NCBI GenBank assembly: GCA_903840355.1
Contig: CAIMFJ010000005.1
Location: 434,001 to 498,000, forward strand
DNA: 64,000 nucleotides
Source of the DNA: an uncultured Opitutia bacterium
Lineage (GTDB): Bacteria > Verrucomicrobiota > Verrucomicrobiia > Opitutales > UBA953
Direction: 5' to 3'
Under the pieces are notes generated by a model that saw nothing but the letters and a program-made list of their open reading frames with translations, was not told the origin of the DNA and did not search any database. The translations under genes were made by a program, and so were the position numbers. This document shows, one piece after another, positions 1 through 64,000 of the stretch (position 1 is its first letter; the number at the start of each line of letters is the position of its first letter).

Positions 1-864
1 GTAGTACGAAGAGACCATCAGAAGATCGAGTCCGTTATTAATGACTCCGATTAATAGCACCCCTAAAATCGTTCCTAAAATCGTCCCCACACCCCCCGCC
101 AAACTCGTCCCCCCGATGACCACCGCGGCAATGGCATCCAATTCGTAAGCCATGCCTGCATTAGGTTGCCCCGTGGTGATTCGGGCGGCCAAGACGACCC
201 CAGCTAGGCCCGTTAAGAGGCCGCACAAGGTATAGGCAAAGAGTTTAACCCGGGTAACGGAAATGCCAGCGACCCGGGCGGCATTTTCATTGCCCCCCAC
301 GGCGTAAATATGACGACCTAACTGGAAATTCTTTAAGAACACACTCGCCGCGAGGGCGACTAAGGCAAAGCAAAGGACCGCAATCGGGATTCCGGCCACA
401 TCCCCCGCTAAATTTGTCAGTGTCGGACTCATATTCGCCACGGGCTTACCATCACTAAAGATTAGGGCCAAACCACGAGCCACGGTCATCATTCCTAATG
501 TCACAATAAACGGGGCCACGCCTCCGCGGGTAACTAAGAGACCATTAAAACAGCCGCAGAGACCTCCCGTAGCAATGCCTAGTAGAATTGGCACTAACAC
601 GGGATACTGGCTAGGATGGGCAAAGGTAGCACAAACCACGCCACTCAAGGCCACGACCGACCCCAGCGATAAATCCACCCCAGCGGTTAATAAAACAAAC
701 GTCACGCCCACGGCCAAGATGCCATTGATAGAAACCTGGCGAGCTACATTGGTAAGATTAGAAAGCGTCCCAAAACTTTCAGTGCTCACCGACAACGCGG
801 TGATTAAAATGCCCAAGACAAAAATAATCCCGAAGCGGTGAAAAAAATCGCGGTTAAATTTCAT
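1..864 (-). CDS. Sugar ABC transporter permease, RbsC-like (3' end beyond window)
   Basis: Inner-membrane permease of a ribose/rhamnose-type sugar importer. The reading frame runs from an ATG at 862-864 to the window edge without a stop, giving 288 codons of a family usually near 320 residues, so only the C-terminus is missing. The translation is very hydrophobic with repeated membrane segments. It carries family hallmarks such as LTAGVDLSLGSVVAL, the G-G-N-x-x-A-A-R-x-A-G-I segment and VVIGGTSLAGGVGTI. It starts 2 nt after the stop of the ATPase gene, so the two are co-transcribed and probably co-translated. The substrate cannot be read from sequence; ribose, rhamnose or another monosaccharide are all possible. 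A periplasmic binding protein and any second permease would lie outside the window. Confidence 0.93.
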   Translation of the reverse strand, partial: MKFNRDFFHRFGIIFVLGILITALSVSTESFGTLSNLTNVARQVSINGILAVGVTFVLLTAGVDLSLGSVVALSGVVCATFAHPSQYPVLVPILLGIATGGLCGCFNGLLVTRGGVAPFIVTLGMMTVARGLALIFSDGKPVANMSPTLTNLAGDVAGIPIAVLCFALVALAASVFLKNFQLGRHIYAVGGNENAARVAGISVTRVKLFAYTLCGLLTGLAGVVLAARITTGQPNAGMAYELDAIAAVVIGGTSLAGGVGTILGTILGVLLIGVINNGLDLLMVSSYY

Positions 865-866
865 AA

Positions 867-2342
867 TTAAAGAGGCATGGCATTGCTTAGGACTTTTTCT
901 GGGGTCGCGGCGGAGGCTGCAAGTTCGATAACTAAATCACCTTGGCGTAAAACCAAGATACGATGACTCAACGCCAGCACTTCTGGTAATTCCGAAGAGA
1001 CCAATAGCACGGCTTTACCGACTGCCGTGAGTTGGCCGATCAGGGCATAAATTTCGGACTTAGCTCCGATATCGATACCCCGAGTTGGTTCATCTAAAAT
1101 CACAATCTCAGGAGCATCGAGCAACATTCGAGCCAGCAAAACCTTCTGTTGATTGCCCCCTGATAACTCCCGAATCGGTTGAGTCAGCCCGCGGGCCTTA
1201 ATCTTAAAGCGCGTCACTTCGGCTTGGGAGACTTGCTTCTCTTGGGCCCCCAAGATGAACCCCGCTTGCGTGAAGCGATGGAGGGCTGTAAGGGTGAGGT
1301 TCTGTTGCACGCTCAGGCCAGGGATAATGCCCAAACCTTTACGATCTTCAGTCACCATACCCACACCATGAGCTAGTGCATCCGCTGGATTCCGCAGTAC
1401 AACAGGCTGACCTTTGAGGGTTATCGTTCCACTCGTAGCGGGCAATAAACCATAAAGCGCGCTGACTAATTCGGTGCGTCCTGCTCCCATCAAGCCAGCC
1501 AAACCTAAGACTTCACCACGATGGAGTTGGAATGTAACCTTTCTAAAATAAGGCTCCCGGGTTAAGGCTTGAACCTCTAATACGACTTCTGGAGATGCAG
1601 GAGTTAGGGCAGGGAAGACGGTCGCTAAATCTCGACCGACCATGTGACTGATTAAACTCGCGGGCGTAAAATCCGACGCCGGCTGAGTCGTGACCCATTC
1701 GCCATCACGTAAGACTGTAATCCGGTCAGCCAACTGAAACACCTCGTCCATCTTATGCGTGGTGTATACCACCGCGACCCCGCGTTGGCATAACTGGCGA
1801 ATCGCCTTAAAAAGAGCCGTACACTCATGGTCAGATAAGGCAGCCGTAGGTTCATCCATCAAGATTACATCGGCTCGACGCCCCAAGGCCTTAGCAATTT
1901 CGACCACTTGTGTTTGGGCCACCGTCAAATCCCGCATCCTGGTTTGGGGATCGAGGTGGCAGTCGAGAACCTTAAGCCATGCAACCGCTTCCGCTTGCAG
2001 TAATTTCTGGTCTAACCAGCCCCACGCGTTCGTGGGCTCCCGTCCTAATAAAATATTTTCAGCGACGGTTAAATCGGGAATCGGCATTAACTCCTGGTGA
2101 ATCATCGCAATACCTTGTGCCAAAGCCTCCATGGGCGAACGCCAATACACCGGCTGACCACGCCAAGTAATCGTGCCCGTATCGGGCTGATACAACCCCG
2201 CTAGGAGTTTCATCAAGGTCGACTTACCCGCCCCGTTTTCGCCCATTAAAGCATGCACTTCACCGGAGCGAAATTCTACCGAGACCGCTTTAAGTACCGT
2301 CAGGTCGCCAAATTTCTTACTTAGACCTTGGGCAACAAGCAT
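867..2342 (-). CDS. Sugar ABC transporter ATP-binding protein, RbsA-like (two ABC domains)
   Basis: Energises sugar uptake with the permease that follows it. Two tandem ABC domains are visible. The first has Walker A GENGAGKST and Walker B ILMDEPTAAL, with a poorly matching signature (DLTVAQTQ). The second has a degenerate Walker A (GLMGAGRTE), signature ELSGGNQQK and Walker B VILDEPTRG. This asymmetry is characteristic of the RbsA/MglA/AraG group. I chose the ATG at 2340-2342 (491 residues, family about 500). It lies 2 nt after the upstream stop, and homology begins at once with MLVAQGLSKKFGD. A longer in-frame start at 2396 would overlap the upstream gene by about 50 nt. Linkage to DUF1080 and an esterase suggests uptake of sugars released by these secreted enzymes. 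Confidence 0.93.
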   Translation of the reverse strand: MLVAQGLSKKFGDLTVLKAVSVEFRSGEVHALMGENGAGKSTLMKLLAGLYQPDTGTITWRGQPVYWRSPMEALAQGIAMIHQELMPIPDLTVAENILLGREPTNAWGWLDQKLLQAEAVAWLKVLDCHLDPQTRMRDLTVAQTQVVEIAKALGRRADVILMDEPTAALSDHECTALFKAIRQLCQRGVAVVYTTHKMDEVFQLADRITVLRDGEWVTTQPASDFTPASLISHMVGRDLATVFPALTPASPEVVLEVQALTREPYFRKVTFQLHRGEVLGLAGLMGAGRTELVSALYGLLPATSGTITLKGQPVVLRNPADALAHGVGMVTEDRKGLGIIPGLSVQQNLTLTALHRFTQAGFILGAQEKQVSQAEVTRFKIKARGLTQPIRELSGGNQQKVLLARMLLDAPEIVILDEPTRGIDIGAKSEIYALIGQLTAVGKAVLLVSSELPEVLALSHRILVLRQGDLVIELAASAATPEKVLSNAMPL

Positions 2343-2344
2343 CG

Positions 2345-3217
2345 TTAGGGGTGTGCGGGGAAGGTCGCCATGAGCGGTGCCAGGGCGGCTGGCCAAGTCG
2401 TCAGCGGGCTAACCTCCATCCGTCGGTATTCACAAACCGCACCTTCAGATTGAATTTGAAGCTTACCCGCACGCAGGGGGATTTCGGTCGAAGCACCTTT
2501 TTCCACGTACCGCGAATTAATTAAAATATTAACAACCGCCCCATTAAAAACGAAAACCGCGTCACCTTTCAACGCATAGACCTCAATGCGATTCCACTCG
2601 CCATGTGGCTTCTCATGGTAATCGGGACCATGCCACGAGCGACCTTTAGCCAAACGCAAGGGAGCTTTCGGATCAAAAACTACGGTCTTACCCTCAACGC
2701 GCGAAGGGATGTCCGCCATCGTCCCGGCAATCGGCCAATAGTCGCCAGTATCATCCTCCTGGACTTGGCATTCTTGACTCCGCATCCAATTTTTACTTCC
2801 CGCGCCGTGCTCGCCGACACAGAAAATCAGAATCCCGTTATCCCGGGCGGCGTTTAACTTGGGCTCCCATTTTTCTTCCCCCCAGCGTTGTTCGGTGCGG
2901 AAGTGAAAATTGTCATAAGACTTGAGCGTCGTGATGGCTCCAAAAATTTGGCCGGTAATGTGTAAAACCGTTTCCCCCTCGACGACGCGAGTGCTGTAGA
3001 CGTGCAAGGGATCGAGATTTAGCCCCACCACAGGGTCTTCTTTAGGAGTAGCACCCCGCACATAACCTGGCACCTCGTAAGCACGATGCGGCACGCCTAG
3101 CCAAGTCTCCCACTGCGACAACTTTGCATCCAACAAAGGGGCAAAACTCTCCGGAGCCTCTGCCGCCCCTAGGGCGACAAAGGTCAAACCGGCGAAGATA
3201 AAAGCGGTGGAGCGCAT
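2345..3217 (-). CDS. Secreted DUF1080 (3-keto-disaccharide hydrolase-like) protein
   Basis: A 290-residue protein with an N-terminal signal peptide (MRSTAFIFAGLTFVALGAAEA) followed by a single beta-sandwich domain of the DUF1080/3-keto-disaccharide hydrolase type. Family features seen are the LHITGQIFGAITTLKSYDNF strand pair, NGILIFCVGEHG, and the C-terminal PLRAGKLQIQSEGA block. Some DUF1080 proteins are now linked to cleavage of 3-keto-glycosides, so hydrolysis of an oxidised sugar in the periplasm is a fair guess, but the substrate is unknown. It starts 4 nt after the esterase gene and ends 2 nt before the ABC ATPase start, so it sits in the same transcript. No odd features. Confidence 0.85.
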   Translation of the reverse strand: MRSTAFIFAGLTFVALGAAEAPESFAPLLDAKLSQWETWLGVPHRAYEVPGYVRGATPKEDPVVGLNLDPLHVYSTRVVEGETVLHITGQIFGAITTLKSYDNFHFRTEQRWGEEKWEPKLNAARDNGILIFCVGEHGAGSKNWMRSQECQVQEDDTGDYWPIAGTMADIPSRVEGKTVVFDPKAPLRLAKGRSWHGPDYHEKPHGEWNRIEVYALKGDAVFVFNGAVVNILINSRYVEKGASTEIPLRAGKLQIQSEGAVCEYRRMEVSPLTTWPAALAPLMATFPAHP

Positions 3218-3221
3218 CGAC

Positions 3222-4184
3222 TTAGCGAACGTCGCGCCAAAGCCACTTCATCGCTTCAGGGAAAAGCATGCCACCATGACGGGGATTGTGCGTCCCTTCA
3301 CCCAATACAAATTGGTAATCATATCCCTTCGCCTTCCAAGCATCGGCCATCTTCTGATTCGCTTCGGGCCATACGCCGAATTCGTTAGTTAAATCATGGG
3401 AGCCATCTTGAGAGAAAATCCGAATATTCTTCTTTTCTTCTTTAAGCACCATTTCGGGGAAAAGGTTACCGCCCAGCTCTTTGCCTTTGCTGATAACGCC
3501 GCGAATATTGGTAAAACTACCGATGGTCGTGAACACTTTGCTAAACGCATCGGGACGTTGCCAAGCCGCATTAAAGGCACAGATGCCACCGCTGGATGAA
3601 CCAGCAATGCCACGACGGAGGGGGTCTTTCGAAAGGACGGCCCCTTTGCTTTCAGCGAGGGGAATCATTTCTTCGAGTAAGAACGTCACATACTGATTCG
3701 TCACACTATCATACTCGAACGAGCGGTTTGATTTCCCTAAAGGCTTACCTTTCGCATCTTTGCCATTAGGATTATTTTTATCGGGCGAAAAACCAGGATT
3801 AATGAAAAGGCCAATCGTGACGGGCATTTGTTTGGCGGCGATTAAGTTATCAAACACGGTGGGCACGCGCCAGGAACCTTTAGCATTAACATAACCCATA
3901 CCATCTTGAAAAACCATCAACGCCGCGGGTGTCTTGCCGTCATACTGGGCAGGAATATATAAAGCCCACTGGCGACCGTAGCCCGGAAAGGTCTTGGAGT
4001 CTTCCATCATGTAGGTCGTCACCTTGCCCTTGGGGACATTGGGCTTCTCTTGGGAGTCGGGGCCTAAAACATACTGGGCATCCCAGTCTTTTTTGACTTC
4101 AGGAGCAGCAGGGGTCTTCGAGTCAGCGGCCAACAAGCCAAAGCCAAGCAGACAGCAGGGAATTAAGCGCAGGAGTGCGTTCAT
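3222..4184 (-). CDS. Secreted alpha/beta-hydrolase, enterochelin esterase-like
   Basis: A 320-residue exported serine esterase. A signal peptide (LIPCCLLGFGLLAADSK) precedes the catalytic domain. The nucleophile elbow GIAGSSSGG gives the catalytic Ser. NPGFSPDKNNPNGKDAKGK and RSFEYDSVTNQYVTFLLEEM are typical of the Fes/feruloyl-esterase-like D-family. The catalytic His lies near the C-terminus in GEGTHNPRHGG. It would remove acyl or aryl groups from a carbohydrate, probably in the periplasm. The DUF1080 gene follows after 4 nt. Substrate assignment (acetyl, feruloyl or other ester) is not possible from sequence alone. Confidence 0.85.
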   Translation of the reverse strand: MNALLRLIPCCLLGFGLLAADSKTPAAPEVKKDWDAQYVLGPDSQEKPNVPKGKVTTYMMEDSKTFPGYGRQWALYIPAQYDGKTPAALMVFQDGMGYVNAKGSWRVPTVFDNLIAAKQMPVTIGLFINPGFSPDKNNPNGKDAKGKPLGKSNRSFEYDSVTNQYVTFLLEEMIPLAESKGAVLSKDPLRRGIAGSSSGGICAFNAAWQRPDAFSKVFTTIGSFTNIRGVISKGKELGGNLFPEMVLKEEKKNIRIFSQDGSHDLTNEFGVWPEANQKMADAWKAKGYDYQFVLGEGTHNPRHGGMLFPEAMKWLWRDVR

Positions 4185-4241
4185 AGTAGGGTGCGTCCAT
4201 CTATGCCTCTCACCTTTGCCAATTCAAGCCTGCAAAGGCAC

Positions 4242-5480
4242 TCAGCGCTGATCGGGGCTGATTTTATCGAGGGGCCAGATCTCGGGGAAGCACCATGCGG
4301 ACATCCCCATCACCCCAAACACCGCCACACCCCCCAGCACAACCGCCTTAACCGTGCTACCAAGCAATTTGGCGGTAGCACCCGACTCAAAGGAACCAAG
4401 TTCATTCGAACACCCCACGAAACACGCCGTGACGGCCGAGACCCGCCCCATCATCGCGGGCGGGGTACCCGTCTGTAAAATCGTTTGGCGAATAATCACA
4501 TTCACGGCATCGGCCGCTCCAGAAATAAATAAGAACGCGAGCGAAAGGAGAAAGGAGGTCGATAGCCCGAAGCCGATGATACAAAGCCCGAAAATGGCAA
4601 AAGAAAGGTATAAGAGGCGGCCACAATGGCGCAAGGGAGGCAGGGTGATGACGATAATAGACATGAACACCGCACCCAAGGATGGAGCGGCCCGGAGCCA
4701 CCCCAAGCCGACTGGGCCAATGTGCAAAATTTCTGCCGCAAAAATCGGGAGCAAGGCGACCGCACCGCCCAAGAGCACTGCAAATAAATCCAAGGTAAAG
4801 GCTCCTAATAAAAGTCGCTGCTTAATCATAAATGAAACCCCAGCACCTAAACTCTGCACCACCGACTCCTCCGACTCTCGGTGCAAAGACTGTGAGGTCT
4901 TCACCAACACCATGGTCACTAACGAACTTAGAAAAAGCACCGACATCACACTGTACGTGAGCAAGCTACCACCCCATGCCCATAAAAAACCCGCCATCGC
5001 TGGACCGATCACACAAGCCCCTTCAAACAAGGCATTACGCCAGCGCACCCCACTACCTAAAAGGGCATGCGGAATAATTTCCGCAATCATGGCCTGACGC
5101 GCGGTGGTCAAGAAACTCCGAGCCACTCCACCTAAAATTACGACCAGGTAAAGCAACGCCAACGGGTAGGGAAAACCTTGGAGGAAAGTGGGGATGAATA
5201 AAGCCAACCCAAACAGAAACATCATTAAGAGGGCATAACTAGCGACTTTTTGGCGATGCTTCGTGTCGGCGACATAACCGGCGAACAACACAGAACAAAC
5301 GAAGGGGAGCACTTCCGCTAAACCAATAGCTCCCAACGCAAAAGGGTCTTTCGTCATTTCATAAACCTGCCAAGCTACGGCTAAACCCTGGGCCTGAATC
5401 GCTAAAGTCCCCAAAACAATCGAGGCTAAGTACCAGCGAAAGGAGGAGTAGGCGACGGCGGAATCTTCCGATGATGACAT
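4242..5480 (-). CDS. Major facilitator superfamily transporter (MFS_3/EntS-like)
   Basis: An inner-membrane permease of 412 residues with about 12 hydrophobic segments. The cytoplasmic loop after helix 2, YVADTKHRQKVASY, matches the G-x-L-a-D-r-x-g-R-r motif in relaxed form. The second half has the equivalent loop around RQTILQTGTPPAMMGRVSA, which is typical of the EntS-like MFS_3 group. I start at the ATG at 5478-5480; the longer frame to 5519 uses TTG and adds a non-hydrophobic tail. The gene lies 53 nt after DUF1501 and 57 nt before the esterase. In this setting it could move an oligosaccharide or a breakdown product, but MFS_3 members are mostly exporters, so direction and substrate are open. 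Confidence 0.88.
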   Translation of the reverse strand: MSSSEDSAVAYSSFRWYLASIVLGTLAIQAQGLAVAWQVYEMTKDPFALGAIGLAEVLPFVCSVLFAGYVADTKHRQKVASYALLMMFLFGLALFIPTFLQGFPYPLALLYLVVILGGVARSFLTTARQAMIAEIIPHALLGSGVRWRNALFEGACVIGPAMAGFLWAWGGSLLTYSVMSVLFLSSLVTMVLVKTSQSLHRESEESVVQSLGAGVSFMIKQRLLLGAFTLDLFAVLLGGAVALLPIFAAEILHIGPVGLGWLRAAPSLGAVFMSIIVITLPPLRHCGRLLYLSFAIFGLCIIGFGLSTSFLLSLAFLFISGAADAVNVIIRQTILQTGTPPAMMGRVSAVTACFVGCSNELGSFESGATAKLLGSTVKAVVLGGVAVFGVMGMSAWCFPEIWPLDKISPDQR

Positions 5481-5533
5481 AGACAACTTTGTCGATGTCA
5501 CAAAGGCCAACGAGGTCAACCTTTGCTCGAAAA

Positions 5534-6964
5534 CTAGGCTAGAATCGGCTTCACAACTTTACCTGCAATATCCGTGAGGCGGTAATAACGACCTTGGAAT
5601 TTGAATGTCAGGCGTTCGTGGTCGATGCCCATGAGGTGAAGCATGGTCGCGTGCAAGTCGTGCACGTGGACTGGGTCTTGGATAATGTTATAACCGAATT
5701 CATCCGTTTGGCCATGCACCAACCCCTTCTTCACACCGCCACCCGCCATCCACATACTGAAGCAACGGGGATGGTGATCGCGGCCGTAACTATCTTTAGT
5801 CATCTTGCCCTGACAGTACGCGGTGCGACCAAACTCCCCCCCCCAAATCACCAAGGTGTCATCGAGTAAGCCGCGTTGTTTTAAATCTTGAATCAGAGCT
5901 GCGGCCGGTTGATCGGTTTGTTTTAATTGCCGCGTAATCCCCCCGGGCAATCCACCATGCTGATCCCAACCTTGGTGGAATAATTGTACAAAGCGGACGC
6001 CTTTTTCTACTAAGCGCCGAGCCATTAAACAATTAGCGGCAAACGACCCTGGCGTCTTCACGCTGGGTCCGTACATCGCCAAGGTCGCCTCGGATTCTTT
6101 TGATAAATCTGCAACTTCGGGCACGCTGGTTTGCATTCGAAATGCCATCTCCGCTTGGGCTAAACGCGCATCCACTTCGGGGTCGAACTGGGTCGCCCGT
6201 TGATCGGCATTCATCGCTGCCAAGGTATCGAGCATCTGACGGCGGTCATGGGGCGACACGCCTTCGGGGTTAGTCAAAAAGAGTACCGGCTCTTTCCCCG
6301 CGCGGAATTGCACACCTTGGTGTTCACTGGGCAAGAAACCTGAACCCCATAAACGAGAATAAAGCGGTTGGTCTTTAGTCGCATCTTGGGAGACCAGAAC
6401 GATGAAAGCAGGCAGGTTCTCATTCATACTGCCCAAGCCATACGAAGCCCAAGCTCCCATCGACGGGCGACCCGCAATCTGACTTCCCGTACAGAAAAAC
6501 GTAATCGCAGGGTCGTGGTTGATGGCCTCGGTGAACATCGAACGGACAACGCAAATTTCATCCGCGACCTTACCTGTGGAAGACATTAAGTCGCTAAACT
6601 CGATACCACTCTGACCATATTTTTTGAAATCAACAAACGAACCTGCCATCGGCAAGGTCGCCTGATAACCACTCATTCCGGTCAAACGCTGACCTTGACG
6701 AACTGAGTCAGGCAGAGGCTTGCCATGCGAAGCACGCAAAAGCGGCTTTGGATCCAAGGTTTCAAACTGCGAAGGGCCACCGGCTTGGAATAAATAAATC
6801 ACTCGTTTCGCCTTCGGAGCAAAGTGTGTTTTTAGTGCCTGTTCCGCCCCTTCGGCCATGATGCCACGCATCGCCATGGCCCCTAAACCCAATGCCGCCG
6901 TGCCCATGAAGTGACGACGCGTAACGCGCATTAAATCATCATAGGTAGGAGGCTGGGGGCGCAT
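5534..6964 (-). CDS. DUF1501 protein with Tat signal
   Basis: A 476-residue protein of the DUF1501 family, related to sulfatase/phosphatase folds and abundant in Planctomycetes and Verrucomicrobia. The N-terminus has a twin-arginine export signal: VTRRHFMGTAALGLGAMAM. DUF1501 landmarks are YLFQAGGPSQFETLDPKP, the central VQLFHQGWDQHGG, and WGGEFGRTAYCQ with the later GRDHHPRCFSMWMAGGGVK; the Asp and His residues in these could bind metal. The function of the family is not established. As usual for these proteins, it is paired with a DUF1549/DUF1553 gene, here 4 nt upstream. The pairing argues that both act on one extracytoplasmic substrate, presumably a complex glycan. Confidence 0.92.
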   Translation of the reverse strand: MRPQPPTYDDLMRVTRRHFMGTAALGLGAMAMRGIMAEGAEQALKTHFAPKAKRVIYLFQAGGPSQFETLDPKPLLRASHGKPLPDSVRQGQRLTGMSGYQATLPMAGSFVDFKKYGQSGIEFSDLMSSTGKVADEICVVRSMFTEAINHDPAITFFCTGSQIAGRPSMGAWASYGLGSMNENLPAFIVLVSQDATKDQPLYSRLWGSGFLPSEHQGVQFRAGKEPVLFLTNPEGVSPHDRRQMLDTLAAMNADQRATQFDPEVDARLAQAEMAFRMQTSVPEVADLSKESEATLAMYGPSVKTPGSFAANCLMARRLVEKGVRFVQLFHQGWDQHGGLPGGITRQLKQTDQPAAALIQDLKQRGLLDDTLVIWGGEFGRTAYCQGKMTKDSYGRDHHPRCFSMWMAGGGVKKGLVHGQTDEFGYNIIQDPVHVHDLHATMLHLMGIDHERLTFKFQGRYYRLTDIAGKVVKPILA

Positions 6965-6968
6965 AAAT

Positions 6969-9900
6969 TTAGCGTGAGGTGACGGCCGCGTCGCTGGCCA
7001 GAATCGTGTTACAAACTAAAGCCAAGGCGGCGACCTCAGGGTTCTTCTGATGAGCCACCTTCGCCGTAGCCGCTGGATCTTTCTGATAAGCCTGTAACTC
7101 TTGTTGGTATAAAGCCGTCAACGCCTTGAGTTCATTGGGCCGAGGCCAACGCGTGCAGACAGTGCGGAAAGCGAGGGTGATTTTCTCTTCGGGTTGCAGA
7201 TTTGGCTTTTGACTAAGATTTGCCGCCAGTTTTTGCGACGCCTGAACGAAGACTTTTTCGTTTAATAAAAGTAAGGCCTGCAAAGGAGTATTCGTTGTCA
7301 ATCGACGCGGCTGACAAGTCTCCCGGGAACCCGCATCAAAAATCAGCATGCTGTCAGGCGGAACGGTACGTCGACGGTAGAGGTAAACGCCCCGACGGTG
7401 TTCATCCTCCTTGGCACTCGGTCCGCCAATTTTTTCAACTAAAAGTCCCGCAGCCGCTAAGGCTTGGTCATTTACCATCTCGGCACTCAGGCGCTGAACC
7501 GGACCACGTGCTAACCATTTATTGGCGGGGTCAATTTCGCGCCCCTTAGGCGAAGCTACGGAACTTTGACGGAATGTCGCACTCATCACTAAACGCTTTA
7601 AGAAAGCTTTTACATTCCAACCGCTCTCTTGGAATTCAACGGCAAGCGTGTCGAGCAATTCCGGGTGCGTGGGAGCATCTCCTTGCAAACCGAAATTCTC
7701 GGTCGTCGGCACAATCCCTGCCCCAAAGACTTGCGTCCAATAACGGTTAACGGCGACGCGGGCGGTTAAGGGATGACGGGGATCAGTGAGCCATTGCGCC
7801 AAACCCAGACGATTGGAAGGGTATTGGTTCGACCAAGGGAAAACCTTGGTCGGCACGCCCGGGGAAACGCGTTGTTGTAAATTAGGTTGGTCATACTGTC
7901 CACGCGTCAGCACGTAAGTCGGCAACACGGTGTCGGCATGTTGCATGCAGAAAAACTTCGGAGCCGATTCTTCGACTTTCTCAAGGGCCTTGCGTGCGGT
8001 TTGCAACTGATTCCAGGCCGTTTGGACCGTCGCGTTGTCACGGAGCAATTGATGCTCCTGAAGGACTTCTGGAGTCAGGGAGGCCAGAGGTAAGCCATGG
8101 TGCAAAGCCACTTCGGCATTCGTGAGTGCGGTACGCCAAAGCATCACTTCATCTATGAGACCACCGCGAAAACCTGCATCTCGCGAACGCGAAGCCAGTT
8201 CTAAAGTTGCTTCGCGGATGGGGGTATCCAGGGCATCCCGCTCTACAGTCGTCGGGGCTAACTTGCCATCTAAGTAAATGTGTAAACCGGAAGCTTGCGA
8301 GGAACCATCGTAAGTGACAGTCACATGCACCCACGTTTTTAAGGGCAGTGCTTGAGTCGTTTGAATCGACACCGCCACACTCGGCCAAAGGTGAATCGCA
8401 CTCCAGCGTAACTTCCCGTCGATAATCATTAACTCCAAACCCGAAGCATCGGCATCATTCGTATAAAAGCCCGAGGCATGCAGCAAGGTGGCGCGTTTAT
8501 TCTTTTCGCCTAATTGAATCCAAGCCGAAAAGGACATCGGAACGTAGCGTCCAAACTTATCCATTCCACTTAAATACAAGCCCCCATCGCCATCACAACT
8601 GAGAGCCTTGCCGACATGACCAGGGGCTAATTCCACCGAACCTAATTGATCACCCCGATGACGTTCAAACGTTGCCGGCTTGCTATCAGGCACTTGATTC
8701 GGTGTCCCCGTCTTGGTCAGTTCTTCAAAAGGATAATAGGCAACGGGGGCAGGGACCTTAATCGGCGAACTTTTGCGATCTTCGCTGGTAACCGCAGCCT
8801 TGAGGGTTTGTTGATAGGCCTGTTCAGCTTGTTGCACCTTAGCCTTCAGACTTGCAACTTCCGTAGTCTGCTCGGGCTTAAGCAGTCGGACAAAAGGAGG
8901 CGGAACTTCGCCATGATAAGGCAACAGCCCATTCTCCACGATATCGCTAAACATCGCGGCGAGTGAGTAATAATCTTTTTGGGAAATCGGGTCATACTTG
9001 TGATTGTGACACCGCGAGCACTCTAAAGTCAGGCCCATGAAACCATAACCCGCCGTCACCACGCGATCTCCAATACCATCCTGACGAAATTCTTCGGCGA
9101 TAGAACCGCCTTCAAAGGTTAGGCGGTGTAATCGGTTATAAGCCGTAGCCACTTTTTGCGATAACGTAGCCTGAGGCAATAAATCACCCGCCAGCTGTTC
9201 AGTTAAAAACTGATTATAGGGCATGTTGTGATTCATGGCGTCCAACACCCAATCGCGCCAAGGCCAGGCAAACATCGCCCCATCTCCCGTGTATCCGTAA
9301 GTATCTGCGTAACGCGAAAGGTCTAACCAAGCGACCGCCAGGTTTTCTCCAAAGCGAGGGGAAGCGAGCAGGGCATCAACTTTCTTCTCGTAAGCCTGGG
9401 GGCTCTTATCAGCGAGATAAGCGTCCACTTCTTCAGGCGTCGGGGGCAAACCGGTGAGTGCCAACGAAACCCGGCGTAAAAGCGTCACTGGTTCAGCCTC
9501 AGGATTAGGCTGCAAGGCCACTTTCTCCATCGCTGAAAGCGTAAAGTAATCCAGTTTATCTCGCGGCCACGTGTTCAATTTAACGGGCGGCAAAGGTGCC
9601 TTCTGAGGGGTTACAAAGGCCCAGTGCGCCTCATATTTGGCCCCCTGTTTAATCCAACGAAGTAAAATATCTTTTTCCTTAGCGGACAAAGGCCGGTGCA
9701 ATTCAGGCGGAGGCATCACTTCTTCCGGATCAGTCGATTGAATGCGCTCAGCCATCGCACTCTTAGCCAAATCAAAGGGCACAATCGCCCGCTGACCGCT
9801 TTTAAGCTTCAGTTGGGCTCCCTCAGGTTCATCCAAACGCAACCCCGCTTTACGCCCCTTGTTCGCATCTGGACCGTGACAACCGTAACACCGATCCGAT

Positions 9901-10001
9901 AAAATCGGCCGCACTTCGCGATTGAAGGTCACCAGTTCCTCGGACTCTGCCGCCTGCAACCCGGCCGAGATGGCAAGCAAGAGGAGAAGGGTAGAACGCA
10001 T
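6969..10001 (-). CDS. PSD1 / DUF1549 / LamG / DUF1553 secreted c-type cytochrome-like protein
   Basis: A 1010-residue exported protein. Domain order: signal peptide ([19 protein letters not shown]), PSD1 cytochrome-C-like domain with a haem motif CYGCHG near residue 40, DUF1549 (about 150-360) including [16 protein letters not shown] with a second CxxCH, a concanavalin-like LamG insertion (about 420-640), then DUF1553 (about 700-970) with [19 protein letters not shown] and the Thr/Asn-rich [16 protein letters not shown] start at the ATG at 9999-10001; the codon at 10013 is GTG. Its role is not established biochemically. The CxxCH motifs suggest haem attachment and electron transfer, and LamG suggests glycan binding. 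It directly precedes its usual partner DUF1501. Confidence 0.92.
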
Positions 10002-10082
10002 AGAGGAAAACACCGACCTTACAAAGGTTGCGAAGTCGCTAGGTGAAGTAAAACAAAACCCATAAATGATTTTATATGAAAA

Positions 10083-11294
10083 CTAGCGCGAAGACACCTT
10101 GCTGGGCTGAGCAAAGCCTTGCCAATAAGCTTCGAGAACTAACGGATCTGGCTTCCCCTCAAAGACCACAAACCGGAACTTTTGGGTGAACGTGCTCTTA
10201 GGTTTCACAACGTAAGGCTCATCATGCATCGGGGTGTAAGCGACGAAGGGCATGGTCGGATTAAAACGCGTCCACTGGGGAGCGTTTAAGTTATCGGGGT
10301 GACACAGAATCGCCACGCCCGCCAACTTGCGTTCCGCAGGGCCGCCAAAGTAAAACCAGCGTGCCCGCTTACCATCGCCTTTCTTGCGATCGTTGTCCCC
10401 CTCTGATGTCAAGAAAGTCAGAGGCGTTTTAGCGTCCCAATCGCGTCGCCCGCGAAAACCTAAACCGCCATAAATGTGTTTGGATAATTCCAGCGGATCA
10501 GCCGAAATATTTTCCTGCGTAGTCTCTAAATCGATTACATAGGCAGGTGTCGGAGTGTTAGTCTGATAACAACGCACCACCCAAGTCTCATCCAGCACGG
10601 CCGTCTCTGGGGTAGTCTTCGTATCATAACTGCGCATCTTGGCCTCAAAACCAGCTTCCACTAAACCAGACCAAGTTTGCGTCACCCCGAGGGAGGCCAC
10701 GCGACCTTGATTCTGCTGCACATTCCAGAAATCGGGTTTACGGTTTTGAAACGAAGTATGCGACCAAGCCGTCCAAATACCGTGGTGGTGCAAATGATCC
10801 GGAGCAAAACTGTCCGATATTAAAGTACCACCAGGGGTGTAAATCGGGTGAATGAAAGCCCCGCGCAGATAAACCGGCTTCACCTCAGGAGGTAAAATCT
10901 CCTCGGCCTGATAAGTAAAAACTGCCTGGCGGTGGCCTTCACGATCGGCGACTAATTCCACGCCCGATTTCGTTTTTTGGGCGATTAGTTGGGAACTTGC
11001 CGCTGGATGACCGGATACGAGCATCGCTTGCACCGTTTGACCCGAAGCCTGCCACGGTAAAATAAAGTAGGGAGTTTTCTTAGCAGCATCCCACTGCACC
11101 GGCTCAAACACCCGCCCACCTTCGGTGGTCACGGCGACGGCGTAGTTCACTTGCGGATCAAGCGTCGCGGCCTCGAGTACAATTCGCTGGTGGGCCTTCG
11201 CTTGCGGACTGGCAGGTAACGTCAACGATTCGCCCGCTGAAGCAGTCACGGAACCGAAAGCGCCAAGAAAGCTGACGAGGTAAACTTTAAGCAT
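10083..11294 (-). CDS. Secreted DUF6807 ('PmoA family') protein
   Basis: A 403-residue protein with a signal peptide (LVSFLGAFGSVTASAGESL). It matches the DUF6807 family, often mislabelled as methane oxygenase PmoA although unrelated to particulate methane monooxygenase. Landmarks are YLRGAFIHPIYTPGGTLISD, the histidine-rich DHLHHHGIWTAW with FWNVQQNQG, and RARWFYFGGPAERKLAGVAI near the end. The family commonly sits in polysaccharide-use clusters of Bacteroidetes, Planctomycetes and Verrucomicrobia; its activity is unknown. It is first in the minus-strand run, 81 nt upstream of the PSD1 gene, and faces glmM across a 213-nt spacer. Confidence 0.87.
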   Translation of the reverse strand: MLKVYLVSFLGAFGSVTASAGESLTLPASPQAKAHQRIVLEAATLDPQVNYAVAVTTEGGRVFEPVQWDAAKKTPYFILPWQASGQTVQAMLVSGHPAASSQLIAQKTKSGVELVADREGHRQAVFTYQAEEILPPEVKPVYLRGAFIHPIYTPGGTLISDSFAPDHLHHHGIWTAWSHTSFQNRKPDFWNVQQNQGRVASLGVTQTWSGLVEAGFEAKMRSYDTKTTPETAVLDETWVVRCYQTNTPTPAYVIDLETTQENISADPLELSKHIYGGLGFRGRRDWDAKTPLTFLTSEGDNDRKKGDGKRARWFYFGGPAERKLAGVAILCHPDNLNAPQWTRFNPTMPFVAYTPMHDEPYVVKPKSTFTQKFRFVVFEGKPDPLVLEAYWQGFAQPSKVSSR

Positions 11295-11507
11295 GGGTTT
11301 AAAAGATTAAGAAAGGGAGGGGATATGGTGACACTTATATGACACGTGAATGAGCCACTCGGTCCTATGCAATGGTCGTCTTGGACAATTATCTAAGAAT
11401 AAGTCTGCTTAACCCCATTAATTGATTGTTTTAATCATATCTTTCATAAAAGAGTGTTTTCAATCATTTAATCTTGATTTAAGGGCAAAAAACTTTGAAT
11501 TTCAGAC
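11295..11507. promoter_or_regulatory. Divergent promoter region, DUF6807 / glmM
   Basis: A 213-nt AT-rich spacer between two divergent genes, the only room for both promoters. It contains a direct repeat TGACAC-N5-TGACAC (about 11329-11345) and a short inverted repeat TGATT-N5-AATCA at 11423-11437. A possible plus-strand pair is TTGATT followed 17 nt later by CATAAA. None of these matches a consensus promoter well, and no operator family is recognised. No small ORF or SD sequence is visible; glmM is preceded by AT-rich sequence only. Confidence 0.4.
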
Positions 11508-12857
11508 ATGGCTACCAAACTCTTCGGTACGGACGGAATTCGCGGGAAGGCGAATGAATACCCAATCACCCCAGAAATTTCTCTCAAAATTGGGCAAGCT
11601 ATCTCCCGGGTTCTGAAGTCTAGCGGGGCCAATCACAACCGTGTGATCATCGGTAAAGACACCCGCATCTCAGGCTACATGTTAGAAACCGCGCTCACGA
11701 GTGGCTTAGTTTCCAGTGGCATGGATGTGTTCCTAGTTGGCCCCATGCCAACGCCAGCGGTCGCTCACCTGACCAAATCGATGGGATGTGCGGCGGGAAT
11801 CATGTTAACGGCTTCGCATAATCCCTATGAAGACAATGGCCTGAAAATTTTCGGTCCCGATGGTTACAAACTTTCGGATGAACTCGAACTCGCCATTGAA
11901 ACGGAAATTCTATCGCCAGGATCGATTGCGGGCGTGGCACCGAATAAAATCGGCAAAGCCTATCGCATTGATGATGCCCGGGGCCGTTACATTGAATACG
12001 CTAAACAAAGTTTAGGAGCGACGCCGTTGAACGGCTTGAAACTGGTGGTCGATTGTGGCCACGGTGCGGCTTACTTACTTGCGCCTCTCATTTTTAAAGA
12101 ACTCGGTGCTCAGGTCATTAAATACGGCGTCGAGCCCGATGGGATTAATATTAATCATGAATGCGGCGCACTCCATCCCGAGGCAGCCGGACAACTGGTC
12201 AAACAACACCAAGCGGATTTAGGCATCTCCTTCGACGGCGATGCGGATCGAGTAATCTTCTCCGACCACACGGGTGCAACCGTCTCGGGCGACCGGATTT
12301 TAACCCTGTGTGCACTAGCTTTAAAATCCAAGGGGGAACTCCGACAACACACCATGGCGTGTACGGTTATGTCTAACTTGGGACTACACGAAGCCATGCG
12401 CCAAGCGGGGATCAAAGTCCTGACGACCCCAGTAGGGGATCGTTACATCATCGAAGCCTTAAGGGCGGGGCAGTACTCCTTTGGTGGCGAGAACTCCGGC
12501 CACCTCATCTTCGCCGATTACGCCACCACCGGCGACGGTATTCTCGCTGCCCTCCAAGTCCTCCGGATGATGCAACAACAAGGGGCATCCTTGGCTGACT
12601 TAGCTCAGCAAATGCGGGAATATCCGCAAAGTTTGGTGAATCTAAAAGTTAAAACTAAAATTCCGCTGGAAAAGCTGGGGCGACTGCAAGCAGCCATCGC
12701 CGAAGCCACCAGCCAATTTGGTCAAGACGGTCGACAACTCATCCGTTACTCAGGTACCGAAAACAAGATTCGCATTCTTGTCGAACACTGGGACGCCCAC
12801 ACCACGCAACACTGGGCGCAACGGTTTCAACACGCCATTGAGCAAGACCTCGCCTAA
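11508..12857 (+). CDS. glmM: Phosphoglucosamine mutase
   Basis: Converts glucosamine-6-phosphate to glucosamine-1-phosphate on the route to UDP-GlcNAc. At 449 residues it is family length. The N-terminus KLFGTDGIRGKAN is diagnostic. The phosphoserine loop is MLTASHNPYEDNG with Ser103, the metal loop is FDGDADR (about 241-247), the sugar-binding loop is GGENSGH, and the phosphate-binding loop is RYSGTENKIRILVE near the C-terminus. The start at 11508 puts KLFGTDG at residue 4, as in homologues. It begins a three-gene operon with a GlmU-like acetyltransferase (8 nt downstream) and glmS. No SD sequence precedes it. Confidence 0.97.
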   Translation: MATKLFGTDGIRGKANEYPITPEISLKIGQAISRVLKSSGANHNRVIIGKDTRISGYMLETALTSGLVSSGMDVFLVGPMPTPAVAHLTKSMGCAAGIMLTASHNPYEDNGLKIFGPDGYKLSDELELAIETEILSPGSIAGVAPNKIGKAYRIDDARGRYIEYAKQSLGATPLNGLKLVVDCGHGAAYLLAPLIFKELGAQVIKYGVEPDGININHECGALHPEAAGQLVKQHQADLGISFDGDADRVIFSDHTGATVSGDRILTLCALALKSKGELRQHTMACTVMSNLGLHEAMRQAGIKVLTTPVGDRYIIEALRAGQYSFGGENSGHLIFADYATTGDGILAALQVLRMMQQQGASLADLAQQMREYPQSLVNLKVKTKIPLEKLGRLQAAIAEATSQFGQDGRQLIRYSGTENKIRILVEHWDAHTTQHWAQRFQHAIEQDLA

Positions 12858-12865
12858 GCACAGCC

Positions 12866-13759
12866 ATGCCGACCTACTTCATCCTACCCAGTCCTGAGCA
12901 ACCTCGCTGCGCTCCCTTAACCCTGACGCGTAAAATCGGCGACTTCCCCTTAGCCCTCGTCAGCCTACGCTCCCACCAAGACCTTTTACTCCAGAACTTA
13001 GGCTTAGAACCTGCCACCCAAATTGAAACCGCTGAACTGGTGATCCAAGCGGCCGCTTGGTTGGAAAAGGCAGACATCGAACTCTTTCTAAAAGACCCTA
13101 CCGCCAAACTCCTCCAGGATGCGCAAGGCCATGAAATTTTGCGCCATCAAGGAACCAGAACGACCACGCTGGTCGCCACCCAAAGTTTCTACATCCTCTA
13201 TCCTTGGCACATATTACAGGCACACGAACGGGCCCTGAAAATCAAAACGGTTTATACCCAAGCCACTACCAGCACCCAAGTCTATGTGGATGGCCGACTT
13301 CAATACGGAGCTGGTACGGTTTTCCTCCCTGGCGTCGTGATTGAAGGCGATGTCGTCATTGGCGAGAACTGTAAAATCGGGCCTAACTGTTACATTCGCG
13401 GTGCGACCACCATTGGAAACCGTTGCCATGTAGGCAACGCCGTTGAAATCAAAAACTCCCTCTTACTCGATGATACTAATGTTGGACACCTCTCGTACCT
13501 AGGAGATTCCATTTTAGGTCAAAAGGTAAACCTCGGGGCGGGCACGATTACTTCTAACCTGCGCCATGATGGGCTGACGCATCGCAGTGCCGTAACGGGA
13601 GAACTCGTTAACACTGGTCGACGTAAATTCGGTGCCATTCTTGGAGATGGGGTCCGCACTGGAATTCACACGAGCATTTACCCCGGCCGAAAAATTTGGC
13701 CGCACTTAACCACCCGTCCTGGCGACATCGTGCAACAGGATCTCACCCCTCATTCCTAA
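12866..13759 (+). CDS. GlmU-like acetyltransferase, left-handed beta-helix, reduced N-terminus
   Basis: 297 residues. Residues about 140-285 form a left-handed parallel beta-helix of hexapeptide repeats close to the GlmU C-terminal domain. NVGHLSYLGDSILG (His208 aligning with the GlmU catalytic His) and VNLGAGTITSNLRHDG match the glucosamine-1-phosphate acetyltransferase active site. The first 130 residues are not a normal uridyltransferase: the G-x-G-T-R-M signature is absent. The opening APLTLTRKIGDFPLALVSLR resembles the GlmU-like NTP_transf_4 family of Bacteroidetes, but shortened. Sitting between glmM and glmS, it most likely acetylates glucosamine-1-phosphate, leaving UTP transfer to another enzyme. 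Acetylation of another amino sugar is an alternative. Confidence 0.8.
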   Translation: MPTYFILPSPEQPRCAPLTLTRKIGDFPLALVSLRSHQDLLLQNLGLEPATQIETAELVIQAAAWLEKADIELFLKDPTAKLLQDAQGHEILRHQGTRTTTLVATQSFYILYPWHILQAHERALKIKTVYTQATTSTQVYVDGRLQYGAGTVFLPGVVIEGDVVIGENCKIGPNCYIRGATTIGNRCHVGNAVEIKNSLLLDDTNVGHLSYLGDSILGQKVNLGAGTITSNLRHDGLTHRSAVTGELVNTGRRKFGAILGDGVRTGIHTSIYPGRKIWPHLTTRPGDIVQQDLTPHS

Positions 13760-13765
13760 TCTCCC

Positions 13766-15601
13766 ATGTGTGGCATTATTGGATATGTAGGCAGCAAAGC
13801 CGCCGTCCCCATTCTCTTGGGCGGGCTTAAACGACTTGAATACCGCGGGTATGACTCGGCGGGGTTAGCCTTACCACAAACTGACACCATGTTGGCAATC
13901 AAAGCTGTAGGGAAGGTAAGCAAGCTCATCGAAGCCACCCGGCAACATCCCAACACCGCCCTGGCTGAAAGCAGTACCAGCGGTATCGCCCACACGCGTT
14001 GGGCGACCCACGGAGCTCCCACGGAGAGTAATGCCCATCCCCATTTTGATAAAAGCCAACGACTGGCACTCGTGCACAATGGCATCATTGAAAATTATCG
14101 TTCCTTGCGTCAGAAGCTCATTGCCCTCGGGCATGAATTTAAATCTGACACCGATACCGAAGTCCTCGCCCGGCTGATTGGTGAATACTATCAAGGCGAC
14201 CTCCGACTCGCCGTGGCCAGCGCCTTGCGTCAAGTGGAAGGAGCCTATGGCATCGCCGTCATGTCGGCCAATCAACCCGGCGAAATCATCGTCGCCCGGA
14301 AAGGCAGCCCACTCGTCTTAGGCATTGGAGAACACGGTTGTCTCGTCGCCTCCGACACCGCCGCCCTCGTGGCCCACACGCAACAAGTGATTTACCTGGA
14401 TGATGGAGACTTAGCCAAAATCACGGCGACATCGATTGACATTACCGACCTGAATCAAACCCCGATTGATCGTTCTATTAAACAACTAGAACCAGACGCG
14501 GGAGCGATTGAGAAGGGGGGCTATGAGCACTTCATGTTGAAGGAAATTTTTGATCAACCTGAAGCCATTACCAACACACTCCGCGGCCGACTCGATCTCG
14601 CTCAGGGTAAATCAATCTTAGCGGGCATGGGAACCTCGACTCGTGATTTAGCCGAAATTAGGCGCATCGTGATGGTCGGTTGTGGCACCTCCTTACACGC
14701 CGCAATGGTAGGGGAGTTCGCCTTTGAAGACTTGGCCGACCTGCACGCCGAAGTTCAACAAGCCGCAGAGTTTCGCTATCGAAACCCACTCATCGATGCC
14801 CAAGACCTAGTCATCGCTATTTCGCAATCGGGCGAAACCGCTGACACCTTAGCTGCCGTACGCGAAGCCAAGGAAAAGGGCGCTTTGGTTTTAGGTTTAG
14901 TCAATGTTGTCGGCTCGACCATTGCCCGCGAGACTGGCCGAGGCGTCTACCTGCACGCTGGCCCCGAAATCTCGGTTGCCTCGACGAAAGGCTTCACCAC
15001 CCAAGTCACTGCACTATTACTGATGGCACTCAAATTAGCCAGAGGCCGGCGGATGTCTCAAGAGCGCGGAGAAGCCCTAGCCAAAAGCTTGGCTCAGCTC
15101 CCTGACCTTATCCGCTCCGTTCTCGCCCAAAATGACGCCATTGCCCAAGTCGCCCAACACCTCGTGGGCCAAGAGCACATCTTTTACTTAGGCCGTGGTC
15201 CATTTCACCCCGTGGCCCTAGAAGGGGCCTTGAAACTCAAAGAGATTTCTTACCTGCACGCCGAAGGGTATCATGCTGCCGAGCTCAAGCATGGCCCCAT
15301 CGCCTTGCTCACGCCTGGAACCCCAGTCGTGGTGCTGGCACCCGAATCACCGGTGCGCGATAAGGTGTGGAGCAATGCGGAAGAATGTCGGGCTCGCGGT
15401 GCCAAAATTATCGCAGTTGTCACCGAAGGTACTGAAGCCCCGGGGGCCACGGCCGTGTTAACCATTCCCGCCTGTGAACCCCTGATTGCCACAATCCCCG
15501 CTACGATTGCGTTGCAACTCCTCGCGTACCATGTCGCACGCTTGCAACAATGTCCCATTGATCAACCGCGCAACTTAGCGAAATCCGTCACCGTCGAGTA
15601 A
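13766..15601 (+). CDS. glmS: Glutamine--fructose-6-phosphate aminotransferase (isomerizing)
   Basis: Makes glucosamine-6-phosphate from fructose-6-phosphate and glutamine, the first step of UDP-GlcNAc synthesis. 611 residues, family length. Mature Cys2 follows the initiator (MCGIIGYVG), as required for the N-terminal glutamine amidotransferase. HTRWATHGAP and EYRGYDSAG are conserved. Two SIS domains follow: the first holds MVGCGTSLHAAM and SQSGETADTLAAV, the second HAEGYHAAELKHGPIAL. The C-terminal tail NLAKSVTVE carries the conserved Lys. It starts 6 nt after the acetyltransferase and is followed by a clear terminator. No glmS ribozyme is possible, as only 6 nt separate the genes. Confidence 0.97.
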   Translation: MCGIIGYVGSKAAVPILLGGLKRLEYRGYDSAGLALPQTDTMLAIKAVGKVSKLIEATRQHPNTALAESSTSGIAHTRWATHGAPTESNAHPHFDKSQRLALVHNGIIENYRSLRQKLIALGHEFKSDTDTEVLARLIGEYYQGDLRLAVASALRQVEGAYGIAVMSANQPGEIIVARKGSPLVLGIGEHGCLVASDTAALVAHTQQVIYLDDGDLAKITATSIDITDLNQTPIDRSIKQLEPDAGAIEKGGYEHFMLKEIFDQPEAITNTLRGRLDLAQGKSILAGMGTSTRDLAEIRRIVMVGCGTSLHAAMVGEFAFEDLADLHAEVQQAAEFRYRNPLIDAQDLVIAISQSGETADTLAAVREAKEKGALVLGLVNVVGSTIARETGRGVYLHAGPEISVASTKGFTTQVTALLLMALKLARGRRMSQERGEALAKSLAQLPDLIRSVLAQNDAIAQVAQHLVGQEHIFYLGRGPFHPVALEGALKLKEISYLHAEGYHAAELKHGPIALLTPGTPVVVLAPESPVRDKVWSNAEECRARGAKIIAVVTEGTEAPGATAVLTIPACEPLIATIPATIALQLLAYHVARLQQCPIDQPRNLAKSVTVE

Positions 15602-15629
15602 AACCTAGGGTAGTAATATTATGGATAAA

Positions 15630-15663
15630 ACCCTGAGCAATCCTGCTCAGGGTCGGTTTCTTG
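15630..15663 (+). terminator. Intrinsic-type terminator after glmS
   Basis: A perfect 10-bp stem, ACCCTGAGCA at 15630-15639 and TGCTCAGGGT at 15644-15653, with a 4-nt loop, followed by CGGTTTCTTG. It lies 28 nt after the glmS stop. The T-run is short and interrupted, but the stem is strong. It would end the glmM-acetyltransferase-glmS transcript before the next gene at 15698. Confidence 0.85.
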
Positions 15664-15697
15664 TCTCGTCAGGTCAAAGCGGTTTGCATTTCGGCCT

Positions 15698-16106
<409 letters not shown>

Positions 16107-16203
16107 AACAGCAGGGGTGAATCAGGGCAAGTCAGACGATAATTTCAAGAGTAAACACACGAAACTCGTGCGGACCCTAAATTATTCCTGATTTTGTTCG
16201 AAG

Positions 16204-16275
<72 letters not shown>

Positions 16276-16338
16276 AAACGAACAGAGGACATACAAAACC
16301 ACCTAGGCCCTCTGGGTAAAGTCATTTTTACGCTTACT

Positions 16339-16902
16339 TTAACGATGACCGCGCTGGCGGACGGCCTCAAAAAGACAAACCCCCGCCGACACCGAAACAT
16401 TTAAGCAGGGTACTTCACCTAACATGGGAATGCGGAGCAGGAAATCACAGGTCTCCGCCGTTAAATGGCGAATCCCGTCGCCTTCAGCCCCTAAAATAAT
16501 CGCCAAGGGGCCAGTGAGTTTAGCGGCGTAAAGAGATTGGCTGGCCTTGTGATCACTCGTCCCGGCAATCCAAACGCCCCCATCTTTCAACTTCACCAAG
16601 GCGTTACGGAGGTTCCCGGCTTGGACAATGGGAATGCTTTCGGCGGCACCCACCGCTACCTTGCGGACGGTATCATTCACGGGCGCTGAGTTCTTCCTAG
16701 TGATAATGACAAAGGCACAGCCCGCACATTCTGCGGTCCGCAAACAAGCCCCGAGGTTGTGCGGATCCTGCACGCCATCGAGCACCAGGATTAAAGGGTT
16801 CTTATGTTCGGCTAAAAGTGCGGGAATATCGGCCTCGTCTAAAAGACGGACGGGCTGACTTAAGTCGGCATGTCGAGGAGCACGCTGGTTGCTTCGCGTC
16901 AT
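16339..16902 (-). CDS. SpoU/TrmH-family rRNA 2'-O-methyltransferase (RlmB-like), short form
   Basis: A SAM-dependent RNA ribose methyltransferase with the SPOUT knot. Motif 1 is LDGVQDPHNLGACLRTAECA, motif 2 is ILGAEGDGIRHLT, and motif 3 is IPMLGEVPCLNVSVSAGVCL followed by FEAVRQR. Motif 3 is nearly identical to that of RlmB, which methylates G2251 of 23S rRNA. At 187 residues it is shorter than RlmB (about 245), because the N-terminal substrate-binding domain is almost absent: only about 30 residues precede motif 1. The ATG at 16900-16902 lies 10 nt after the asd stop, so no longer start is likely. TrmH/TrmL-type tRNA targets are alternatives. Confidence 0.88.
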   Translation of the reverse strand: MTRSNQRAPRHADLSQPVRLLDEADIPALLAEHKNPLILVLDGVQDPHNLGACLRTAECAGCAFVIITRKNSAPVNDTVRKVAVGAAESIPIVQAGNLRNALVKLKDGGVWIAGTSDHKASQSLYAAKLTGPLAIILGAEGDGIRHLTAETCDFLLRIPMLGEVPCLNVSVSAGVCLFEAVRQRGHR

Positions 16903-16912
16903 GGCTTAGGAC

Positions 16913-17935
16913 TTAGGCGCGACGAGCGAGGCGGCCGCGCTGATGCAATGCCTCGGCAATCTGAATCGCATTCAAAGCAGCACCTTTCCACAGCTGGTCA
17001 CCACTGATCCAAAGCGACAAACCATTATCAAAGAGAGTGTCCTTACGAATTCGACCCACGCCACACTTTTCCTTACCAGCATAATCTAAGGGCATAGGGT
17101 ACTTCTTTTGAGCGGGATCATCGCACAATTCAGCGCCGGAAAAAGCCGCAATCGCCTGACGAGCCACCGCAACATCGACGGGACGTTCAAATTCGGCACT
17201 CACCGCAATCGAGTGGGCCCGGAAGACGGGCACGCGCACGCACGTCGTCGTGACCTTCAAGTGCGGCAGGTTCATAATCTTTCGACCTTCATTCAACATC
17301 TTCATCTCTTCCTTCGTGTAGCCATCAGCCAAGAAGGAGTCGACTTGTGGGATGAGGTTAAAGTTAATCGTGTGGGGGTAAACTTTAGCAGGGTGGCTGT
17401 CACCCTTAGCCCATGCACGAACTTGGCTGTCTAACTCGCGCATCGCCTCAGCACCGGTACCCGAGACTGCTTGATAGGTAGAAGCAAAGAAACACTTCAG
17501 ACCAAAAGCCCGGTGTAAGGGGTAAAGGCCCATCAAGGTGATAGCCGTTGAGCAATTGGGATTGGCTATGATGCCTTGGTGGTGATCGAGGGCATCGGCG
17601 TTAATTTCCGGAATCACCAGCGGGACCTCGGCGAACATCCGGAAGGCAGAGCTGTTATCGATGACGATAACCCCGCGCTTCACGGCTTCAGGAGCGAGAG
17701 CAAGCGACACGGAACCCCCAGCGCTGAAAACCGCGAAATCAAGCCCCTCGAAGGCTTCAGGCTTGGCCTCTTGAACGACCCATTCTTTACCGCCATAGCT
17801 GATCTTGCTCCCGGCCGAACGTGCCGAGGCCAAAGGGCGCAATTCTTTGACTGGGAAGTTGCGCTTCGCCATCAAAGCGAGCAATTCTTGTCCGACGGCG
17901 CCCGTGACGCCTACGATACCTATACGATATGACAT
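16913..17935 (-). CDS. asd: Aspartate-semialdehyde dehydrogenase
   Basis: Reduces aspartyl phosphate to aspartate-semialdehyde, the branch point to lysine/diaminopimelate, threonine and methionine. I start at the ATG at 17933-17935, giving 340 residues beginning MSYRIGIVGVTGAVGQELL with the Rossmann glycines in place. A longer frame to 18007 adds a tail with no family match. Catalytic Cys128 is in IIANPNCSTA. The substrate-binding segment is QAVSGTGAEAMREL, and the conserved His falls in VPVFRAHSIAVSAEFE. Its start codon overlaps by 7 nt the start of the divergent L,D-transpeptidase gene, so each promoter would lie inside the other gene. Confidence 0.96.
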   Translation of the reverse strand: MSYRIGIVGVTGAVGQELLALMAKRNFPVKELRPLASARSAGSKISYGGKEWVVQEAKPEAFEGLDFAVFSAGGSVSLALAPEAVKRGVIVIDNSSAFRMFAEVPLVIPEINADALDHHQGIIANPNCSTAITLMGLYPLHRAFGLKCFFASTYQAVSGTGAEAMRELDSQVRAWAKGDSHPAKVYPHTINFNLIPQVDSFLADGYTKEEMKMLNEGRKIMNLPHLKVTTTCVRVPVFRAHSIAVSAEFERPVDVAVARQAIAAFSGAELCDDPAQKKYPMPLDYAGKEKCGVGRIRKDTLFDNGLSLWISGDQLWKGAALNAIQIAEALHQRGRLARRA

Positions 17936-18492
17936 GTTTTGATTTAGCGAAGGAGTTAAAAGAGAAGTTGTTCGCCACCCAGATAGGGCAGCAACGATTA
18001 CCTTCAATCAATTGCATCGTGGTGTCAATTGACCAGCAAAAACTGTGGCATTTTAAGGGTGAAAAGATCACCGCTTATACGGTCAGCACCGCTCGGGCCG
18101 GGGCGGGATGCGTTGAAAACTCGCAACAAACACCCCTCGGAGTGTTACAAGTCAGCGAAAAAATCGGGGCCGAAGCTCCCCTCGGTATGATTTTCAAGGG
18201 ACGCAAGCCAACGGGAGAACTTTGGCAAAACACACCCCAGCGAGAGGATAATTTAATCACGTCGCGGATTCTCTGGCTAGAAGGACTCGAGCCAGGTCAC
18301 AACGCAGGACATCATGCCAACGGACAATGTGTTGATACGAAGCAACGCTACATTTACATTCACGGCACCAATCAGCACCATCGACTCGGCCAACCCAATA
18401 GTCATGGGTGCGTGTTACTGTCGGACGCTGACGTGATTCAACTCTTCGACGAAGTGCCGGTTGGCACGCTGGTCTATATCCACAAAGCTTAA
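17929..18492 (+). CDS. L,D-transpeptidase (YkuD domain), no obvious signal peptide
   Basis: A 187-residue YkuD protein. The domain starts at about residue 29 (IVVSIDQQKLWHFKG) and holds the catalytic motif IYIHGTNQHHRLGQPNSHGC with VLLSDADV after the Cys. Such enzymes form 3,3 cross-links in peptidoglycan, attach lipoproteins, or act as L,D-carboxypeptidases. No hydrophobic signal precedes the domain, so either the enzyme is cytoplasmic (cell-wall recycling) or the true start is different. The ATG at 17929 overlaps the asd start; a downstream TTG start would remove part of the unconserved N-terminus. The gene converges on mrdA, with the two stops sharing the tetranucleotide TTAA. Confidence 0.87.
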   Translation: MTCFDLAKELKEKLFATQIGQQRLPSINCIVVSIDQQKLWHFKGEKITAYTVSTARAGAGCVENSQQTPLGVLQVSEKIGAEAPLGMIFKGRKPTGELWQNTPQREDNLITSRILWLEGLEPGHNAGHHANGQCVDTKQRYIYIHGTNQHHRLGQPNSHGCVLLSDADVIQLFDEVPVGTLVYIHKA

Positions 18493-20576
18493 CGCCCGGG
18501 TTCGGTCTCGGGGGCGTCGGCCGTTTTCTTCGCCCAAGCTAAAATCATATCACGGGCTACAGGACCAGCGGTCTTGCCACCCCACGTGCTGGTATCAAGT
18601 TGTCCCTCAACCAAGACACAAAAGGCCACGGCTGGATTATCAGCGGGAGCGTAACCCATAATCCAAGCCAAGTGGGCTTTTTCACCCTTCTTGAAATATT
18701 CCGACGTACCGGTCTTAGCGGAATAGGGGAGGCCTTGAATCCGCACACTACGGGCGGTACCTTCTTCCACACAACGCTGCATGCCGCCACGCAAAGCATT
18801 CAATTGCGTCTCGGAAATGCCAATCGGCGTCGCCCCCAAATGCACGCCATCGCGACCTTTATCATGAATAATATAAGGCGTCGTCCGGGTCTCCCCACGA
18901 GCCAGCGATGCGGCCACGCAAGCCATGTGCAGCGGCGAAGTTAATAAGAACCCTTGTCCGATGGACACGTTCGCCGTGTCACCTGCCGTCCAAGCCCCCG
19001 CACCAATCCGCTGTTTATAGGCCGCATCGGGCACCACGAGACGCGTCGCGGGGTAGGGCAGTTGAAACTCACTCGTGACGTCAGGTGAAGTGATTTGACG
19101 CAACAGCGGGGCATCGACTCCAAAACGACGTGCCTCTTCCGCGAGTTTATCAATCCCTAGAGCCACGCCGACTTGGTAATTCCACACGTTGCACGACACG
19201 GCTAACATTTTATTTAAATCAACCTCACCATAACCAGCGGGATCGTGCTCGGGGAAATCACGGCCTCCGACGCGGTAGCTCGGACCACATTCGAGTATCG
19301 TATCCCAATCGACCACCTTATGGCGCATCCCGGCAATCGCAGTGATAACCTTGAAAGTAGAGCCTGGAGGGTAGAGGCCTTGAATCGCTCGATTAAGCCA
19401 GCCCCCAGCTTCTTCGATTTCATTATAGTAGTTAGCCGTCACGCGGTCGGCTAAACGATTAGGATCAAACGTCGGCTGACTGGCCATGGCCAAGATTTCA
19501 CCCGTGTTGACGTCCAACATAATGGCCGCGGCGGGCAGGACGTTCCCCTGTGAATCTTTAATTTGTGCTAACGCTTTCTCCGCAGCTTTTTGAACCTCAA
19601 TGTCTAAGGATAAGAAGATGTGCTGACCTTGCACGGGGTCTGACTTCGTCAGTAAGCTTTTATTATAACCCGCAGAACTCTTGGTCCAGAGTTCCCACCC
19701 GCTCCGACCTTGCAGAATTTCGTCAAAAGACTGCTCAATCCCCGCCGCGCCTTTCTTGCCCGTATATTTAAGTTTGCTTAAAGAATCAATTTGGAGGTCC
19801 GCAAAATCATTCACTTCGGGCAGGTCATCAGTGTCCTTCACATAACCCAAAACGTGAGCGGCCAAACTGCCGTACGGATAAGTCCGGACAATGTCCGACT
19901 CTAAGGTCACGGGGCCATCGACGGGGAATTGTTCAATGAAGCGTGCCACCGAGCGAATGCCTTGTTCGGAAGTCTGTGCATGACCTGAGCCAGGGAAGGC
20001 TAAATCACTAATTAACGTAAAAGGTAGGGCCCGACGGTCCTGCAAATGCTTACGCAAGTCTTCAACGTGAATGATACGATCCTGCAAAGCCGTTAACGGT
20101 GCAGCCTTAACGAGCACTTTGCCACCGGTCGTCTGCTTATTATTCTCATCAATCACGTACCAGACCTTATTCAGCCAAGTCTGGAGTACGGCAACTTTGG
20201 CCGTTTCCCGCAAGTGATCGTGATCAATAAAGGTGGTATCGCGGGCCTTTTCCGCCGCCAAGAGCTTGCGGTATTCAGCCCGAAACTCGGGCTCTAAATC
20301 GGCTAAATTAGCCCGCACACTCCAGCGCACCCGATTATCTACTAACACATAACCGTGACGGTCATAGATTCGCCCCCGCGCAGGTGGCAAAATCACCAAG
20401 CGGCGACTTTGCGTTTCATACTGATCTTGAAATTTATTCGCTTCGACCAACTGACGTAGAACTAAACCAACTAAGATATAAACAAAGCCAACGGCAAAAA
20501 TTCCGAAGATAATTTTAAGCCGTAAAGGCTCAATCGGCGTCGAGGGTAAAACTTCCGCTTTTTTCTCCTGACTCAT
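18489..20576 (-). CDS. mrdA: Penicillin-binding protein 2, elongasome transpeptidase
   Basis: A 695-residue class B PBP that cross-links peptidoglycan during side-wall growth with MreBCD and RodA. One N-terminal membrane helix lies at about 20-45 (IIFGIFAVGFVYILVGLVLR). The dimerisation/pedestal domain starts with PPARGRIYDRHGYVLV. The transpeptidase domain carries SxxK as YPPGSTFKVI, SxN as AVSCNVWNYQ, and KTG as SAKTGTSEYF. Its start overlaps the mreD stop by 4 nt (ATGA), so translation is coupled. It is last in the mreB-mreC-mreD-mrdA operon; rodA, often next, is not here. Confidence 0.96.
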   Translation of the reverse strand: MSQEKKAEVLPSTPIEPLRLKIIFGIFAVGFVYILVGLVLRQLVEANKFQDQYETQSRRLVILPPARGRIYDRHGYVLVDNRVRWSVRANLADLEPEFRAEYRKLLAAEKARDTTFIDHDHLRETAKVAVLQTWLNKVWYVIDENNKQTTGGKVLVKAAPLTALQDRIIHVEDLRKHLQDRRALPFTLISDLAFPGSGHAQTSEQGIRSVARFIEQFPVDGPVTLESDIVRTYPYGSLAAHVLGYVKDTDDLPEVNDFADLQIDSLSKLKYTGKKGAAGIEQSFDEILQGRSGWELWTKSSAGYNKSLLTKSDPVQGQHIFLSLDIEVQKAAEKALAQIKDSQGNVLPAAAIMLDVNTGEILAMASQPTFDPNRLADRVTANYYNEIEEAGGWLNRAIQGLYPPGSTFKVITAIAGMRHKVVDWDTILECGPSYRVGGRDFPEHDPAGYGEVDLNKMLAVSCNVWNYQVGVALGIDKLAEEARRFGVDAPLLRQITSPDVTSEFQLPYPATRLVVPDAAYKQRIGAGAWTAGDTANVSIGQGFLLTSPLHMACVAASLARGETRTTPYIIHDKGRDGVHLGATPIGISETQLNALRGGMQRCVEEGTARSVRIQGLPYSAKTGTSEYFKKGEKAHLAWIMGYAPADNPAVAFCVLVEGQLDTSTWGGKTAGPVARDMILAWAKKTADAPETEPGR

Positions 20577-21097
20577 ACAATATCTTTAGCAACGGGGACT
20601 CCCGCGCGATCCATGATAAGTTCTTGTACGTAGCTAACGGGCAAAAGAAAAATTAACCCTGCAAAAGCCGCGGTGAGCACCTGAAGGATTAACTCTGGCA
20701 GTACATTAATCCAAGCGATGGTACCTCGATAAGGCAAAGCCCACGCCGCAGCAAAATACCACACCAGACAGCCTAAAACATTACAGGCTACGGCCGCCCG
20801 CAAGAGGAGCGGAAAGTTACGCAACCACTCCCGACGCGTCGAAAAGAAGATGGCGGCCGCCATCATCCAAAAAGCCATTACCCCATCGGGAATCGGGCGA
20901 CGAGCTTCGAACAGAAAACCCAAGCAACCAGCAACTAAAACGGACTGCCATAGTTTCAAGCGACGGCAGGGGACCACTAAGACCGCACCGGTAATAAAAA
21001 TCACCACGCCCCACGAAGCCAAAGAGTCTGAAAGCATGTCTGCCAATAAGAGCCAAGGGTACGTGACTAATAACACTAAGAGCCAAGCCCAACTCAT
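20573..21097 (-). CDS. mreD: Rod shape-determining membrane protein MreD
   Basis: A 174-residue, almost wholly hydrophobic protein with five or six membrane helices, the usual size and composition for MreD. Sequence conservation is weak, as is normal for MreD, with RRPIPDGVMAFWMMAA near the middle. Identification rests mainly on its position: it overlaps mreC upstream and mrdA downstream, each by 4 nt. It anchors the elongasome together with MreC. Confidence 0.9.
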   Translation of the reverse strand: MSWAWLLVLLVTYPWLLLADMLSDSLASWGVVIFITGAVLVVPCRRLKLWQSVLVAGCLGFLFEARRPIPDGVMAFWMMAAAIFFSTRREWLRNFPLLLRAAVACNVLGCLVWYFAAAWALPYRGTIAWINVLPELILQVLTAAFAGLIFLLPVSYVQELIMDRAGVPVAKDIV

Positions 21098-21975
21098 TGC
21101 AGTTCGTCGTAGCGGCCCGATAATAAATCTTCGGCCCGACTGGGCTTAGTCGGCACCAAAATCGTAACCTCTTGTAAGGAAAATAAATCGCGGCCAGGGC
21201 GAAGGACCCCTTCCTTAAAATTGCCATCTTGGGCATTACGGAGGTTGGCCTCCAACGTCCCCAACACCAAGTGGGCAGGGTAAATGCCTCCCAGCCCCGT
21301 CGTCACAACTTTAGGCACCGTGCCAGCCGGAATGGAATAGTCGTAGGGAATATTCCAAACCCGGGCTGCGGGAGGCGTCAGCGAATTTGCGGCCCGACCA
21401 TCGACCACCACCATCCGACCTTGGTCGTCACCCTCTAGAAAAGCTGTGCAACGAAACGCAGGGCTGGTGATTAAATCTACTTCCGCCGAATTTTTATGAA
21501 CCACCGTAACCCGACCAACCACGCGATCGCCAAAAATCACGGGACAACCTGGGCGCACCCCATCGTCCAACCCCTTGCGCACATTGATGCGATGCCACCA
21601 CGACGACGTCTCACGCAAACCAACGCGAGCCACCACGGTATAAAAAGTATTCGGCGGAGTGTAGCGGGCGATTTCACGTAAACGTTTATTCTCGTCGCGC
21701 AGGTCTTGCATCATCGCGAGCTTCAACTCCAAGGCCGCATTCACGCGTGCCAAGTCCCGCGAGGCCGCCACTAAATCTTCAGTGTTACGACTCTTGAGTT
21801 CCCAGTAACGTGCGAGGTCTCGCCCTTTACCCACCAAGTGTAAAGCAGGGGCCTGAAACTCCGTGAAAGCTTCGCGATTGAAACGTCGAACGACCGAAGG
21901 CGACAACACCCACAGCACCATCACAATGGTCAGGAGGACGTAAGCAGCCTTGGCACCTTGACGATTTCGTTCCAT
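21094..21975 (-). CDS. mreC: Rod shape-determining protein MreC
   Basis: 293 residues: a single membrane anchor (AAYVLLTIVMVLWVLSPSVV), a coiled-coil-like region at about 65-105 (rich in Leu, Arg and Glu, ending MMQDLRDENKRLREIAR), then the periplasmic MreC double beta-barrel with VVARVGLRETSSWWHRINVR, KGLDDGVRPGCPVIFGDRVV, and the late TGLGGIYPAHLVLGTLE. It scaffolds MreB, MreD, PBP2 and RodA. It lies 19 nt after mreB and overlaps mreD by 4 nt. No oddities. Confidence 0.95.
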   Translation of the reverse strand: MERNRQGAKAAYVLLTIVMVLWVLSPSVVRRFNREAFTEFQAPALHLVGKGRDLARYWELKSRNTEDLVAASRDLARVNAALELKLAMMQDLRDENKRLREIARYTPPNTFYTVVARVGLRETSSWWHRINVRKGLDDGVRPGCPVIFGDRVVGRVTVVHKNSAEVDLITSPAFRCTAFLEGDDQGRMVVVDGRAANSLTPPAARVWNIPYDYSIPAGTVPKVVTTGLGGIYPAHLVLGTLEANLRNAQDGNFKEGVLRPGRDLFSLQEVTILVPTKPSRAEDLLSGRYDELQ

Positions 21976-21994
21976 GGCCAGTCGGCCTGCCTAA

Positions 21995-23011
21995 CTACTC
22001 GCGATTACTCCACCGCGAGGAATTAGCCAGTATTTTACCGGTACCATTCACCACCGCACAAAGAGGATCTTCGGCGACGATGACAGGGACCCCAGCAGAT
22101 TCGGAAATCGCACGGTCAATATTGCGAATCAAAGCACCACCGCCAGCGAGGACGATACCGCTCAGGTAAATATCGCCCGAAAGTTCGGGAGGAATGCGTT
22201 CCAAGGAGCCTTTCACCGCTTCGATAATTTGATTGATATTATCCATCATCGCTTCGCGGACTTCCTGGGAAGTCAAGTGTAAGGAACGAGGCAAACCCGT
22301 AACGGCATCGCGACCGCGGACTTCATAAGTTAATTCCTGTTCCAAGGCATAAGCTGAACCAATTTTAATCTTAATTTCTTCAGCAGTACGCTCACCAATC
22401 ATTAAATTATAGGACGTGCGCACGTACTTAATAATCGACGCATCAAATTCATCACCACCCACGCGAATCGATCGAGCGTGGACAATACCGCCCAAGGAGA
22501 GCACGGCGACTTCGGTCGTACCGCCACCAATATCGACAATCATCGAACCCGTAGGCTCTTCAACCGGCAGACCAACCCCAATAGCCGAAGCCACTGGCTC
22601 GGGAATCGTGATCACATCATCGGCCCCGGCACGGTAGGCGGAGTCTGTTACCGCACGACGTTCGACGGCCGTAATGCCATAGGGTACGGCGACCACGACA
22701 GTGAGATTCGTGAAAAGGGACTTACGAGCTACTTTCCCGATGAAGTAGCGCAGCATGTGTTCGCTAATTTCAAAGTCAGCGATGACCCCGTCTTTCATCG
22801 GACGGAGGGCCAAAATATCACCAGGAGTACGGCCTAACATCATCTTCGCTTCGTTACCTACCGCAATCGGCTTACGGGTACTCGAACGAATCGCTACCAC
22901 CGATGGTTCGCGTAAAACAACGCCCCGGTCTTTTAAAAAGACGAGAGTGTTAGCCGTACCAAGGTCAATGCCGATGGCTTGGGTGAATAGCCCGGGGAAA
23001 CGCTTGAACAT
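21995..23011 (-). CDS. mreB: Rod shape-determining actin homologue MreB
   Basis: A 338-residue bacterial actin that directs side-wall synthesis under the membrane. Nucleotide-binding motifs are phosphate 1 AIGIDLGTANTLVFLKD, connect 1 AVPYGITAVERRAVTDSA, phosphate 2 IVDIGGGTTEVAVLSLGG, and adenosine IYLSGIVLAGGGALIRN. This is very high conservation over family length. It heads the mreBCD-mrdA operon. Its ATG shares one base with the stop of a 42-codon ORF just upstream (TGATG), and no SD sequence is present, so either coupling to that ORF or leader-independent initiation must start translation. Confidence 0.97.
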   Translation of the reverse strand: MFKRFPGLFTQAIGIDLGTANTLVFLKDRGVVLREPSVVAIRSSTRKPIAVGNEAKMMLGRTPGDILALRPMKDGVIADFEISEHMLRYFIGKVARKSLFTNLTVVVAVPYGITAVERRAVTDSAYRAGADDVITIPEPVASAIGVGLPVEEPTGSMIVDIGGGTTEVAVLSLGGIVHARSIRVGGDEFDASIIKYVRTSYNLMIGERTAEEIKIKIGSAYALEQELTYEVRGRDAVTGLPRSLHLTSQEVREAMMDNINQIIEAVKGSLERIPPELSGDIYLSGIVLAGGGALIRNIDRAISESAGVPVIVAEDPLCAVVNGTGKILANSSRWSNRE

Positions 23012-23139
23012 CAGTGTTTTGGTTTACTTGATGAACGTCGGAAACGCTTGGGAGTCAAAAACAAAGTGAAAGGAAGCCCTAAGCCATCTCCCGCACGAAA
23101 AGTGAGCTGGGGGATACCGATTTTCTCTAAAAGGCTCAT
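23011..23139 (-). CDS. Candidate small protein (42 aa) overlapping mreB start
   Basis: An uninterrupted minus-strand frame from the ATG at 23137-23139 to a TGA at 23011-23013, whose last base is the A of the mreB ATG (TGATG). The product starts MSLLEKIGIPQLTFRAGDG, has a short hydrophobic patch GLPFTLFLTP, and ends with a basic Arg/Lys/Ser-rich tail, so it could touch the membrane or a nucleic acid. No family is recognised. It fills the whole 127-nt spacer upstream of mreB, and stop-start overlap is the main argument that it is real. It may instead be a chance frame within the mreB leader. Confidence 0.35.
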   Translation of the reverse strand: MSLLEKIGIPQLTFRAGDGLGLPFTLFLTPKRFRRSSSKPKH

Positions 23140-23165
23140 TGCATCTTACGGCTAAAAATTCATTC

Positions 23166-25244
23166 ATGCCCGCAAGGCTTTCCGACCCCATGCGCCCCCT
23201 CTTAGCCCTCCTGGGGGCACTTTCTACCGCTTACGGTTTCGAAATTTTCGTTAGTCCCGAAGGGAATAACGGCTTCCTTGGCACGGAAGATCGACCGCTC
23301 GCCTCACTCTGGGCCGCCCGCGACCGTGTCCGCGCTTCTGGGCGCATCGGCAAAGAAGCCGTCACGGTATGGCTCGAAGACGGCACCTACTTTCTAGAAG
23401 AAACCTTAGTCTTCACGCCGCAAGATTCTGGGACAAACGATTTTCCCATCGTCTACCGTGCCCGCCATCCTGGTAAAGCCGTACTCTCTGGCGGGATTCC
23501 TTTGGACTTAAAATGGGAAGAGGGGCCGCAAGGGATTTGGCAAGCCGCCACCCCTGAAGGCCTAAAACTCGATCAACTCTTCGTCAATGGAGAGTGCGAA
23601 TGGATGGCGCGGTATCCGAATTATAATCCTGATTTACGAACCACGGCCTACCATGGAGCCGCCGCCGATGCGATTGCTCCCAGCCGTGTCGCCAAATGGG
23701 CCGACCCCACAGGCGCTTATGTGCACGCCATGCACGCGGGACATTGGGGAGGCTATCATTACCTCGTTGAAAGTAAAAACCCCGACGGCACTTTAAAACT
23801 AAGGGGAGGCTGGCAAAACAACCGCCCTGGCAACATGCACCCGCAGGATCGCATGATTGAAAATGTCCGTGAAGAACTCGACGCCCCTCACGAATGGTTC
23901 CAGGACTCGCAAGCCAAAATACTTTATTTCATGCCACCCATAGGCATGGAGCTCCCCAAGGCGGAATGCATCGGTGTAAATTTAACTTCTTTAGTTGAGC
24001 TGCAAGGGACCTCAGCGAACCCCGTCCACGACTTACAATTCAGCGGCTTGGTATTTCGTCACGCGGCCCGGACGTTTATGCAAAACAAGGAGCCGCTCTT
24101 ACGCTCTGACTGGACTCTCTATCGCGGCGCAGCGTTTTTCATCACTGGGGCGGAAGACTGCGTCATCGAACAATGTGAATTCGACCGCTTAGGCGGCAAC
24201 GTCCTGATGGCCTCGAACTACAATCGACGGCTACTTTTTAAAGGCCTGCACATCCATGATGCCGGTGCGAGTGGCGTAGTCTTCGTGGGCGACCCCGCTG
24301 GCGTGCGCAACGGACTCTTCCGCTACGAGCAAGCGCAGGATTTTGCCAAACTCGATTTAACTCCCGGACCCTTGGGAGAAAACTTCCCCCTCCAATGCCG
24401 GGTGGAAAATTGTCTCATCCACGGCATCGGTCGTACTGAAAAACAAGGAGCGGGAGTGCAAGTCTCCATGGCCCAAGGCATCACCCTCAGCCACTTATCC
24501 ATCTATGACACCTCGCGAGCGGGGATTAATTTCAATGAAGGAACTTGGGGCGGACACGTCATCGAATGGTGCGACGTTTTTGATACTGTACTGGAAACGG
24601 GAGACCATGGTTCCTTCAACTCTTGGGGCCGAGATCGTTATTGGAATGCACACCGCGACACTTCGCAAAAAGCCGTTCAGGCTAATAAAAACCTGCCGTA
24701 CCTCGACGTCGTCCAGCCCATCGAAATCCGTTATAGTCGCTGGCGCTGTGACCACGGCTGGGATGTAGACTTAGATGATGGCAGTAGTAACTACCGCATT
24801 CACCATAATCTCTTTCTCCATGGGGGCTTAAAATTCCGGGAGGGGTTTGGGCGCTGGGCTTGGAATAATATTTTGGTTAATTGCGGATTTCATCCTCACG
24901 CCTGGTTCCTGGAGAGTGGTGACCGTTTTACGCAAAACATCGTGACCGCACGTTATGCCCCTTATGGCATGCCAGCGGTCTGGGGCGATAAAATCGACGA
25001 AAACCTCTTTGCGACCGAGGCCATTAAAACGGCCTCCTGCGGCCCAGGACGGGATACCCACTCCCTCGTTGGGGATCCCGAATTCTTGAACCCAGCCCAA
25101 GGCGATTTCCGCGTCAAAGCGGATTCACCAGCCCTAAAACTTGGTTTCGAAAACTTCCCGATGGATCAATTCGGCGTCACAGATCCCGTGCTAAAAAGAC
25201 TCGCCCAAAGCCCTAAAATCGACCCTTGGCCCGCTCCACGATAA
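23166..25244 (+). CDS. Secreted right-handed parallel beta-helix protein (polysaccharide-active candidate)
   Basis: About 692 residues. A frame extending to 23139 uses TTG; ATGs at 23166 and 23190 are better, the latter giving a clean signal peptide, MRPLLALLGALSTAYGFEIF. The mature protein begins FVSPEGNNGFLGTEDRP and LASLWAARDRVR, the opening seen in GH141-like and pectate-lyase-like beta-helix proteins. Repeated turns follow, such as GLHIHDAGASGVVFVGD and SIYDTSRAGINFNEG, with Asp/His-rich coils (RYSRWRCDHGWDVDLDDGSS). It probably binds or cleaves a plant or algal polysaccharide outside the cytoplasm, but family and substrate remain unassigned. An exported oxidoreductase gene follows after 60 nt. 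Confidence 0.82.
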   Translation: MPARLSDPMRPLLALLGALSTAYGFEIFVSPEGNNGFLGTEDRPLASLWAARDRVRASGRIGKEAVTVWLEDGTYFLEETLVFTPQDSGTNDFPIVYRARHPGKAVLSGGIPLDLKWEEGPQGIWQAATPEGLKLDQLFVNGECEWMARYPNYNPDLRTTAYHGAAADAIAPSRVAKWADPTGAYVHAMHAGHWGGYHYLVESKNPDGTLKLRGGWQNNRPGNMHPQDRMIENVREELDAPHEWFQDSQAKILYFMPPIGMELPKAECIGVNLTSLVELQGTSANPVHDLQFSGLVFRHAARTFMQNKEPLLRSDWTLYRGAAFFITGAEDCVIEQCEFDRLGGNVLMASNYNRRLLFKGLHIHDAGASGVVFVGDPAGVRNGLFRYEQAQDFAKLDLTPGPLGENFPLQCRVENCLIHGIGRTEKQGAGVQVSMAQGITLSHLSIYDTSRAGINFNEGTWGGHVIEWCDVFDTVLETGDHGSFNSWGRDRYWNAHRDTSQKAVQANKNLPYLDVVQPIEIRYSRWRCDHGWDVDLDDGSSNYRIHHNLFLHGGLKFREGFGRWAWNNILVNCGFHPHAWFLESGDRFTQNIVTARYAPYGMPAVWGDKIDENLFATEAIKTASCGPGRDTHSLVGDPEFLNPAQGDFRVKADSPALKLGFENFPMDQFGVTDPVLKRLAQSPKIDPWPAPR

Positions 25245-25304
25245 GTTACGGAAGTAAAAACAGCGAGCCGCGGAACCCGCTCGGCAGGTCGTTGTCTCAA
25301 AACA

Positions 25305-26678
25305 ATGAGTTCCCCCCTCAACCGCCGAAACTTTTTGCGTCATTCAAGTTTAGCCGCTGCTGGCTTCACCTTCATGCGCCCTTGGTTAAACGCCGCCACT
25401 CGTTCGGTCTCACCCAACGAGAAACTAAATATTGCGGCCATTGGTTTCGGGGGAATGGGCGGCACCAACGTTCGCAATGCCTCCGATGAAAACATCGTGG
25501 CCCTTTGTGACGTCGATTTAAAGCGTTGTGCTAATACCATTAAACAACACCCGAACGCCAAGCTTTACACCGACTTCCGCGTGATGCTCGAAAAACAGCC
25601 CGAGATCGACGCCGTCATCATTGCCACGCCCGACCACACACACGCACACATCGCTATGGCCTGCATGCGAGCTGGGAAGCACGTCTACGTGCAAAAACCC
25701 ATCGCACATACGGTTTTTGAAGCTCGTACGATGACTAATGCTGCCCGCGACTATAAAGTTGTTTCCCAGATGGGCAACCAAGGTCACTCAGGCGAAGGGA
25801 TTCGCTTAATCACCGAATGGATTGCTGCGGGTATCATCGGACAAGTTCGCGAAGTGCACGCGTGGACGAATCGTCCCGTTTGGCCCCAAAGCATTGAGAT
25901 GGATCGCCCTAAAGAGACCCCTCCTGTCCCCGAAGGGATGGACTGGAATCTCTGGATTGGCCCAGCCCCCATGCGCCCCTATCATCCCACTTATCACCCT
26001 GGTAAATGGCGTGCTTGGTGCGATTTTGGCACCGGCTCCCTCGGCGACATGGGATGTCATATCCTTGATCCGATTTTCATGTCCTTAAAGCTACGCTACC
26101 CCAGCAGCGTCGAAGGCAATGTGTCAGCTTACTGGGAACAGTTCTGGCAAAAGGTAGAGGCCAAGAATGAGTGTTACCCACGTTCCTCCATTGTGCGTTA
26201 TAAATTCCCCGCTCGTGGTGAAATGGCACCCGTTTCACTCACATGGTGGGATGGCGGTTTAATGCCGCCTCGCCCGGATGAATTAGAAGAGGGTGATATG
26301 CTCGGCGACTCCGATGGCGGCTGTTTATTCATTGGTGAAAAAGGCAAAATCGCCTGCGGTTGCTATGGACGTAAGCCTCGCATCCTCGATGTAGATTTAA
26401 ATCGCGAAGCCAAAAAAATTGCTAAAACGATTCCCCGAATTCCTGGTAGCGAGGGTGGTCATGAAAAAGATTTTATCCGTGCGTGCAAAGGTGGTATCGC
26501 ACCTTCTTCAAATTTCGATTACTCAGGTCCGCTCTCTGAAATGGTCTTAATGGGGAACTTAGCGATTCGTTTCCCGGAGCGTCGCTTACTCTGGGACGGT
26601 GAAAAGATGCAAGTGACCAACGACAAAGCAGCCAATGCCTTTGTCCATCGGCAATACCGCGACGGATTTACGCTTTAA
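25305..26678 (+). CDS. Tat-exported Gfo/Idh/MocA-family oxidoreductase
   Basis: 457 residues. The Tat signal (LNRRNFLRHSSLAAAGFTFM) is followed by an NAD(P)-binding Rossmann domain starting LNIAAIGFGGMGGTNVRN. The conserved lysine occurs as VYVQKPIAHTVFEARTM, with Gln replacing the Glu of the EKP motif, as is common in the exported Planctomycetes-Verrucomicrobia group. The C-terminal domain has DFGTGSLGDMGCHILD and GSEGGHEKDFIRACKGG. It probably oxidises or reduces a sugar or inositol derivative with a tightly bound cofactor. Its stop shares TTAA with the convergent uppP stop. It may act with the beta-helix protein upstream. Confidence 0.92.
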   Translation: MSSPLNRRNFLRHSSLAAAGFTFMRPWLNAATRSVSPNEKLNIAAIGFGGMGGTNVRNASDENIVALCDVDLKRCANTIKQHPNAKLYTDFRVMLEKQPEIDAVIIATPDHTHAHIAMACMRAGKHVYVQKPIAHTVFEARTMTNAARDYKVVSQMGNQGHSGEGIRLITEWIAAGIIGQVREVHAWTNRPVWPQSIEMDRPKETPPVPEGMDWNLWIGPAPMRPYHPTYHPGKWRAWCDFGTGSLGDMGCHILDPIFMSLKLRYPSSVEGNVSAYWEQFWQKVEAKNECYPRSSIVRYKFPARGEMAPVSLTWWDGGLMPPRPDELEEGDMLGDSDGGCLFIGEKGKIACGCYGRKPRILDVDLNREAKKIAKTIPRIPGSEGGHEKDFIRACKGGIAPSSNFDYSGPLSEMVLMGNLAIRFPERRLLWDGEKMQVTNDKAANAFVHRQYRDGFTL

Positions 26679-27631
26679 AAATTAAAATAAATCAAAATCG
26701 CGGCCCCCACGGCGATTCGATACCACGCGAAAGACCCTAAGCCACGGCGCGACACGAAACCGACCATCCAGCGCACGGCAATCAGGGCAGTGATACCTGC
26801 CACGATTAAACCCAAAGCCGCGGGGCCGGCAGGGTAGACTTGCAGGAGCGCTGGCCCGAGCGACCACATTTTGTAAATCGAGGCACCGGTCAAAATAATC
26901 AGGCCGACCAAAAAGGAAAATTCGGTGGCGGCAGCATTCGAAAGCCCGGCTAAACGTCCTCCGAGAATCGTCGACAAAGAGCGACTCGTACCAGGAATCA
27001 AAGCACAGCATTGGCACAGCCCTACAATCATGGCTTGGCGATAAGTAATTTTGCCAACTTCATCTTCGCTAGGCTTAGGGCCGGGCAATTTTTCTTCGGC
27101 CCAAAAAATCACTAAGCCCCCCGCAATTAACGCAATGCCCACCACTTCAGGTGAGAAGAGCAGGGCGGTAATTTTCTCTTTAAAAAGTAATCCCAGAAAA
27201 GCCGCGGGGAAAAAGGCGATGCTTAAAGCCACGGCCAAACGCCAAGCGGCAGGATCGCGCTTAAGCAAGCCTCCCAAAATCTTCGTAATGCGAGACCAAA
27301 AAATCAGCAGGACCGCCGCAATGGCCCCGACTTGAATAATCACTAAGTAATCATCGGCCACACGTTCCATCGTGACGAGACGACCCTTATGATCAACGAC
27401 TCCTTTCACGATGACATTTTCATCATCGGGCACGTGCATCAAACGGTCACTGATAATCATGTGGCCCGTGGAGGAAATCGGTAAAAACTCCGTAAAACCT
27501 TCGACGGTTCCAGTCACTAAGACGCGGGAGGTCGTGAAGCCAGCTTGGGCCTCTTGCGGGGATACTTCGGTCGTCGTGGCGCCCCACAAGCAGTATGGTA
27601 AAAGGAAAAGCACCCCTAGAAATTTGGACAT
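26675..27631 (-). CDS. uppP: Undecaprenyl-diphosphatase
   Basis: Dephosphorylates undecaprenyl diphosphate so that the lipid carrier can be reused for wall synthesis; integral membrane protein. The catalytic segments are [20 protein letters not shown] and [20 protein letters not shown]. The protein has 318 residues, against about 270 for E. coli UppP: it has an N-terminal hydrophobic extension of about 35 residues that looks like a signal sequence, and a roughly 30-residue polar insertion between helices 1 and 2 ([20 protein letters not shown]). Similar insertions occur in other UppP proteins. No bacitracin-related neighbours. Confidence 0.93.
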
Positions 27632-27741
27632 GCCAAGGTATTGGATTAAAATCGTCCAACGAGCAAGCGTGCTTCAATTCGTCCTTGTCGCTTGCCCTTC
27701 AGCAGCTTGCTCGCTTTATAACCACTCTTAACTTTTATTTT

Positions 27742-28977
27742 ATGTCGGCCTCCAGCCTCATCCCCACTCAAGAACCACGCTTCCGCGTTCCCGATGCCCA
27801 CGGACGCTTTGGTCAGTTCGGGGGACTCTACGTTCCAGAAACTTTGATGACGCCGCTGCTCGACTTAACTCGAGCTTACCAAGAAGCCCGCCAAGATCCG
27901 CAGTTCCAGGCCGACTTTGCAACGATGCTGCGCGACTACGCTGGCCGACCCACGAGCCTCTACTTTGCCGAAGCCCTGACAAAACATTTCGGGGGCGCCA
28001 AAATCTTTTTGAAACGGGAAGATATGCTCCACACCGGAGCCCACAAAATTAATAACGTCATCGGCCAAGCCCTCCTCGCCCGCCGCATGGGCAAGAAACG
28101 CATCATCGCCGAAACCGGTGCCGGCCAACACGGAACGGCCACGGCCGCCGTGTGCGCCCGTTTCGGTCTACAGTGTGTGATTTACATGGGCGCAACAGAC
28201 ATGGAACGCCAGGCCCTGAACGTCTACCGCATGCGCCTCATGGGTGCCGAAGTACGCGGCGTCGAGGCAGGTCAAAAGACGCTCAAAGAAGCCGTCAATG
28301 AAGCCATGCGCGATTGGGTGACGAATGTGCGCGAGACGCACTACATCTTAGGCACGGCCTATGGAGCCCACCCGTATCCGATGATGGTGCGCGACTTCCA
28401 CCGCATCATCTCGATGGAATCGAAAGCGCAAATGCTCAAAGCCACCGGACGCCTCCCCGATGAAGTCGTAGCGTGTGTGGGCGGTGGCTCCAATGCGATT
28501 GGTGCTTTCTTTGAATACCTCGACGAACCTCAAGTAAGCCTGACGGGAGTCGAAGCAGGGGGTCGCGGGATCAAACTCGGGGAGCACGCCGCTCGGTTTG
28601 CTGGAGGCAAATTAGGTGTCCTCCAAGGATGCATGACTCATATTTTGATGGATGAAGAAGGTCAAATCGAAGGCACGCACTCGGTCTCGGCGGGCTTAGA
28701 TTACGCCGCTGTCGGACCAGAGCACGCTTACTACCGTGAACGGGGTCGCATCGGCTATGCTTACGCCACGGACCAAGAATGCCTCGAGGCTTTCCAGTTA
28801 CTCTCCCGAACCGAGGGCATCATTCCTGCTTTAGAATCCAGCCACGCCTTGGCCCACGGCTTCAAAACCGCTGCAAAACGGTCTGCCAAGGAGCTCGTCC
28901 TGATTAACCTTTCCGGTCGTGGAGATAAAGATGTCTGGAGTGCTGCCCGAGCGATGGGCACAGAAATTAAACTCTAA
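27742..28977 (+). CDS. trpB: Tryptophan synthase beta chain
   Basis: PLP enzyme joining indole and serine to make tryptophan. I start at the ATG at 27742 (411 residues); the frame is open back to 27595, but that stretch overlaps uppP and has no family match. [19 protein letters not shown] is the typical N-terminus. The PLP lysine is Lys102 in HTGAHKINN, the phosphate loop is [12 protein letters not shown], and [19 protein letters not shown] covers the closing region. This is the TrpB1 form that works with TrpA, though trpA is not nearby. The gene starts a plus-strand run continuing with yicC 5 nt later. Confidence 0.97.
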
Positions 28978-28982
28978 GACCC

Positions 28983-29861
28983 ATGAGCGTTCATTCGATG
29001 ACTGGCTTTGGCCGCGCGGAATTCTCGCTCGGTACTTCGAATGGCGTACTCGAGATTGTCTCCGTCAATCAGAAGAACCTGCAAATCGCGGTCTACGGTC
29101 CCGCCGAATGGCCGACGCTCGAACACACGGCGAGTGCTTGGATTAAAGCCCAACTCCAACGCGGTAAAATCACCGCACGCCTGAATTTCACGGCCGCATC
29201 AGGCACTGCGACGACGACTTGGGATACGCCCGCAACCCTCCAAGCACTGCAAGAATTACAACACTTAGCACTACAGGCCAAAGTTCCTTTCACCCCTTCG
29301 CTCGAAACTTTATTACGCTTAGCCGAGTCGCGCCGACACAACTCCGCTAACTTACCCGTACTCTCCGAAGTTGAAGCGACGCTTCAAGCAACCTTCCAAA
29401 CCGCCCTCACTCAACTTGTCAGGATGCGCCAACAGGAAGGGCAGGCGTTAGCTAAAGACTTACGACAACGTTTACAAAATCTGCGCCAACTGACGGCGGG
29501 GATGGCGGAGCATGAAAAGAGTGCTCCCGCCCGACACCTCAAGTTGCTTCATCAGCGCCTGCAAGACGCTGGTCTGAGCTTAGACCTTCAAGATGAGCGC
29601 TTACTCAAAGAACTCGCCCTCTATGCGGATCGCTGCGACATCACCGAAGAGTTCGTGCGTCTACAGAGCCACTTCGACCAGTTTGAGCGTGAGCTGGTGA
29701 CCCCCTTAGGGGGCCGAAAACTCGACTTTTTAGTCCAAGAACTCCTGCGGGAGGTAAACACCATCGGCAGTAAAGCGGCCGAAATTGCCACGACTCGGCT
29801 GGTTTTAGAGGCTAAAACGGAAATCGAGCGTATCCGGGAACAAGTCCAAAACCTCGAATAA
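28983..29861 (+). CDS. YicC-family endoribonuclease
   Basis: 292 residues, family length. The N-terminal YicC_N domain opens with the family signature MTGFGRAEFSLG and NQKNLQI. The C-terminal DUF1732 domain carries DRCDITEEFVRLQSHFDQFE and FLVQELLREVNTIGSKA. The latter stretch is the most conserved part of the family and holds acidic and basic residues proposed for catalysis. YicC proteins are metal-dependent endoribonucleases that act on small RNAs and mRNA. The gene follows trpB by 5 nt. Confidence 0.95.
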   Translation: MSVHSMTGFGRAEFSLGTSNGVLEIVSVNQKNLQIAVYGPAEWPTLEHTASAWIKAQLQRGKITARLNFTAASGTATTTWDTPATLQALQELQHLALQAKVPFTPSLETLLRLAESRRHNSANLPVLSEVEATLQATFQTALTQLVRMRQQEGQALAKDLRQRLQNLRQLTAGMAEHEKSAPARHLKLLHQRLQDAGLSLDLQDERLLKELALYADRCDITEEFVRLQSHFDQFERELVTPLGGRKLDFLVQELLREVNTIGSKAAEIATTRLVLEAKTEIERIREQVQNLE

Positions 29862-29932
29862 TGTTTTTTAGCGTGCGGTATTGCCTCCACGCCTTTCCTA
29901 TGCCTTTGTCTATCAACACCTACGAATAGGCC

Positions 29933-30262
29933 ATGTCCAACAACCTTACTAAGCGAGACATCGTTATTAAAATTTTCACCGAGAAGGGCTACCCACAAAA
30001 GCACATCCGCGATAGTGTGCAAATGACCCTCGATGCCATTAGCGAAGCGTTGCTGTCTGGCCGTGATGTGGAATTGCGCAACTTCGGCGTCTTCCAAGTA
30101 CAAGTGCGCAAAGAGCGCATCGGACGAAATCCAAATCGCCCCGAGACCGACGTGAAAATCCCCAAGCGTGCGGTGATTAAATTTAAAGCCGGTAAAGAGT
30201 TGAAAGCCAAACTGAAGTCCTTCGACCTCGAGAAACCCGTGCAGCAGCCTCCGCAGCTTTAA
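29933..30262 (+). CDS. HU/IHF-family DNA-binding protein
   Basis: 109 residues of the DNABII fold. The N-terminal helices are LTKRDIVIKIFTEKGYPQKH; the beta-sheet start is VELRNFGVFQV, the conserved F-G-x-F turn; and the DNA-binding arm is GRNPNRPETDVKIPKRAVIK with the Asn-Pro tip that intercalates DNA. The RNPNRPET arm and the PKRAVIKFKAGKELK ending are more IHF-like than HU-like. A Pro/Gln-rich tail of about 12 residues extends past the usual end. It is probably a homodimeric nucleoid protein. A 71-nt spacer before it may hold its own promoter; hisS begins 5 nt downstream. Confidence 0.93.
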   Translation: MSNNLTKRDIVIKIFTEKGYPQKHIRDSVQMTLDAISEALLSGRDVELRNFGVFQVQVRKERIGRNPNRPETDVKIPKRAVIKFKAGKELKAKLKSFDLEKPVQQPPQL

Positions 30263-30267
30263 TCGCG

Positions 30268-31605
30268 ATGTCTGACATTCGTACGCTCCCAGGTTTCCGG
30301 GAGTTTTACCCTGAAGATCGTGCTGTATTAGGGCACATCATGAACGTTTGGCGGCAGAGTTGCCGTCGCTACGGTTTCCGTGAATGGGAATCTCCCGTCC
30401 TCGAACCGCTGGAACTCTTTACTGAAAAATCAGGCGAGGAAATCGTCCGACAGCTTTTCAACTTTGAAGATAAAGGCGGACGCCAAGTAAGCCTCCGTCC
30501 AGAAATGACGCCATCGCTGGCCCGCATGGTCGGTGCCAAAGCCAATGGGATACCTAAGCCCATTCGCTGGTTTGCGATTGGCGAAAACTTCCGCTACGAA
30601 AAACCGCAAAAAGGGCGCCTGCGTTCATTCTATCAACTGAACGCTGATTTACTCGGTGAAGCGGGTCCGGCTGCCGATGCTGAAATCATGGCCCTTTGTG
30701 CCGATTGCTTACTGGGCTTTGGTTTAACGCAAAAAGATTTCCGCATCCGCATCTCGGATCGCACGCTCTGGTTCCGCTACTTAGCGAGCCTCGGGATTCC
30801 CGAATCGCATGCTGCCGCGGTCTTGAGCGTCGTCGATAAACTCGAACGCGGTACGCCGAGCGATTTGTTAACGGCAATGACGGCAGCCTTAACCGGCACG
30901 AACGTTGATGCGGCTCATGCCCTCCAAGCCGCCCGCACCTTTGCAGGCACCAATTCACTCGAAGGCCTAACGCAATTAGCCGCAGGTGATGAGGCGATGC
31001 AAAATCGTCTCCAGGACTGGAAACACTTGCTTCACACCTTGCACGCCTTGGGTTTTGCAGAGTGTCTGACCATCGACTTAACCATCGTCCGTGGCTTGGC
31101 CTACTACACAGGCTTTGTCTTTGAAGCTTTTGAAACGGGCGGCGAAGCCCGCGCGCTCGCCGGCGGCGGCCGCTATGACACCTTAGTCAAAAAGATGCAC
31201 GGCCCTGATTTGCCCGCAGTAGGCTTTGGCATGGGCGACGTCACCGTGCGCGATTTACTAGAAGCAAAGCAATTAATTCCTGCCTACGCCGATGGACCAG
31301 ACTTCTTTGTCATGATCCTGGGCGAAGACGCACGGACGGCAGCGTTGAACGACATCGCCAGCCTGCGCCATGCCGGTTTCCGCGTTGAATACAATTTCCA
31401 CGACGGCAAATTTCCCAAATTAATTCATGCCGCCGAAGTCGCTGGTGCGCGTTATGCGCTCATCTACGGTGGCAGTGAAGTGGCCAAAGGTGTGACCAAA
31501 GTTCGGAGCTTAACCGATCGCTCCGAGGCTGAAGTCCCCCGCACCGACATCATCCCAGCCCTGCGTGCCGTGTTAGCCGAAGGCATGCGTGCCGTGTTAC
31601 CTTAA
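30268..31605 (+). CDS. hisS: Histidyl-tRNA synthetase
   Basis: Charges tRNA-His. 445-residue class II synthetase. Motif 2 is NFRYEKPQKGRLRSFYQLNAD, here with Tyr-Glu in place of the Tyr/Phe-Arg-x-Glu pattern usual at the start. The ATP/His-binding loops include VSLRPEMTPSLARM. The HisA motifs are IVRGLAYYTGFVFEA and ALAGGGRYDTLVKK. A C-terminal anticodon-binding domain starts about residue 345 with DFFVMILGEDARTAAL. The intact anticodon domain and the GLAYYTG motif favour a true synthetase over the HisZ regulatory paralogue. murJ starts 3 nt after. Confidence 0.93.
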   Translation: MSDIRTLPGFREFYPEDRAVLGHIMNVWRQSCRRYGFREWESPVLEPLELFTEKSGEEIVRQLFNFEDKGGRQVSLRPEMTPSLARMVGAKANGIPKPIRWFAIGENFRYEKPQKGRLRSFYQLNADLLGEAGPAADAEIMALCADCLLGFGLTQKDFRIRISDRTLWFRYLASLGIPESHAAAVLSVVDKLERGTPSDLLTAMTAALTGTNVDAAHALQAARTFAGTNSLEGLTQLAAGDEAMQNRLQDWKHLLHTLHALGFAECLTIDLTIVRGLAYYTGFVFEAFETGGEARALAGGGRYDTLVKKMHGPDLPAVGFGMGDVTVRDLLEAKQLIPAYADGPDFFVMILGEDARTAALNDIASLRHAGFRVEYNFHDGKFPKLIHAAEVAGARYALIYGGSEVAKGVTKVRSLTDRSEAEVPRTDIIPALRAVLAEGMRAVLP

Positions 31606-31608
31606 GTC

Positions 31609-33192
31609 ATGCAAGAGCAGGCTCGCCAGTACCGGGATATGGCGAAGACCGCTTCGTGGACCATGGTTTCACGAATTCTGGGCTTGGTACGCGATCAGTT
31701 AACCGCCGCGGTTTTCGGTGCTTCGGCGATTGGTGCTGCGTTTATTTTTGCCTTCCAAATCCCCAACCTTTTTCGACGCTTATTAGGCGAAGGAGCTTTA
31801 ACCGCCGCGATTGTACCGGTCTTAGCACGCAAGACAGCTCAAGATGGTAAGCCCGCCGCTTTTCGTTTCTTAAATCATATCTTACGGCGGGTGTTACCGT
31901 GGATGATTGGGATTACACTCGCGAGCATGGCCTTGGCCATCCTCTGGGCCTTGGTGCGACCCCAAGACATGAACGTCGCCACGCTGACGGCGGCGTGCAT
32001 GCCCTACATGCCCATTATCTGTATTGCCGCCCTGTTCACTTCGGCCGTCAACCTCAGTGGTCGGTTTGGTTTAGCTGAAATCGGTTCCAGCATGCTCAAC
32101 CTGTGCATGATTATTGGACTAGGTTTCTTCGGCGAAAACCTCGCACAGACTGACATGGGGAAAGCCCTCTGGCTCTGTGCCGGTGCCTTAGTCGGCGGGA
32201 TGCTTCAATTATTAATTCCTCTACGCGGACTTCATCAAGAAGGCTGGCGCTGGGGATCAGAAGTCGTGGACGAACCCGCCTGGCAAACCTTGCGTACGGC
32301 ATTTATCCCTGCGGCGCTAGGGGCCGGCATTCAACAGATCAACTTCATCGTCTCTCGCAGCTTAGCTTTTAAGTCGAGCGATGCGGGCTTAACTTTCTAC
32401 TACATTGCTAATCGCATTGTCGAATTACCCATTGGTTTATTCTCCGCTTCAATTGCCGTCGTGATGTTCCCGGCCTTAGCCCAAGCCTACGCGGCGGGCG
32501 ATCATCCTAGTTTATCGCGCAACTATGCCCGCGGCATGCGATTAATTTTAGCTGTGAATGTGGGTGCCGCCTTCGGCCTGATGGCCTTGGCAAACCCCAT
32601 TGTACAACTGCTGTTTCAATTTGGTAAATTCAGTCAGGAAAACTGCCAAGCGACAGGCGACCTCTTAGCCATCTTTGCCATCTCAATGCCGTTTTATGCC
32701 ATGATCTCGATGGCCACTCGAGCCTTGAACGTGGCGGGACTCACGCCAGCCACCTTGCGGGCGGCGATTCACGCACTTGGAGTTAACGCCGTCGCGTCGA
32801 TTTTAGCCCTCTGGCTAGGCTACGGCATCACGGGGTTGGCTACCGCCAATGCCATCTCAACGATTTGGCAGTACTTCATCCTCCGACGTTACCTCCGCGA
32901 GAAATGTCCTGAGTTCCTCGACGAGTCGCTCTGGAAACCTACGGTCCAAGTCATCATCGGCTCCTTCATCATGGCGCTGATTACTTTTCAAACCTACAGC
33001 GTGCTACACCGCTGGATGCTGCATCGCTGCAATGAAAAGCTGAACCTGTTAATTTCGATGGGGATTGCCGGACTACTGGGTATGGCATTCTACGCCGTCT
33101 TCCTCGACCTCCTTAAATACCCCGAAAGAGATTTGTTGCGAGGTTACCTGAATAAATTCCTCAAACCTTTCGGCTACCAAATTAAACCTTAG
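31609..33192 (+). CDS. murJ: Lipid II flippase
   Basis: Moves lipid II across the inner membrane for peptidoglycan assembly. 527 residues with about 14 hydrophobic helices. The MurJ/MviN N-terminus is conserved: ASWTMVSRILGLVRDQLTAA, with the Arg residues that line the cavity, and FQIPNLFRRLLGEGALTAAI. RSLAFKSSDAGLTFYYIANR and ELPIGLFSASIAVVMFPALA belong to the second half. It starts 3 nt after hisS. Its 3' end overlaps the convergent amidase gene by 11 nt. Confidence 0.96.
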   Translation: MQEQARQYRDMAKTASWTMVSRILGLVRDQLTAAVFGASAIGAAFIFAFQIPNLFRRLLGEGALTAAIVPVLARKTAQDGKPAAFRFLNHILRRVLPWMIGITLASMALAILWALVRPQDMNVATLTAACMPYMPIICIAALFTSAVNLSGRFGLAEIGSSMLNLCMIIGLGFFGENLAQTDMGKALWLCAGALVGGMLQLLIPLRGLHQEGWRWGSEVVDEPAWQTLRTAFIPAALGAGIQQINFIVSRSLAFKSSDAGLTFYYIANRIVELPIGLFSASIAVVMFPALAQAYAAGDHPSLSRNYARGMRLILAVNVGAAFGLMALANPIVQLLFQFGKFSQENCQATGDLLAIFAISMPFYAMISMATRALNVAGLTPATLRAAIHALGVNAVASILALWLGYGITGLATANAISTIWQYFILRRYLREKCPEFLDESLWKPTVQVIIGSFIMALITFQTYSVLHRWMLHRCNEKLNLLISMGIAGLLGMAFYAVFLDLLKYPERDLLRGYLNKFLKPFGYQIKP

Positions 33193-34084
33193 ACTTCGAA
33201 GCAGTCTTGAAGGTCGCTGGCAATGGAGAGGGCGGGTAACGTTTTAAGAGCGCACGTAAAGTCGCCACAGTTTCGGCATCGGCAATCCCATCCACCTTCG
33301 TGGGACGGAAGTGACGCTGAAACGCTTCAATGCCCATTTTCAAACCGGCCTCCGTAGCCTCTAGGTGATAGCCGTATTGTTCCAACATCTGACGCATCTC
33401 TTCAGGTGACGCCGTGGGAGCGGTGCGGAGGAACGATTGCACATCTGAATTCAAAGGCCACACGCCGACTTGATGCAGCGCAAAAGAAGCCCAGGGGAAA
33501 AATGAACCCGGGTCAATTTTGCGACCCACCGCGATATCCGAGTGAGCTAAAACTTCTGTAGGTTTAATTCCAGGATTACGCTTTAAAATATCTTCACAGA
33601 GTTTGAGCACGACCTCTTTTTGAGCTGCAGGGTAGGGATGCACATTACCATCCAAGTTAACAATTTCGATGCCGATAGAATATTGATTTAAACTTTCCAA
33701 GTTACGCCAAGCGCTATGACCGGCGTGAAACGCCTCGCGATCTTCTGGCACCATCCGAATCACGCGTGGCTGGGGTTCATCGGTGACTAGGTAATGAATG
33801 CCCACCTGATGATGAGGCAGTCGACCTTGCAGCACGTCGTAAGAACTAGCCAGTGAACCAGCCGTGTGATGCAGAATCAGCATCGTAATGGGAGCATGAC
33901 GTGGCTCAGATCCTTGGGACGTATTACCTTGAACAATGACCAAGCCACTCGGGTTTTTCTCTACCGGCAGATTGGCCAGAGGGTTAACGGGGGTGGTCGC
34001 CTGATCAGAGTTCGTTTTGCAACCCAGACCAGAAAACAGCGCGAAGATGCACAAAAAGAGGGGGAAATGTAGGGCCCGAGCCAT
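33182..34084 (-). CDS. Exported N-acetylmuramoyl-L-alanine amidase with C-terminal peptidoglycan-binding-like domain
   Basis: A zinc amidase of the Amidase_2/AmpD type that cuts the lactyl-peptide bond of murein. I start at the ATG at 34082-34084 (300 residues), which gives a hydrophobic export segment ALHFPLFLCIFALFSGLGCK. The Cys there suggests a lipoprotein, but Gly at -3 makes a poor lipobox. Zinc and catalytic residues appear in ITMLILHHTAGS, HAGHSAWRNLESLNQYSIGI, EIVNLDG and LAHSDIAVGRKIDPGSFFPW. Residues about 225-290 resemble PG_binding_1 (GIEAFQRHFRPTKVDGIADA). Frames open further to 34096 (ATG) and 34117 (TTG). It converges on murJ. Confidence 0.92.
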   Translation of the reverse strand: MARALHFPLFLCIFALFSGLGCKTNSDQATTPVNPLANLPVEKNPSGLVIVQGNTSQGSEPRHAPITMLILHHTAGSLASSYDVLQGRLPHHQVGIHYLVTDEPQPRVIRMVPEDREAFHAGHSAWRNLESLNQYSIGIEIVNLDGNVHPYPAAQKEVVLKLCEDILKRNPGIKPTEVLAHSDIAVGRKIDPGSFFPWASFALHQVGVWPLNSDVQSFLRTAPTASPEEMRQMLEQYGYHLEATEAGLKMGIEAFQRHFRPTKVDGIADAETVATLRALLKRYPPSPLPATFKTASKSKV

Positions 34085-34268
34085 GGGGTAAGCCATAAAG
34101 GTAGCTGAAGCCCACAAGCCTCGAAGCCCAAAATGGTTAAAACAAGCGGTTATTTGTCTTATTTATAATTAGACATAATGTATATTGTGCGAAATAAACC
34201 TAGCAAACAATCAATTAAAAAGAGCTATTGATTGATTACCATATAACGGTCATTTAAATAGCCTCTTT
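34085..34268 (+). promoter_or_regulatory. AT-rich promoter/operator region upstream of the deoR-rha operon
   Basis: 184 nt, much more AT-rich than its surroundings, between two divergent genes. It holds inverted repeats: CAATCAAT at 34208-34215 with ATTGATTG at 34227-34234 (8-bp perfect arms, 11-nt spacer), and TGTCT at 34155-34159 with AGACA at 34171-34175. The first ends 34 nt before the regulator start and is a good candidate for autoregulation by the DeoR-type protein. AT-rich hexamers such as TATAAT (34164-34169) and TATATT (34181-34186) could be -10 elements; no convincing -35 partner is seen. No SD sequence precedes the start. Confidence 0.5.
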
Positions 34269-35048
34269 ATGAAAGTCGCTCGCCACATTATTGAAGCTCG
34301 TCGTGAAGCTATCGCCAAACTCCTCGGTAAAGTTGGCTACGTTCCGGTTCTGGAAATCTGCAAACAGTTTAATGTCTCCGAGGCCACGGCCCGCCGTGAC
34401 TTAACAGAATTAGAAAGTCAGCGACGCATCACGCGCACTCACGGCGGTGCATTGTCGGATTTTAATCGTAACTTCCCACCGCTCGATGATCGCAAAATTG
34501 AAGACGCCGAAGCGAAACGCAAAATTGGTAATCTCGCAGCCTCACGCGTTAAACCTGGGATGACCGTTTACCTCGACTCGGGTTCGACGATTTTCTTCGC
34601 CGCTGAAGCCATTGCCGCCGCCAGCGTTCCCGACCTGCAAATTGTCACGACCTGCTTACCAACTGCCCAATTGATTTCCTCTTTGCCTGGGGTCGAGGTT
34701 TACATTCCCGGTGGTTTATTCCTCACGCGCCACGCCATGGTGGCTGGTGATCGTACTTTAGAAGAAGTTGCCCGCTGGAACTTTGACGTGGCCTTGCTCG
34801 GTGCTGAAGGCATCGACGAAAATGGTCTCTGGAATTCCCAACGCGATATTTCGCACCAACAACGCGAAGTCATCCGTCGCTCCGACGAAGTTCTGATTTG
34901 CATGAATAAAGTTAAGCTGGGCCGCGGTGGCCCTTGTGCCGTGACCCGTGATGTGAGTCCGTTGTTTTTAGTGACCGATGCCGATGCTGGTTCGGTGCAA
35001 AAGGCTCGCGTTAAGTTAGCCCCTGACCACGTGTTAACGGCTATCTAA
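34269..35048 (+). CDS. DeoR-family transcriptional regulator of the rhamnose operon
   Basis: 259 residues. The N-terminal winged helix-turn-helix is seen in ICKQFNVSEATARRDLTELE with RRITRTHGGAL. The C-terminal DeoRC sensor has MTVYLDSGSTIFFAAEAI, IVTTCLPTAQLI, GGLFLTRHAMVAGDRTLEEV, and ALLGAEGIDENGLW. DeoR proteins bind phosphorylated sugar intermediates, here presumably rhamnulose-1-phosphate, and usually repress. rhaB starts 8 nt downstream, so the regulator is the first gene of the operon it likely controls. DeoR-type regulators also govern rhamnose genes in rhizobia. Confidence 0.92.
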   Translation: MKVARHIIEARREAIAKLLGKVGYVPVLEICKQFNVSEATARRDLTELESQRRITRTHGGALSDFNRNFPPLDDRKIEDAEAKRKIGNLAASRVKPGMTVYLDSGSTIFFAAEAIAAASVPDLQIVTTCLPTAQLISSLPGVEVYIPGGLFLTRHAMVAGDRTLEEVARWNFDVALLGAEGIDENGLWNSQRDISHQQREVIRRSDEVLICMNKVKLGRGGPCAVTRDVSPLFLVTDADAGSVQKARVKLAPDHVLTAI

Positions 35049-35056
35049 TTTACTCC

Positions 35057-36526
35057 ATGTCCAATTACCTCGCGATTGACCTCGGCGCTGAGTCGGGTCG
35101 GATTATTCATGGTTCGTTAAAGAACGGCCGTCTCCAGATGAAAGAGATTCACCGTTTCTCCAACGGTGCCATCACGGCCAACGGCACGCTGCGTTGGGAC
35201 ATCGTGCGGATCTTCCGGGAAATTCGCATCGGTTTAGCCAAGGGTGCTAAGCGCGGTAAAATCAAATCACTCGCCTGCGATTCTTGGGGGGTAGATTACG
35301 TACTACTTAAAGGCGATGGACCGATGTTGTCCTTGCCCTTTACCTATCGCGATGAGCGTAGTTTCCAGGCCTTTGCGCGGGCGCAGAAAAAAGTTTCTCC
35401 AGCTAAACTTTTTGCCCACACAGGCATCGCATCTCTGCCCATCAACACGCTTTATCAATTGTTTGATGATGTTGAAAAGCGTCCCGATCTTATAAAATTC
35501 GCTGACAAGTTTTTACTCATCGGCGACTACATCACTTGGTTACTCACCGGTCAGGCATTAGCCGAAGAAACCTTGGTCTCGGGTAGCCAATGCTGGGACA
35601 CACAGCGTGGCACGTGGGCTTGGCCATTATTGAAAAAGCTCGGAATTCCCCGTCACCTTTTCCCCAAAGCGGTTAAGCCAGGTACGAAGTTAGGCAAAAT
35701 GTTGCCCTACTTAGCCAAAGAAACCGGCTTACGCCAAACTGAAGTCGTCACGACGTGTGCCCACGACACTGCCGCTGCGGTGGCCGCCGTGCCCGCCCAA
35801 GCAGGTGAAGATTGGGCTTATTTATCCTCGGGCACTTGGTCGCTGCTGGGAGTCGAAATGAAGCAACCCTTGATCAACGAGACCGTTCGCAAAGCTCGCT
35901 ACACGAATGAAGTCGGTTTTGGTGGCACCTCGCGCTTCTTAAAGAATTTAGTTGGTCTCTGGGTCCTCCAAGAATGCCGTCGCGAATGGATGGAGAAGGG
36001 TGAGATCTCCGACTACAATGAAATCACCCGCTTAGCAACCGAAGCCCCTGCCCTGCGTTCCTTCATCCATCCTGACGATGAGCGTTTCACCAAACGAGGC
36101 GACATGGTGAAGAAGGTTCAAGATTACTGCCGCGAAACCAAGCAACCCATTCCCCGGACGCATGGCGAAATCGCCCGTTGCATCCTCGAATCCCTCGCCC
36201 TGCTCTACCGAGTCGAGATGGATGCGATGGAAAAGTTGACCGACCGCCAAATTAAGACCCTGCACATCGTGGGAGGCGGTTGTCGAAACGCGCTGCTGAA
36301 CCAAGCCACCGCCAACGCCACCGGCCGAACGGTGATTGCTGGCCCCGTCGAGGCCACGGCTGCCGGTAATATTCTGGTGCAAGCCATTGCTATGAAGGAG
36401 TTAAAGAACTTAAAGGAACTCCGTGAGGTAGTCCGTAACTCCTTCGAAGTGGTCACCTACCACCCCCAACCCAGTGCCGACTGGGCCAAGGCCCAAGTGA
36501 AGTTTAATGGTTTAAAAAGATTATAA
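35057..36526 (+). CDS. rhaB: Rhamnulokinase
   Basis: Phosphorylates L-rhamnulose to L-rhamnulose-1-phosphate. A 489-residue FGGY kinase with the N-terminal ATPase-fold phosphate loop LAIDLGAESGRIIHG, the rhamnulokinase-specific SLACDSWGVDYVLL (Asp candidate for catalysis) and LPFTYRDER, then HDTAAAVAAVPAQ with WAYLSSGTWSLLG. The C-terminal domain has HIVGGGCRNALLNQATANAT. AESGR and the SGTWSLLG block separate rhamnulokinases from xylulokinases. The aldolase fusion gene follows after 44 nt. Rhamnose isomerase and transporter genes are not in this part of the window. Confidence 0.95.
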   Translation: MSNYLAIDLGAESGRIIHGSLKNGRLQMKEIHRFSNGAITANGTLRWDIVRIFREIRIGLAKGAKRGKIKSLACDSWGVDYVLLKGDGPMLSLPFTYRDERSFQAFARAQKKVSPAKLFAHTGIASLPINTLYQLFDDVEKRPDLIKFADKFLLIGDYITWLLTGQALAEETLVSGSQCWDTQRGTWAWPLLKKLGIPRHLFPKAVKPGTKLGKMLPYLAKETGLRQTEVVTTCAHDTAAAVAAVPAQAGEDWAYLSSGTWSLLGVEMKQPLINETVRKARYTNEVGFGGTSRFLKNLVGLWVLQECRREWMEKGEISDYNEITRLATEAPALRSFIHPDDERFTKRGDMVKKVQDYCRETKQPIPRTHGEIARCILESLALLYRVEMDAMEKLTDRQIKTLHIVGGGCRNALLNQATANATGRTVIAGPVEATAAGNILVQAIAMKELKNLKELREVVRNSFEVVTYHPQPSADWAKAQVKFNGLKRL

Positions 36527-36570
36527 AACCTCCTAACCCTACTCCCCTCCCCCCTTTACTAGCTCCCAAT

Positions 36571-38763
36571 ATGTCCTCCTATAAGTACGTTTCCCACCTT
36601 TGGAATGATGCCGTAGCGGCCAAATTAGACCCTGTGGGTCGCTTGGTCTATCGCTCCAATCAGCTTGGTGCCGACCAACGCATCACCAACACCGGTGGCG
36701 GTAACACGTCTTCGAAAATCATCGAGAAAGACCCCCTCACGGGCCAAGACACCTTGGTACTCTGGGTTAAGGGTTCGGGCGGTGACTTGCGCACCAGCAA
36801 ACGGGAAAACTTCTCTTCCCTCTACCAAGACAAACTGATTGGCCTGCAAAAGTCTTACGCCGCTCGCGCCGACAAGGGTCTAAAGTCTGCCGCAGAAGAC
36901 GACATGGTGGGGATGTATAATCACGCGACCTTTAACCTCAACCCTCGCGCTTCCTCGATCGACACGCCCTTGCACAGTTTCTTGCCAGGCAAGTTCGTCG
37001 ACCACATGCACCCGAACGCTATCATTGCGATTGCGGCGTCGAAAAACTGTGAAGCCCTCACGAAGCAAATCTTCGGTGGTAAAATGGCTTATGTACCTTG
37101 GATGCGTCCCGGCTTTGAACTGGGTCTCGCAATGCAGGCCATCTCGCAAAAGCAACCTGACATCAAAGCCATCATGATGGGTCAACACGGCTTCATCTCT
37201 TGGGCAGATGATGATAAAGCCTGTTATGAACTGACGCTCAGCATGATCGAGCAAGCCGCGTCTTACATCGAAGAAAAATACCAAGCTAAGGGCGGCGACG
37301 CCAAGGCCTTCGGAGGTCAAATCTACCAAACGCTTCCCGAAGAACAACGCCACGCCACCCTCGCCGCCATCTTGCCCTGGCTCCGCGGTCAGGTTTCTAA
37401 AGAAAAGCGTTTCATCGGCACGGTGCAGGACGACGCCAAGATCCTCCGCTTCGTCAACTCGCACGACGCCCCCCGTCTCGCCGCCTTGGGCACTTCGTGC
37501 CCCGACCACTTCTTGCGGACGAAAATCAAGCCGCTGTATGTGGCTTGGAATCCTCAAAAAGAAGACGTGGCCGCCCTCAAAACTAAATTAGCCGAAGGGC
37601 TCACGCAGTACCGCCAAGACTACGCCCATTACTACCAAACCTGTAAGCGTCCGAACTCCCCTGCGATGCGCGACCCCAATCCCACGGTGGTCCTCATCCC
37701 TGGCTTAGGGATGATTGCATGGGGTAAAGATAAATCTGAATCTCGCGTGACCGCTGAGTTCTACAACTGCGCCGTAGAGGTCATGCGAGGTGCCGAAGCA
37801 ATCGACCAATACATCGCTTTACCGCTTCAAGAAGCTTTCGACATCGAGTACTGGTTACTCGAAGAAGCGAAGTTGCAACGCATGCCCGCCGAAAAAGAAT
37901 TGGCGCGCCAAATCATCATCGTCGTCGGTGCCGGCTCGGGCATTGGTAAAGAAACGGCTCACCGCCTCGTTAAAGACGGTGCCCATATTGTATGCGTCGA
38001 TAAGAACGCCGAAGCCGCCCAAGCCACGGCCAAAGAAATCACCGATAAACTCGGCACGGGTATCGGCGTCGCCGGCACGGGTCTCTCGAATTGCGGTCCA
38101 GCCTTGGGCTTAGCCGCTGACATCACGGATCGTGCCTCGATTCGTCGCATGCTGGATCAAGTGGCTCTTGCTTACGGTGGCTTTGACTCCATCTGCGTCA
38201 CGGCGGGCATCTTCGTTTCGCCCGACACGACCGGTCATATTCCTGACGACAAGTGGGCCCTCACGTTCAGCCTCAACGTCACGGGTAGCTACCTGGTTGC
38301 CGACGAAGCTTACAAGACTTGGAAAGAGCAAGGCCTCCGCGGTAACCTCGTCTTGACGACGAGTGCCAACGCGGCCGTCGCCAAGAAAGGCTCCGTGGCC
38401 TACGATACCTCCAAGGCTGCAGCTAATCACTTGGTGCGCGAATTATCCATGGAACTCGCACCGCTCGTGCGCGTGAACGGCGTGGCTCCAGCTACGGTCG
38501 TCCAAGGTTCCGCTATGTTCCCTCGCGACCGCGTCATCGCCTCGCTCGCGAAGTACAACATTCCTTACACCGACGACGAAGCCACCGATTCGTTAACGAC
38601 GAAACTGTCCCATTTCTACGCCGATCGCACCCTCACGAAGAATCCGATTACGCCTGCCGACCAAGCCGAGGCCTATTTCCTCTTAGTGACGCAACGCCTT
38701 TCGAAGACCACCGGACAAATCATTACCGTCGACGGCGGTCTCCACGAGGCCTTCTTACGCTAA
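36571..38763 (+). CDS. Bifunctional rhamnulose-1-phosphate aldolase / short-chain dehydrogenase (RhaEW-type)
   Basis: 730 residues, usual for the fusion. The N-terminal class II aldolase/adducin domain (about 1-400) has TNTGGGNTSSKI, LPGKFVDHMHPNAIIAI with the metal-binding His-x-His, and MMGQHGFISWADDD with a further His. The C-terminal SDR domain (about 445-730) has the cofactor loop IIVVGAGSGIGKETAHRL, DKNAEAA after beta-2, the SANAAVAKKGSVAYDTSKAA stretch with catalytic Tyr and Lys, and GQIITVDGGLHEAF. The product would split rhamnulose-1-phosphate to dihydroxyacetone phosphate and L-lactaldehyde, then oxidise the aldehyde to L-lactate with NAD. The lut genes start 3 nt downstream, matching lactate as the product. 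Confidence 0.94.
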   Translation: MSSYKYVSHLWNDAVAAKLDPVGRLVYRSNQLGADQRITNTGGGNTSSKIIEKDPLTGQDTLVLWVKGSGGDLRTSKRENFSSLYQDKLIGLQKSYAARADKGLKSAAEDDMVGMYNHATFNLNPRASSIDTPLHSFLPGKFVDHMHPNAIIAIAASKNCEALTKQIFGGKMAYVPWMRPGFELGLAMQAISQKQPDIKAIMMGQHGFISWADDDKACYELTLSMIEQAASYIEEKYQAKGGDAKAFGGQIYQTLPEEQRHATLAAILPWLRGQVSKEKRFIGTVQDDAKILRFVNSHDAPRLAALGTSCPDHFLRTKIKPLYVAWNPQKEDVAALKTKLAEGLTQYRQDYAHYYQTCKRPNSPAMRDPNPTVVLIPGLGMIAWGKDKSESRVTAEFYNCAVEVMRGAEAIDQYIALPLQEAFDIEYWLLEEAKLQRMPAEKELARQIIIVVGAGSGIGKETAHRLVKDGAHIVCVDKNAEAAQATAKEITDKLGTGIGVAGTGLSNCGPALGLAADITDRASIRRMLDQVALAYGGFDSICVTAGIFVSPDTTGHIPDDKWALTFSLNVTGSYLVADEAYKTWKEQGLRGNLVLTTSANAAVAKKGSVAYDTSKAAANHLVRELSMELAPLVRVNGVAPATVVQGSAMFPRDRVIASLAKYNIPYTDDEATDSLTTKLSHFYADRTLTKNPITPADQAEAYFLLVTQRLSKTTGQIITVDGGLHEAFLR

Positions 38764-38766
38764 TTC

Positions 38767-39489
38767 GTGCGCATCTCCCTTTTTGTCCCTTGTTTCGTTG
38801 ATCAGCTCACCCCTCAGGTGGGCCTCGCTACCGCACAGGTCTTACGTCGCTTAGGACATACCGTCGAGTTTCGTAGCGAACAAACGTGCTGCGGCCAGCC
38901 GTCCTTTAACTCCGGACAGTGGGACGTAGCACGCGAAGGGGCCCGTCATGCTCTCAAAGTCTTTCGTGGCTCGGAAGTGGTCGTGGGGCCTTCTGGTTCC
39001 TGCGTCGCGATGATGCGCAACTTCTACCCACAGCTTTTCAAGGGACAACCTGAAGAGGCCGAGGCGAATGATTTAGCACAACGCACTTTTGAATTCGCCG
39101 AGTTCTTAGTTAAGAAACTTGGCGTGACAGACGTGGGTACCAAGTTCTCCCATAAGGTGACGTACCACGACGGCTGCCACGCCTTGCGGGAACTGCGTCT
39201 TAAAGAAGAACCCCGGCAATTACTCCGAGCGGTCAAGGGACTCGAACTGATTGAAACCGAGGAAGGCGAATCTTGCTGTGGCTTCGGGGGGCTGTTTTCG
39301 GCCAAGTTCCCCATGATTTCCACCGCCATGGTGCAAGTGAAAGGTGGCGCTTTAGTGCGCACCGGAGCCGAGTTCGTGGTTTCTTCCGACCCCTCCTGCT
39401 TGCTACAAATCGGCGGTTGGCTCTCCCGCGAAGGCAAACCCATCCGACCACTTCACTTGTCACAAGTGCTCGCCAACGAGGCCTCCTGA
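38767..39489 (+). CDS. lutA: L-lactate oxidation complex Fe-S subunit LutA/LldE
   Basis: 240 residues with two cysteine-rich CCG domains. The first has FVPCFVDQLTPQVG and QTCCGQPSFNSGQ (Cys41-Cys42); the second has TYHDGCHALRELRLKEEP and ESCCGFGGLFSAKFP. These bind an iron-sulfur cluster and pass electrons in the LutABC L-lactate dehydrogenase complex, on the cytoplasmic side. Start codon is GTG at 38767, 3 nt after the aldolase-dehydrogenase stop. lutB follows 1 nt after its stop. Confidence 0.93.
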   Translation: MRISLFVPCFVDQLTPQVGLATAQVLRRLGHTVEFRSEQTCCGQPSFNSGQWDVAREGARHALKVFRGSEVVVGPSGSCVAMMRNFYPQLFKGQPEEAEANDLAQRTFEFAEFLVKKLGVTDVGTKFSHKVTYHDGCHALRELRLKEEPRQLLRAVKGLELIETEEGESCCGFGGLFSAKFPMISTAMVQVKGGALVRTGAEFVVSSDPSCLLQIGGWLSREGKPIRPLHLSQVLANEAS

Positions 39490-39490
39490 C

Positions 39491-40882
39491 ATGTCTGATC
39501 CCAAAGCCATCTTTCTGAAAGACGCCTCGGTCAGCACCGCCGATGGCGACCAACGTGCCTTTATCCGCAAAGCCCTCGGAGGTTATTACGTTAATCGCGA
39601 CCTCCAAAAGGCCCGTTTTCGCAGTTGGGAAAAAGCCCGCGATGCCGCCTCCATGGCTAAGTGGAGTGCCGTCAATGACCTCGGCAACCAACTCGAAAAG
39701 TTCGTCGGTAATTTTGAAAAGAATGGGGGCGTGGTTCACTGGGCCCAAGATGCTGCCGAAGCCCGCGAAATTATTTTAAAAATCGCCGCCGACGCCAAAG
39801 CCAAAGCAATCATCAAATCGAAGTGCATGACGTCGGAGGAAATCCACCTCAACGACGCCCTGGCAAAGGCTGGCTATGGTGTGGTTGAAAGCGATTTGGG
39901 AGAATTCATTCAACAGTTACGAGGCGAAGCGCCGTACCACTTCGTCTTCCCATGCATGCATGTGAAACGCGAAGCCATCAGCGAGCTTTTCACTAAACAC
40001 CTCGGCACCGCCCCCACCAACAGTCCCGAGGAATTAACCATGATTGCCCGGCGTCACTTACGCCAACTTTACGTTGATGCCGACATCGGCATCAGCGGTG
40101 CCAATTTCTTAGTCGCTGAAACGGGTCAAATTTCCATCACCGAAAACGAAGGCAATGCCCGTCTCACAACGGCACTCCCGAAGATTCACATCGCTTTAGC
40201 CGGTATCGAAAAAGTCGTTAAGAACTTGGATGACCTTGCGATCCTCTTGCCCATGCTAGCCACGGCTGGGGCGGGTCAGCCGATGACGTGCTATAACACC
40301 CTTTACAGCGGACCACGTCAAAAGGGTGAATGCGACGGACCAGAACAATTCCACTTAGTGCTTTTAGATAATGGCCGGACTCGCTTACTGGCTGACCCCG
40401 AACAACGGGACGCCCTGCACTGCATTCGTTGCGGAGCCTGTCTCAACGTTTGTCCGATTTTCAAAAATATTGGCGGCTTGGCCTACGGCACGACGTATCA
40501 GGGGCCGATTGGTTCCGTCATCACACCTCACTTACGTGGCCTCAAACAATGGAATCACCTTTCGGGTGCTTCTTCGCTGTGCGGGGCATGTACCGATGCC
40601 TGCCCAGTCCGCATCGATTTACACCACCACTTGCTACATAACCGTCGCAATGCGGTGAAGACGAATCCCACCCTCTTTGATCGGGTGTTCCACTTTGGTT
40701 TTAATTTTGTGATTCAACGGCCCAAACTTTTTGCCTTCGGAGGTAAAGTTTTCCGCACCACCTTGCCGCTCTTAAAGAAACTCCCACTACCCTATTTAAG
40801 TGCTTGGTTAAAGACCCGGGATTTACCCACGCCACCCAGTCAATCCTTCCGCGCACAGTGGAAAGACCAAAACCATGAGTAG
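39491..40882 (+). CDS. lutB: L-lactate oxidation complex Fe-S subunit LutB/LldF
   Basis: 463 residues. An N-terminal LUD domain with VNDLGNQLEKF, KSKCMTSEEIHLNDAL and ISGANFLVAETGQISITENE is followed by a ferredoxin-like segment with two [4Fe-4S] motifs: CIRCGACLNVCPIFKNIGG (about residue 310-330) and LCGACTDACPVRIDLHH (about 355-372). The family protein also has a C-terminal extension as seen here. With LutA and LutC it oxidises L-lactate to pyruvate. It overlaps lutC by 8 nt, indicating translational coupling. Confidence 0.95.
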   Translation: MSDPKAIFLKDASVSTADGDQRAFIRKALGGYYVNRDLQKARFRSWEKARDAASMAKWSAVNDLGNQLEKFVGNFEKNGGVVHWAQDAAEAREIILKIAADAKAKAIIKSKCMTSEEIHLNDALAKAGYGVVESDLGEFIQQLRGEAPYHFVFPCMHVKREAISELFTKHLGTAPTNSPEELTMIARRHLRQLYVDADIGISGANFLVAETGQISITENEGNARLTTALPKIHIALAGIEKVVKNLDDLAILLPMLATAGAGQPMTCYNTLYSGPRQKGECDGPEQFHLVLLDNGRTRLLADPEQRDALHCIRCGACLNVCPIFKNIGGLAYGTTYQGPIGSVITPHLRGLKQWNHLSGASSLCGACTDACPVRIDLHHHLLHNRRNAVKTNPTLFDRVFHFGFNFVIQRPKLFAFGGKVFRTTLPLLKKLPLPYLSAWLKTRDLPTPPSQSFRAQWKDQNHE

Positions 40883-41555
40883 TCGCGAAAATATTTTAGG
40901 TCGCATCCGCGAAGCCCTCCAGGTCAAGGCACCCCAACCGCACCTGCAAGCTCCGCTCACACCGACCAACCATCCGCCACAAGGAAAGGAATGGCTCCCC
41001 GATGGAGGGGAAAGTTTAACGGAAAGTTTAGCGATCCTCGAAGGCCAACTGGCTAAATTGAAAACGGTCTTAGTCCGTGTGCCCAACGAGACCCTCGCGG
41101 TTGAAGCGGTCAAATTACTTTCTCAAGAGAAAGGCTGGAAACAAGTGGCTTACCAAGGCCACCCCCTCGTCACGCCCATTGCCCAGAGTTTAGCGTGTCA
41201 AACCTGGCAAGCCGACGCCGATTTTAATAAGCAAAAATTGGAACAGTGCGACGTTAGCCTGACTTCATGTGAAACGATTGTGGCCCAACTGGGCTCCATC
41301 CTCGTCAGCAGCCAAACCTCCGGCGGGCGGGCTCTATCAGTCCTCCCCCCCGCCCACGTCGTCATCGCCCGCACCTCCCAGGTCGTACCCGACTTAGCTG
41401 ATGCCATCGGCCAAATTAAAGAGCGCTATGGGCAAAAACTTCCCAGCATGCTTTCCTTTATCACCGGACCGAGCCGCACGGGTGATATTGAGCGGATTCT
41501 AGTACTCGGTGCCCACGGCCCAAAGGAACTGTTCCTAGTCTTAATTGACGGTTAA
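40875..41555 (+). CDS. lutC: L-lactate oxidation complex subunit LutC/LldG
   Basis: 226 residues of the LUD family. The N-terminal segment SSRENILGRIREALQ is typical. The conserved core reads DVSLTSCETIVAQLGSILVS, then SGGRALSVLPPAHVVIART, and TGPSRTGDIERILVLGAHGP. The T-G-P-S-x-T-x-D-I-E motif is diagnostic for LutC/LldG. It is the third subunit of the lactate-oxidising complex. The S9 peptidase gene begins 17 nt after its stop without a visible terminator. Confidence 0.95.
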   Translation: MSSRENILGRIREALQVKAPQPHLQAPLTPTNHPPQGKEWLPDGGESLTESLAILEGQLAKLKTVLVRVPNETLAVEAVKLLSQEKGWKQVAYQGHPLVTPIAQSLACQTWQADADFNKQKLEQCDVSLTSCETIVAQLGSILVSSQTSGGRALSVLPPAHVVIARTSQVVPDLADAIGQIKERYGQKLPSMLSFITGPSRTGDIERILVLGAHGPKELFLVLIDG

Positions 41556-41572
41556 AAGGGTTTCTCTTACCC

Positions 41573-43807
41573 ATGGGTAAATACCCCATGGTTCTTCGCC
41601 TTCTTACCTTGCTAAGCCCGTTGTGGCTTTGTGCCATCCCTGCCACCACGTCCGAATGGCAGAAGCAATACGAGGCTTGGATAAAATACGCCCCACCCAC
41701 TAAACTAGAGGGGGTGCAGTGGTCGGCTAATGATGAGTGGCTCGTGTACCGCCATAAAAATGAGCAAGGTGTACCCACGTGGTACTTGGTGCATAGTGCC
41801 GACGGCAACTTGCGTCCGGCGTTTGAGAACGCGGCACTCCAAAAAGCGTTCCAAAATTTATTAAATAAAGAGTTCAACCCCAAGAATTGGCCCTTCACGC
41901 GTATCGTCCCACTCAATGACGGTCAATTGCGTCTCGAAAATGATCGGGAAGCGTGGACTTGGAATGGCGTAGATCAGCTCACGCCCGTTAAAACCTCTTC
42001 GCGGCAAACTCCGCAGAATAATAAAAATACCGGAACCCCTGAACGCCACCTTGATTTCTCCAAAGTCACTAACGTGTCCCCCGACGGACATTGGCAAGTG
42101 ACGCTTAAAGATGGTAATATTATTTTAGAGTCGCTCCGGGATAAAACCCTGCCGCACGCGTTAACCAATGATGGCACGGCCGAGGATGGTTTTACGGGGA
42201 GCATTCATTGGGCTCCAGATAGCCAACACTTTGCAATTTGGCGCGAACACCGCATTGCCACGCGTTTATACACGGTCGTTAATTCTGTTAAAAATACCAA
42301 GACGGACATCCCTTATGCCAAGCCTGGAGATCCCCAAACGGTACGCCAAACGTGGGTCTTCAATATAGCCAGCGGCCAAGGCTACAGCCCGAGCACCGAA
42401 GTATTGCCGCTGACTTTTGAAACCCATGAATTAGCGTGGACGTCTGATAGTACTCGACTCCGGAGTGAATACATCGAACGGGGATTCACGGGTCATGGTG
42501 TGCTCGAATTCGATACACGCCAAAAAAAGTGGCACGTCCTGTTCAAGGAGCATGACCCTAAATTCGTCTACACCTTTGCCACTAAGTTCCGCTATGACTT
42601 GGATGAAAATACTACTTTGTGGACGTCAGAACGAAGCGGCTACTTGCATCTCTACCGACTCAACCTCAACACCGGGGCCACACTCCTTGCTTTAACTCAG
42701 GGCAACTGGGTGATGAAGCAAGTACAACACATCGATACCACCGAAGGTCTGGTCTATTTCAGTGCCCTCGGTCGGGTCGCGAATGAAAACCCTTACTACC
42801 AGCACACCTGCAAAGTTGATTTACAAGGCCAACACCTTGTCGATCTCACCCCAGGCGACGCGCATCACACCGCGGAGTTTTCCCCGCATCGGCGCTACCT
42901 GATTGATACTGCTTCGCGCGTCGACCTTGCCCCGAGCTTTACGCTTCGACGCGGCCAAGATGGCCAAGCGATTAAAGTCCTCGCCACCGAGTCGCTTGAG
43001 CCGCTTCAAGCCGCTGGCTGGCAAGCCCCCATCCGCTTCCACACCACAGATCGTAATCAAAAATATGAAATCTGGGGCGTCATCAATCGCCCTTACCCCT
43101 TCGACCCGAAACAACATTATCCCGTCCTCGAAAACATCTACGCCGGCCCTCAGGATTCCTTTGTCCCCCGCTCCTTCAACGCTTGGGTGATGAACCACCG
43201 CGAACCTACGCTGCATGGTTTCTACGTCGTGCAGATTGATGGCTTAGGCACCTTCAATCGAGGCAAGGAGTTTCACCAAGTTTGCTGGCGTAACTTAAAG
43301 GACGCAGGGTTCCCCGATCGCATCAAATGGATGCAAGAGGCAGCGAAAATCGAACCGAGCATGGACCTCTCCCGCGTGGGGATTTTTGGCGGCTCAGCTG
43401 GAGGCCAAAACACCGCCCACGCTTTATTAAATTTCGGAGCGTTCTATAAAGCTGGTGCCGCCGATTGTGGATGCTACGACAATCGCATCGATAAACTCTG
43501 GTGGAATGAACAATGGATGGGCTACCCCATCGGCCCATGGTACGCCGCCAACTCCTGCGCCACTGATGCGGCCAAGCTAACCGGCAAACTTTTCCTCTCC
43601 GTGGGAGAATCCGATACGAACGTAGATGTGAAATGCACTTACGACCTTCGGGACGCCTTATTGGTGGCTGGCAAAAAAGACCTCTTCGAACTCCACGTCG
43701 TCCCCGGGGCAAATCACGGGGCCTGTGAACGAGGTGATATGCGTGAAAAGCGTCTTGAATTTTTCATCCACGCCCTGCACCCCCCTGATTCTCCGGAGTC
43801 AAAATAG
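41573..43807 (+). CDS. Exported S9-family peptidase, dipeptidyl-peptidase IV-like
   Basis: 744 residues. A signal peptide (VLRLLTLLSPLWLCAIPATT) is followed by a DPPIV-type beta-propeller (about 40-500) with repeated blades, for example HLDFSKVTNVSPDGHWQVTL and FTGSIHWAPDSQHFAIWREH. The C-terminal alpha/beta-hydrolase domain carries the triad: Ser in GIFGGSAGGQNTAHALL (about residue 605), Asp in LSVGESDTNVD (about 680), and His in VPGANHGACE (about 714). It would cleave dipeptides from peptides in the periplasm. It starts 17 nt after lutC, so it appears to ride on the rhamnose/lactate transcript; no metabolic link is evident. ATG at 41588 is an equally good start. Confidence 0.88.
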   Translation: MGKYPMVLRLLTLLSPLWLCAIPATTSEWQKQYEAWIKYAPPTKLEGVQWSANDEWLVYRHKNEQGVPTWYLVHSADGNLRPAFENAALQKAFQNLLNKEFNPKNWPFTRIVPLNDGQLRLENDREAWTWNGVDQLTPVKTSSRQTPQNNKNTGTPERHLDFSKVTNVSPDGHWQVTLKDGNIILESLRDKTLPHALTNDGTAEDGFTGSIHWAPDSQHFAIWREHRIATRLYTVVNSVKNTKTDIPYAKPGDPQTVRQTWVFNIASGQGYSPSTEVLPLTFETHELAWTSDSTRLRSEYIERGFTGHGVLEFDTRQKKWHVLFKEHDPKFVYTFATKFRYDLDENTTLWTSERSGYLHLYRLNLNTGATLLALTQGNWVMKQVQHIDTTEGLVYFSALGRVANENPYYQHTCKVDLQGQHLVDLTPGDAHHTAEFSPHRRYLIDTASRVDLAPSFTLRRGQDGQAIKVLATESLEPLQAAGWQAPIRFHTTDRNQKYEIWGVINRPYPFDPKQHYPVLENIYAGPQDSFVPRSFNAWVMNHREPTLHGFYVVQIDGLGTFNRGKEFHQVCWRNLKDAGFPDRIKWMQEAAKIEPSMDLSRVGIFGGSAGGQNTAHALLNFGAFYKAGAADCGCYDNRIDKLWWNEQWMGYPIGPWYAANSCATDAAKLTGKLFLSVGESDTNVDVKCTYDLRDALLVAGKKDLFELHVVPGANHGACERGDMREKRLEFFIHALHPPDSPESK

Positions 43808-43982
43808 GTCGCCTGGAGGGAGGCTAAAGGTGGACTAAAATCCGCAACTTTAGTTTTAAACCTAAATCAGCGTAAATTATTGCTAATGTGCGGTTTAACT
43901 ATTTTTAATATAAAAAATAACGACTTTTTTACGATGGGTTATTGACTCCCTTGTTCTATGCCCCAATGCAAACCCTTCAAGC
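43808..43982 (+). promoter_or_regulatory. AT-rich spacer: weak terminator and probable promoter
   Basis: 175 nt without a gene. Near its start is a small hairpin, ACTAAA at 43834-43839 with TTTAGT at 43849-43854 followed by TTT, a weak candidate terminator for the S9 peptidase transcript. The middle (about 43870-43935) is strongly AT-rich, including AATATAAAAAATAA, and probably carries a promoter for the next gene. TTGACT at 43943-43948 resembles a -35 box, but no fitting -10 follows. No RNA gene recognised. Confidence 0.4.
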
Positions 43983-45761
43983 ATGTTGAATTTCGCTAGC
44001 CAGTGTCTCGATCAGACCAAATCACTTCTTAAACTGAATCTTAGTTCCATTGCCAGCGACGGTAATGTAATCCCGGTTGAAGGGGAGGTATCGCGAGCCG
44101 ATGAGCCCGGCCACGTCGCCCTAGCCCTTGGGGAATACTTTCGTGCCACGGGTGATTTAAACCTAGAGCGTCAAAACATCGCCCAACTCGTTGCCAGCAC
44201 CATCACAGCCCAAGTAAAACTCAGCAAAGGCTCCGACAACGGCATGGCCTTTGCATGCCTTGGTCTACTCGCCTTCGGTCCCACTCGCGAGCGTAACCCT
44301 GTCTGGGAAATCCTCGCCCCCGAAACGCAAAAGCTCATCGATGAACGCCTGGCAATTCCGTGCGATCACCACGATCACGTGCAAGCTTTCGACATCGCTA
44401 AAGCGGTTTGTCGCTTCTCTTTTGGGTTAACGAAAAAAGATGAAACGGGCATCCTGGTGGATCGTTTCCTTGAACGCATCACGGCGGCTTCTTCGGGTGG
44501 CTTCCACGACGAAACTTCGAAGGCGGCTTCGGCGGATAATTTTGGCGGGACTTTCGATCTCTACGGTATTGTTGCCTTAATCTTCATCCGCCAAGCGTTG
44601 CAATTACACGCCAACATTCAATTGCGGGATGCTAAATTGCCCAAACTTCGCGTGCACGTGGAAAAATACCTGCGCGTGATTTTTGACACGGTACGCGATG
44701 ATGGCTTGGGCTGGTGCTACGGTCGTGGTATCGGTGCCTATGGTCAAATGCACTGCATCACCCTCATCTTGCAGGCGATGCGTGACCGCTGGATTGCTGC
44801 CGACAAAGAACTCCTCGGGCGCGACTTAGTCCTGCGTCTCTATTCTAATTTCTTCACGACGTTCTTCGACGTCGAACACGGCTCGATTGTTATCCGCGAT
44901 AGCGAACGCGACACCATTCCGGGACACACAACCCGGATGGCTAACTTCGATGCCGCTCGCTACCTCTCTCAATGGTCTCGCCTCACGCGCACCATCGGTG
45001 GCTCACTCGAGATCGCCAAGAGCACGAATAAGAATCCCGTTTGCCGTTATTTCCCTTACGACAAATCTGCACGCAAAGAACAGGGGTTGCTTTCTTATCA
45101 AGATCCCAATTCGGGATTACACGTCATCCTTCCCCTCGTCTCCTCTGGCACCCACCGTTTCTCCGATTCGCTGGCCTTCCCGCACATGCCAGGCGTCCTC
45201 GATTGGCCCGCCAATCGTCTCACTTCGCCCTTCATCCCGGAGTTCACCATCGGCGGCAAAGTTTACACCCCTTCCTTCTACGGCAAAAACAATCAGGTCG
45301 TAATGGGCACCAAAGCCCACACCTACCACTTCCGCTATGATCAACCTGACCTCATCGATAGCGATGAGAAGTTATCGAGCAATGTCGCGAGCTTGAAAGT
45401 CGACTGGGAATTCAACGGAGGCCGCATGGTCGGGCGCTTCGTTTTAACCCCTAAGGCTGCGATTACCTTGGACGAGTTTCGTTTAGTCCTCCCCATTGCC
45501 ACGACCCACAGTCGCATGACACCTGGTAACGCCTTGGTTCTGGGACCTGAATCACACCGCTGCGAAGTCTTGCGCGATGACTTCCATGCCGCTTGGGGCG
45601 AAACCAAAGTCGTCAGCGACGACCCCAAGCAACGCACCTACTGGGGCAAGGTTCACTTCTATCAAGTTTTAGAACGCGATAAGCCGATGGCCCTGCGAGT
45701 GGGCAACACCTACCACTTTGAAATCGCTTACCAGCCCCACATCGTGCGGGCCGGAGGCTAA
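43983..45761 (+). CDS. Unrecognised 592-aa protein, helix-rich N-terminus and beta-rich C-terminus
   Basis: I do not recognise the family. Residues 1-340 are rich in amphipathic helices with Gly/Trp/Tyr motifs such as GGTFDLYGIVALIFI (188-202) and DDGLGWCYGRGIGAYGQMHC (239-258), which recall the repeats of (alpha/alpha)-toroid polysaccharide lyases and hydrolases. A His/Asp cluster CDHHDHVQAFDIAK lies at 127-140. Residues about 380-592 look like a beta-sandwich (VDWEFNGGRMVGRFVLTPKA). This architecture is known from several lyase families, but no catalytic signature is secure. No signal peptide is seen. It follows an AT-rich spacer after the rhamnose operon, so action on a rhamnose-containing oligosaccharide is conceivable but unproven. 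Confidence 0.6.
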   Translation: MLNFASQCLDQTKSLLKLNLSSIASDGNVIPVEGEVSRADEPGHVALALGEYFRATGDLNLERQNIAQLVASTITAQVKLSKGSDNGMAFACLGLLAFGPTRERNPVWEILAPETQKLIDERLAIPCDHHDHVQAFDIAKAVCRFSFGLTKKDETGILVDRFLERITAASSGGFHDETSKAASADNFGGTFDLYGIVALIFIRQALQLHANIQLRDAKLPKLRVHVEKYLRVIFDTVRDDGLGWCYGRGIGAYGQMHCITLILQAMRDRWIAADKELLGRDLVLRLYSNFFTTFFDVEHGSIVIRDSERDTIPGHTTRMANFDAARYLSQWSRLTRTIGGSLEIAKSTNKNPVCRYFPYDKSARKEQGLLSYQDPNSGLHVILPLVSSGTHRFSDSLAFPHMPGVLDWPANRLTSPFIPEFTIGGKVYTPSFYGKNNQVVMGTKAHTYHFRYDQPDLIDSDEKLSSNVASLKVDWEFNGGRMVGRFVLTPKAAITLDEFRLVLPIATTHSRMTPGNALVLGPESHRCEVLRDDFHAAWGETKVVSDDPKQRTYWGKVHFYQVLERDKPMALRVGNTYHFEIAYQPHIVRAGG

Positions 45762-45856
45762 GTTAGGGTTTCCTGAGGTTTTAGCCCGAATCGCACCCCG
45801 TACGCCTTCTGGGATTGTCCTCACGGACACAGGGCTTTAACTCCCCTTCTCCCTTC

Positions 45857-47395
45857 ATGTCTAGTAAGTTCTACATCACCACGGCGATTGATTACGCCAA
45901 CGGCACCCCACACCTCGGGCACGCCTACGAAAAGGTCTTAACGGACGTCATTGCACGCAACGCACGTATGCAAGGGCAAGCCGTGCATTTCCTGACGGGA
46001 CTCGATGAACATGGCCAGAAGGTGCAACAAACTGCCCAAAAGGAAAACAAAACACCCCAAGTCCTCGTCGATGAGGTTGCCGTCGTTTTCCAAGAACTAC
46101 TCAAGAAACTCAACATTTCCAACGACGATTACATCCGCACCACCGAAACGCGCCACAAAACGGTCGTCCAAGATTTCCTCCAAAAGCTTTTCGATCAGGG
46201 ACTCATTTTCAAAGCCAACAAGACGGGCTGGTACTCGGTGCGCCAAGAGCAATTCCTGAACGAAAAGGATCGGGATGAAAATGGTGAGTGGCCGGAAATT
46301 TACGGCGAAGTGACCATTACCCAGGAAGAAAACTACTATTTTAAACTTTCGCAGTTTCAGCCTTGGTTAATTGAACACATTCAGTCGCACCCGGAATTCA
46401 TCAGCCCAAACTTCCGCCGCAATCAAGTCCTCGAGTTTCTGAAAGAGCCCTTGAATGACTTGTGTATCTCCCGTCCTAAGTCGCGCCTGACTTGGGGAAT
46501 TGAATTACCGTTCGATCCTCATTTCGTAACCTACGTCTGGTTTGACGCTCTCACGAATTACTATTCTGCGGTACTCCCCAAGAACCTGTGGCCAGCTGAT
46601 GTCCACGTGATTGGCAAAGACATCCTTTCCCCGCCTCACGCCGTCTATTGGCCATGCATGTTGAAAGCTCTGAATATTGAACCACCTCGCCAATTACTCG
46701 TGCACGGCTGGTGGACGATTAAAGGTGCCAAGGCCTCGAAGAGCACCGGCAATGCAACCCAATCGATGGCTTTCGTCGATACCCACGGTGCTGATGCCTT
46801 CCGCTACTACCTCTGTCGCGAGATGACTGTCGGCCAAGACGCTAACTTTAGCGACGACACCTTTAACACTCGTTATGCGAGCGATCTCCAAAACAACTTT
46901 GGAAATCTCCTGAACCGACTCTTGAACATGGTGACGCGCCACTACCAAGGCCTCATCCCTCAAGTGGCGGCCGATGAGGAGTTGGAAAAGAATCTCCGCC
47001 GCCTCTGGGAGGAAACGTTAACCAAATACCAAGCCTTCATGGCCGAGTATCAAATCAGCCACGCCCTCGAAGCCCTCTGGGTGTTCATCAGCGCCTTAAA
47101 CGCTTACATCGAGACCCGCGCCCCCTGGAAACTCGCCAAGTCAACCGCACCGGAAGACCGTGCCCGCCTCGACTCCTGCATGGCCCACGTAGCCGAAGGC
47201 TTACGTCTCGTGAGTACGTTATTAACCCCAGTAATGCCCGCCACCTGCGATAAGATTCTTATCAATATCGGCGGCCAACCGGCTCAAACCTTTAAAAATC
47301 AACTTACTTGGGGCCATTCCTGCACGGGACAAAAAGTGGAAGCAGTCTGCATCCTTTTCCCTAAAATCGAACCCACGCCCGAAAAGCCGGCCTAA
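45857..47395 (+). CDS. metG: Methionyl-tRNA synthetase, short form without zinc cysteines
   Basis: Charges tRNA-Met. Class I synthetase of 512 residues; I start at the ATG at 45857 (MSSKFYITTAIDYANGTPH), since the frame back to 45815 begins with TTG and matches nothing. The HIGH region is NGTPHLGHAYEKVLTDVIAR, the KMSKS equivalent is AKASKSTGNATQS, and VHVIGKDILSPPHAVYWPCM is conserved. It lacks the C-terminal tRNA-binding EMAP domain. In the connective-peptide domain, where related enzymes have CxxC pairs, it reads GWYSVRQEQFLNEKDRD, so the zinc site is absent. menF follows after 39 nt. Confidence 0.95.
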   Translation: MSSKFYITTAIDYANGTPHLGHAYEKVLTDVIARNARMQGQAVHFLTGLDEHGQKVQQTAQKENKTPQVLVDEVAVVFQELLKKLNISNDDYIRTTETRHKTVVQDFLQKLFDQGLIFKANKTGWYSVRQEQFLNEKDRDENGEWPEIYGEVTITQEENYYFKLSQFQPWLIEHIQSHPEFISPNFRRNQVLEFLKEPLNDLCISRPKSRLTWGIELPFDPHFVTYVWFDALTNYYSAVLPKNLWPADVHVIGKDILSPPHAVYWPCMLKALNIEPPRQLLVHGWWTIKGAKASKSTGNATQSMAFVDTHGADAFRYYLCREMTVGQDANFSDDTFNTRYASDLQNNFGNLLNRLLNMVTRHYQGLIPQVAADEELEKNLRRLWEETLTKYQAFMAEYQISHALEALWVFISALNAYIETRAPWKLAKSTAPEDRARLDSCMAHVAEGLRLVSTLLTPVMPATCDKILINIGGQPAQTFKNQLTWGHSCTGQKVEAVCILFPKIEPTPEKPA

Positions 47396-47434
47396 TTCGA
47401 CTTTTCGCTCAGCCTCTGTTTACTTACTTCTAAC

Positions 47435-48775
47435 GTGGCAGAAATCAGCGTCCAAGCCGAACTGCAAGCCTTACAGGAAGCGGAACGTCGTGCGACGGGA
47501 AAGGGCTGGATAAGTTATTCTTTTAGCGTTCCGGAATTGGATCCGTTAGCAGTACTCGAAACCCTCAACGAGCCGGCACCTCGAGCTTTTTTTGAAAACC
47601 CCTCTCGCCACCGAGCCCATGCAGCTGGTAGGCCAGTAGCAACTTGGCAAGGCACGGGCACGCAGCGTTTCCTCGAAGCCAATCTATGGCTCCGCCAACT
47701 TAAAAAAGACCTTCACTGCATCGGCCCAGAACCACGCATCATTGCGACTTTTCCGTTCTACCCCGAAAAAACGCAAACGGGTCTCACCTCGCAACTTTTC
47801 CTGCCCGCCTGGCAAGTCGTCACCGAAAACGGTCAAACCCAAGTCACCCTCGCTGCGGCCGTTCGTCCGGGAATCGCCGAAAGTTTAGCCCAACAAGCCG
47901 AGGCCTTTCGGCATTTTAATTATAAAGCCGAAACCCCCGCAACGCGGACGCAAATTCCCACGGTGCTGACAGAAGTTGGCGGCAATTGGTTCCCCTCTGC
48001 GGTCACCCGCGCTACCGAATTAATCCGCGAAGGTGCCTTCGAAAAAATCGTCCTGGCACGAGCGTTTGATTGGCGTCGGCCCGAACCGTTTAATGCCTAC
48101 GGCAGTCTGCACCGACTACGTCGAGCCAACCCTCCTTGCCACACGTTCTTAGTGGATGAGCCCGAGGGCGCCTTAATTGGCTCCACGCCCGAAACGCTGC
48201 TTTCACTTTTTGACAGTGCCATTCGCACTGAATCGGTCGCAGGCACCACGCGTCGAGGTGAATCCGCCTCCGAAGATGCCAGCCTCGCGGAAGCACTCCT
48301 TAGCAGTGAAAAAGACTTACGGGAACATAGTGCGGTGACGGCTTCTATCCTGCGACGTCTTCGTATGGTGGGTGTGCTGGCAGCGACATCGCAAAGCCCT
48401 GAATTACTTCGCTTGGGCAATGTCATGCACCTCCGTACCCCGATTGAAGGCACTATGCCTGCAGATCGAACTTTTTTAGAAATCGCTGGTGAATTACACC
48501 CCACCCCCGCAGTCGGTGGCAAACCACGCGACTTGGCACTACCTTTTATTCCCGGCTTCGAACCGCACCAACGTGGACTATACACAGGAGCGGTGGGCTG
48601 GGTCGGCCTAAATGGTAATACCGGAAAACTTTTCGTCGCCTTGCGCTGCGCTCGACTCCACAACCATGAAGCTCGTGCCTTTGCGGGGGCTGGCATCGTC
48701 GCCGGTTCCAACCCTCAAGCCGAAGCGGCAGAGACGGAAATGAAACTGCGCACGATTCTCGAGGCCCTGGTCTAA
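47435..48775 (+). CDS. menF: Isochorismate synthase
   Basis: Converts chorismate to isochorismate, the entry to menaquinone (or a siderophore). 446 residues with a GTG start. The chorismate-binding domain occupies the C-terminal 270 residues: EGAFEKIVLARAFDWR, LVDEPEGALIGSTPETLLSL, ESVAGTTRRGE, EKDLREHSAVTASILRRL, GELHPTPAVGGKPRDLAL and ARAFAGAGIVAGSNPQAEA. The E-L-H-P-T-P-A-V-G-G motif and the KIVLAR lysine are characteristic of MenF/EntC rather than anthranilate or aminodeoxychorismate synthases. No other men genes are near. Its stop overlaps the dtd start (TAATG). Confidence 0.9.
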   Translation: MAEISVQAELQALQEAERRATGKGWISYSFSVPELDPLAVLETLNEPAPRAFFENPSRHRAHAAGRPVATWQGTGTQRFLEANLWLRQLKKDLHCIGPEPRIIATFPFYPEKTQTGLTSQLFLPAWQVVTENGQTQVTLAAAVRPGIAESLAQQAEAFRHFNYKAETPATRTQIPTVLTEVGGNWFPSAVTRATELIREGAFEKIVLARAFDWRRPEPFNAYGSLHRLRRANPPCHTFLVDEPEGALIGSTPETLLSLFDSAIRTESVAGTTRRGESASEDASLAEALLSSEKDLREHSAVTASILRRLRMVGVLAATSQSPELLRLGNVMHLRTPIEGTMPADRTFLEIAGELHPTPAVGGKPRDLALPFIPGFEPHQRGLYTGAVGWVGLNGNTGKLFVALRCARLHNHEARAFAGAGIVAGSNPQAEAAETEMKLRTILEALV

Positions 48776-49212
48776 TGATAGTCGTGCTACAGCGGGTAAA
48801 AAGTGCCGAGGTCAACGTTGGTGGGCAAACCGTAGGGGCGATTCAAAAGGGCTACCTCCTCCTCGTAGGCATTGCTGGACGCGACACTGAGCAGGACGTT
48901 AAACGACTGGCCCAAGACGTTAGCAAACTTCGCTTGATGGCGGATGCAGAGGGTAAATTCGGGGTTAATTTAGCCACTTCGGGAGGATCCGTCCTCGCGG
49001 TTAGTCAGTTCACCCTCCTGGCTAATTTCGCCAAAGGAAATCGTCCCTCGTTCCATGAGGCCGCCGCTCCCGCCGTGGCCGAACCGCTTTTTAATTTATT
49101 TGTCGCCGAACTCAGTCGCCTCCTCGGCCAGCCTGTCGCTACGGGGCAATTCGGTGCCGATATGGAGGTGAAATTAGTCAACGACGGCCCCGTCACCGTC
49201 GTTCTTGAGTAG
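48775..49212 (+). CDS. dtd: D-aminoacyl-tRNA deacylase
   Basis: Removes D-amino acids mischarged onto tRNA. 145 residues, family length. It has the two diagnostic motifs: LAVSQFTLLANFAKGNRPSF (the S-Q-F-T-L catalytic segment) and VKLVNDGPVTVVLE (the cross-subunit Gly-Pro motif, N-D-G-P-V-T in place of N-x-G-P-V-T). The N-terminus VVLQRVKSAEVNVGG is typical. It shares one nucleotide with menF, so the pair is translationally coupled. Confidence 0.97.
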   Translation: MIVVLQRVKSAEVNVGGQTVGAIQKGYLLLVGIAGRDTEQDVKRLAQDVSKLRLMADAEGKFGVNLATSGGSVLAVSQFTLLANFAKGNRPSFHEAAAPAVAEPLFNLFVAELSRLLGQPVATGQFGADMEVKLVNDGPVTVVLE

Positions 49213-49257
49213 TTTGACTTTACCTCCCTGCTCGCCTCGCCTACCGATGGTCTCTCC

Positions 49258-50016
49258 ATGCTTTCCGTAAGAATCATCCCTTGCCTCGATGTGCACGGCG
49301 GCCGTGTCGTCAAAGGAATCAAGTTTACGGAATTACGGGATGCGGGCGACCCAGTAGCCGTAGCTGCGGCCTACGAGAAACAAGGGGCCGATGAATTAGT
49401 ATTTTTGGATATTACGGCTTCCAGTGACGAACGGAAAACCATGATTGATGTCGTCGAGCGTACTGCCGACCAAGTTTTCATGCCCTTAACGGTCGGAGGA
49501 GGTTTACGTTCACTGGATGACATTCGCTTAATGCTCAATGCGGGAGCCGACAAAGTCTCGCTTAACACTTCAGCGGTAAAGACGCCTGAACTCATCCGTG
49601 AAGCTTCACGTAAATTCGGCAGTCAATGCATCGTGGTCGCCATTGATGCCAAACAAGTAGCCCCCGGTCGCTGGGAAGTTTTCACCCATGGCGGACGTAA
49701 CCCCACCGGTCTCGACGCCATTGCTTGGGCTAAAAAAGTAGCCGAACTCGGCGCGGGAGAAATCTTATTAACGAGTATGGATCGAGATGGCACGGCGTCA
49801 GGCTATGACGTCCCCCTCAACGCCGCGATTGCCCAAGCGGTCGAAGTGCCCCTGATTGCTTCCGGTGGTGCGGGCAACCTCGAGCACCTCGCCGAAGTGC
49901 TTAAAAAAGGCGGCGCCAGTGCCGTGCTCGCCGCCAGCATCTTCCACTTTGGTACCTACACCGTTCAGCAGGCCAAAGAATACCTTAAGCAGGCTGGGCT
50001 TCCCGTCCGACTCTAA
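49258..50016 (+). CDS. hisF: Imidazole glycerol phosphate synthase cyclase subunit HisF
   Basis: TIM-barrel cyclase that, with HisH, forms imidazole glycerol phosphate in histidine synthesis. 252 residues. The first catalytic Asp lies in [15 protein letters not shown] and the second in [42 protein letters not shown] and [13 protein letters not shown] supply the phosphate sites. hisH and the rest of the pathway are elsewhere, although hisC lies at 56-57 kb on the other strand. Its stop overlaps that of the convergent CNNM gene by 4 nt. Confidence 0.97.
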
Positions 50017-51326
50017 GACTTAGGCTGAGTCAGTTTCGGCATCACCAAGACTTTATCCAGTCGGTGGCCGTCCATATCGACGACTTCAAAGACGTGGCCC
50101 AAGGCTTCCACGCGATCCCCTTCCATCGGGATTCGACCCAAGGTGCGCATGATAAAACCAGAAATGGCGGTAAAACGCCCCGAGCCCTCGCCCGGAAAAC
50201 GCCCCACCATTCCCGTGGCTTCGCGAAAATCATCGAGGGTCACGACGGCGTCAACTAACCAGCTCCCATCCTCACGGCGGCGCACGGGTTTATGGCTCGA
50301 CGGTGCGGCCCCTTCGTTGGGCAGCTCACCGACCACGAATTCTAAAACATCGTTTAAAGAAACCACGCCGCGCACTCGGCCAAATTCATCCACCACTAAA
50401 ACGAGGTGCATTTTGTCTTTGCGGAAGCGTTCTAATAACTGCGTACCACTGCTTTGAGGCGCTACGGTGGGTGCTTCCGTGATTAAGTCCTTAATCACCG
50501 CACTACCCGCTAAAGCTAAGTTAGCCCACAAGCGTTTGACCGACACCACGCCTAACGGACGGTCGGGATTGCCTTTAAAAACTGGAAACCAGGTGTGTCC
50601 CGAAGCCACAATTTTGCGCCAACTGACTTCGTCGCTATCCTCTAAATTCAGCCACACCACGCGATTGCTCGGCGTCATGAGTTGCTCAGCCGTCACGCGA
50701 TCCATCGACAAGGCTCCATGCACCATACGGTGCTCCGAAGCATGTAAGACACCCGAAGCCATTCCTTGATCAACCAGTAAACGTAATTCATCTTCGGACA
50801 TTGTTTCTTCGGTCGAACGCTTCTTCCCAAAAAAGGACATGACCACATCGGCACTCCAACTCATGGCATTGACCAAGGGAGAAGCCAAACTGGCAATGAA
50901 GCCCATGGGACGTGACAAGGCGACGGCAAAGGGCTCAGGACTTAGCAGTGCTAAACGCTTCGGTACGATTTCAGCAAAGATAACAGTTAGACTCCCAATC
51001 AGAAAAGACACTAAGCCGCCAGCCACCACCATGGCATGGGAGGAGACCCACACCCAGGGAAGTTCCCGCAAATGAGGCTCGATGCGACTGGCCAACGGTG
51101 GACCACCATAAATCGCCGCGATAATACCACCAAAGGTCATCCCGATTTGTACCGTTGATAAAAATTTCGAAGGCTCAGCTAAAAGGGCCAAAGCCCGGAG
51201 GGCCCCACGGTCACCCTCTTCGGCCATTTTCTTCAAACGACTACGGTTCGAGGAAACCAATGCCATCTCCGCCAGCACAAAAAATGCCGAAAAAAGTAAG
51301 CAAAAGCCGATTAAAAGGATTTCCAC
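50013..51326 (-). CDS. CNNM/CorC-type membrane protein (DUF21, CBS pair, CorC_HlyC)
   Basis: 437 residues from a GTG at 51324-51326. The frame is open to 51470, but that extension overlaps nadB in antisense and lacks family character. DUF21 membrane domain (about 1-190): [20 protein letters not shown], then several helices with [21 protein letters not shown] pair (about 200-325) holds [20 protein letters not shown] and [22 protein letters not shown]-terminal CorC_HlyC domain (about 345-430) has [15 protein letters not shown] and [19 protein letters not shown]. Homologues are Mg/Co efflux or Na-dependent Mg transport proteins, once called hemolysins. Divergent from nadB. Confidence 0.92.
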
Positions 51327-51405
51327 GAGGTGGTGGGAGTAAGCGATTACCTTCTTTTCGTCAAATCCGCTTGTTGCCGTGCCCTGACCTTCTACGTTGC
51401 TGCTT

Positions 51406-53019
51406 ATGGCAATCCCATATGACGCCATCGTCGTCGGAAGTGGTATCGGCGGGTTGAGCTTTGCGCTCAACTTGGCGAATCAAGGCCATTCCGTGGCGAT
51501 TGTAACCAAGAAAACCAGTTCGGAGTCCAATACCAATTGGGCCCAAGGGGGCATTGCCTGCGTTACCGACCAAAATGATAATTTTGATAGTCACATTCAA
51601 GACACCCTCGATGCCGGGGATGGACTTTGTGACGACCCCGTCGTGCGCCATATTGTCGAGAGCGGCCCGGCCCGGGTGGCCGAGTTAATCGCGTGGGGAG
51701 TTCACTTTGAGAACGGCCAAAATGGCCAACCTGACCTCGGCCGCGAAGGTGGTCACTCCCAACGCCGCATCTTGCACGCCCGGGATATGACGGGCAAGGC
51801 CATCGAGTCGGCCTTACTCAAAGCCATCAGTAAGACCTCTAAAATCACACTTTTAGAGCATCACCTCGCGATTGATTTAATCACTCAAGCCAAACTCGAC
51901 CCCAAAATCACTTTAGGCAGCTCTGCAGATCGAGTCCTAGGTCTGCACGTGTTACACACGCAAAAGAACCAAGTCGAAACCCTCGCCGCCAAAGTCATCA
52001 TTCTCGCAACCGGAGGCATCGGCCAAGTTTATCAATTCACCACCAATCCGGATATTGCGACCGGTGATGGGATTGCGATGGCCTATCGTGCGGGCGCCGA
52101 AGTGCGCGACATGGAGATGGTGCAATTCCATCCTACCGCGCTCAAAACCGCGGATGGTAGACGAGCCTTGATCTCTGAAGCCGTGCGTGGCGAAGGGGCC
52201 ATCCTGCGCGACCTCAAGGGCAATGCGTTCATGAAGGAGTTCCATCCACTTGGCGACTTAGCACCGCGTGACGTCGTTGCCCGGGCCATCGACTCCGTGA
52301 TGAAACGCGACGGAGCCCCGCACGTACTCCTCGATGCCACGGCGATTGCCAATGGGCATCTCCACGAGCGCTTCCCCCACATCTACGCCACCTGTTTAGC
52401 GGCTGGCTTCGACCTTAATCGCGAACCCATTCCGGTCGTCCCTGCCGCACATTACCTCTGTGGTGGCGTGAGCACGGACCTTAAAGGGCGCACGACTTTA
52501 AAAGGACTTTACGCCGTAGGTGAAGTAGCTTGCACGGGATTACATGGGGCCAACCGGCTCGCTTCTAATTCTCTCTTAGAAGCCGTCGTGCTCGCTCACG
52601 ATGGAGCCACTTCCGCCAGTCAGGAAATGAGCCCCATGCCGAGCCCACACTTAGACCTCCCCGCGTGGATCGATGGCTCAGCTGGCAATCCCGATGAACG
52701 AGTCGTAATTGCGCATAACTGGGATGAGTTACGCCGTACGATGTGGAATTACGTCGGTATTGTGCGTTCTACTAAACGTCTCCAACGTGCACAAACCCGG
52801 ATTGATAACCTCGCCGAAGAGGTCCGAGAATACTATTGGAATTTTCGCATTGAACCGCGCTTATTAGAATTACGCAACTTAATCCAAGTTGCCGAACTCA
52901 TCATTGAGTGTGCCCTCCAGCGCCATGAAAGTCGTGGACTGCACTTTACCTTAGACTATCCTCAAAAACTTCCTCAAGCCCGCCACACGGCGGTGCAACG
53001 CTTACCCAAGACGCCATGA
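51406..53019 (+). CDS. nadB: L-aspartate oxidase
   Basis: Oxidises L-aspartate to iminoaspartate, the first step of NAD synthesis. 537 residues from the ATG at 51406; a TTG three codons earlier is less likely. FAD-binding N-terminus: DAIVVGSGIGGLSFALNLA. Active-site and capping-domain segments are SNTNWAQGGIACV, REGGHSQRRILHARDMTGKA, ATGGIGQVYQFTTNPDIATG, PAAHYLCGGVSTDLKGRT and GLHGANRLASNSLLEAVVL. The E-G-G-H-S-x-x-R-I-L motif and the C-terminal helical domain identify NadB rather than fumarate reductase. panE overlaps by 4 nt (ATGA). Confidence 0.96.
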   Translation: MAIPYDAIVVGSGIGGLSFALNLANQGHSVAIVTKKTSSESNTNWAQGGIACVTDQNDNFDSHIQDTLDAGDGLCDDPVVRHIVESGPARVAELIAWGVHFENGQNGQPDLGREGGHSQRRILHARDMTGKAIESALLKAISKTSKITLLEHHLAIDLITQAKLDPKITLGSSADRVLGLHVLHTQKNQVETLAAKVIILATGGIGQVYQFTTNPDIATGDGIAMAYRAGAEVRDMEMVQFHPTALKTADGRRALISEAVRGEGAILRDLKGNAFMKEFHPLGDLAPRDVVARAIDSVMKRDGAPHVLLDATAIANGHLHERFPHIYATCLAAGFDLNREPIPVVPAAHYLCGGVSTDLKGRTTLKGLYAVGEVACTGLHGANRLASNSLLEAVVLAHDGATSASQEMSPMPSPHLDLPAWIDGSAGNPDERVVIAHNWDELRRTMWNYVGIVRSTKRLQRAQTRIDNLAEEVREYYWNFRIEPRLLELRNLIQVAELIIECALQRHESRGLHFTLDYPQKLPQARHTAVQRLPKTP

Positions 53020-53927
53020 AAATCGTCGTTGTGGGGGCCGGGGCGGTGGGGGCTTGGTATGGTGGCCTGTTGGCCATAGCGGGCCACGAAGTTCACCTGG
53101 TTACGCGGGCGGACTACGAGGTGATTCGTCAAAAGGGACTCCAGCTTCGCGGAGCCAAAGGTGTACAACAGGTCAACGTCGCTTCGGCACACCCCGACAC
53201 CACTACTCTAGGCCCTGCCGACCTCGTCGTGATTGCTGCCAAAGCCACGGCTAATGAAGTCTTACCAGCTTTAGTACGACCCCTGATCAAGGAGTCGACG
53301 ATTCTACTGACGCTCCAGAATGGCATGGGTAATATCGAAAATTTAATGGGGTTAGTACCCGATGCTCAACTCGTCGCCGGGCTGTGTTTTGTGTGTATTA
53401 ACCGCACTAGTCCCGGCGTGATTGAAAATACCCTTCCAGGCTATATTCGTATGGCCTCCGGCCTCGACGCCATCACCGCCGCCACCACCCAGTGCGTAGC
53501 CATTTTCACGCAGGCCAAGGTGGACTGTCGTGCAGAGGCTTCACTTGAAAGCGTCCTCTGGAAAAAACTGTGTTGGAACATCCCCTTCAACGGACTCGCC
53601 ATTGCAGCCGGGGGAATCACCACCGATCGGATTTTAGCGGACCGAACCTTGCGGCAACGAGCACGAACTTTAATGCTCGAAGTTCAACATGCGGCCGCCG
53701 CACGAGGCTATCCTTTTAGCGACCAACACCTTGAGCAACAGTTCAGCATCACCGAGACCATGGGACCCTATCGTCCTTCGAGCCTGATTGATTATTTAGC
53801 AGGACGAAGTGTTGAGGTCAGCGGCATATGGGCCGAACCCCTAAGGCGCGGGGAAACTGCTGGCAGCCCCATGCCGGAGCTCCGAAAATTGCTAAGTGAA
53901 ATCGAAGTCCGGCTCCGCCAACGCTAA
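53016..53927 (+). CDS. panE: 2-dehydropantoate 2-reductase (ApbA/PanE family)
   Basis: 303 residues. The N-terminal Rossmann domain has IVVVGAGAVGAWYGGLLA; the conserved ILLTLQNGMGNIE carries the active-site Asn. The catalytic Lys is in SLESVLWKKLCWNIPFNGLA, and YRPSSLIDYLAGRSVEVSG is the C-terminal substrate site. It reduces ketopantoate to pantoate with NADPH for coenzyme A. The family contains other ketoacid reductases, so the exact substrate is likely but not certain. It overlaps nadB by 4 nt, and 2 nt separate its end from the convergent lipoprotein gene. Confidence 0.88.
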   Translation: MKIVVVGAGAVGAWYGGLLAIAGHEVHLVTRADYEVIRQKGLQLRGAKGVQQVNVASAHPDTTTLGPADLVVIAAKATANEVLPALVRPLIKESTILLTLQNGMGNIENLMGLVPDAQLVAGLCFVCINRTSPGVIENTLPGYIRMASGLDAITAATTQCVAIFTQAKVDCRAEASLESVLWKKLCWNIPFNGLAIAAGGITTDRILADRTLRQRARTLMLEVQHAAAARGYPFSDQHLEQQFSITETMGPYRPSSLIDYLAGRSVEVSGIWAEPLRRGETAGSPMPELRKLLSEIEVRLRQR

Positions 53928-53929
53928 AT

Positions 53930-54388
53930 TTACTTAGTTTTCGAAGCGTCCGCGGCAGTCGCGTGGGGCAAGTGGACTAAGATATTCGAAACCTCTGAGG
54001 AGGCATGCGACTCATTCCAAAAACTGCTCAACACGGCAGAACCACTGTCGCCTGAAAACAATTTATGTCCGGCCTTATCAAAAACCGAAATAGACAACGA
54101 CACAATGCTATGGCCACTGTCATCGAGACGCGTGTGCCAAGTCGAACGAACTATCGCTTCGGCTTCCGTAGAGTTAGTCGTGGTGACGTAGCCGAGGCTA
54201 TTGAGTTCATGTACGGCCGTATCATGGATGACGTTACTCAGCGCATTCGTTTCAGGCAAATTTGATGCTACGGAATCCACCACGAAGACCTTGTGCACGG
54301 ACTTCAGGGAACTAGTGCCCGAGGACGATGCACAGCCGAGTATAAACAAAGAGGCGCAAAAGAGTAAAACTTGGGAGGTAAGACGCAT
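53930..54388 (-). CDS. Putative small lipoprotein
   Basis: 152 residues with a clear lipoprotein signal: SQVLLFCASLFILGCASSSG, with the lipobox I-L-G-C and the acylated Cys near residue 19. The mature part resembles small outer-membrane proteins of the DUF4136/LPP20-like kind only loosely: it alternates strands (VFVVDSVASNLPETNAL, EAIVRSTWHTRLDDSG, SIVSLSISVFDKAGHKLFSG) and ends hydrophilic. No enzyme motif. Function unknown. It diverges from the HAD-DUF721 gene over a 140-nt spacer and converges on panE. Confidence 0.75.
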   Translation of the reverse strand: MRLTSQVLLFCASLFILGCASSSGTSSLKSVHKVFVVDSVASNLPETNALSNVIHDTAVHELNSLGYVTTTNSTEAEAIVRSTWHTRLDDSGHSIVSLSISVFDKAGHKLFSGDSGSAVLSSFWNESHASSEVSNILVHLPHATAADASKTK

Positions 54389-54528
54389 AGGAAGACCCTA
54401 AACCCTTCTAAGCCTCGAGACAAGCAGGGACGTGAATAGGTTGAGGCGTTTAAATCGTGCCATTCCCCTGCCGCTGGCCACTATGGCCTCGACTCAACCC
54501 CTTCACCCAACGTTGCACAAGCTATCCA

Positions 54529-55584
54529 ATGGCCAAGGTCCATGCAGTTTCCTTTGATTTAGCCGGTACATTGATTTTTCCCCACCCCTCGGTCGGTAAA
54601 ATCTATGCACAATGCGCGGCTAAGCATGGCATCGCGGTCAACAGCACAGAACTCGACGAACAATTCACGCTCGCGTTACGAGGGACGCCTAAACTAAAGA
54701 ACCCCGAAACTTATTGGCGCGAGGTCGTACTCCGCAGCTTCGGAGCGCAACTCCCTTCGGCCAAATTTGAAGTCGTTTTCCGTGAATGCTGGCAGGTGTT
54801 TGCCGATGAAAAAGCTTGGCGGCTCGCCCCTGGAACCGTGAACACCCTCACGGCCCTACGGTTTCTCGGCATTAAACTGGCAGTACTTTCTAATGCCGAC
54901 GCTCGCATGCACGCGGTCCTCGCCGGCAAAAAACTCACCACACTTTTCGATTTAATTTTATTATCGGAAGAAACCAGCGTTTCCAAACCCGAGGCCAAAG
55001 CATTCCAACTCGTTGCCCAAAAACTACAAGTCGCCACCTCGGCCTTAGTCCACATCGGGGATGACCCCAAAGATGATGGGGAAGGTGCGCGCGATGCGGG
55101 GGCGACTGGAGTTGTCGTGGGCGGAGCCTATGCCCCCGAGCGTTGCTTACGGGCGGAAAAAATGACGGACGTTCCGTTTCTGATTCGAGCCTTAATCACC
55201 GAAGGTCAAGCGAAAGGAAAATTCTCTCGCCACGTCCTGAATTTACTCGCGAACCTCCGCGGCCTGCCCGAGGACGCTAGCCGGTCAAGCCAACGCCCCA
55301 TCAAAACCTTAGACGAAGCCGTACAAGAAGCATTTAAGAAACTACGACTGGATCAGCCAGTTCCCGAAGATGCCATCTTTGCTCACTGGGCTAGCCTACT
55401 CCCGCCCAAACTTGCCAAACGCTGTGCCCCGCTCCGCGTGGTGAATGAAACTAAACTCATCATCCACTGCGAAAACTCCGTGATAAAATCCGAGGTGAAA
55501 TTTCTAGAACGAACCATCCTGGCCAAGATTCGCACCTTGCCGGCTTGTAGTAAAATTCAGAGCTTAACCCTCGTGACAGCCTAG
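54529..55584 (+). CDS. HAD-superfamily domain fused to DUF721/DciA-like domain
   Basis: 351 residues from the ATG at 54529 (frame open to 54457 without family support). Residues 1-235 form a HAD fold of the REG-2/HDHD3-like subgroup. Motif I is VSFDLAGTLIFPHPSVGKIY: the nucleophile Asp9 is present, but Ala11 replaces the usual second Asp. Motif II is LAVLSNADARM, motif III TSVSKPEAKAF, motif IV VHIGDDPKDDGEGARDAG. Residues about 245-351 look like DUF721/DciA: TLDEAVQEAFKKLRL, IFAHWASLLPPKLAKRCAPL, then KLIIHCENSVIKSEVKF and a C-terminal KIQSLTLV strand. DciA loads the replicative helicase. No stop or frameshift separates the halves. The HAD part may be inactive or use other chemistry. Confidence 0.82.
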   Translation: MAKVHAVSFDLAGTLIFPHPSVGKIYAQCAAKHGIAVNSTELDEQFTLALRGTPKLKNPETYWREVVLRSFGAQLPSAKFEVVFRECWQVFADEKAWRLAPGTVNTLTALRFLGIKLAVLSNADARMHAVLAGKKLTTLFDLILLSEETSVSKPEAKAFQLVAQKLQVATSALVHIGDDPKDDGEGARDAGATGVVVGGAYAPERCLRAEKMTDVPFLIRALITEGQAKGKFSRHVLNLLANLRGLPEDASRSSQRPIKTLDEAVQEAFKKLRLDQPVPEDAIFAHWASLLPPKLAKRCAPLRVVNETKLIIHCENSVIKSEVKFLERTILAKIRTLPACSKIQSLTLVTA

Positions 55585-55979
55585 TCGGCGCGACGCTCAG
55601 GCTCGAAAGGTTTCAGGAAGGTCGTCTTAAAATCGTAGACATTCACAAAGGCCTCGAGGCTATCTTCGGGCGAGCGACCAAAGAGCCCCGTTTCGATAAT
55701 ATTAAAAACAATATTACCGACATCCCGCGTGGTCTTGAGCCCCCAGTTTTGCAACAAGGGGTATGACAACGGGCCGTAATTTTCGAGTACGTACTGCCGG
55801 AAACCCTCGAGCAATTGCGGGCCAGAAACGTGACGGTTCGCAATACTCTTCCCTTTCTTCATCTCTCCATGCACCAATTTCTGGGCATGATCTAACGCAA
55901 CGCGTACTAAGTCGTAAGCAGGAACCGCATAGCGATTATCCTTAGCACAAATCTGACGTACGGCGGAATCGAAGTCCAT
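55581..55979 (-). CDS. Minf_1886-family protein
   Basis: 132 residues from the ATG at 55977-55979; a longer frame to 56057 lies inside hisC. The sequence matches the small uncharacterised family named after Methylacidiphilum infernorum Minf_1886 and found in Verrucomicrobia and Planctomycetes: MDFDSAVRQICAKDNRYAVP, then RHVSGPQLLEGFRQYVLENY, GLKTTRDVGNIVFNIIETGL and DFKTTFLKPFEP. It is mostly helical and soluble, with no signal peptide. Function unknown. It begins 8 nt after the hisC stop and probably shares its transcript. Its stop shares CTAG with the convergent HAD-DUF721 stop. Confidence 0.85.
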   Translation of the reverse strand: MDFDSAVRQICAKDNRYAVPAYDLVRVALDHAQKLVHGEMKKGKSIANRHVSGPQLLEGFRQYVLENYGPLSYPLLQNWGLKTTRDVGNIVFNIIETGLFGRSPEDSLEAFVNVYDFKTTFLKPFEPERRAD

Positions 55980-55987
55980 GAAGAGGC

Positions 55988-57076
55988 TTACAAACGGCCT
56001 AACTCGCGTAAAAGGCGAGCGTTTTGTGATTCTGTGCCCACCGTTAAACGCAACCAACCTACCATGCCATAACCCTTTAAGGGACGCACAATGACGCCTA
56101 CTTTTTGTAACTGAGTGAAGGCAGTTTCGGCCTGAGGAATTTGGGCCGCCAAGAAGTTCGCTCGGCCTTCAATGTAATTAAACCCGAGCTGCTTAAGACC
56201 AGCCATGAGCTGAGTTAAGCCCGCCGCATTGACGGCACGGGTTTCGCGCACAAAGGCGTTGTCGTCTAAAGCCGCCTCGGCGGCGGCCAAGGCGGGTAAA
56301 TTAACGTTAAAGGGCTGACGCACGCGATTTAACAAGCTGACCACTTCCGTTGAGCCCATGAGGTATCCAACGCGTAAACCTGCCAATCCATAGGCTTTAG
56401 AGAAAGTACGCGTAACCACTATTTTGCGTCCTGCGGCAATCAACCGACGCAAGTCAACCGCTTCATCGAGATACTCTGCATAGGCCTCGTCTAAGCAAAA
56501 GATAACGTCCTCTGGCAAAGATTGGGCGAGTTGTAAAATATCCTCGGGACGATCCGTTCCCCCGGTGGGATTATTGGGACTAGCCAAGAAAAGGATGCGC
56601 GTCTGGGGCGTCACGGCCGCACGCATAGCGGCTAAATCATGCCGGTAGTGAGGCATCGGCACTTCTACGGGCGTCGCCCCCATCAACAAGGTCGCTAACT
56701 TATAAACAATAAAAGCTTGGGAACCGAACACCACTTCATCCCCGGGACGTAAAAAAGTTTGGGCTAACAAAATCATCACTTCGTTAGAACCATTACCAAT
56801 CACGAAATTTTCGGGTTTTAAGCCCCAATGCTTTGCCAACTTTTCTCGCAAAAACGTGCAACCCCCATCGGGGTATAAGTGACATTGCTTCAGTGCTTGT
56901 TGAGCCGCGGCCAAACCCAAAGGCGAAGGGCCCAAGGGGTTTTCATTCGAGGCCAACTTAATGACCGAAGCAGGGTCCAAGCCAAAATCACGGGCTACCA
57001 CTTCAATCGGACGACCTGCCTCGTAGACGGGTTGCGTCAACACAGGTCGGTTTGCGAGTTCGGAATAAGACGCCAT
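55988..57076 (-). CDS. hisC: Histidinol-phosphate aminotransferase
   Basis: A PLP class I/II aminotransferase of 362 residues in histidine synthesis, transferring the amino group between histidinol phosphate and 2-oxoglutarate. Start chosen at the ATG at 57074-57076 (MASYSELANRPV); ATG at 57088 is possible. Conserved blocks: VIKLASNENPLGPSPLG, FVIGNGSNEVMILLAQTF, FLASPNNPTGGTDRPEDIL, FCLDEAYAEYLDEA, the PLP lysine in VVTRTFSKAYGLAGLRVGY, and the late GWLRLTVGTESQN. HisC-like enzymes also transaminate aromatic amino acids, so a broader role is possible. Followed by the Minf_1886 gene. Confidence 0.93.
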   Translation of the reverse strand: MASYSELANRPVLTQPVYEAGRPIEVVARDFGLDPASVIKLASNENPLGPSPLGLAAAQQALKQCHLYPDGGCTFLREKLAKHWGLKPENFVIGNGSNEVMILLAQTFLRPGDEVVFGSQAFIVYKLATLLMGATPVEVPMPHYRHDLAAMRAAVTPQTRILFLASPNNPTGGTDRPEDILQLAQSLPEDVIFCLDEAYAEYLDEAVDLRRLIAAGRKIVVTRTFSKAYGLAGLRVGYLMGSTEVVSLLNRVRQPFNVNLPALAAAEAALDDNAFVRETRAVNAAGLTQLMAGLKQLGFNYIEGRANFLAAQIPQAETAFTQLQKVGVIVRPLKGYGMVGWLRLTVGTESQNARLLRELGRL

Positions 57077-57177
57077 AGACAACTTCATCAAGGGAGGTTT
57101 GCTTCAATTGGCAAGCGAGAGACTTTTCCCACCCTCCCCGCTTGCCAGCCCAGCAGTCTTACTTTTACAAAGTCGCT

Positions 57178-58143
57178 ATGAAAATCGTGGTCACCGGGGC
57201 CAGTGGGTTTTTAGGACGTGAAGTCGCCCTCGCCGCTTTGCGCCGGGGCCATGAAGTCATCGCCCTTGGGGGTACGCAATTACCCAAGGTGCATGGCGTC
57301 GCTCGCTCCCTAACGTTAGACCTAACGCAAGCAGCCAATGTGCAGTCCTTCATGCTTGAAGAATTTCCTCAAGCTATCGTCAACTGCACCGCTTTGCCCA
57401 CCATCGATGGTTGTGCGAAAAACCCCGAGCTTGCGACCCAACTTAACGAAACTTTACCCGCGCAACTAGCCCAACTCGCTTTTCACGTCGGGGCCAAATT
57501 GGTCCACCTTTCCACCGATCTGGTGTTTGATGGAAAACGCGGTCGCTACCAACACACCGATTTACCCCAGCCGCTGCAGCATTACGGCCAAACCAAGGCC
57601 GCGGGGGAAGTAGCCGTCCTGAAGTATGGACGAGAACAGGCGACCGTCATTCGCACGACCCTGCTCAATGGCAATTCTCCTGGAGGCAATCGAGGGCTCC
57701 ACGAACGCCTTTTTCTAGACTGGAAAGTGGGCAAGCGCCCGACGCTCTTTACCGATGAAATCCGTCAACCCGTAGCGTTGAGCAATTTGGCCGATGTGAC
57801 GATTGAATTATGCGAACGTTCTAATTTATCGGGCGTCTACCATTGGGCCGGATCTGAAGCGCTCAGCCGCTATGAAATGGGCGTTAAAATTGCCGAACAT
57901 TTTCACCTCGCACCGGAGCAATATGTCCAAGGGACCCCTCAACCCACGTCGACGGACCTCCCCCCTCGCCCTCGCGATTTAAGCCTCCAATTACACCCCT
58001 TATTAGGAAAACTACGCACTCCCGCCCAAAATTTCGCCGAACAACTCGACCAATTAAGGGTCCCGCGGGGCTGTGAGGAATGGTATGAAAAAACAACCGG
58101 ACGGAAAGTCGTGCGTCTTTTGGAAAAGGGGTTAGACTTCTAA
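57178..58143 (+). CDS. NAD(P)-dependent sugar-nucleotide reductase, RmlD-like SDR
   Basis: 321 residues from the ATG at 57178. Extended SDR of the RmlD (dTDP-4-dehydrorhamnose reductase) type: the cofactor loop is KIVVTGASGFLGREVALAAL, then NCTALPTIDGCAKNPELATQ, LVHLSTDLVFDGKRGRY, and the Tyr-x-x-x-Lys pair in QHYGQTKAAGEVAV. The C-terminal part has SNLADVTIELCERSNLSGVY and HWAGSEALSRYEMGVKIAEH, as in RmlD. The other rml genes are not adjacent, so a different nucleotide sugar, or the MAT2B-like role of close relatives, remains possible. The lipoate ligase-like gene starts 2 nt downstream. Confidence 0.82.
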   Translation: MKIVVTGASGFLGREVALAALRRGHEVIALGGTQLPKVHGVARSLTLDLTQAANVQSFMLEEFPQAIVNCTALPTIDGCAKNPELATQLNETLPAQLAQLAFHVGAKLVHLSTDLVFDGKRGRYQHTDLPQPLQHYGQTKAAGEVAVLKYGREQATVIRTTLLNGNSPGGNRGLHERLFLDWKVGKRPTLFTDEIRQPVALSNLADVTIELCERSNLSGVYHWAGSEALSRYEMGVKIAEHFHLAPEQYVQGTPQPTSTDLPPRPRDLSLQLHPLLGKLRTPAQNFAEQLDQLRVPRGCEEWYEKTTGRKVVRLLEKGLDF

Positions 58144-58145
58144 AC

Positions 58146-58841
58146 ATGGATGTTCTGCCACGCCATACTGCCGATGCGATTGCCAACATGTCGGCAGATT
58201 ACCTTCTCTTAGAACATTATCCTCGTCCAACGGAGATTCGTTTCCGGCCATTCGCTTGGTCAGAACCTTCCTACACATTCGGGGTATCGCAATCTTGGAA
58301 AACTTACCGGGCACAGGTTCCGGCCGAAATCCCTTTGGTACGTCGCTGCACAGGCGGAGGCTTAGTTTCGCACCTACATGACTGGACGTTTGCCTTGGTC
58401 ATTCCGCCCAATCATCTATTATACGAAAAAGACGCCTCCGCGAGCTACCTAGCCATTCATCAAGCCTTAGCTAAAGCCCTGCAAAAACAAGGCCAGCCAG
58501 TCGACCTCGTCCCTGCGCCCCCTAGCCCACGCCCCTTCCATGCACCGGATCAGTGTGCCGAGCGGGCGGAGCCACATGACTTAATTCGCACTGACACAGG
58601 CAAGAAAGTCGCCGGCGCAGCGCAAAAACGGAATCGTAAAGGTCTTTTGATCGAAGGCTATGTTTGGCAACCTTCCTTACCCAATTGTCAGTGGGGCCAT
58701 TTTGAAACCGATTTTGTTGCCTCTCTAAGCGAAATCTTAAAGAGCCCCGCACAAAAAGTCCCCGAGCCGATTTACGACCAATTCGACCACGAAGGAGCTT
58801 GGGCCAAGTTTGCGTCGCCCGAGTGGAATCAGCGACTTTAA
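58146..58841 (+). CDS. Lipoate/biotin-protein ligase-family protein (LplA-like)
   Basis: 231 residues of the BPL/LplA/LipB fold. The substrate-binding signature is VRRCTGGGLVSHLHDWTFAL, matching the R-R-x-(T/S)-G-G-G-x-V-x-H motif of LplA/LipM. The catalytic lysine is in RTDTGKKVAGAAQKRNRKGL, followed by LIEGYVWQPSLP. It probably transfers lipoate or octanoate to 2-oxo acid dehydrogenase or glycine-cleavage proteins; a biotin substrate is less likely given the motif. The LplA C-terminal adenylation accessory domain is absent, as in LipM-type octanoyltransferases. Its stop shares TTAA with the convergent mutS stop. Confidence 0.82.
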   Translation: MDVLPRHTADAIANMSADYLLLEHYPRPTEIRFRPFAWSEPSYTFGVSQSWKTYRAQVPAEIPLVRRCTGGGLVSHLHDWTFALVIPPNHLLYEKDASASYLAIHQALAKALQKQGQPVDLVPAPPSPRPFHAPDQCAERAEPHDLIRTDTGKKVAGAAQKRNRKGLLIEGYVWQPSLPNCQWGHFETDFVASLSEILKSPAQKVPEPIYDQFDHEGAWAKFASPEWNQRL

Positions 58842-61372
58842 GCAAAGAGGTCTAACTCCGGCCCGTCATTCGACTTCGCAGGCTTGGGAGTCGGTTTACG
58901 TGGTGCTACCTCAGGCAATCCACCAGAGGTGACTGCCTTGGCGGGTAGTCCCTTGCCCGTCTCTAACCCCGCTAAAATTTCACGTGAGCGAGCCACTACG
59001 GCTGGCGGCATTCCCGCTAAACGAGCCACTTGAATACCATACGAACGATCCGCGGCCCCTGGGACCACGCGGCGGACAAAGACAATTTCGTCCTTCCACT
59101 CCTTCACCGCGACAGACCAATTCCGTAAACGTGGGAGCGATTCAGCCAGTTGGGTCAACTCGTGGTAGTGGGTCGCAAACAACGTCCGCGGGCCCTTTGG
59201 ACCTGCGCCGTGCAAGTGTTCCGCCACCGCCCAAGCAATGCTAATCCCGTCATAGGTGCTGGTACCTCGTCCGATTTCATCCAAGACCACCAGCGAACGG
59301 GTCGTCGCATTATTTAAAATATTAGCGGTCTCATTCATCTCGACCATGAAAGTCGAATTACCGCGCGAAAGTTCATCCGACGCCCCAACTCGACAGAAAA
59401 TACGGTCCACTAAACCTACTCGGGCAGACTGTGCGGGCACCCAACATCCAAGATGGGCCAATAATGCAATCAAGGCGACTTGGCGAATGTAGGTCGATTT
59501 ACCCGCCATATTGGGACCGGTCAGCAAGGCGATTTGCTCGTTGGGACAATCCAACGTCGTGTCATTCGGCACGAACGAACCTTGATTACCGCGGCGCTGC
59601 AACATCTGTTCCACTACCGGGTGACGACCTTGCACGATGTGTAAAATCTCCGAATCATCCACCACTGGACAGCACCAATGAGCGTCGCGGGCTAAGCCAG
59701 CCCAGCCACACAAGACATCGATTTCAGCTAACACGTGCGAAGTCGTGAGTAAGACTTCAGTGCGTTCTAACACCGCAGACAAAAGGGCTTGAAAGAGTTC
59801 CTGCTCCCGAGCCAAGGCTTGCTCATCAGCCCGCAAAACCTCGCGTTCCTTCATCCGTAATTCTTCGGTGGTGAAGCGTTCGGCATTCACCATGGTTTGC
59901 TTCCGAATGTAATCTGCTGGCACCGAGGCTAAATTAGCTTTCGTCACCTCAATCGCATATCCAAAAGCCCCGTTGTAACGCACCTTCAGCGACTTGATAC
60001 CGGTACGCGTTTGCTCCTGACGCTCGAAATCCGCAATCCAGGTTTTGCTATCAGTAGCGAGCGAACGCAGACGGTCCAACTCAGTATCGTACCCTGCACG
60101 CACGGCACCGCCATCTACCAAATCAATCGGTAACTCATCCGCTAAGGCCTTCGTTAAGAGTGCTAATAAATCTGCCTCGAGATGAATTCGCTCGGCAGGC
60201 GAACGCAATGCGCCCCTTGGCAAAGCGAGTAATTCTTCCTTAATCGCAGGTAGTGCCTTCAGCGTATCGCGAATCCCTCCCAACTCGCGCGGATTTCTTA
60301 AGCGATTTTGCAAACGTGCCAAGATACGTGGCACATCGCGGATGGCCTGCAGGTTATCTGTCAAACGGCTAGCTACGCCAGGGTATTTAACAAATTCGCT
60401 GACGGCACTTTGACGGGCCTGAATAACGTTTAAGTCCGTTGAGGGTTCAGCTAACCATAACGCTAAAAGACGTGCCCCCGCTGGCGTGGACGTGCGATCA
60501 ACGGTGTCCAATAAAGAACCTTCACGACCACCATTGGACGCCGCAAAGAGTTCTAGATTACGTGCGGAGGCGGCATCGAGTAATACCGAGGCTCCGAGTT
60601 TTGACTCCAAGAGGCGAAAAAGGTTCTTGGGTGGCGCACAGAGCGAATTCGTAACGTAGGTCAGGACGGCACCGGCAGTCCCGAGTGCGGGGTGCGAGTC
60701 AGTTAAGCCAAAGCCTGCTAAGCTATGAACCGAGAGGGTTTGAGCGGCCAAGCGTGCACCGGCGGCGACTTCAAAATTCCAGCCCGGCAGACGCGTTACC
60801 GACCGACCCTGCAAAAAGACTTCATAGGCCTCACGATGCTCCGCCGGAACTTCCAAGTCTTCGGGCAAAATAACTTCACGCGGGGCGAGGGAATGTAAAA
60901 GTGGCAAGAGACGCTGAGGACCGATATCCGTAGCGAGTCGAAAATCAGCCGTGGAAACATCCAGCCACGCTGCATGCCACGCGGTTTTCTCCCAAGTTAA
61001 AGCGACCAAATAATTACCCCGACGCGAATCGAGCTGAGATTCTTCCAGAGCGGTACCAGGGGTCAGAATACGAGTTAACCCCCGACGCACCAATTTTCCG
61101 GTAACTGGTGCTTCCAATTGATCGCAAAAAGCGACCTTCCAACCCGCAGCCAGGAGTCGATTCACATAGGTGGCAGCTGCATGATGCGGCAAACCTGCCA
61201 TCGGCGTCTCATGGCGCTTGGTCAGCGTCAGTCCCAAAACCTTAGAAGCCACTTCGGCATCTTCCCCGAAAACTTCATAAAAATCCCCCAACCTAAAAAG
61301 TAAAAGCGTCCCAGCCGGTAGTTTCTCGCGAAACTCGCGGTACTGGCGCTGCATCGGGGTTTCTTTTTCCAC
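58838..61372 (-). CDS. mutS: DNA mismatch repair protein MutS
   Basis: 844 residues with all MutS domains. The mismatch-binding domain has TLLLFRLGDFYEVFGEDAEV with the Phe-x-Glu (FYE) wedge; connector and core follow, and the clamp includes SLKVRYNGAFGYAIEVTKAN. The ATPase domain has Walker A LLTGPNMAGKSTYIRQVALI, GRIFCRVGASDELSRGNSTF, Walker B VVLDEIGRGTSTYDGISIAW and ATHYHELTQL. The start codon is GTG at 61370-61372; an ATG at 61354 (MQRQYREF) is an alternative. Position 61380-61387 on the complement carries GGAG-like sequence but 15 nt away. mutL is not adjacent. Confidence 0.97.
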   Translation of the reverse strand: MEKETPMQRQYREFREKLPAGTLLLFRLGDFYEVFGEDAEVASKVLGLTLTKRHETPMAGLPHHAAATYVNRLLAAGWKVAFCDQLEAPVTGKLVRRGLTRILTPGTALEESQLDSRRGNYLVALTWEKTAWHAAWLDVSTADFRLATDIGPQRLLPLLHSLAPREVILPEDLEVPAEHREAYEVFLQGRSVTRLPGWNFEVAAGARLAAQTLSVHSLAGFGLTDSHPALGTAGAVLTYVTNSLCAPPKNLFRLLESKLGASVLLDAASARNLELFAASNGGREGSLLDTVDRTSTPAGARLLALWLAEPSTDLNVIQARQSAVSEFVKYPGVASRLTDNLQAIRDVPRILARLQNRLRNPRELGGIRDTLKALPAIKEELLALPRGALRSPAERIHLEADLLALLTKALADELPIDLVDGGAVRAGYDTELDRLRSLATDSKTWIADFERQEQTRTGIKSLKVRYNGAFGYAIEVTKANLASVPADYIRKQTMVNAERFTTEELRMKEREVLRADEQALAREQELFQALLSAVLERTEVLLTTSHVLAEIDVLCGWAGLARDAHWCCPVVDDSEILHIVQGRHPVVEQMLQRRGNQGSFVPNDTTLDCPNEQIALLTGPNMAGKSTYIRQVALIALLAHLGCWVPAQSARVGLVDRIFCRVGASDELSRGNSTFMVEMNETANILNNATTRSLVVLDEIGRGTSTYDGISIAWAVAEHLHGAGPKGPRTLFATHYHELTQLAESLPRLRNWSVAVKEWKDEIVFVRRVVPGAADRSYGIQVARLAGMPPAVVARSREILAGLETGKGLPAKAVTSGGLPEVAPRKPTPKPAKSNDGPELDLFA

Positions 61373-61451
61373 GAACCCCGAAGGAAACCTCCGTTGAACT
61401 AATCGGCAAGGACGGAGTGCATCCTAGCCTGTCCTGCTCGCACAAAGTTGC

Positions 61452-62999
61452 TCACATCGCCTCGGCGGCCAGTTCGGAAAGTGCCGAACGAACCCCGTGA
61501 ACTAAGCGAACATTGGCGGTAATCGAGTGCCCCTTCATCCGCTCGTGGGTGTGAATGAGCCCATTCGATTTGCCATCTAAGTAAGGGGTGTCGACTTGAT
61601 CCAAGTCGCCGATTAATACCACCTTAGACCCCTCCCCGATTCGGGTAATCACCGTCTTCGCCTCGTGGGGGGTCATGTTTTGGGCTTCATCGACAATCAT
61701 GAAGGCATGACCAATCGAACGCCCGCGGATAAAGGTCATCGCTTCAATCTCAATTAGGCCAGCATCAATCAGCCATTGATAGGGCTTACGTGGCTGACCA
61801 AGCTGTTGAAACTGAGAGCCAAAAATAGGCTGAGCCGACTTCATCGCCTGGGCTTTTTTCTTTTTATTACGGGAATCTGTAGCCACCGAGCCCTTCTCGC
61901 TATTTCCGACCGAAGCAGGCGCACCACCACCATTGTTCTTAGCAAAAAGTACTTCTAAGTTATCGAAGTAAGGCTGAATGTAGGGAGAGAGCTTTTCTTC
62001 CTTACTCCCAGGCAAGGCTCCGATATCCTTGCCGATTTGGACCACAGGACGTGAGACGTAGAGTTTTTTGTAGGGTGAAAAATCACTGAGCACTTGCGAC
62101 AGGGCGGCAGCAATCGATAAGAAGGTTTTTCCGGTACCTGCCCGACCAAAACAAGTTACCAACTTAATTTCAGGGTTAAGCAACGCATCGAGGAAGATCC
62201 ATTGCTCGAAATTTTTGGGAATCACACGCATACCACGAGGCATTTGCAGTCCCTTTCGGGCACCGCTGACGGTGGAAATAAATTCGCGGTACAAACTAAG
62301 AGGAACAAAGGCTCCATTACCCACGCAACGTGCAGGCTCCGTCCACGAATCCGACGTCAACATCACATACTCATTCACGAGCACGGGTTGGCCTTCGTCT
62401 AATTTTACGGTCACTTGGGCCAAATCCCGGAAATCACGCATGGCAGCGGCCGAGATCGTAATTGAACGATAATCGCCTACTTCGCTCACTTCGACGCGAT
62501 CATTGCGATAATCCTGCACTTCGAGACCCAGGGCTTGAGCCTTCAAAGCCATGCAGGCATCTTTTGTGACGAGCACCACGGCACCATCAGTGGTATCTCG
62601 CAAGTAGAGTGCGGAAGCAATGATGCGGTGATCAGGAGCATCCACCTGCATAAACACAGCACGTAAACGATCCGAACGCGCCCCATTAAAGTGATCGCGA
62701 ATCAAGGAATCATTTACCACGACCCGTAGCTGACCACCGTCGCGCAACGCCGCATGCAAAGCACTGGGCTTCGTGGGATCACCTTCAGCAATTTCTTTTA
62801 ATTCACGATTCTCAAATAAACCGCGAATCGTGCGATTCACCCGACGGGCACTGGCACCTAATTGCCCCTGCTGGGTTTTTAAACGATCTAGCTCTGACAA
62901 AACTTCTACCGGGAGGGCCACCGTGTGCTCATCAAACTTAAAAATCGACTCGGGGTCATGAATAAGAACGTTAGTGTCAAGAACGTAGGTTTTTTTCAC
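61452..62999 (-). CDS. PIN-PhoH fusion protein (PhoH2/YlaK-like ribonuclease-helicase)
   Basis: 515 residues. An N-terminal PIN nuclease domain (about 1-140) has KTYVLDTNVLIHDPESIF and later DAPDHRIIASALYL with VVLVTKDACMALKAQALG, giving the acidic PIN residues. A C-terminal PhoH ATPase (about 250-515) has Walker A CFGRAGTGKTFLSIAAALSQ, KLYVSRPVVQIGKDIGALPG, Walker B AFMIVDEAQNMTPHEAKTVI and KVVLIGDLDQVDTPYLD. Related PhoH2 proteins unwind and cleave RNA. A roughly 35-residue Gly/Ser/Lys-rich insertion (GGGAPASVGNSEKGSVATDS and KKKKAQ) interrupts the ATPase. Start is GTG at 62997-62999. Confidence 0.93.
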   Translation of the reverse strand: MKKTYVLDTNVLIHDPESIFKFDEHTVALPVEVLSELDRLKTQQGQLGASARRVNRTIRGLFENRELKEIAEGDPTKPSALHAALRDGGQLRVVVNDSLIRDHFNGARSDRLRAVFMQVDAPDHRIIASALYLRDTTDGAVVLVTKDACMALKAQALGLEVQDYRNDRVEVSEVGDYRSITISAAAMRDFRDLAQVTVKLDEGQPVLVNEYVMLTSDSWTEPARCVGNGAFVPLSLYREFISTVSGARKGLQMPRGMRVIPKNFEQWIFLDALLNPEIKLVTCFGRAGTGKTFLSIAAALSQVLSDFSPYKKLYVSRPVVQIGKDIGALPGSKEEKLSPYIQPYFDNLEVLFAKNNGGGAPASVGNSEKGSVATDSRNKKKKAQAMKSAQPIFGSQFQQLGQPRKPYQWLIDAGLIEIEAMTFIRGRSIGHAFMIVDEAQNMTPHEAKTVITRIGEGSKVVLIGDLDQVDTPYLDGKSNGLIHTHERMKGHSITANVRLVHGVRSALSELAAEAM

Positions 63000-63047
63000 G
63001 AATTAGATTCTCGCTGCTTTCCAGCCAGGAGCAACTCGTAAAATAAT

Positions 63048-63353
63048 TTACTTCGCTTGGCGCCCTAGGTCTCTGAGGTACTTCCAACTGTAGATGCCTG
63101 TCTTGTGACCATCGCTAAACTCAAATGTCACTGCATAATTACCCACCCGAGACCAACCCGTGATTTGCACTCCCGGGAAAAGCCGTGGGCCATCACCACC
63201 CCAACGCTGTCCCAAAATATCAACCTCCCCCATATTCTCAGCACTGGGAGAATGTTCACGCAAGAACTCGGCCGCCAAGACGTCTTCATGTCCATCTGGC
63301 CAACGGATCGCTAAAAAAGCACCAATGATTTGTAGGTCAACAGGCGGCCCCAT
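63048..63353 (-). CDS. DUF971-family protein
   Basis: 101 residues from the ATG at 63351-63353. Matches DUF971, the small domain also found at the N-terminus of gamma-butyrobetaine hydroxylase: AIRWPDGHEDVLAAEFLREH, SPSAEN, FPGVQITGWSRVGNYAVTFE, FSDGHKTGIYSWKYLRDLG. Stand-alone members bind metal or Fe-S clusters in some reports, but this copy lacks cysteines. In-frame starts at 63401 (ATG) and 63404 (GTG) add a tail without family match. It is transcribed divergently from ybaB across 93 nt, and 48 nt separate its stop from the PIN-PhoH start. Confidence 0.88.
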   Translation of the reverse strand: MGPPVDLQIIGAFLAIRWPDGHEDVLAAEFLREHSPSAENMGEVDILGQRWGGDGPRLFPGVQITGWSRVGNYAVTFEFSDGHKTGIYSWKYLRDLGRQAK

Positions 63354-63446
63354 GCCTTCAAAGTGTGCGGTCCAAACCTCGGCGCAAGCCCCGACCCGCA
63401 TCACCGCCTTGACTCCCTATCCTCTTTCTCAAACCTTAGTGGCATT

Positions 63447-63752
63447 ATGGCAGGCGTAGGCAAACTCCTCAAACAAGCCCAAAAGATGCAACGCGGCATC
63501 ACCGAGGCTCAGCAAAAACTCACCGATGAACGCATTGAGATTTCACACGGGGGTGGAGCCATCCGGATTACCGTGAATGGTCACGGCGCGGTGCTGGCCC
63601 TCAACCTTGATCCCAATTTTCTTAAAGAGGATAAAACCTTTGTCGAAGTTGCCTTAGTCGCCGCCCTTCAAGAAGCCGGAGACAAAGCTCGCGAGCTTCA
63701 CGAGGCCACCATGGCTAAAGCCACGGCTGGCTTCCAACTGCCTGGGTTCTAA
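63447..63752 (+). CDS. ybaB: YbaB/EbfC nucleoid-associated protein
   Basis: 101 residues from the ATG at 63447; the frame is open to 63363 but that part overlaps the DUF971 gene. The family features are the N-terminal helix VGKLLKQAQKMQRGITEAQQ, the central strands IEISHGGGAIRITVNGHGAV and a helical tail ending TAGFQLPGF. Homologues form tweezer-like dimers that bind DNA. The gene is 8 nt upstream of recR, a conserved ybaB-recR pair; dnaX, the usual third member, is not next to it here. Confidence 0.94.
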   Translation: MAGVGKLLKQAQKMQRGITEAQQKLTDERIEISHGGGAIRITVNGHGAVLALNLDPNFLKEDKTFVEVALVAALQEAGDKARELHEATMAKATAGFQLPGF

Positions 63753-63760
63753 ATTAACCC

Positions 63761-64000
63761 GTGACGCCTAACTTCGATAAAATCCGGCAACTCCTCAAAC
63801 AGTTGCCTGGACTGGGTCACCGTTCGGCCGAACGTATCGCCTTACACTTGCTGGTCGAACGTCCTGGCAAACTCGCCCCTCTACTCGAAGCACTCAAAGC
63901 AGCCCAAGAGACCGTGCACCGCTGCGAGCGCTGTGGTAATCTCACCGAGACTACTTTGTGTGAAACGTGTGCCGACCCTAAGCGTGACTCAGGTTTAATC
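63761..64000 (+). CDS. recR: Recombination protein RecR (3' end beyond window)
   Basis: The first 80 codons of RecR, starting at GTG 63761, 8 nt after ybaB. The N-terminal helix-hairpin-helix is FDKIRQLLKQLPGLGHRSAE and RIALHLL. The four zinc-finger cysteines lie at residues 55, 58, 67 and 70 (CERCGNL and CETC). The Toprim domain and C-terminus are past the window edge. RecR works with RecO to load RecA onto gapped DNA. The frame runs open to base 64000. Confidence 0.95.
   Translation, partial: MTPNFDKIRQLLKQLPGLGHRSAERIALHLLVERPGKLAPLLEALKAAQETVHRCERCGNLTETTLCETCADPKRDSGLI

Follow-up and report, generated by a model that had tools for sequence, protein, structure and literature searches.

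Polysaccharide lyases that combine an alpha/alpha toroid with a beta-sandwich are mainly known as digestive enzymes, in which the N-termini of the inner helices line the toroid cavity. The fold group comprising families PL8, PL12, PL15, PL17, PL21, PL33, PL35 and PL39 is hallmarked by an N-terminal toroid and a C-terminal antiparallel beta-sheet, and its members, as far as Table 4 of PMC12088678 is concerned, mostly use a catalytic Asn (the neutraliser), a Tyr and a His, with the exception of some lyases in which Asp, Glu or Arg serves as the neutraliser. Herein, a 592-residue protein of this architecture (the toroid protein), encoded in the window, i.e., the whole 64,000-nucleotide stretch of DNA that was analysed, is described, and it is best read as a lyase-fold protein that the Opitutales have domesticated for housekeeping work in the cytosol. 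It differs from the lyases in that it carries no leader and is encoded by an order-wide core gene situated beside hisF and a second rho gene (rho2).

The features of the locus are collected in the table below, where the limits of the 592-aa ORF agree with those of the original prediction, with an ATG start and a conserved N-terminus, in which F4, Q7 and C8 are invariant among 60 aligned orthologs. With 132 other distinct full-length orthologs, the ORF is a real gene, far beyond chance, and its own genome (G000) holds a single match to it. A hydrophobic leader was not detected near the N-terminus, the best 19-residue mean hydropathy being 0.78, which bears out the predicted absence of a signal peptide. 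The protein had also been left without a family, and the searches, with E limits of 1 for Pfam and 10 for both NCBIfam and the PDB sequences, returned no match, while the ortholog profile gave chance-level matches alone against PDB sequences (E 0.49 or worse). The AT-rich spacer that had been announced in front of the gene does exist, with an A+T content that is moderate.

Features of the locus, with positions in the window
Feature	Position	Strand	Basis
744-aa ORF between the lactate genes and the toroid gene	41573..43807		no NCBIfam match
Upstream spacer, 175 bp, 62% A+T	43808..43982	.	base composition
CDS of the 592-aa toroid/beta-sandwich protein	43983..45761	+	ORF list, ATG start; 132 other distinct full-length orthologs aligned
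Alpha/alpha toroid domain (predicted), residues 1-337	43983..44993	+	AlphaFold; VIA-align Z 16-18 to GH105/GH88/epimerase toroids
Residues 128-136 (DHHDHVQAF), where lyases and DUF2264 have their NNW motif; the window has Asp131-His132	44364..44390	+	profile and wider-family alignments, counts
Tyr194, equivalent of the DYY/FDRY tyrosine of relatives; Tyr in 125/133	44562..44564	+	profile and wider-family alignments, counts
Residues 240-257, motif DGxGWxYGRxxGAYGQMH, partly common to wider relatives (GRSxGx[YL]G)	44700..44753	+	alignments
Beta-sandwich domain (predicted), residues 353-589	45039..45749	+	AlphaFold of the whole and of 344-592 alone; VIA-align
His401, part of the FPHxPGxxD motif in the beta domain; conserved as His in 132/133, absent from aligned wider relatives	45183..45185	+	alignments
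hisF	49258..50016	+	NCBIfam TIGR00735, over cut-off

The AlphaFold model, for which an alignment of 60 orthologs (A1) was used as input, reached a mean pLDDT of 92.5 and a pTM of 0.93, with helices up to residue 337 and strands from residue 353 on, so that the helix-rich N-terminal half and beta-rich C-terminal half foreseen from the letters are both found in it. Foldseek against the PDB matched the whole length of the model to the PL33 lyase 8r73 (E 4.9e-10), and whole-length matches were also obtained for PL12 HepC, the PL35 lyases GAGase II and VII, PL8 and dermatan sulfate epimerase; the VIA-align comparison with GAGase VII spanned 482 residues at 4.6 A, with a Z of 15.9. When the beta domain was folded alone (residues 344-592), its pLDDT was 90.5 and its Z to the beta domains of PL33, PL15, PL12, PL17, PL21 and PL35 was about 10-12, a range in which galactose mutarotases tie with them. 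The predicted fold thus has a beta-sandwich with an antiparallel sheet behind an alpha/alpha toroid, as in the fold group defined above, and it is most like that of PL33, PL12 and PL35; the domain order and overall fold are those of 8r73, HepC (4mmi/4mmh), GAGase II/VII (8khv/8khw), PL15, PL17 and PL21. The polysaccharide-lyase architecture, for which an AlphaFold and Foldseek check had been proposed, has thus been recovered by that check. No lyase family model of Pfam or NCBIfam matched the protein, and the 60 orthologs hit in Pfam, besides DUF2264, eight families with one or two members each, none of which is a lyase.

DUF2264 (PF10022) is the nearest named family, and the 592-aa protein appears to be a borderline relative of it, with collinear motifs in the toroid domain (NNW, DYY and DG..GRS..Y) that are common to both. 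By hhalign, the whole protein or its toroid aligned with DUF2264 at E 1.7e-4 to 3.8e-4 with a probability of only 36-49%, compared with E 0.62-0.71 for the reversed controls of the same queries (0.46-0.71 overall), while the beta domain alone gave E 0.52 and no alignment. The protein of the window itself had no Pfam match to DUF2264 and lies outside the family by its cut-off; weak matches were seen in 35 of 60 orthologs. Among the 30 orthologs that were re-scored, L095 attained 25.6 bits, just over the 25-bit gathering cut-off, and the other 29, led by L132 with 24.1 bits, were under the cut-off or without a match; a paralog from within the order (L238) scored 22 bits. DUF2264 proper is patchy, being over the cut-off in 31 of 141 class genomes, in contrast with the order-wide toroid gene. 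No mention of DUF2264 was found in the collection of PMC papers searched, and literature searches on signature or core genes of Opitutales, Opitutae or Verrucomicrobia, on histidine, on Rho and on heparinase gave nothing relevant among the matches listed.

A more distant relative, WP_226746349.1, was found on a plasmid record of Asticcacaulis sp. AND118 (21.8% identity, E 4e-6), which was the only match of the plasmid search. It has no Pfam match itself, and relatives of it are encoded on replicons of Burkholderia, Paraburkholderia and Caballeronia. Both the toroid and the sandwich of these proteins align to the A1 HMM (51 bits, positions 135-494), and they have the GF.DE, FDRY and YGRSIGxYG motifs in common with the toroid protein, while they keep NN[YF] and have no equivalent of His401. 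The Asticcacaulis gene is accompanied by genes for a TonB receptor, two alginate-lyase-family proteins, GH88, GH3 and KduI, that is, a uronate-polymer utilisation cluster, unlike the rho2/hisF setting of the toroid gene. Within the order, paralogs were detected in G548 (151 bits, beside genes for GH1 and an ILVD/EDD dehydratase) and in G201 (69 bits). A GF.DE-type stretch, a 194-type Tyr and the GRSxGx[YL]G motif are common to the wider relatives and the paralogs, as read from the wider-family alignment after exclusion of the row L242_8649, a wrong-frame shadow ORF. The clade of the order is most plausibly a derived branch that was domesticated out of a carbohydrate-associated family, with a kinship that rests on 21.8% identity and HMM scores of 28-151 bits and a direction of change that is inferred.

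Across the genome samples, the toroid gene was present in 53 of 57 relatives, with 28 of the 29 good genomes among them, in 34 of 189 class genomes, all of which belong to the 35 members of the order, and in 42 of 288 phylum genomes, which are 42 of the 43 of the order. The profile search found it in 81 of 385 class genomes, corresponding to 81 of the 82 of the order and to none outside it, and in 44 of 288 phylum genomes, namely 43 of the order and G256; these order totals rest on a listing in which unmatched members of the order come first. The match in G256, the sole one outside the order, covers residues 361-427 only (E 2.4e-6; 31-34 bits by HMM). In the class sample, 78 of the 81 genomes have a single match, G201 and G548 have the distant paralogs in addition, and G532 has an extra 52-residue fragment. 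Among the best 80 of 292 relatives, those that bear names are Opitutae, Coraliomargarita, Cerasicoccus and similar, and some of the others may be outside the order; two of these 80, named Polynucleobacter and Akkermansia, are about 80% identical and are probably misnamed bins. No relative was encoded at any of the 4 pattern matches of the IMG/VR phage search, and phage carriage of the gene was rejected as a candidate on that ground.

The toroid gene was not found in five genomes of the order, G010 (83% complete), G026 (75%), G042 (0.9 Mb, 93%), G050 (82%) and G103 (99%). In G010, 1.5 kb of contig precedes hisF, and the site of the toroid gene may therefore be beyond the contig. G103 has no native hisF either, its sole HisF-like match being 50% identical, and since both genes are absent, one gap or deletion that removed them together is possible. 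The HisF-like ORF of G103 lies with a HisH-like ORF (L231, 5307-6691) in a cluster that looks, with naming by eye, like one for surface sugars of the nonulosonate type. Two irregular copies were also noticed: the ortholog at G016:C27:16655-18423 is split into several pieces, one of them with a TGA, owing to a sequencing error or to decay of the copy, and the ortholog of G051 holds one TGA. The gene is kept in genomes of 1.1-1.4 Mb, including G598 (1.1 Mb, 95% complete) and G048 (1.3 Mb, 91%).

Constraint on the sequence is strong within the genus of the window. The median amino acid identity to the window is 80% for the toroid protein (45 loci), compared with 75% for MetG (43 loci), 73% for isochorismate synthase (38), 85% for HisF (32), 66% for the D-aminoacyl-tRNA deacylase (33) and 55% for the peptidase-like 744-aa ORF (27), which means that the toroid gene changes more slowly than that of methionyl-tRNA synthetase. 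The median dN in the genus is 0.147, with synonymous sites near saturation.

The neighbourhood of the gene was compared among loci whose ORF calls are mechanical and whose neighbour names were given by eye wherever no family search is cited. In the window, as in the genus, metG, the isochorismate synthase gene and the D-aminoacyl-tRNA deacylase gene lie between the toroid gene and hisF. The order offers 74 distinct distant loci (identity below 70%) for which 800 bp or more of downstream sequence is available; hisF follows directly 3' on the same strand in 60 of them, with gaps of -4 to 168 bp (median 93), and 14 are without a directly adjoining hisF, two of which (L069 and L070) have it 443-571 bp further on. 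A second, short rho gene is found directly 5' of the toroid gene on the same strand in 18 of 36 hand-chosen loci (35 loci and the window). NCBIfam NF006886 confirmed the short Rho in the five cases tested (376-404 aa); loci with this form include L209, L210, L211, L215 and L225. Full-length and short Rho occur together in 8 of 10 hand-chosen genomes (8 of 9 besides the window genome), and the short rho adjoins the toroid gene in half of the eight (G040, G048, G191 and G215). Other neighbours in some loci, named by eye, are acetyl-CoA-synthetase-like and pilin-like ORFs. In G041 (L221, 5302-7811) the toroid gene overlaps a fabG-like ORF by 4 bp, with acpP- and fabF-like ORFs next, and in G048 (L209, 7075-10224) it is 6 bp from an ORF like the GTPase Der, these names also being given by eye.

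The recurrent order of rho2, toroid gene and hisF would be explained if the protein served histidine biosynthesis, or the second Rho, as an accessory, a role to which the close hisF spacing and the NCBIfam-confirmed rho upstream both lend weight. Histidine synthesis is indeed suggested by gene order, but the toroid gene is kept where hisF was not found: in G598, which has no hisF at E 1e-20, in G048, and likewise in the incomplete G041, G051 and G053, according to a search that covered 80 of 97 genomes plus 9 of the other 17, all hand-chosen. It is also kept in genomes in which the only hisF found was 43-51% identical. In the members searched of the genera g27 and g39 (L201-L207 for three of them), only a 43-48% identical hisF was seen, with a weaker HisF-like match (28-32%) adjoining, and the native hisF seems to have been replaced while the toroid gene was kept. 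As for Rho, none was found in the window genome (best 22.7 bits) or, above 80 bits, in G598 (best partial match 80 bits), and TIGR00767 at E 1e-20 detected it in none of 41 genomes of the genus, 15 of which are at least 90% complete; a Rho link was rejected as the function because the toroid gene remains in all these settings. Since the gene is retained without hisF or Rho, its function is unlikely to lie in the synthesis of histidine or with Rho, and the retention pattern largely refutes the accessory role, which is regarded as very improbable.

According to the original prediction, the protein might be a cytoplasmic lyase or hydrolase that acts on imported rhamnose-uronate oligosaccharides together with the rhamnose genes. 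Such a role would suit the lyase fold and the occurrence of wider relatives in uronate and sugar clusters, and rhamnulokinase-like and rhamnulose-1-phosphate aldolase genes do end 5-7.5 kb upstream. The toroid gene, however, does not directly follow the rhamnose/lactate genes as had been stated, the 744-aa ORF, which reads by eye like an S9 dipeptidyl peptidase, lying between them; furthermore, no sugar-utilisation family, the rhamnose genes included, is among the reported neighbours common to the loci. The order-wide presence of a core gene, even in 1.1-1.4 Mb genomes, its rho2/hisF neighbours and a loosely kept catalytic triad also speak against a catabolic enzyme tied to rhamnose, which is therefore considered unlikely, if less so than the accessory role.

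The residues of the putative active site were compared with those of lyases by profile alignment with DUF2264 and the wider relatives, and for the His by rough position, rather than by superposition. The profile alignments put the Asn motif of the lyases at 131-133 and their Tyr at 194, while His401, in the core clade, lies near the lyase His by its rough place in the beta domain, which is a guess. Over the 133 distinct full-length sequences, one of which is that of the window, position 131 is Asn in 70, Asp in 56, Gly in 5 and His in 2, and position 132 is His in 118 and Tyr in 10, so neither is a conserved Asn. Position 194 is occupied by His, Gln, Trp, Ala, Met, Ser or Glu in 8 of the 133, and three of these come from genomes of small size, namely G598 (Ser), G048 (Met) and G041 (Glu). 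By these alignments, and in contrast with the lyases, the place of the catalytic Asn varies, the Tyr can be lost, and the Asn/Tyr/His triad is not strictly kept across the orthologs. The His/Asp cluster at 127-140, to which the original prediction had drawn attention, is mostly local: D128 (58), H132 (55), Q134 (60) and F136 (60) are kept among 60 sequences, but His is found at position 129 in only 15 and at position 130 in only 7. In all, 69 positions spread over both domains are invariant, and Glu41, His44, Gln255, Arg318 and Asp323 are kept in 133/133 and Tyr253 in 132/133.

These counts also bear on the possibility that the protein is a non-catalytic scaffold or regulator, whose lyase fold would have been retained as a platform for structure or protein binding after decay of the catalytic site. 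The drift of the triad equivalents, as at position 194, would be expected of such a platform, and so would invariant positions in both domains. Furthermore, conserved polar residues were not enriched at the N-termini of the inner helices (19/84, vs 18/81 around the outer helices, in an ortholog alignment that counted the window sequence twice), and the conservation pattern consequently singles out no active site. The strict retention of the five polar residues and of Tyr253 is, on the other hand, what a working site would show too, and the relatives outside the core clade reside in sugar clusters. A non-catalytic role accordingly ranks second, as a tentative alternative with perhaps half the weight of an enzyme acting on an endogenous sugar.

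That enzymatic role, in which a putative cytosolic enzyme acts on a sugar substrate made by the cell itself, is the most likely one, at about an even chance, and some enzymatic chemistry is predicted as likely. The toroid protein would descend from a carbohydrate-active family, and the cleft that separates its toroid from its sandwich may still bind a sugar or uronate, with an endogenous substrate and altered chemistry; the candidate working residues would be Tyr253, Gln255, Glu41/His44 and Arg318/Asp323 instead of the classical Asn/Tyr/His. Domestication for housekeeping is supported by the predicted fold, the near-universality in the sampled order, the constraint, the lack of a leader and the distant relatives in sugar clusters, together with the rho2-gene-hisF order in many families, the survival without these neighbours and a triad that is no longer strictly conserved. 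It is opposed by the variable triad equivalents, by polar conservation that is equal at inner and outer helices, and by the absence of the gene from the 0.9-Mb G042 at 93% completeness. Domestication may have taken place at the base of the Opitutales, where, in a scenario given an evenly balanced degree of belief, the lyase-fold protein would have turned into a housekeeping factor of the cytosol, present in nearly every member and endowed with a new chemistry or with no chemistry at all, that outlasted the loss of hisF and rho, its partners in the operon, as a clade-defining, essential-like core gene.

The finding cautions against annotating proteins of this kind as catabolic lyases from their fold alone. 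Meanwhile, the toroid gene is a candidate marker gene for the Opitutales, and the persistence of a near-universal, slowly evolving, leaderless lyase-fold protein in genomes of 1.1-1.4 Mb points to an unrecognised core function of the whole order.

Follow-up and report, generated by a model that had tools for sequence, protein, structure and literature searches.

DciA, whose characteristic domain is DUF721 (PF05258), is the ancestral helicase loader or operator of bacteria; this domain has a KH-like fold, and the protein binds the LH-DH module of DnaB. In Vibrio (PMC9912922) and in Caulobacter (PMC12547741), this protein binds DnaB and single-stranded DNA (ssDNA) and loads the helicase. Moreover, the Caulobacter protein requires the extension N-terminal to its DUF721 both for ssDNA binding and for loading (PMC12547741). 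The genes dciA and dna[CI] have been described as mutually exclusive (Brezellec et al., PMC5109545). The second group of proteins relevant to the locus described here is that of the haloacid dehalogenase-like (HAD) proteins, whose canonical phosphatases carry a motif I of the DxD type, with a nucleophilic Asp and an acid/base Asp two residues further on (+2). The phosphonatase of B. cereus has Ala at this +2 position. Among the HADs that lack Asp at +2, dehalogenases carry Tyr, and plant relatives, whose chemistry is unsettled, carry Tyr, Gly or Val (PMC9876914).

The two groups meet in a single gene of the window, that is, the whole stretch of 64,000 nucleotides from an uncultured Opitutia bacterium that was analysed. 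Specifically, positions 54529-55584 of the forward strand form a single frame of 351 codons and a stop codon, running from an ATG at 54529 to a TAG at 55582-55584 with no internal stop. Pfam matches a HAD domain (PF00702, 7.1e-22, residues 5-191) and a DciA domain (PF05258, 2.3e-13, residues 261-336) within this one protein, the latter with 50.6 bits against a cut-off of 24. The first-pass annotation, made from the letters alone, had proposed that one frame joins a REG-2/HDHD3-like HAD to a C-terminal DUF721/DciA region, and both halves of that proposal are borne out. The features of the gene, in window positions, are the following.

54529..55143, + strand: REG-2/HDHD3-like HAD domain of subfamily IA with a C1 cap, residues 1-205 (PF00702, TIGR02252, 3k1z and the structural model)
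54556..54564, + strand: HAD motif I, D10-L11-A12, with the nucleophile Asp kept and Ala at +2 (column comparison of 86 intact HADs)
54889..54891, + strand: HAD motif II, Ser121 (Ser or Thr in 86 of 86 intact HADs)
54985..54987, + strand: HAD motif III, Lys153 (invariant in 86 of 86 intact HADs)
55057..55077, + strand: HAD motif IV, G177-D178...D183 (Asp183 invariant in all fusions)
55144..55218, + strand: end of the HAD domain and junction, residues 206-230 (structural model and search for internal starts)
55219..55581, + strand: complete DciA, residues 231-351 (PF05258, alignment with free DciA and profile match to 7ykm)

The AlphaFold model of the full 38-kDa product shows two well-predicted domains (mean pLDDT 91.5), the HAD domain reaching about 97 and residues 221-280 being of lower confidence (60-78). 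The convergent neighbour, at window positions 55581-56057 of the reverse strand, encodes a protein of the Minf_1886 family (TIGR04138, 126 bits), an uncharacterised family of Planctomycetes and Verrucomicrobia; a gene of this family adjoins the fusion in the loci of genus g1 that were checked. To our knowledge, no fusion of a HAD with DciA has been described. A full-text literature search pairing DciA with haloacid dehalogenase returned no such description, an earlier mention being nevertheless possible. The reading that we favour, with a probability of roughly 0.65, is that the gene is a dciA fused behind a REG-2/HDHD3-like HAD gene, and that the HAD is auxiliary, its reaction being unneeded for helicase loading.

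Judged by its sequence, the C-terminal part of the fusion is a complete DciA. The alignment of residues 231-351 with the free DciA proteins of 120-140 aa found in sister families runs from one end to the other, and FSRxxxNLLAxLRGLPE, which is the N-terminal segment of free DciA in the same order, is present in the fusion ahead of the Pfam domain. Moreover, a profile made of residues 231-351 and their relatives matches the solved DUF721 domain of a DciA (7ykm) at 5.9e-5. Residues 261-350 are confidently modelled as helices and strands. A structure search with the DciA half returned HAD matches alone; as these filled the list, the missing DciA match carries no weight.

The genome that contains the window (2.27 Mb, 99.3% complete) has one DciA above the PF05258 cut-off, namely the fusion. 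A second DciA was rejected, the sole other match being a 39-aa frame with an E-value of 0.5, due to chance. The same genome has one DnaB and a DnaA, and a PF01695 search detected no DnaC/DnaI in it: the sole match above the cut-off (1.3e-10) lies in a frame of 460 aa, which was read from its sequence as DnaA and rejected as DnaC/DnaI. In other words, a single chromosomal dciA is found with DnaB present and no DnaC/DnaI found, which is the pattern reported in PMC5109545, and on the exclusion rule established there the fusion protein should be the helicase loader of the organism. By homology, its C-terminal 121 residues, the only DciA available, would bind DnaB and ssDNA and promote helicase loading. 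As the only DciA of the genome lies in the fusion, helicase loading would have to use a HAD-bearing protein, a dependence that the first-pass annotation had foreseen for the case of a sole DciA.

The fusion is not confined to this genome. A profile search (A1, built from 32 fusion proteins with 80% mean column identity) found it in each of the five genera of family f1, where every readable DciA is part of such a fusion. Within the window's genus, the DciAs found are all encoded in frames of 350-400 aa, except one at a contig end and one in a 548-aa frame; the latter (G034, L023/L069) is counted from stop to stop and has about 197 extra residues upstream. One draft genome (G021), which may contain mixed strains, carries two different full fusion genes, on contigs C10 and C29. 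In the HAD tree the fused HADs form one clade, with support of 100/99. An assembly frameshift joining two genes, a doubt raised together with the original proposal, is rejected on the grounds that dozens of independent genomes share the fusion, and the relatives do keep it. Relatives sampled from the order's other families have DciA as a free protein. A survey of 241 genomes of the phylum found no HAD in the eleven long DciA frames that were checked outside f1, the check being weaker for five of them. Specifically, G358, G346, G304, G144, G121 and G049 were rejected as further fusions because they are run-on frames without a HAD. The others (G311, G294, G248, G277 and G281) gave no HAD-model match in the fetched stretch and are less firmly excluded: the DciA model trained on the order missed their DciA too, so that the HAD check is weaker. 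Two further families of the phylum, f30 and f43, include genomes that are 92-99% complete and have no PF05258 match at 1e-5 (five listed for f30, seven listed for f43); their helicase loader may be a different protein, or a DciA that has diverged strongly.

The neighbourhood of free dciA genes suggests how the fusion came about. In families f5, f8, f15, f18 and f20 (genomes G040, G043, G050, G053, G055, G099, G105, G119, G129 and G142), the gene that immediately precedes dciA, in the same orientation, encodes a HAD of the same clade. In G040 the stop codon of the HAD gene overlaps the start codon of dciA (ATGA), while the two genes are 14 nt apart in G053 and 18 nt apart in G119, in this last case in the same frame. 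The HAD gene is apart from dciA in f2, f19, f21 and f24, and the families with adjacent genes are scattered over the HAD tree. The simplest reading would be an old coupling of HAD and dciA within the order, followed by a single fusion through stop loss. The adjacency in five other families thus points to a coupled gene pair as the probable source of the fusion: the ancestor would have had the HAD gene directly upstream of dciA, and the stop between them would have been lost in the ancestor of f1, giving one protein.

For the HAD half, the best NCBIfam model is TIGR02252 (REG-2-like), which leads by a wide margin with 141.3 bits; as this score is under the curated cut-off of 155.2, the domain is termed REG-2/HDHD3-like and is not counted as a TIGR02252 member. 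Among solved structures, the best match is human HDHD3 (3k1z), with a sequence E-value of 3.9e-28, a Foldseek E-value of 1.8e-15 and a Z of 26.2 over 222 residues. The HAD hydrolase residues D10, S121, K153, D178 and D183 are present, and the canonical phosphatase motif DxD is absent, Ala12 being at +2. That the nucleophile of motif I is kept and is followed at +2 by Ala had been noticed at the outset; with Met as residue 1, the two residues are Asp10 and Ala12, one higher than the numbers then used (Asp9 and Ala11). The acid/base Asp is indeed missing, as had been claimed, but this is no special feature of the protein, since Asp at +2 occurs in 0 of the 86 intact HADs of the order, fused or free, and human HDHD3 also lacks it (DVKDTL in motif I). 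Likewise, the relatives share the absence of Asp throughout and not the Ala itself, the +2 residue of the 86 HADs being Ala, Gly, Thr, Val, Ser or Phe. As free HADs and HDHD3 lack the residue too, the change belongs to the HAD clade and not to the fusion; on this comparison, the lack of Asp at +2 is an old, normal state of the clade, and the idea that it marks an inactivation of the HAD by fusion was rejected. Normal phosphatase chemistry of the HAD half is doubtful, from which a loss of all activity does not follow.

Apart from the +2 position, the catalytic site is strongly conserved. The nucleophile Asp10, the Ser/Thr of motif II and the Lys of motif III are invariant in 86 of 86 intact HADs, Asp183 is kept wherever it can be read, degenerate HADs included, and the catalytic residues are almost unchanged in 52 of 56 aligned fusions. 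In genus g1, Asp178 of motif IV is replaced by Asn in 3 of 35 fusions (G025, G029 and G010; L065, L066 and L025), possibly an early step of HAD decay. Simple Nei-Gojobori counts for 117 pairs within the same genus give a median dN over whole-gene dS of 0.105 for the HAD and 0.038 for DciA; both halves are constrained, the loader more strongly.

A clear exception comes from genus g24. Four of its genomes (G059, G067, G075 and G084; L137, L120, L136 and L134) carry a HAD without the nucleophile, the Ser/Thr, the Lys and most of the cap, which remains in frame and fused to DciA; three other genomes of the genus have an intact HAD. The degenerate HADs form one branch (92/89), which gives moderate branch support for a single decay event. 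The most reduced protein is predicted to consist of a capless HAD core and DciA, and in L120, L134, L136 and L137 the remnant keeps HVGxDLxxDVNAALAAGMRAAWLAP, the segment with G177 and D183 being conserved. No other REG-2-like HAD was found in the four genomes, where the best matches reach about 50 bits as against 103-152 for true ones in the family; these genomes are drafts, 75-94% complete, and an unseen separate HAD is possible. A PF05258 search found no second DciA in them, and in G067 the DciA half of the fusion is itself under the Pfam threshold and is recognised by the A1 profile only. The decay of the HAD in a lineage that retained the fusion indicates that HAD chemistry is probably dispensable for helicase loading.

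According to the favoured reading, the HAD half would be an auxiliary module that in most lineages keeps a conserved pocket of the DxA/DxG/DxT type and probably retains its ancestral reaction, separate from loading, whose substrate would be a small phosphorylated or acyl compound. This reaction would not be needed for loading, as one g24 lineage lost the catalytic residues and most of the cap and stayed fused. Two observations count against this reading. Purifying selection acts on the HAD in most lineages, as could also be the case if the HAD had a role in loading for which g24 found a replacement; furthermore, the degenerate proteins come from incomplete drafts, with only moderate branch support for one decay.

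Among the alternatives, one that we regard as unlikely gives the HAD half a structural, non-catalytic role as an N-terminal extension of DciA (a spacer, a dimer module or a docking module), catalysis being a remnant. Such a role would agree with the g24 proteins, in which the HAD-like core and the G177/D183 segment persist although the catalytic residues and the cap are gone, and with the functional N-terminal extensions of other DciAs (PMC12547741). In analogy with Caulobacter, where such an extension is needed for loading, a HAD put in its place could affect loading. A mere spacer, however, would not need the catalytic residues that 52 of the 56 aligned fusions maintain. This same conservation of pocket residues fits a ligand-sensing regulator, as the first-pass annotation had suggested, in which a phosphorylated metabolite, bound or turned over by the HAD, would alter the binding of DnaB or ssDNA by DciA and tie loading to metabolism. 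In its favour are the age of the fusion and its stability across five genera, the earlier adjacency of HAD and dciA, a state that can point to a functional link, and the importance of the stretch ahead of DUF721 for ssDNA binding and loading in Caulobacter (PMC12547741). Nonetheless, the pocket has decayed in g24 with the fusion kept, and in f2, f19, f21 and f24 the HAD gene does not adjoin dciA, so that we consider sensing by the HAD improbable. The bolder version, in which the HAD is a metabolite-gated switch on the only helicase loader, replication initiation answering to a small phosphorylated metabolite and the gate being lost in g24, appears quite improbable. Finally, it is very improbable that the fusion is only apparent, with a free DciA arising from an internal translation start or from cleavage and the halves acting separately: residues 205-260 include a stretch modelled with lower confidence and cleavage is compatible with the sequence, but no conserved ATG/GTG/TTG with an SD-like motif is found at residues 196-265 of 28 orthologs.

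The fusion has implications for both partners. The working mode of DciA, the ancestral helicase loader of bacteria, is still open, and family f1 offers a natural test of its N-terminal extension, with the g24 lineage of decayed HADs separating catalysis from loading. In addition, the fusion and the gene adjacency provide a genomic lead on the little-known HAD clade that includes human HDHD3. Compared with known systems, the HAD half resembles other REG-2/HDHD3-like HADs in keeping the Asp nucleophile without Asp at +2, and differs from them in its score below the family cut-off and in the attached DciA. With other HADs devoid of this Asp, that is, haloacid dehalogenase (Tyr), B. cereus phosphonatase (Ala) and plant HDF1 and its relatives (Tyr, Gly or Val), it shares the nucleophile and a non-acidic +2 residue. 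The DciA half, in turn, is like DciA elsewhere in its complete DUF721 domain, its sole copy and its co-occurrence with DnaB where no DnaC/DnaI is found. Known DciAs, however, have been described as stand-alone proteins whose extensions are unstructured or short and helical, whereas the fusion has a whole HAD domain in front.
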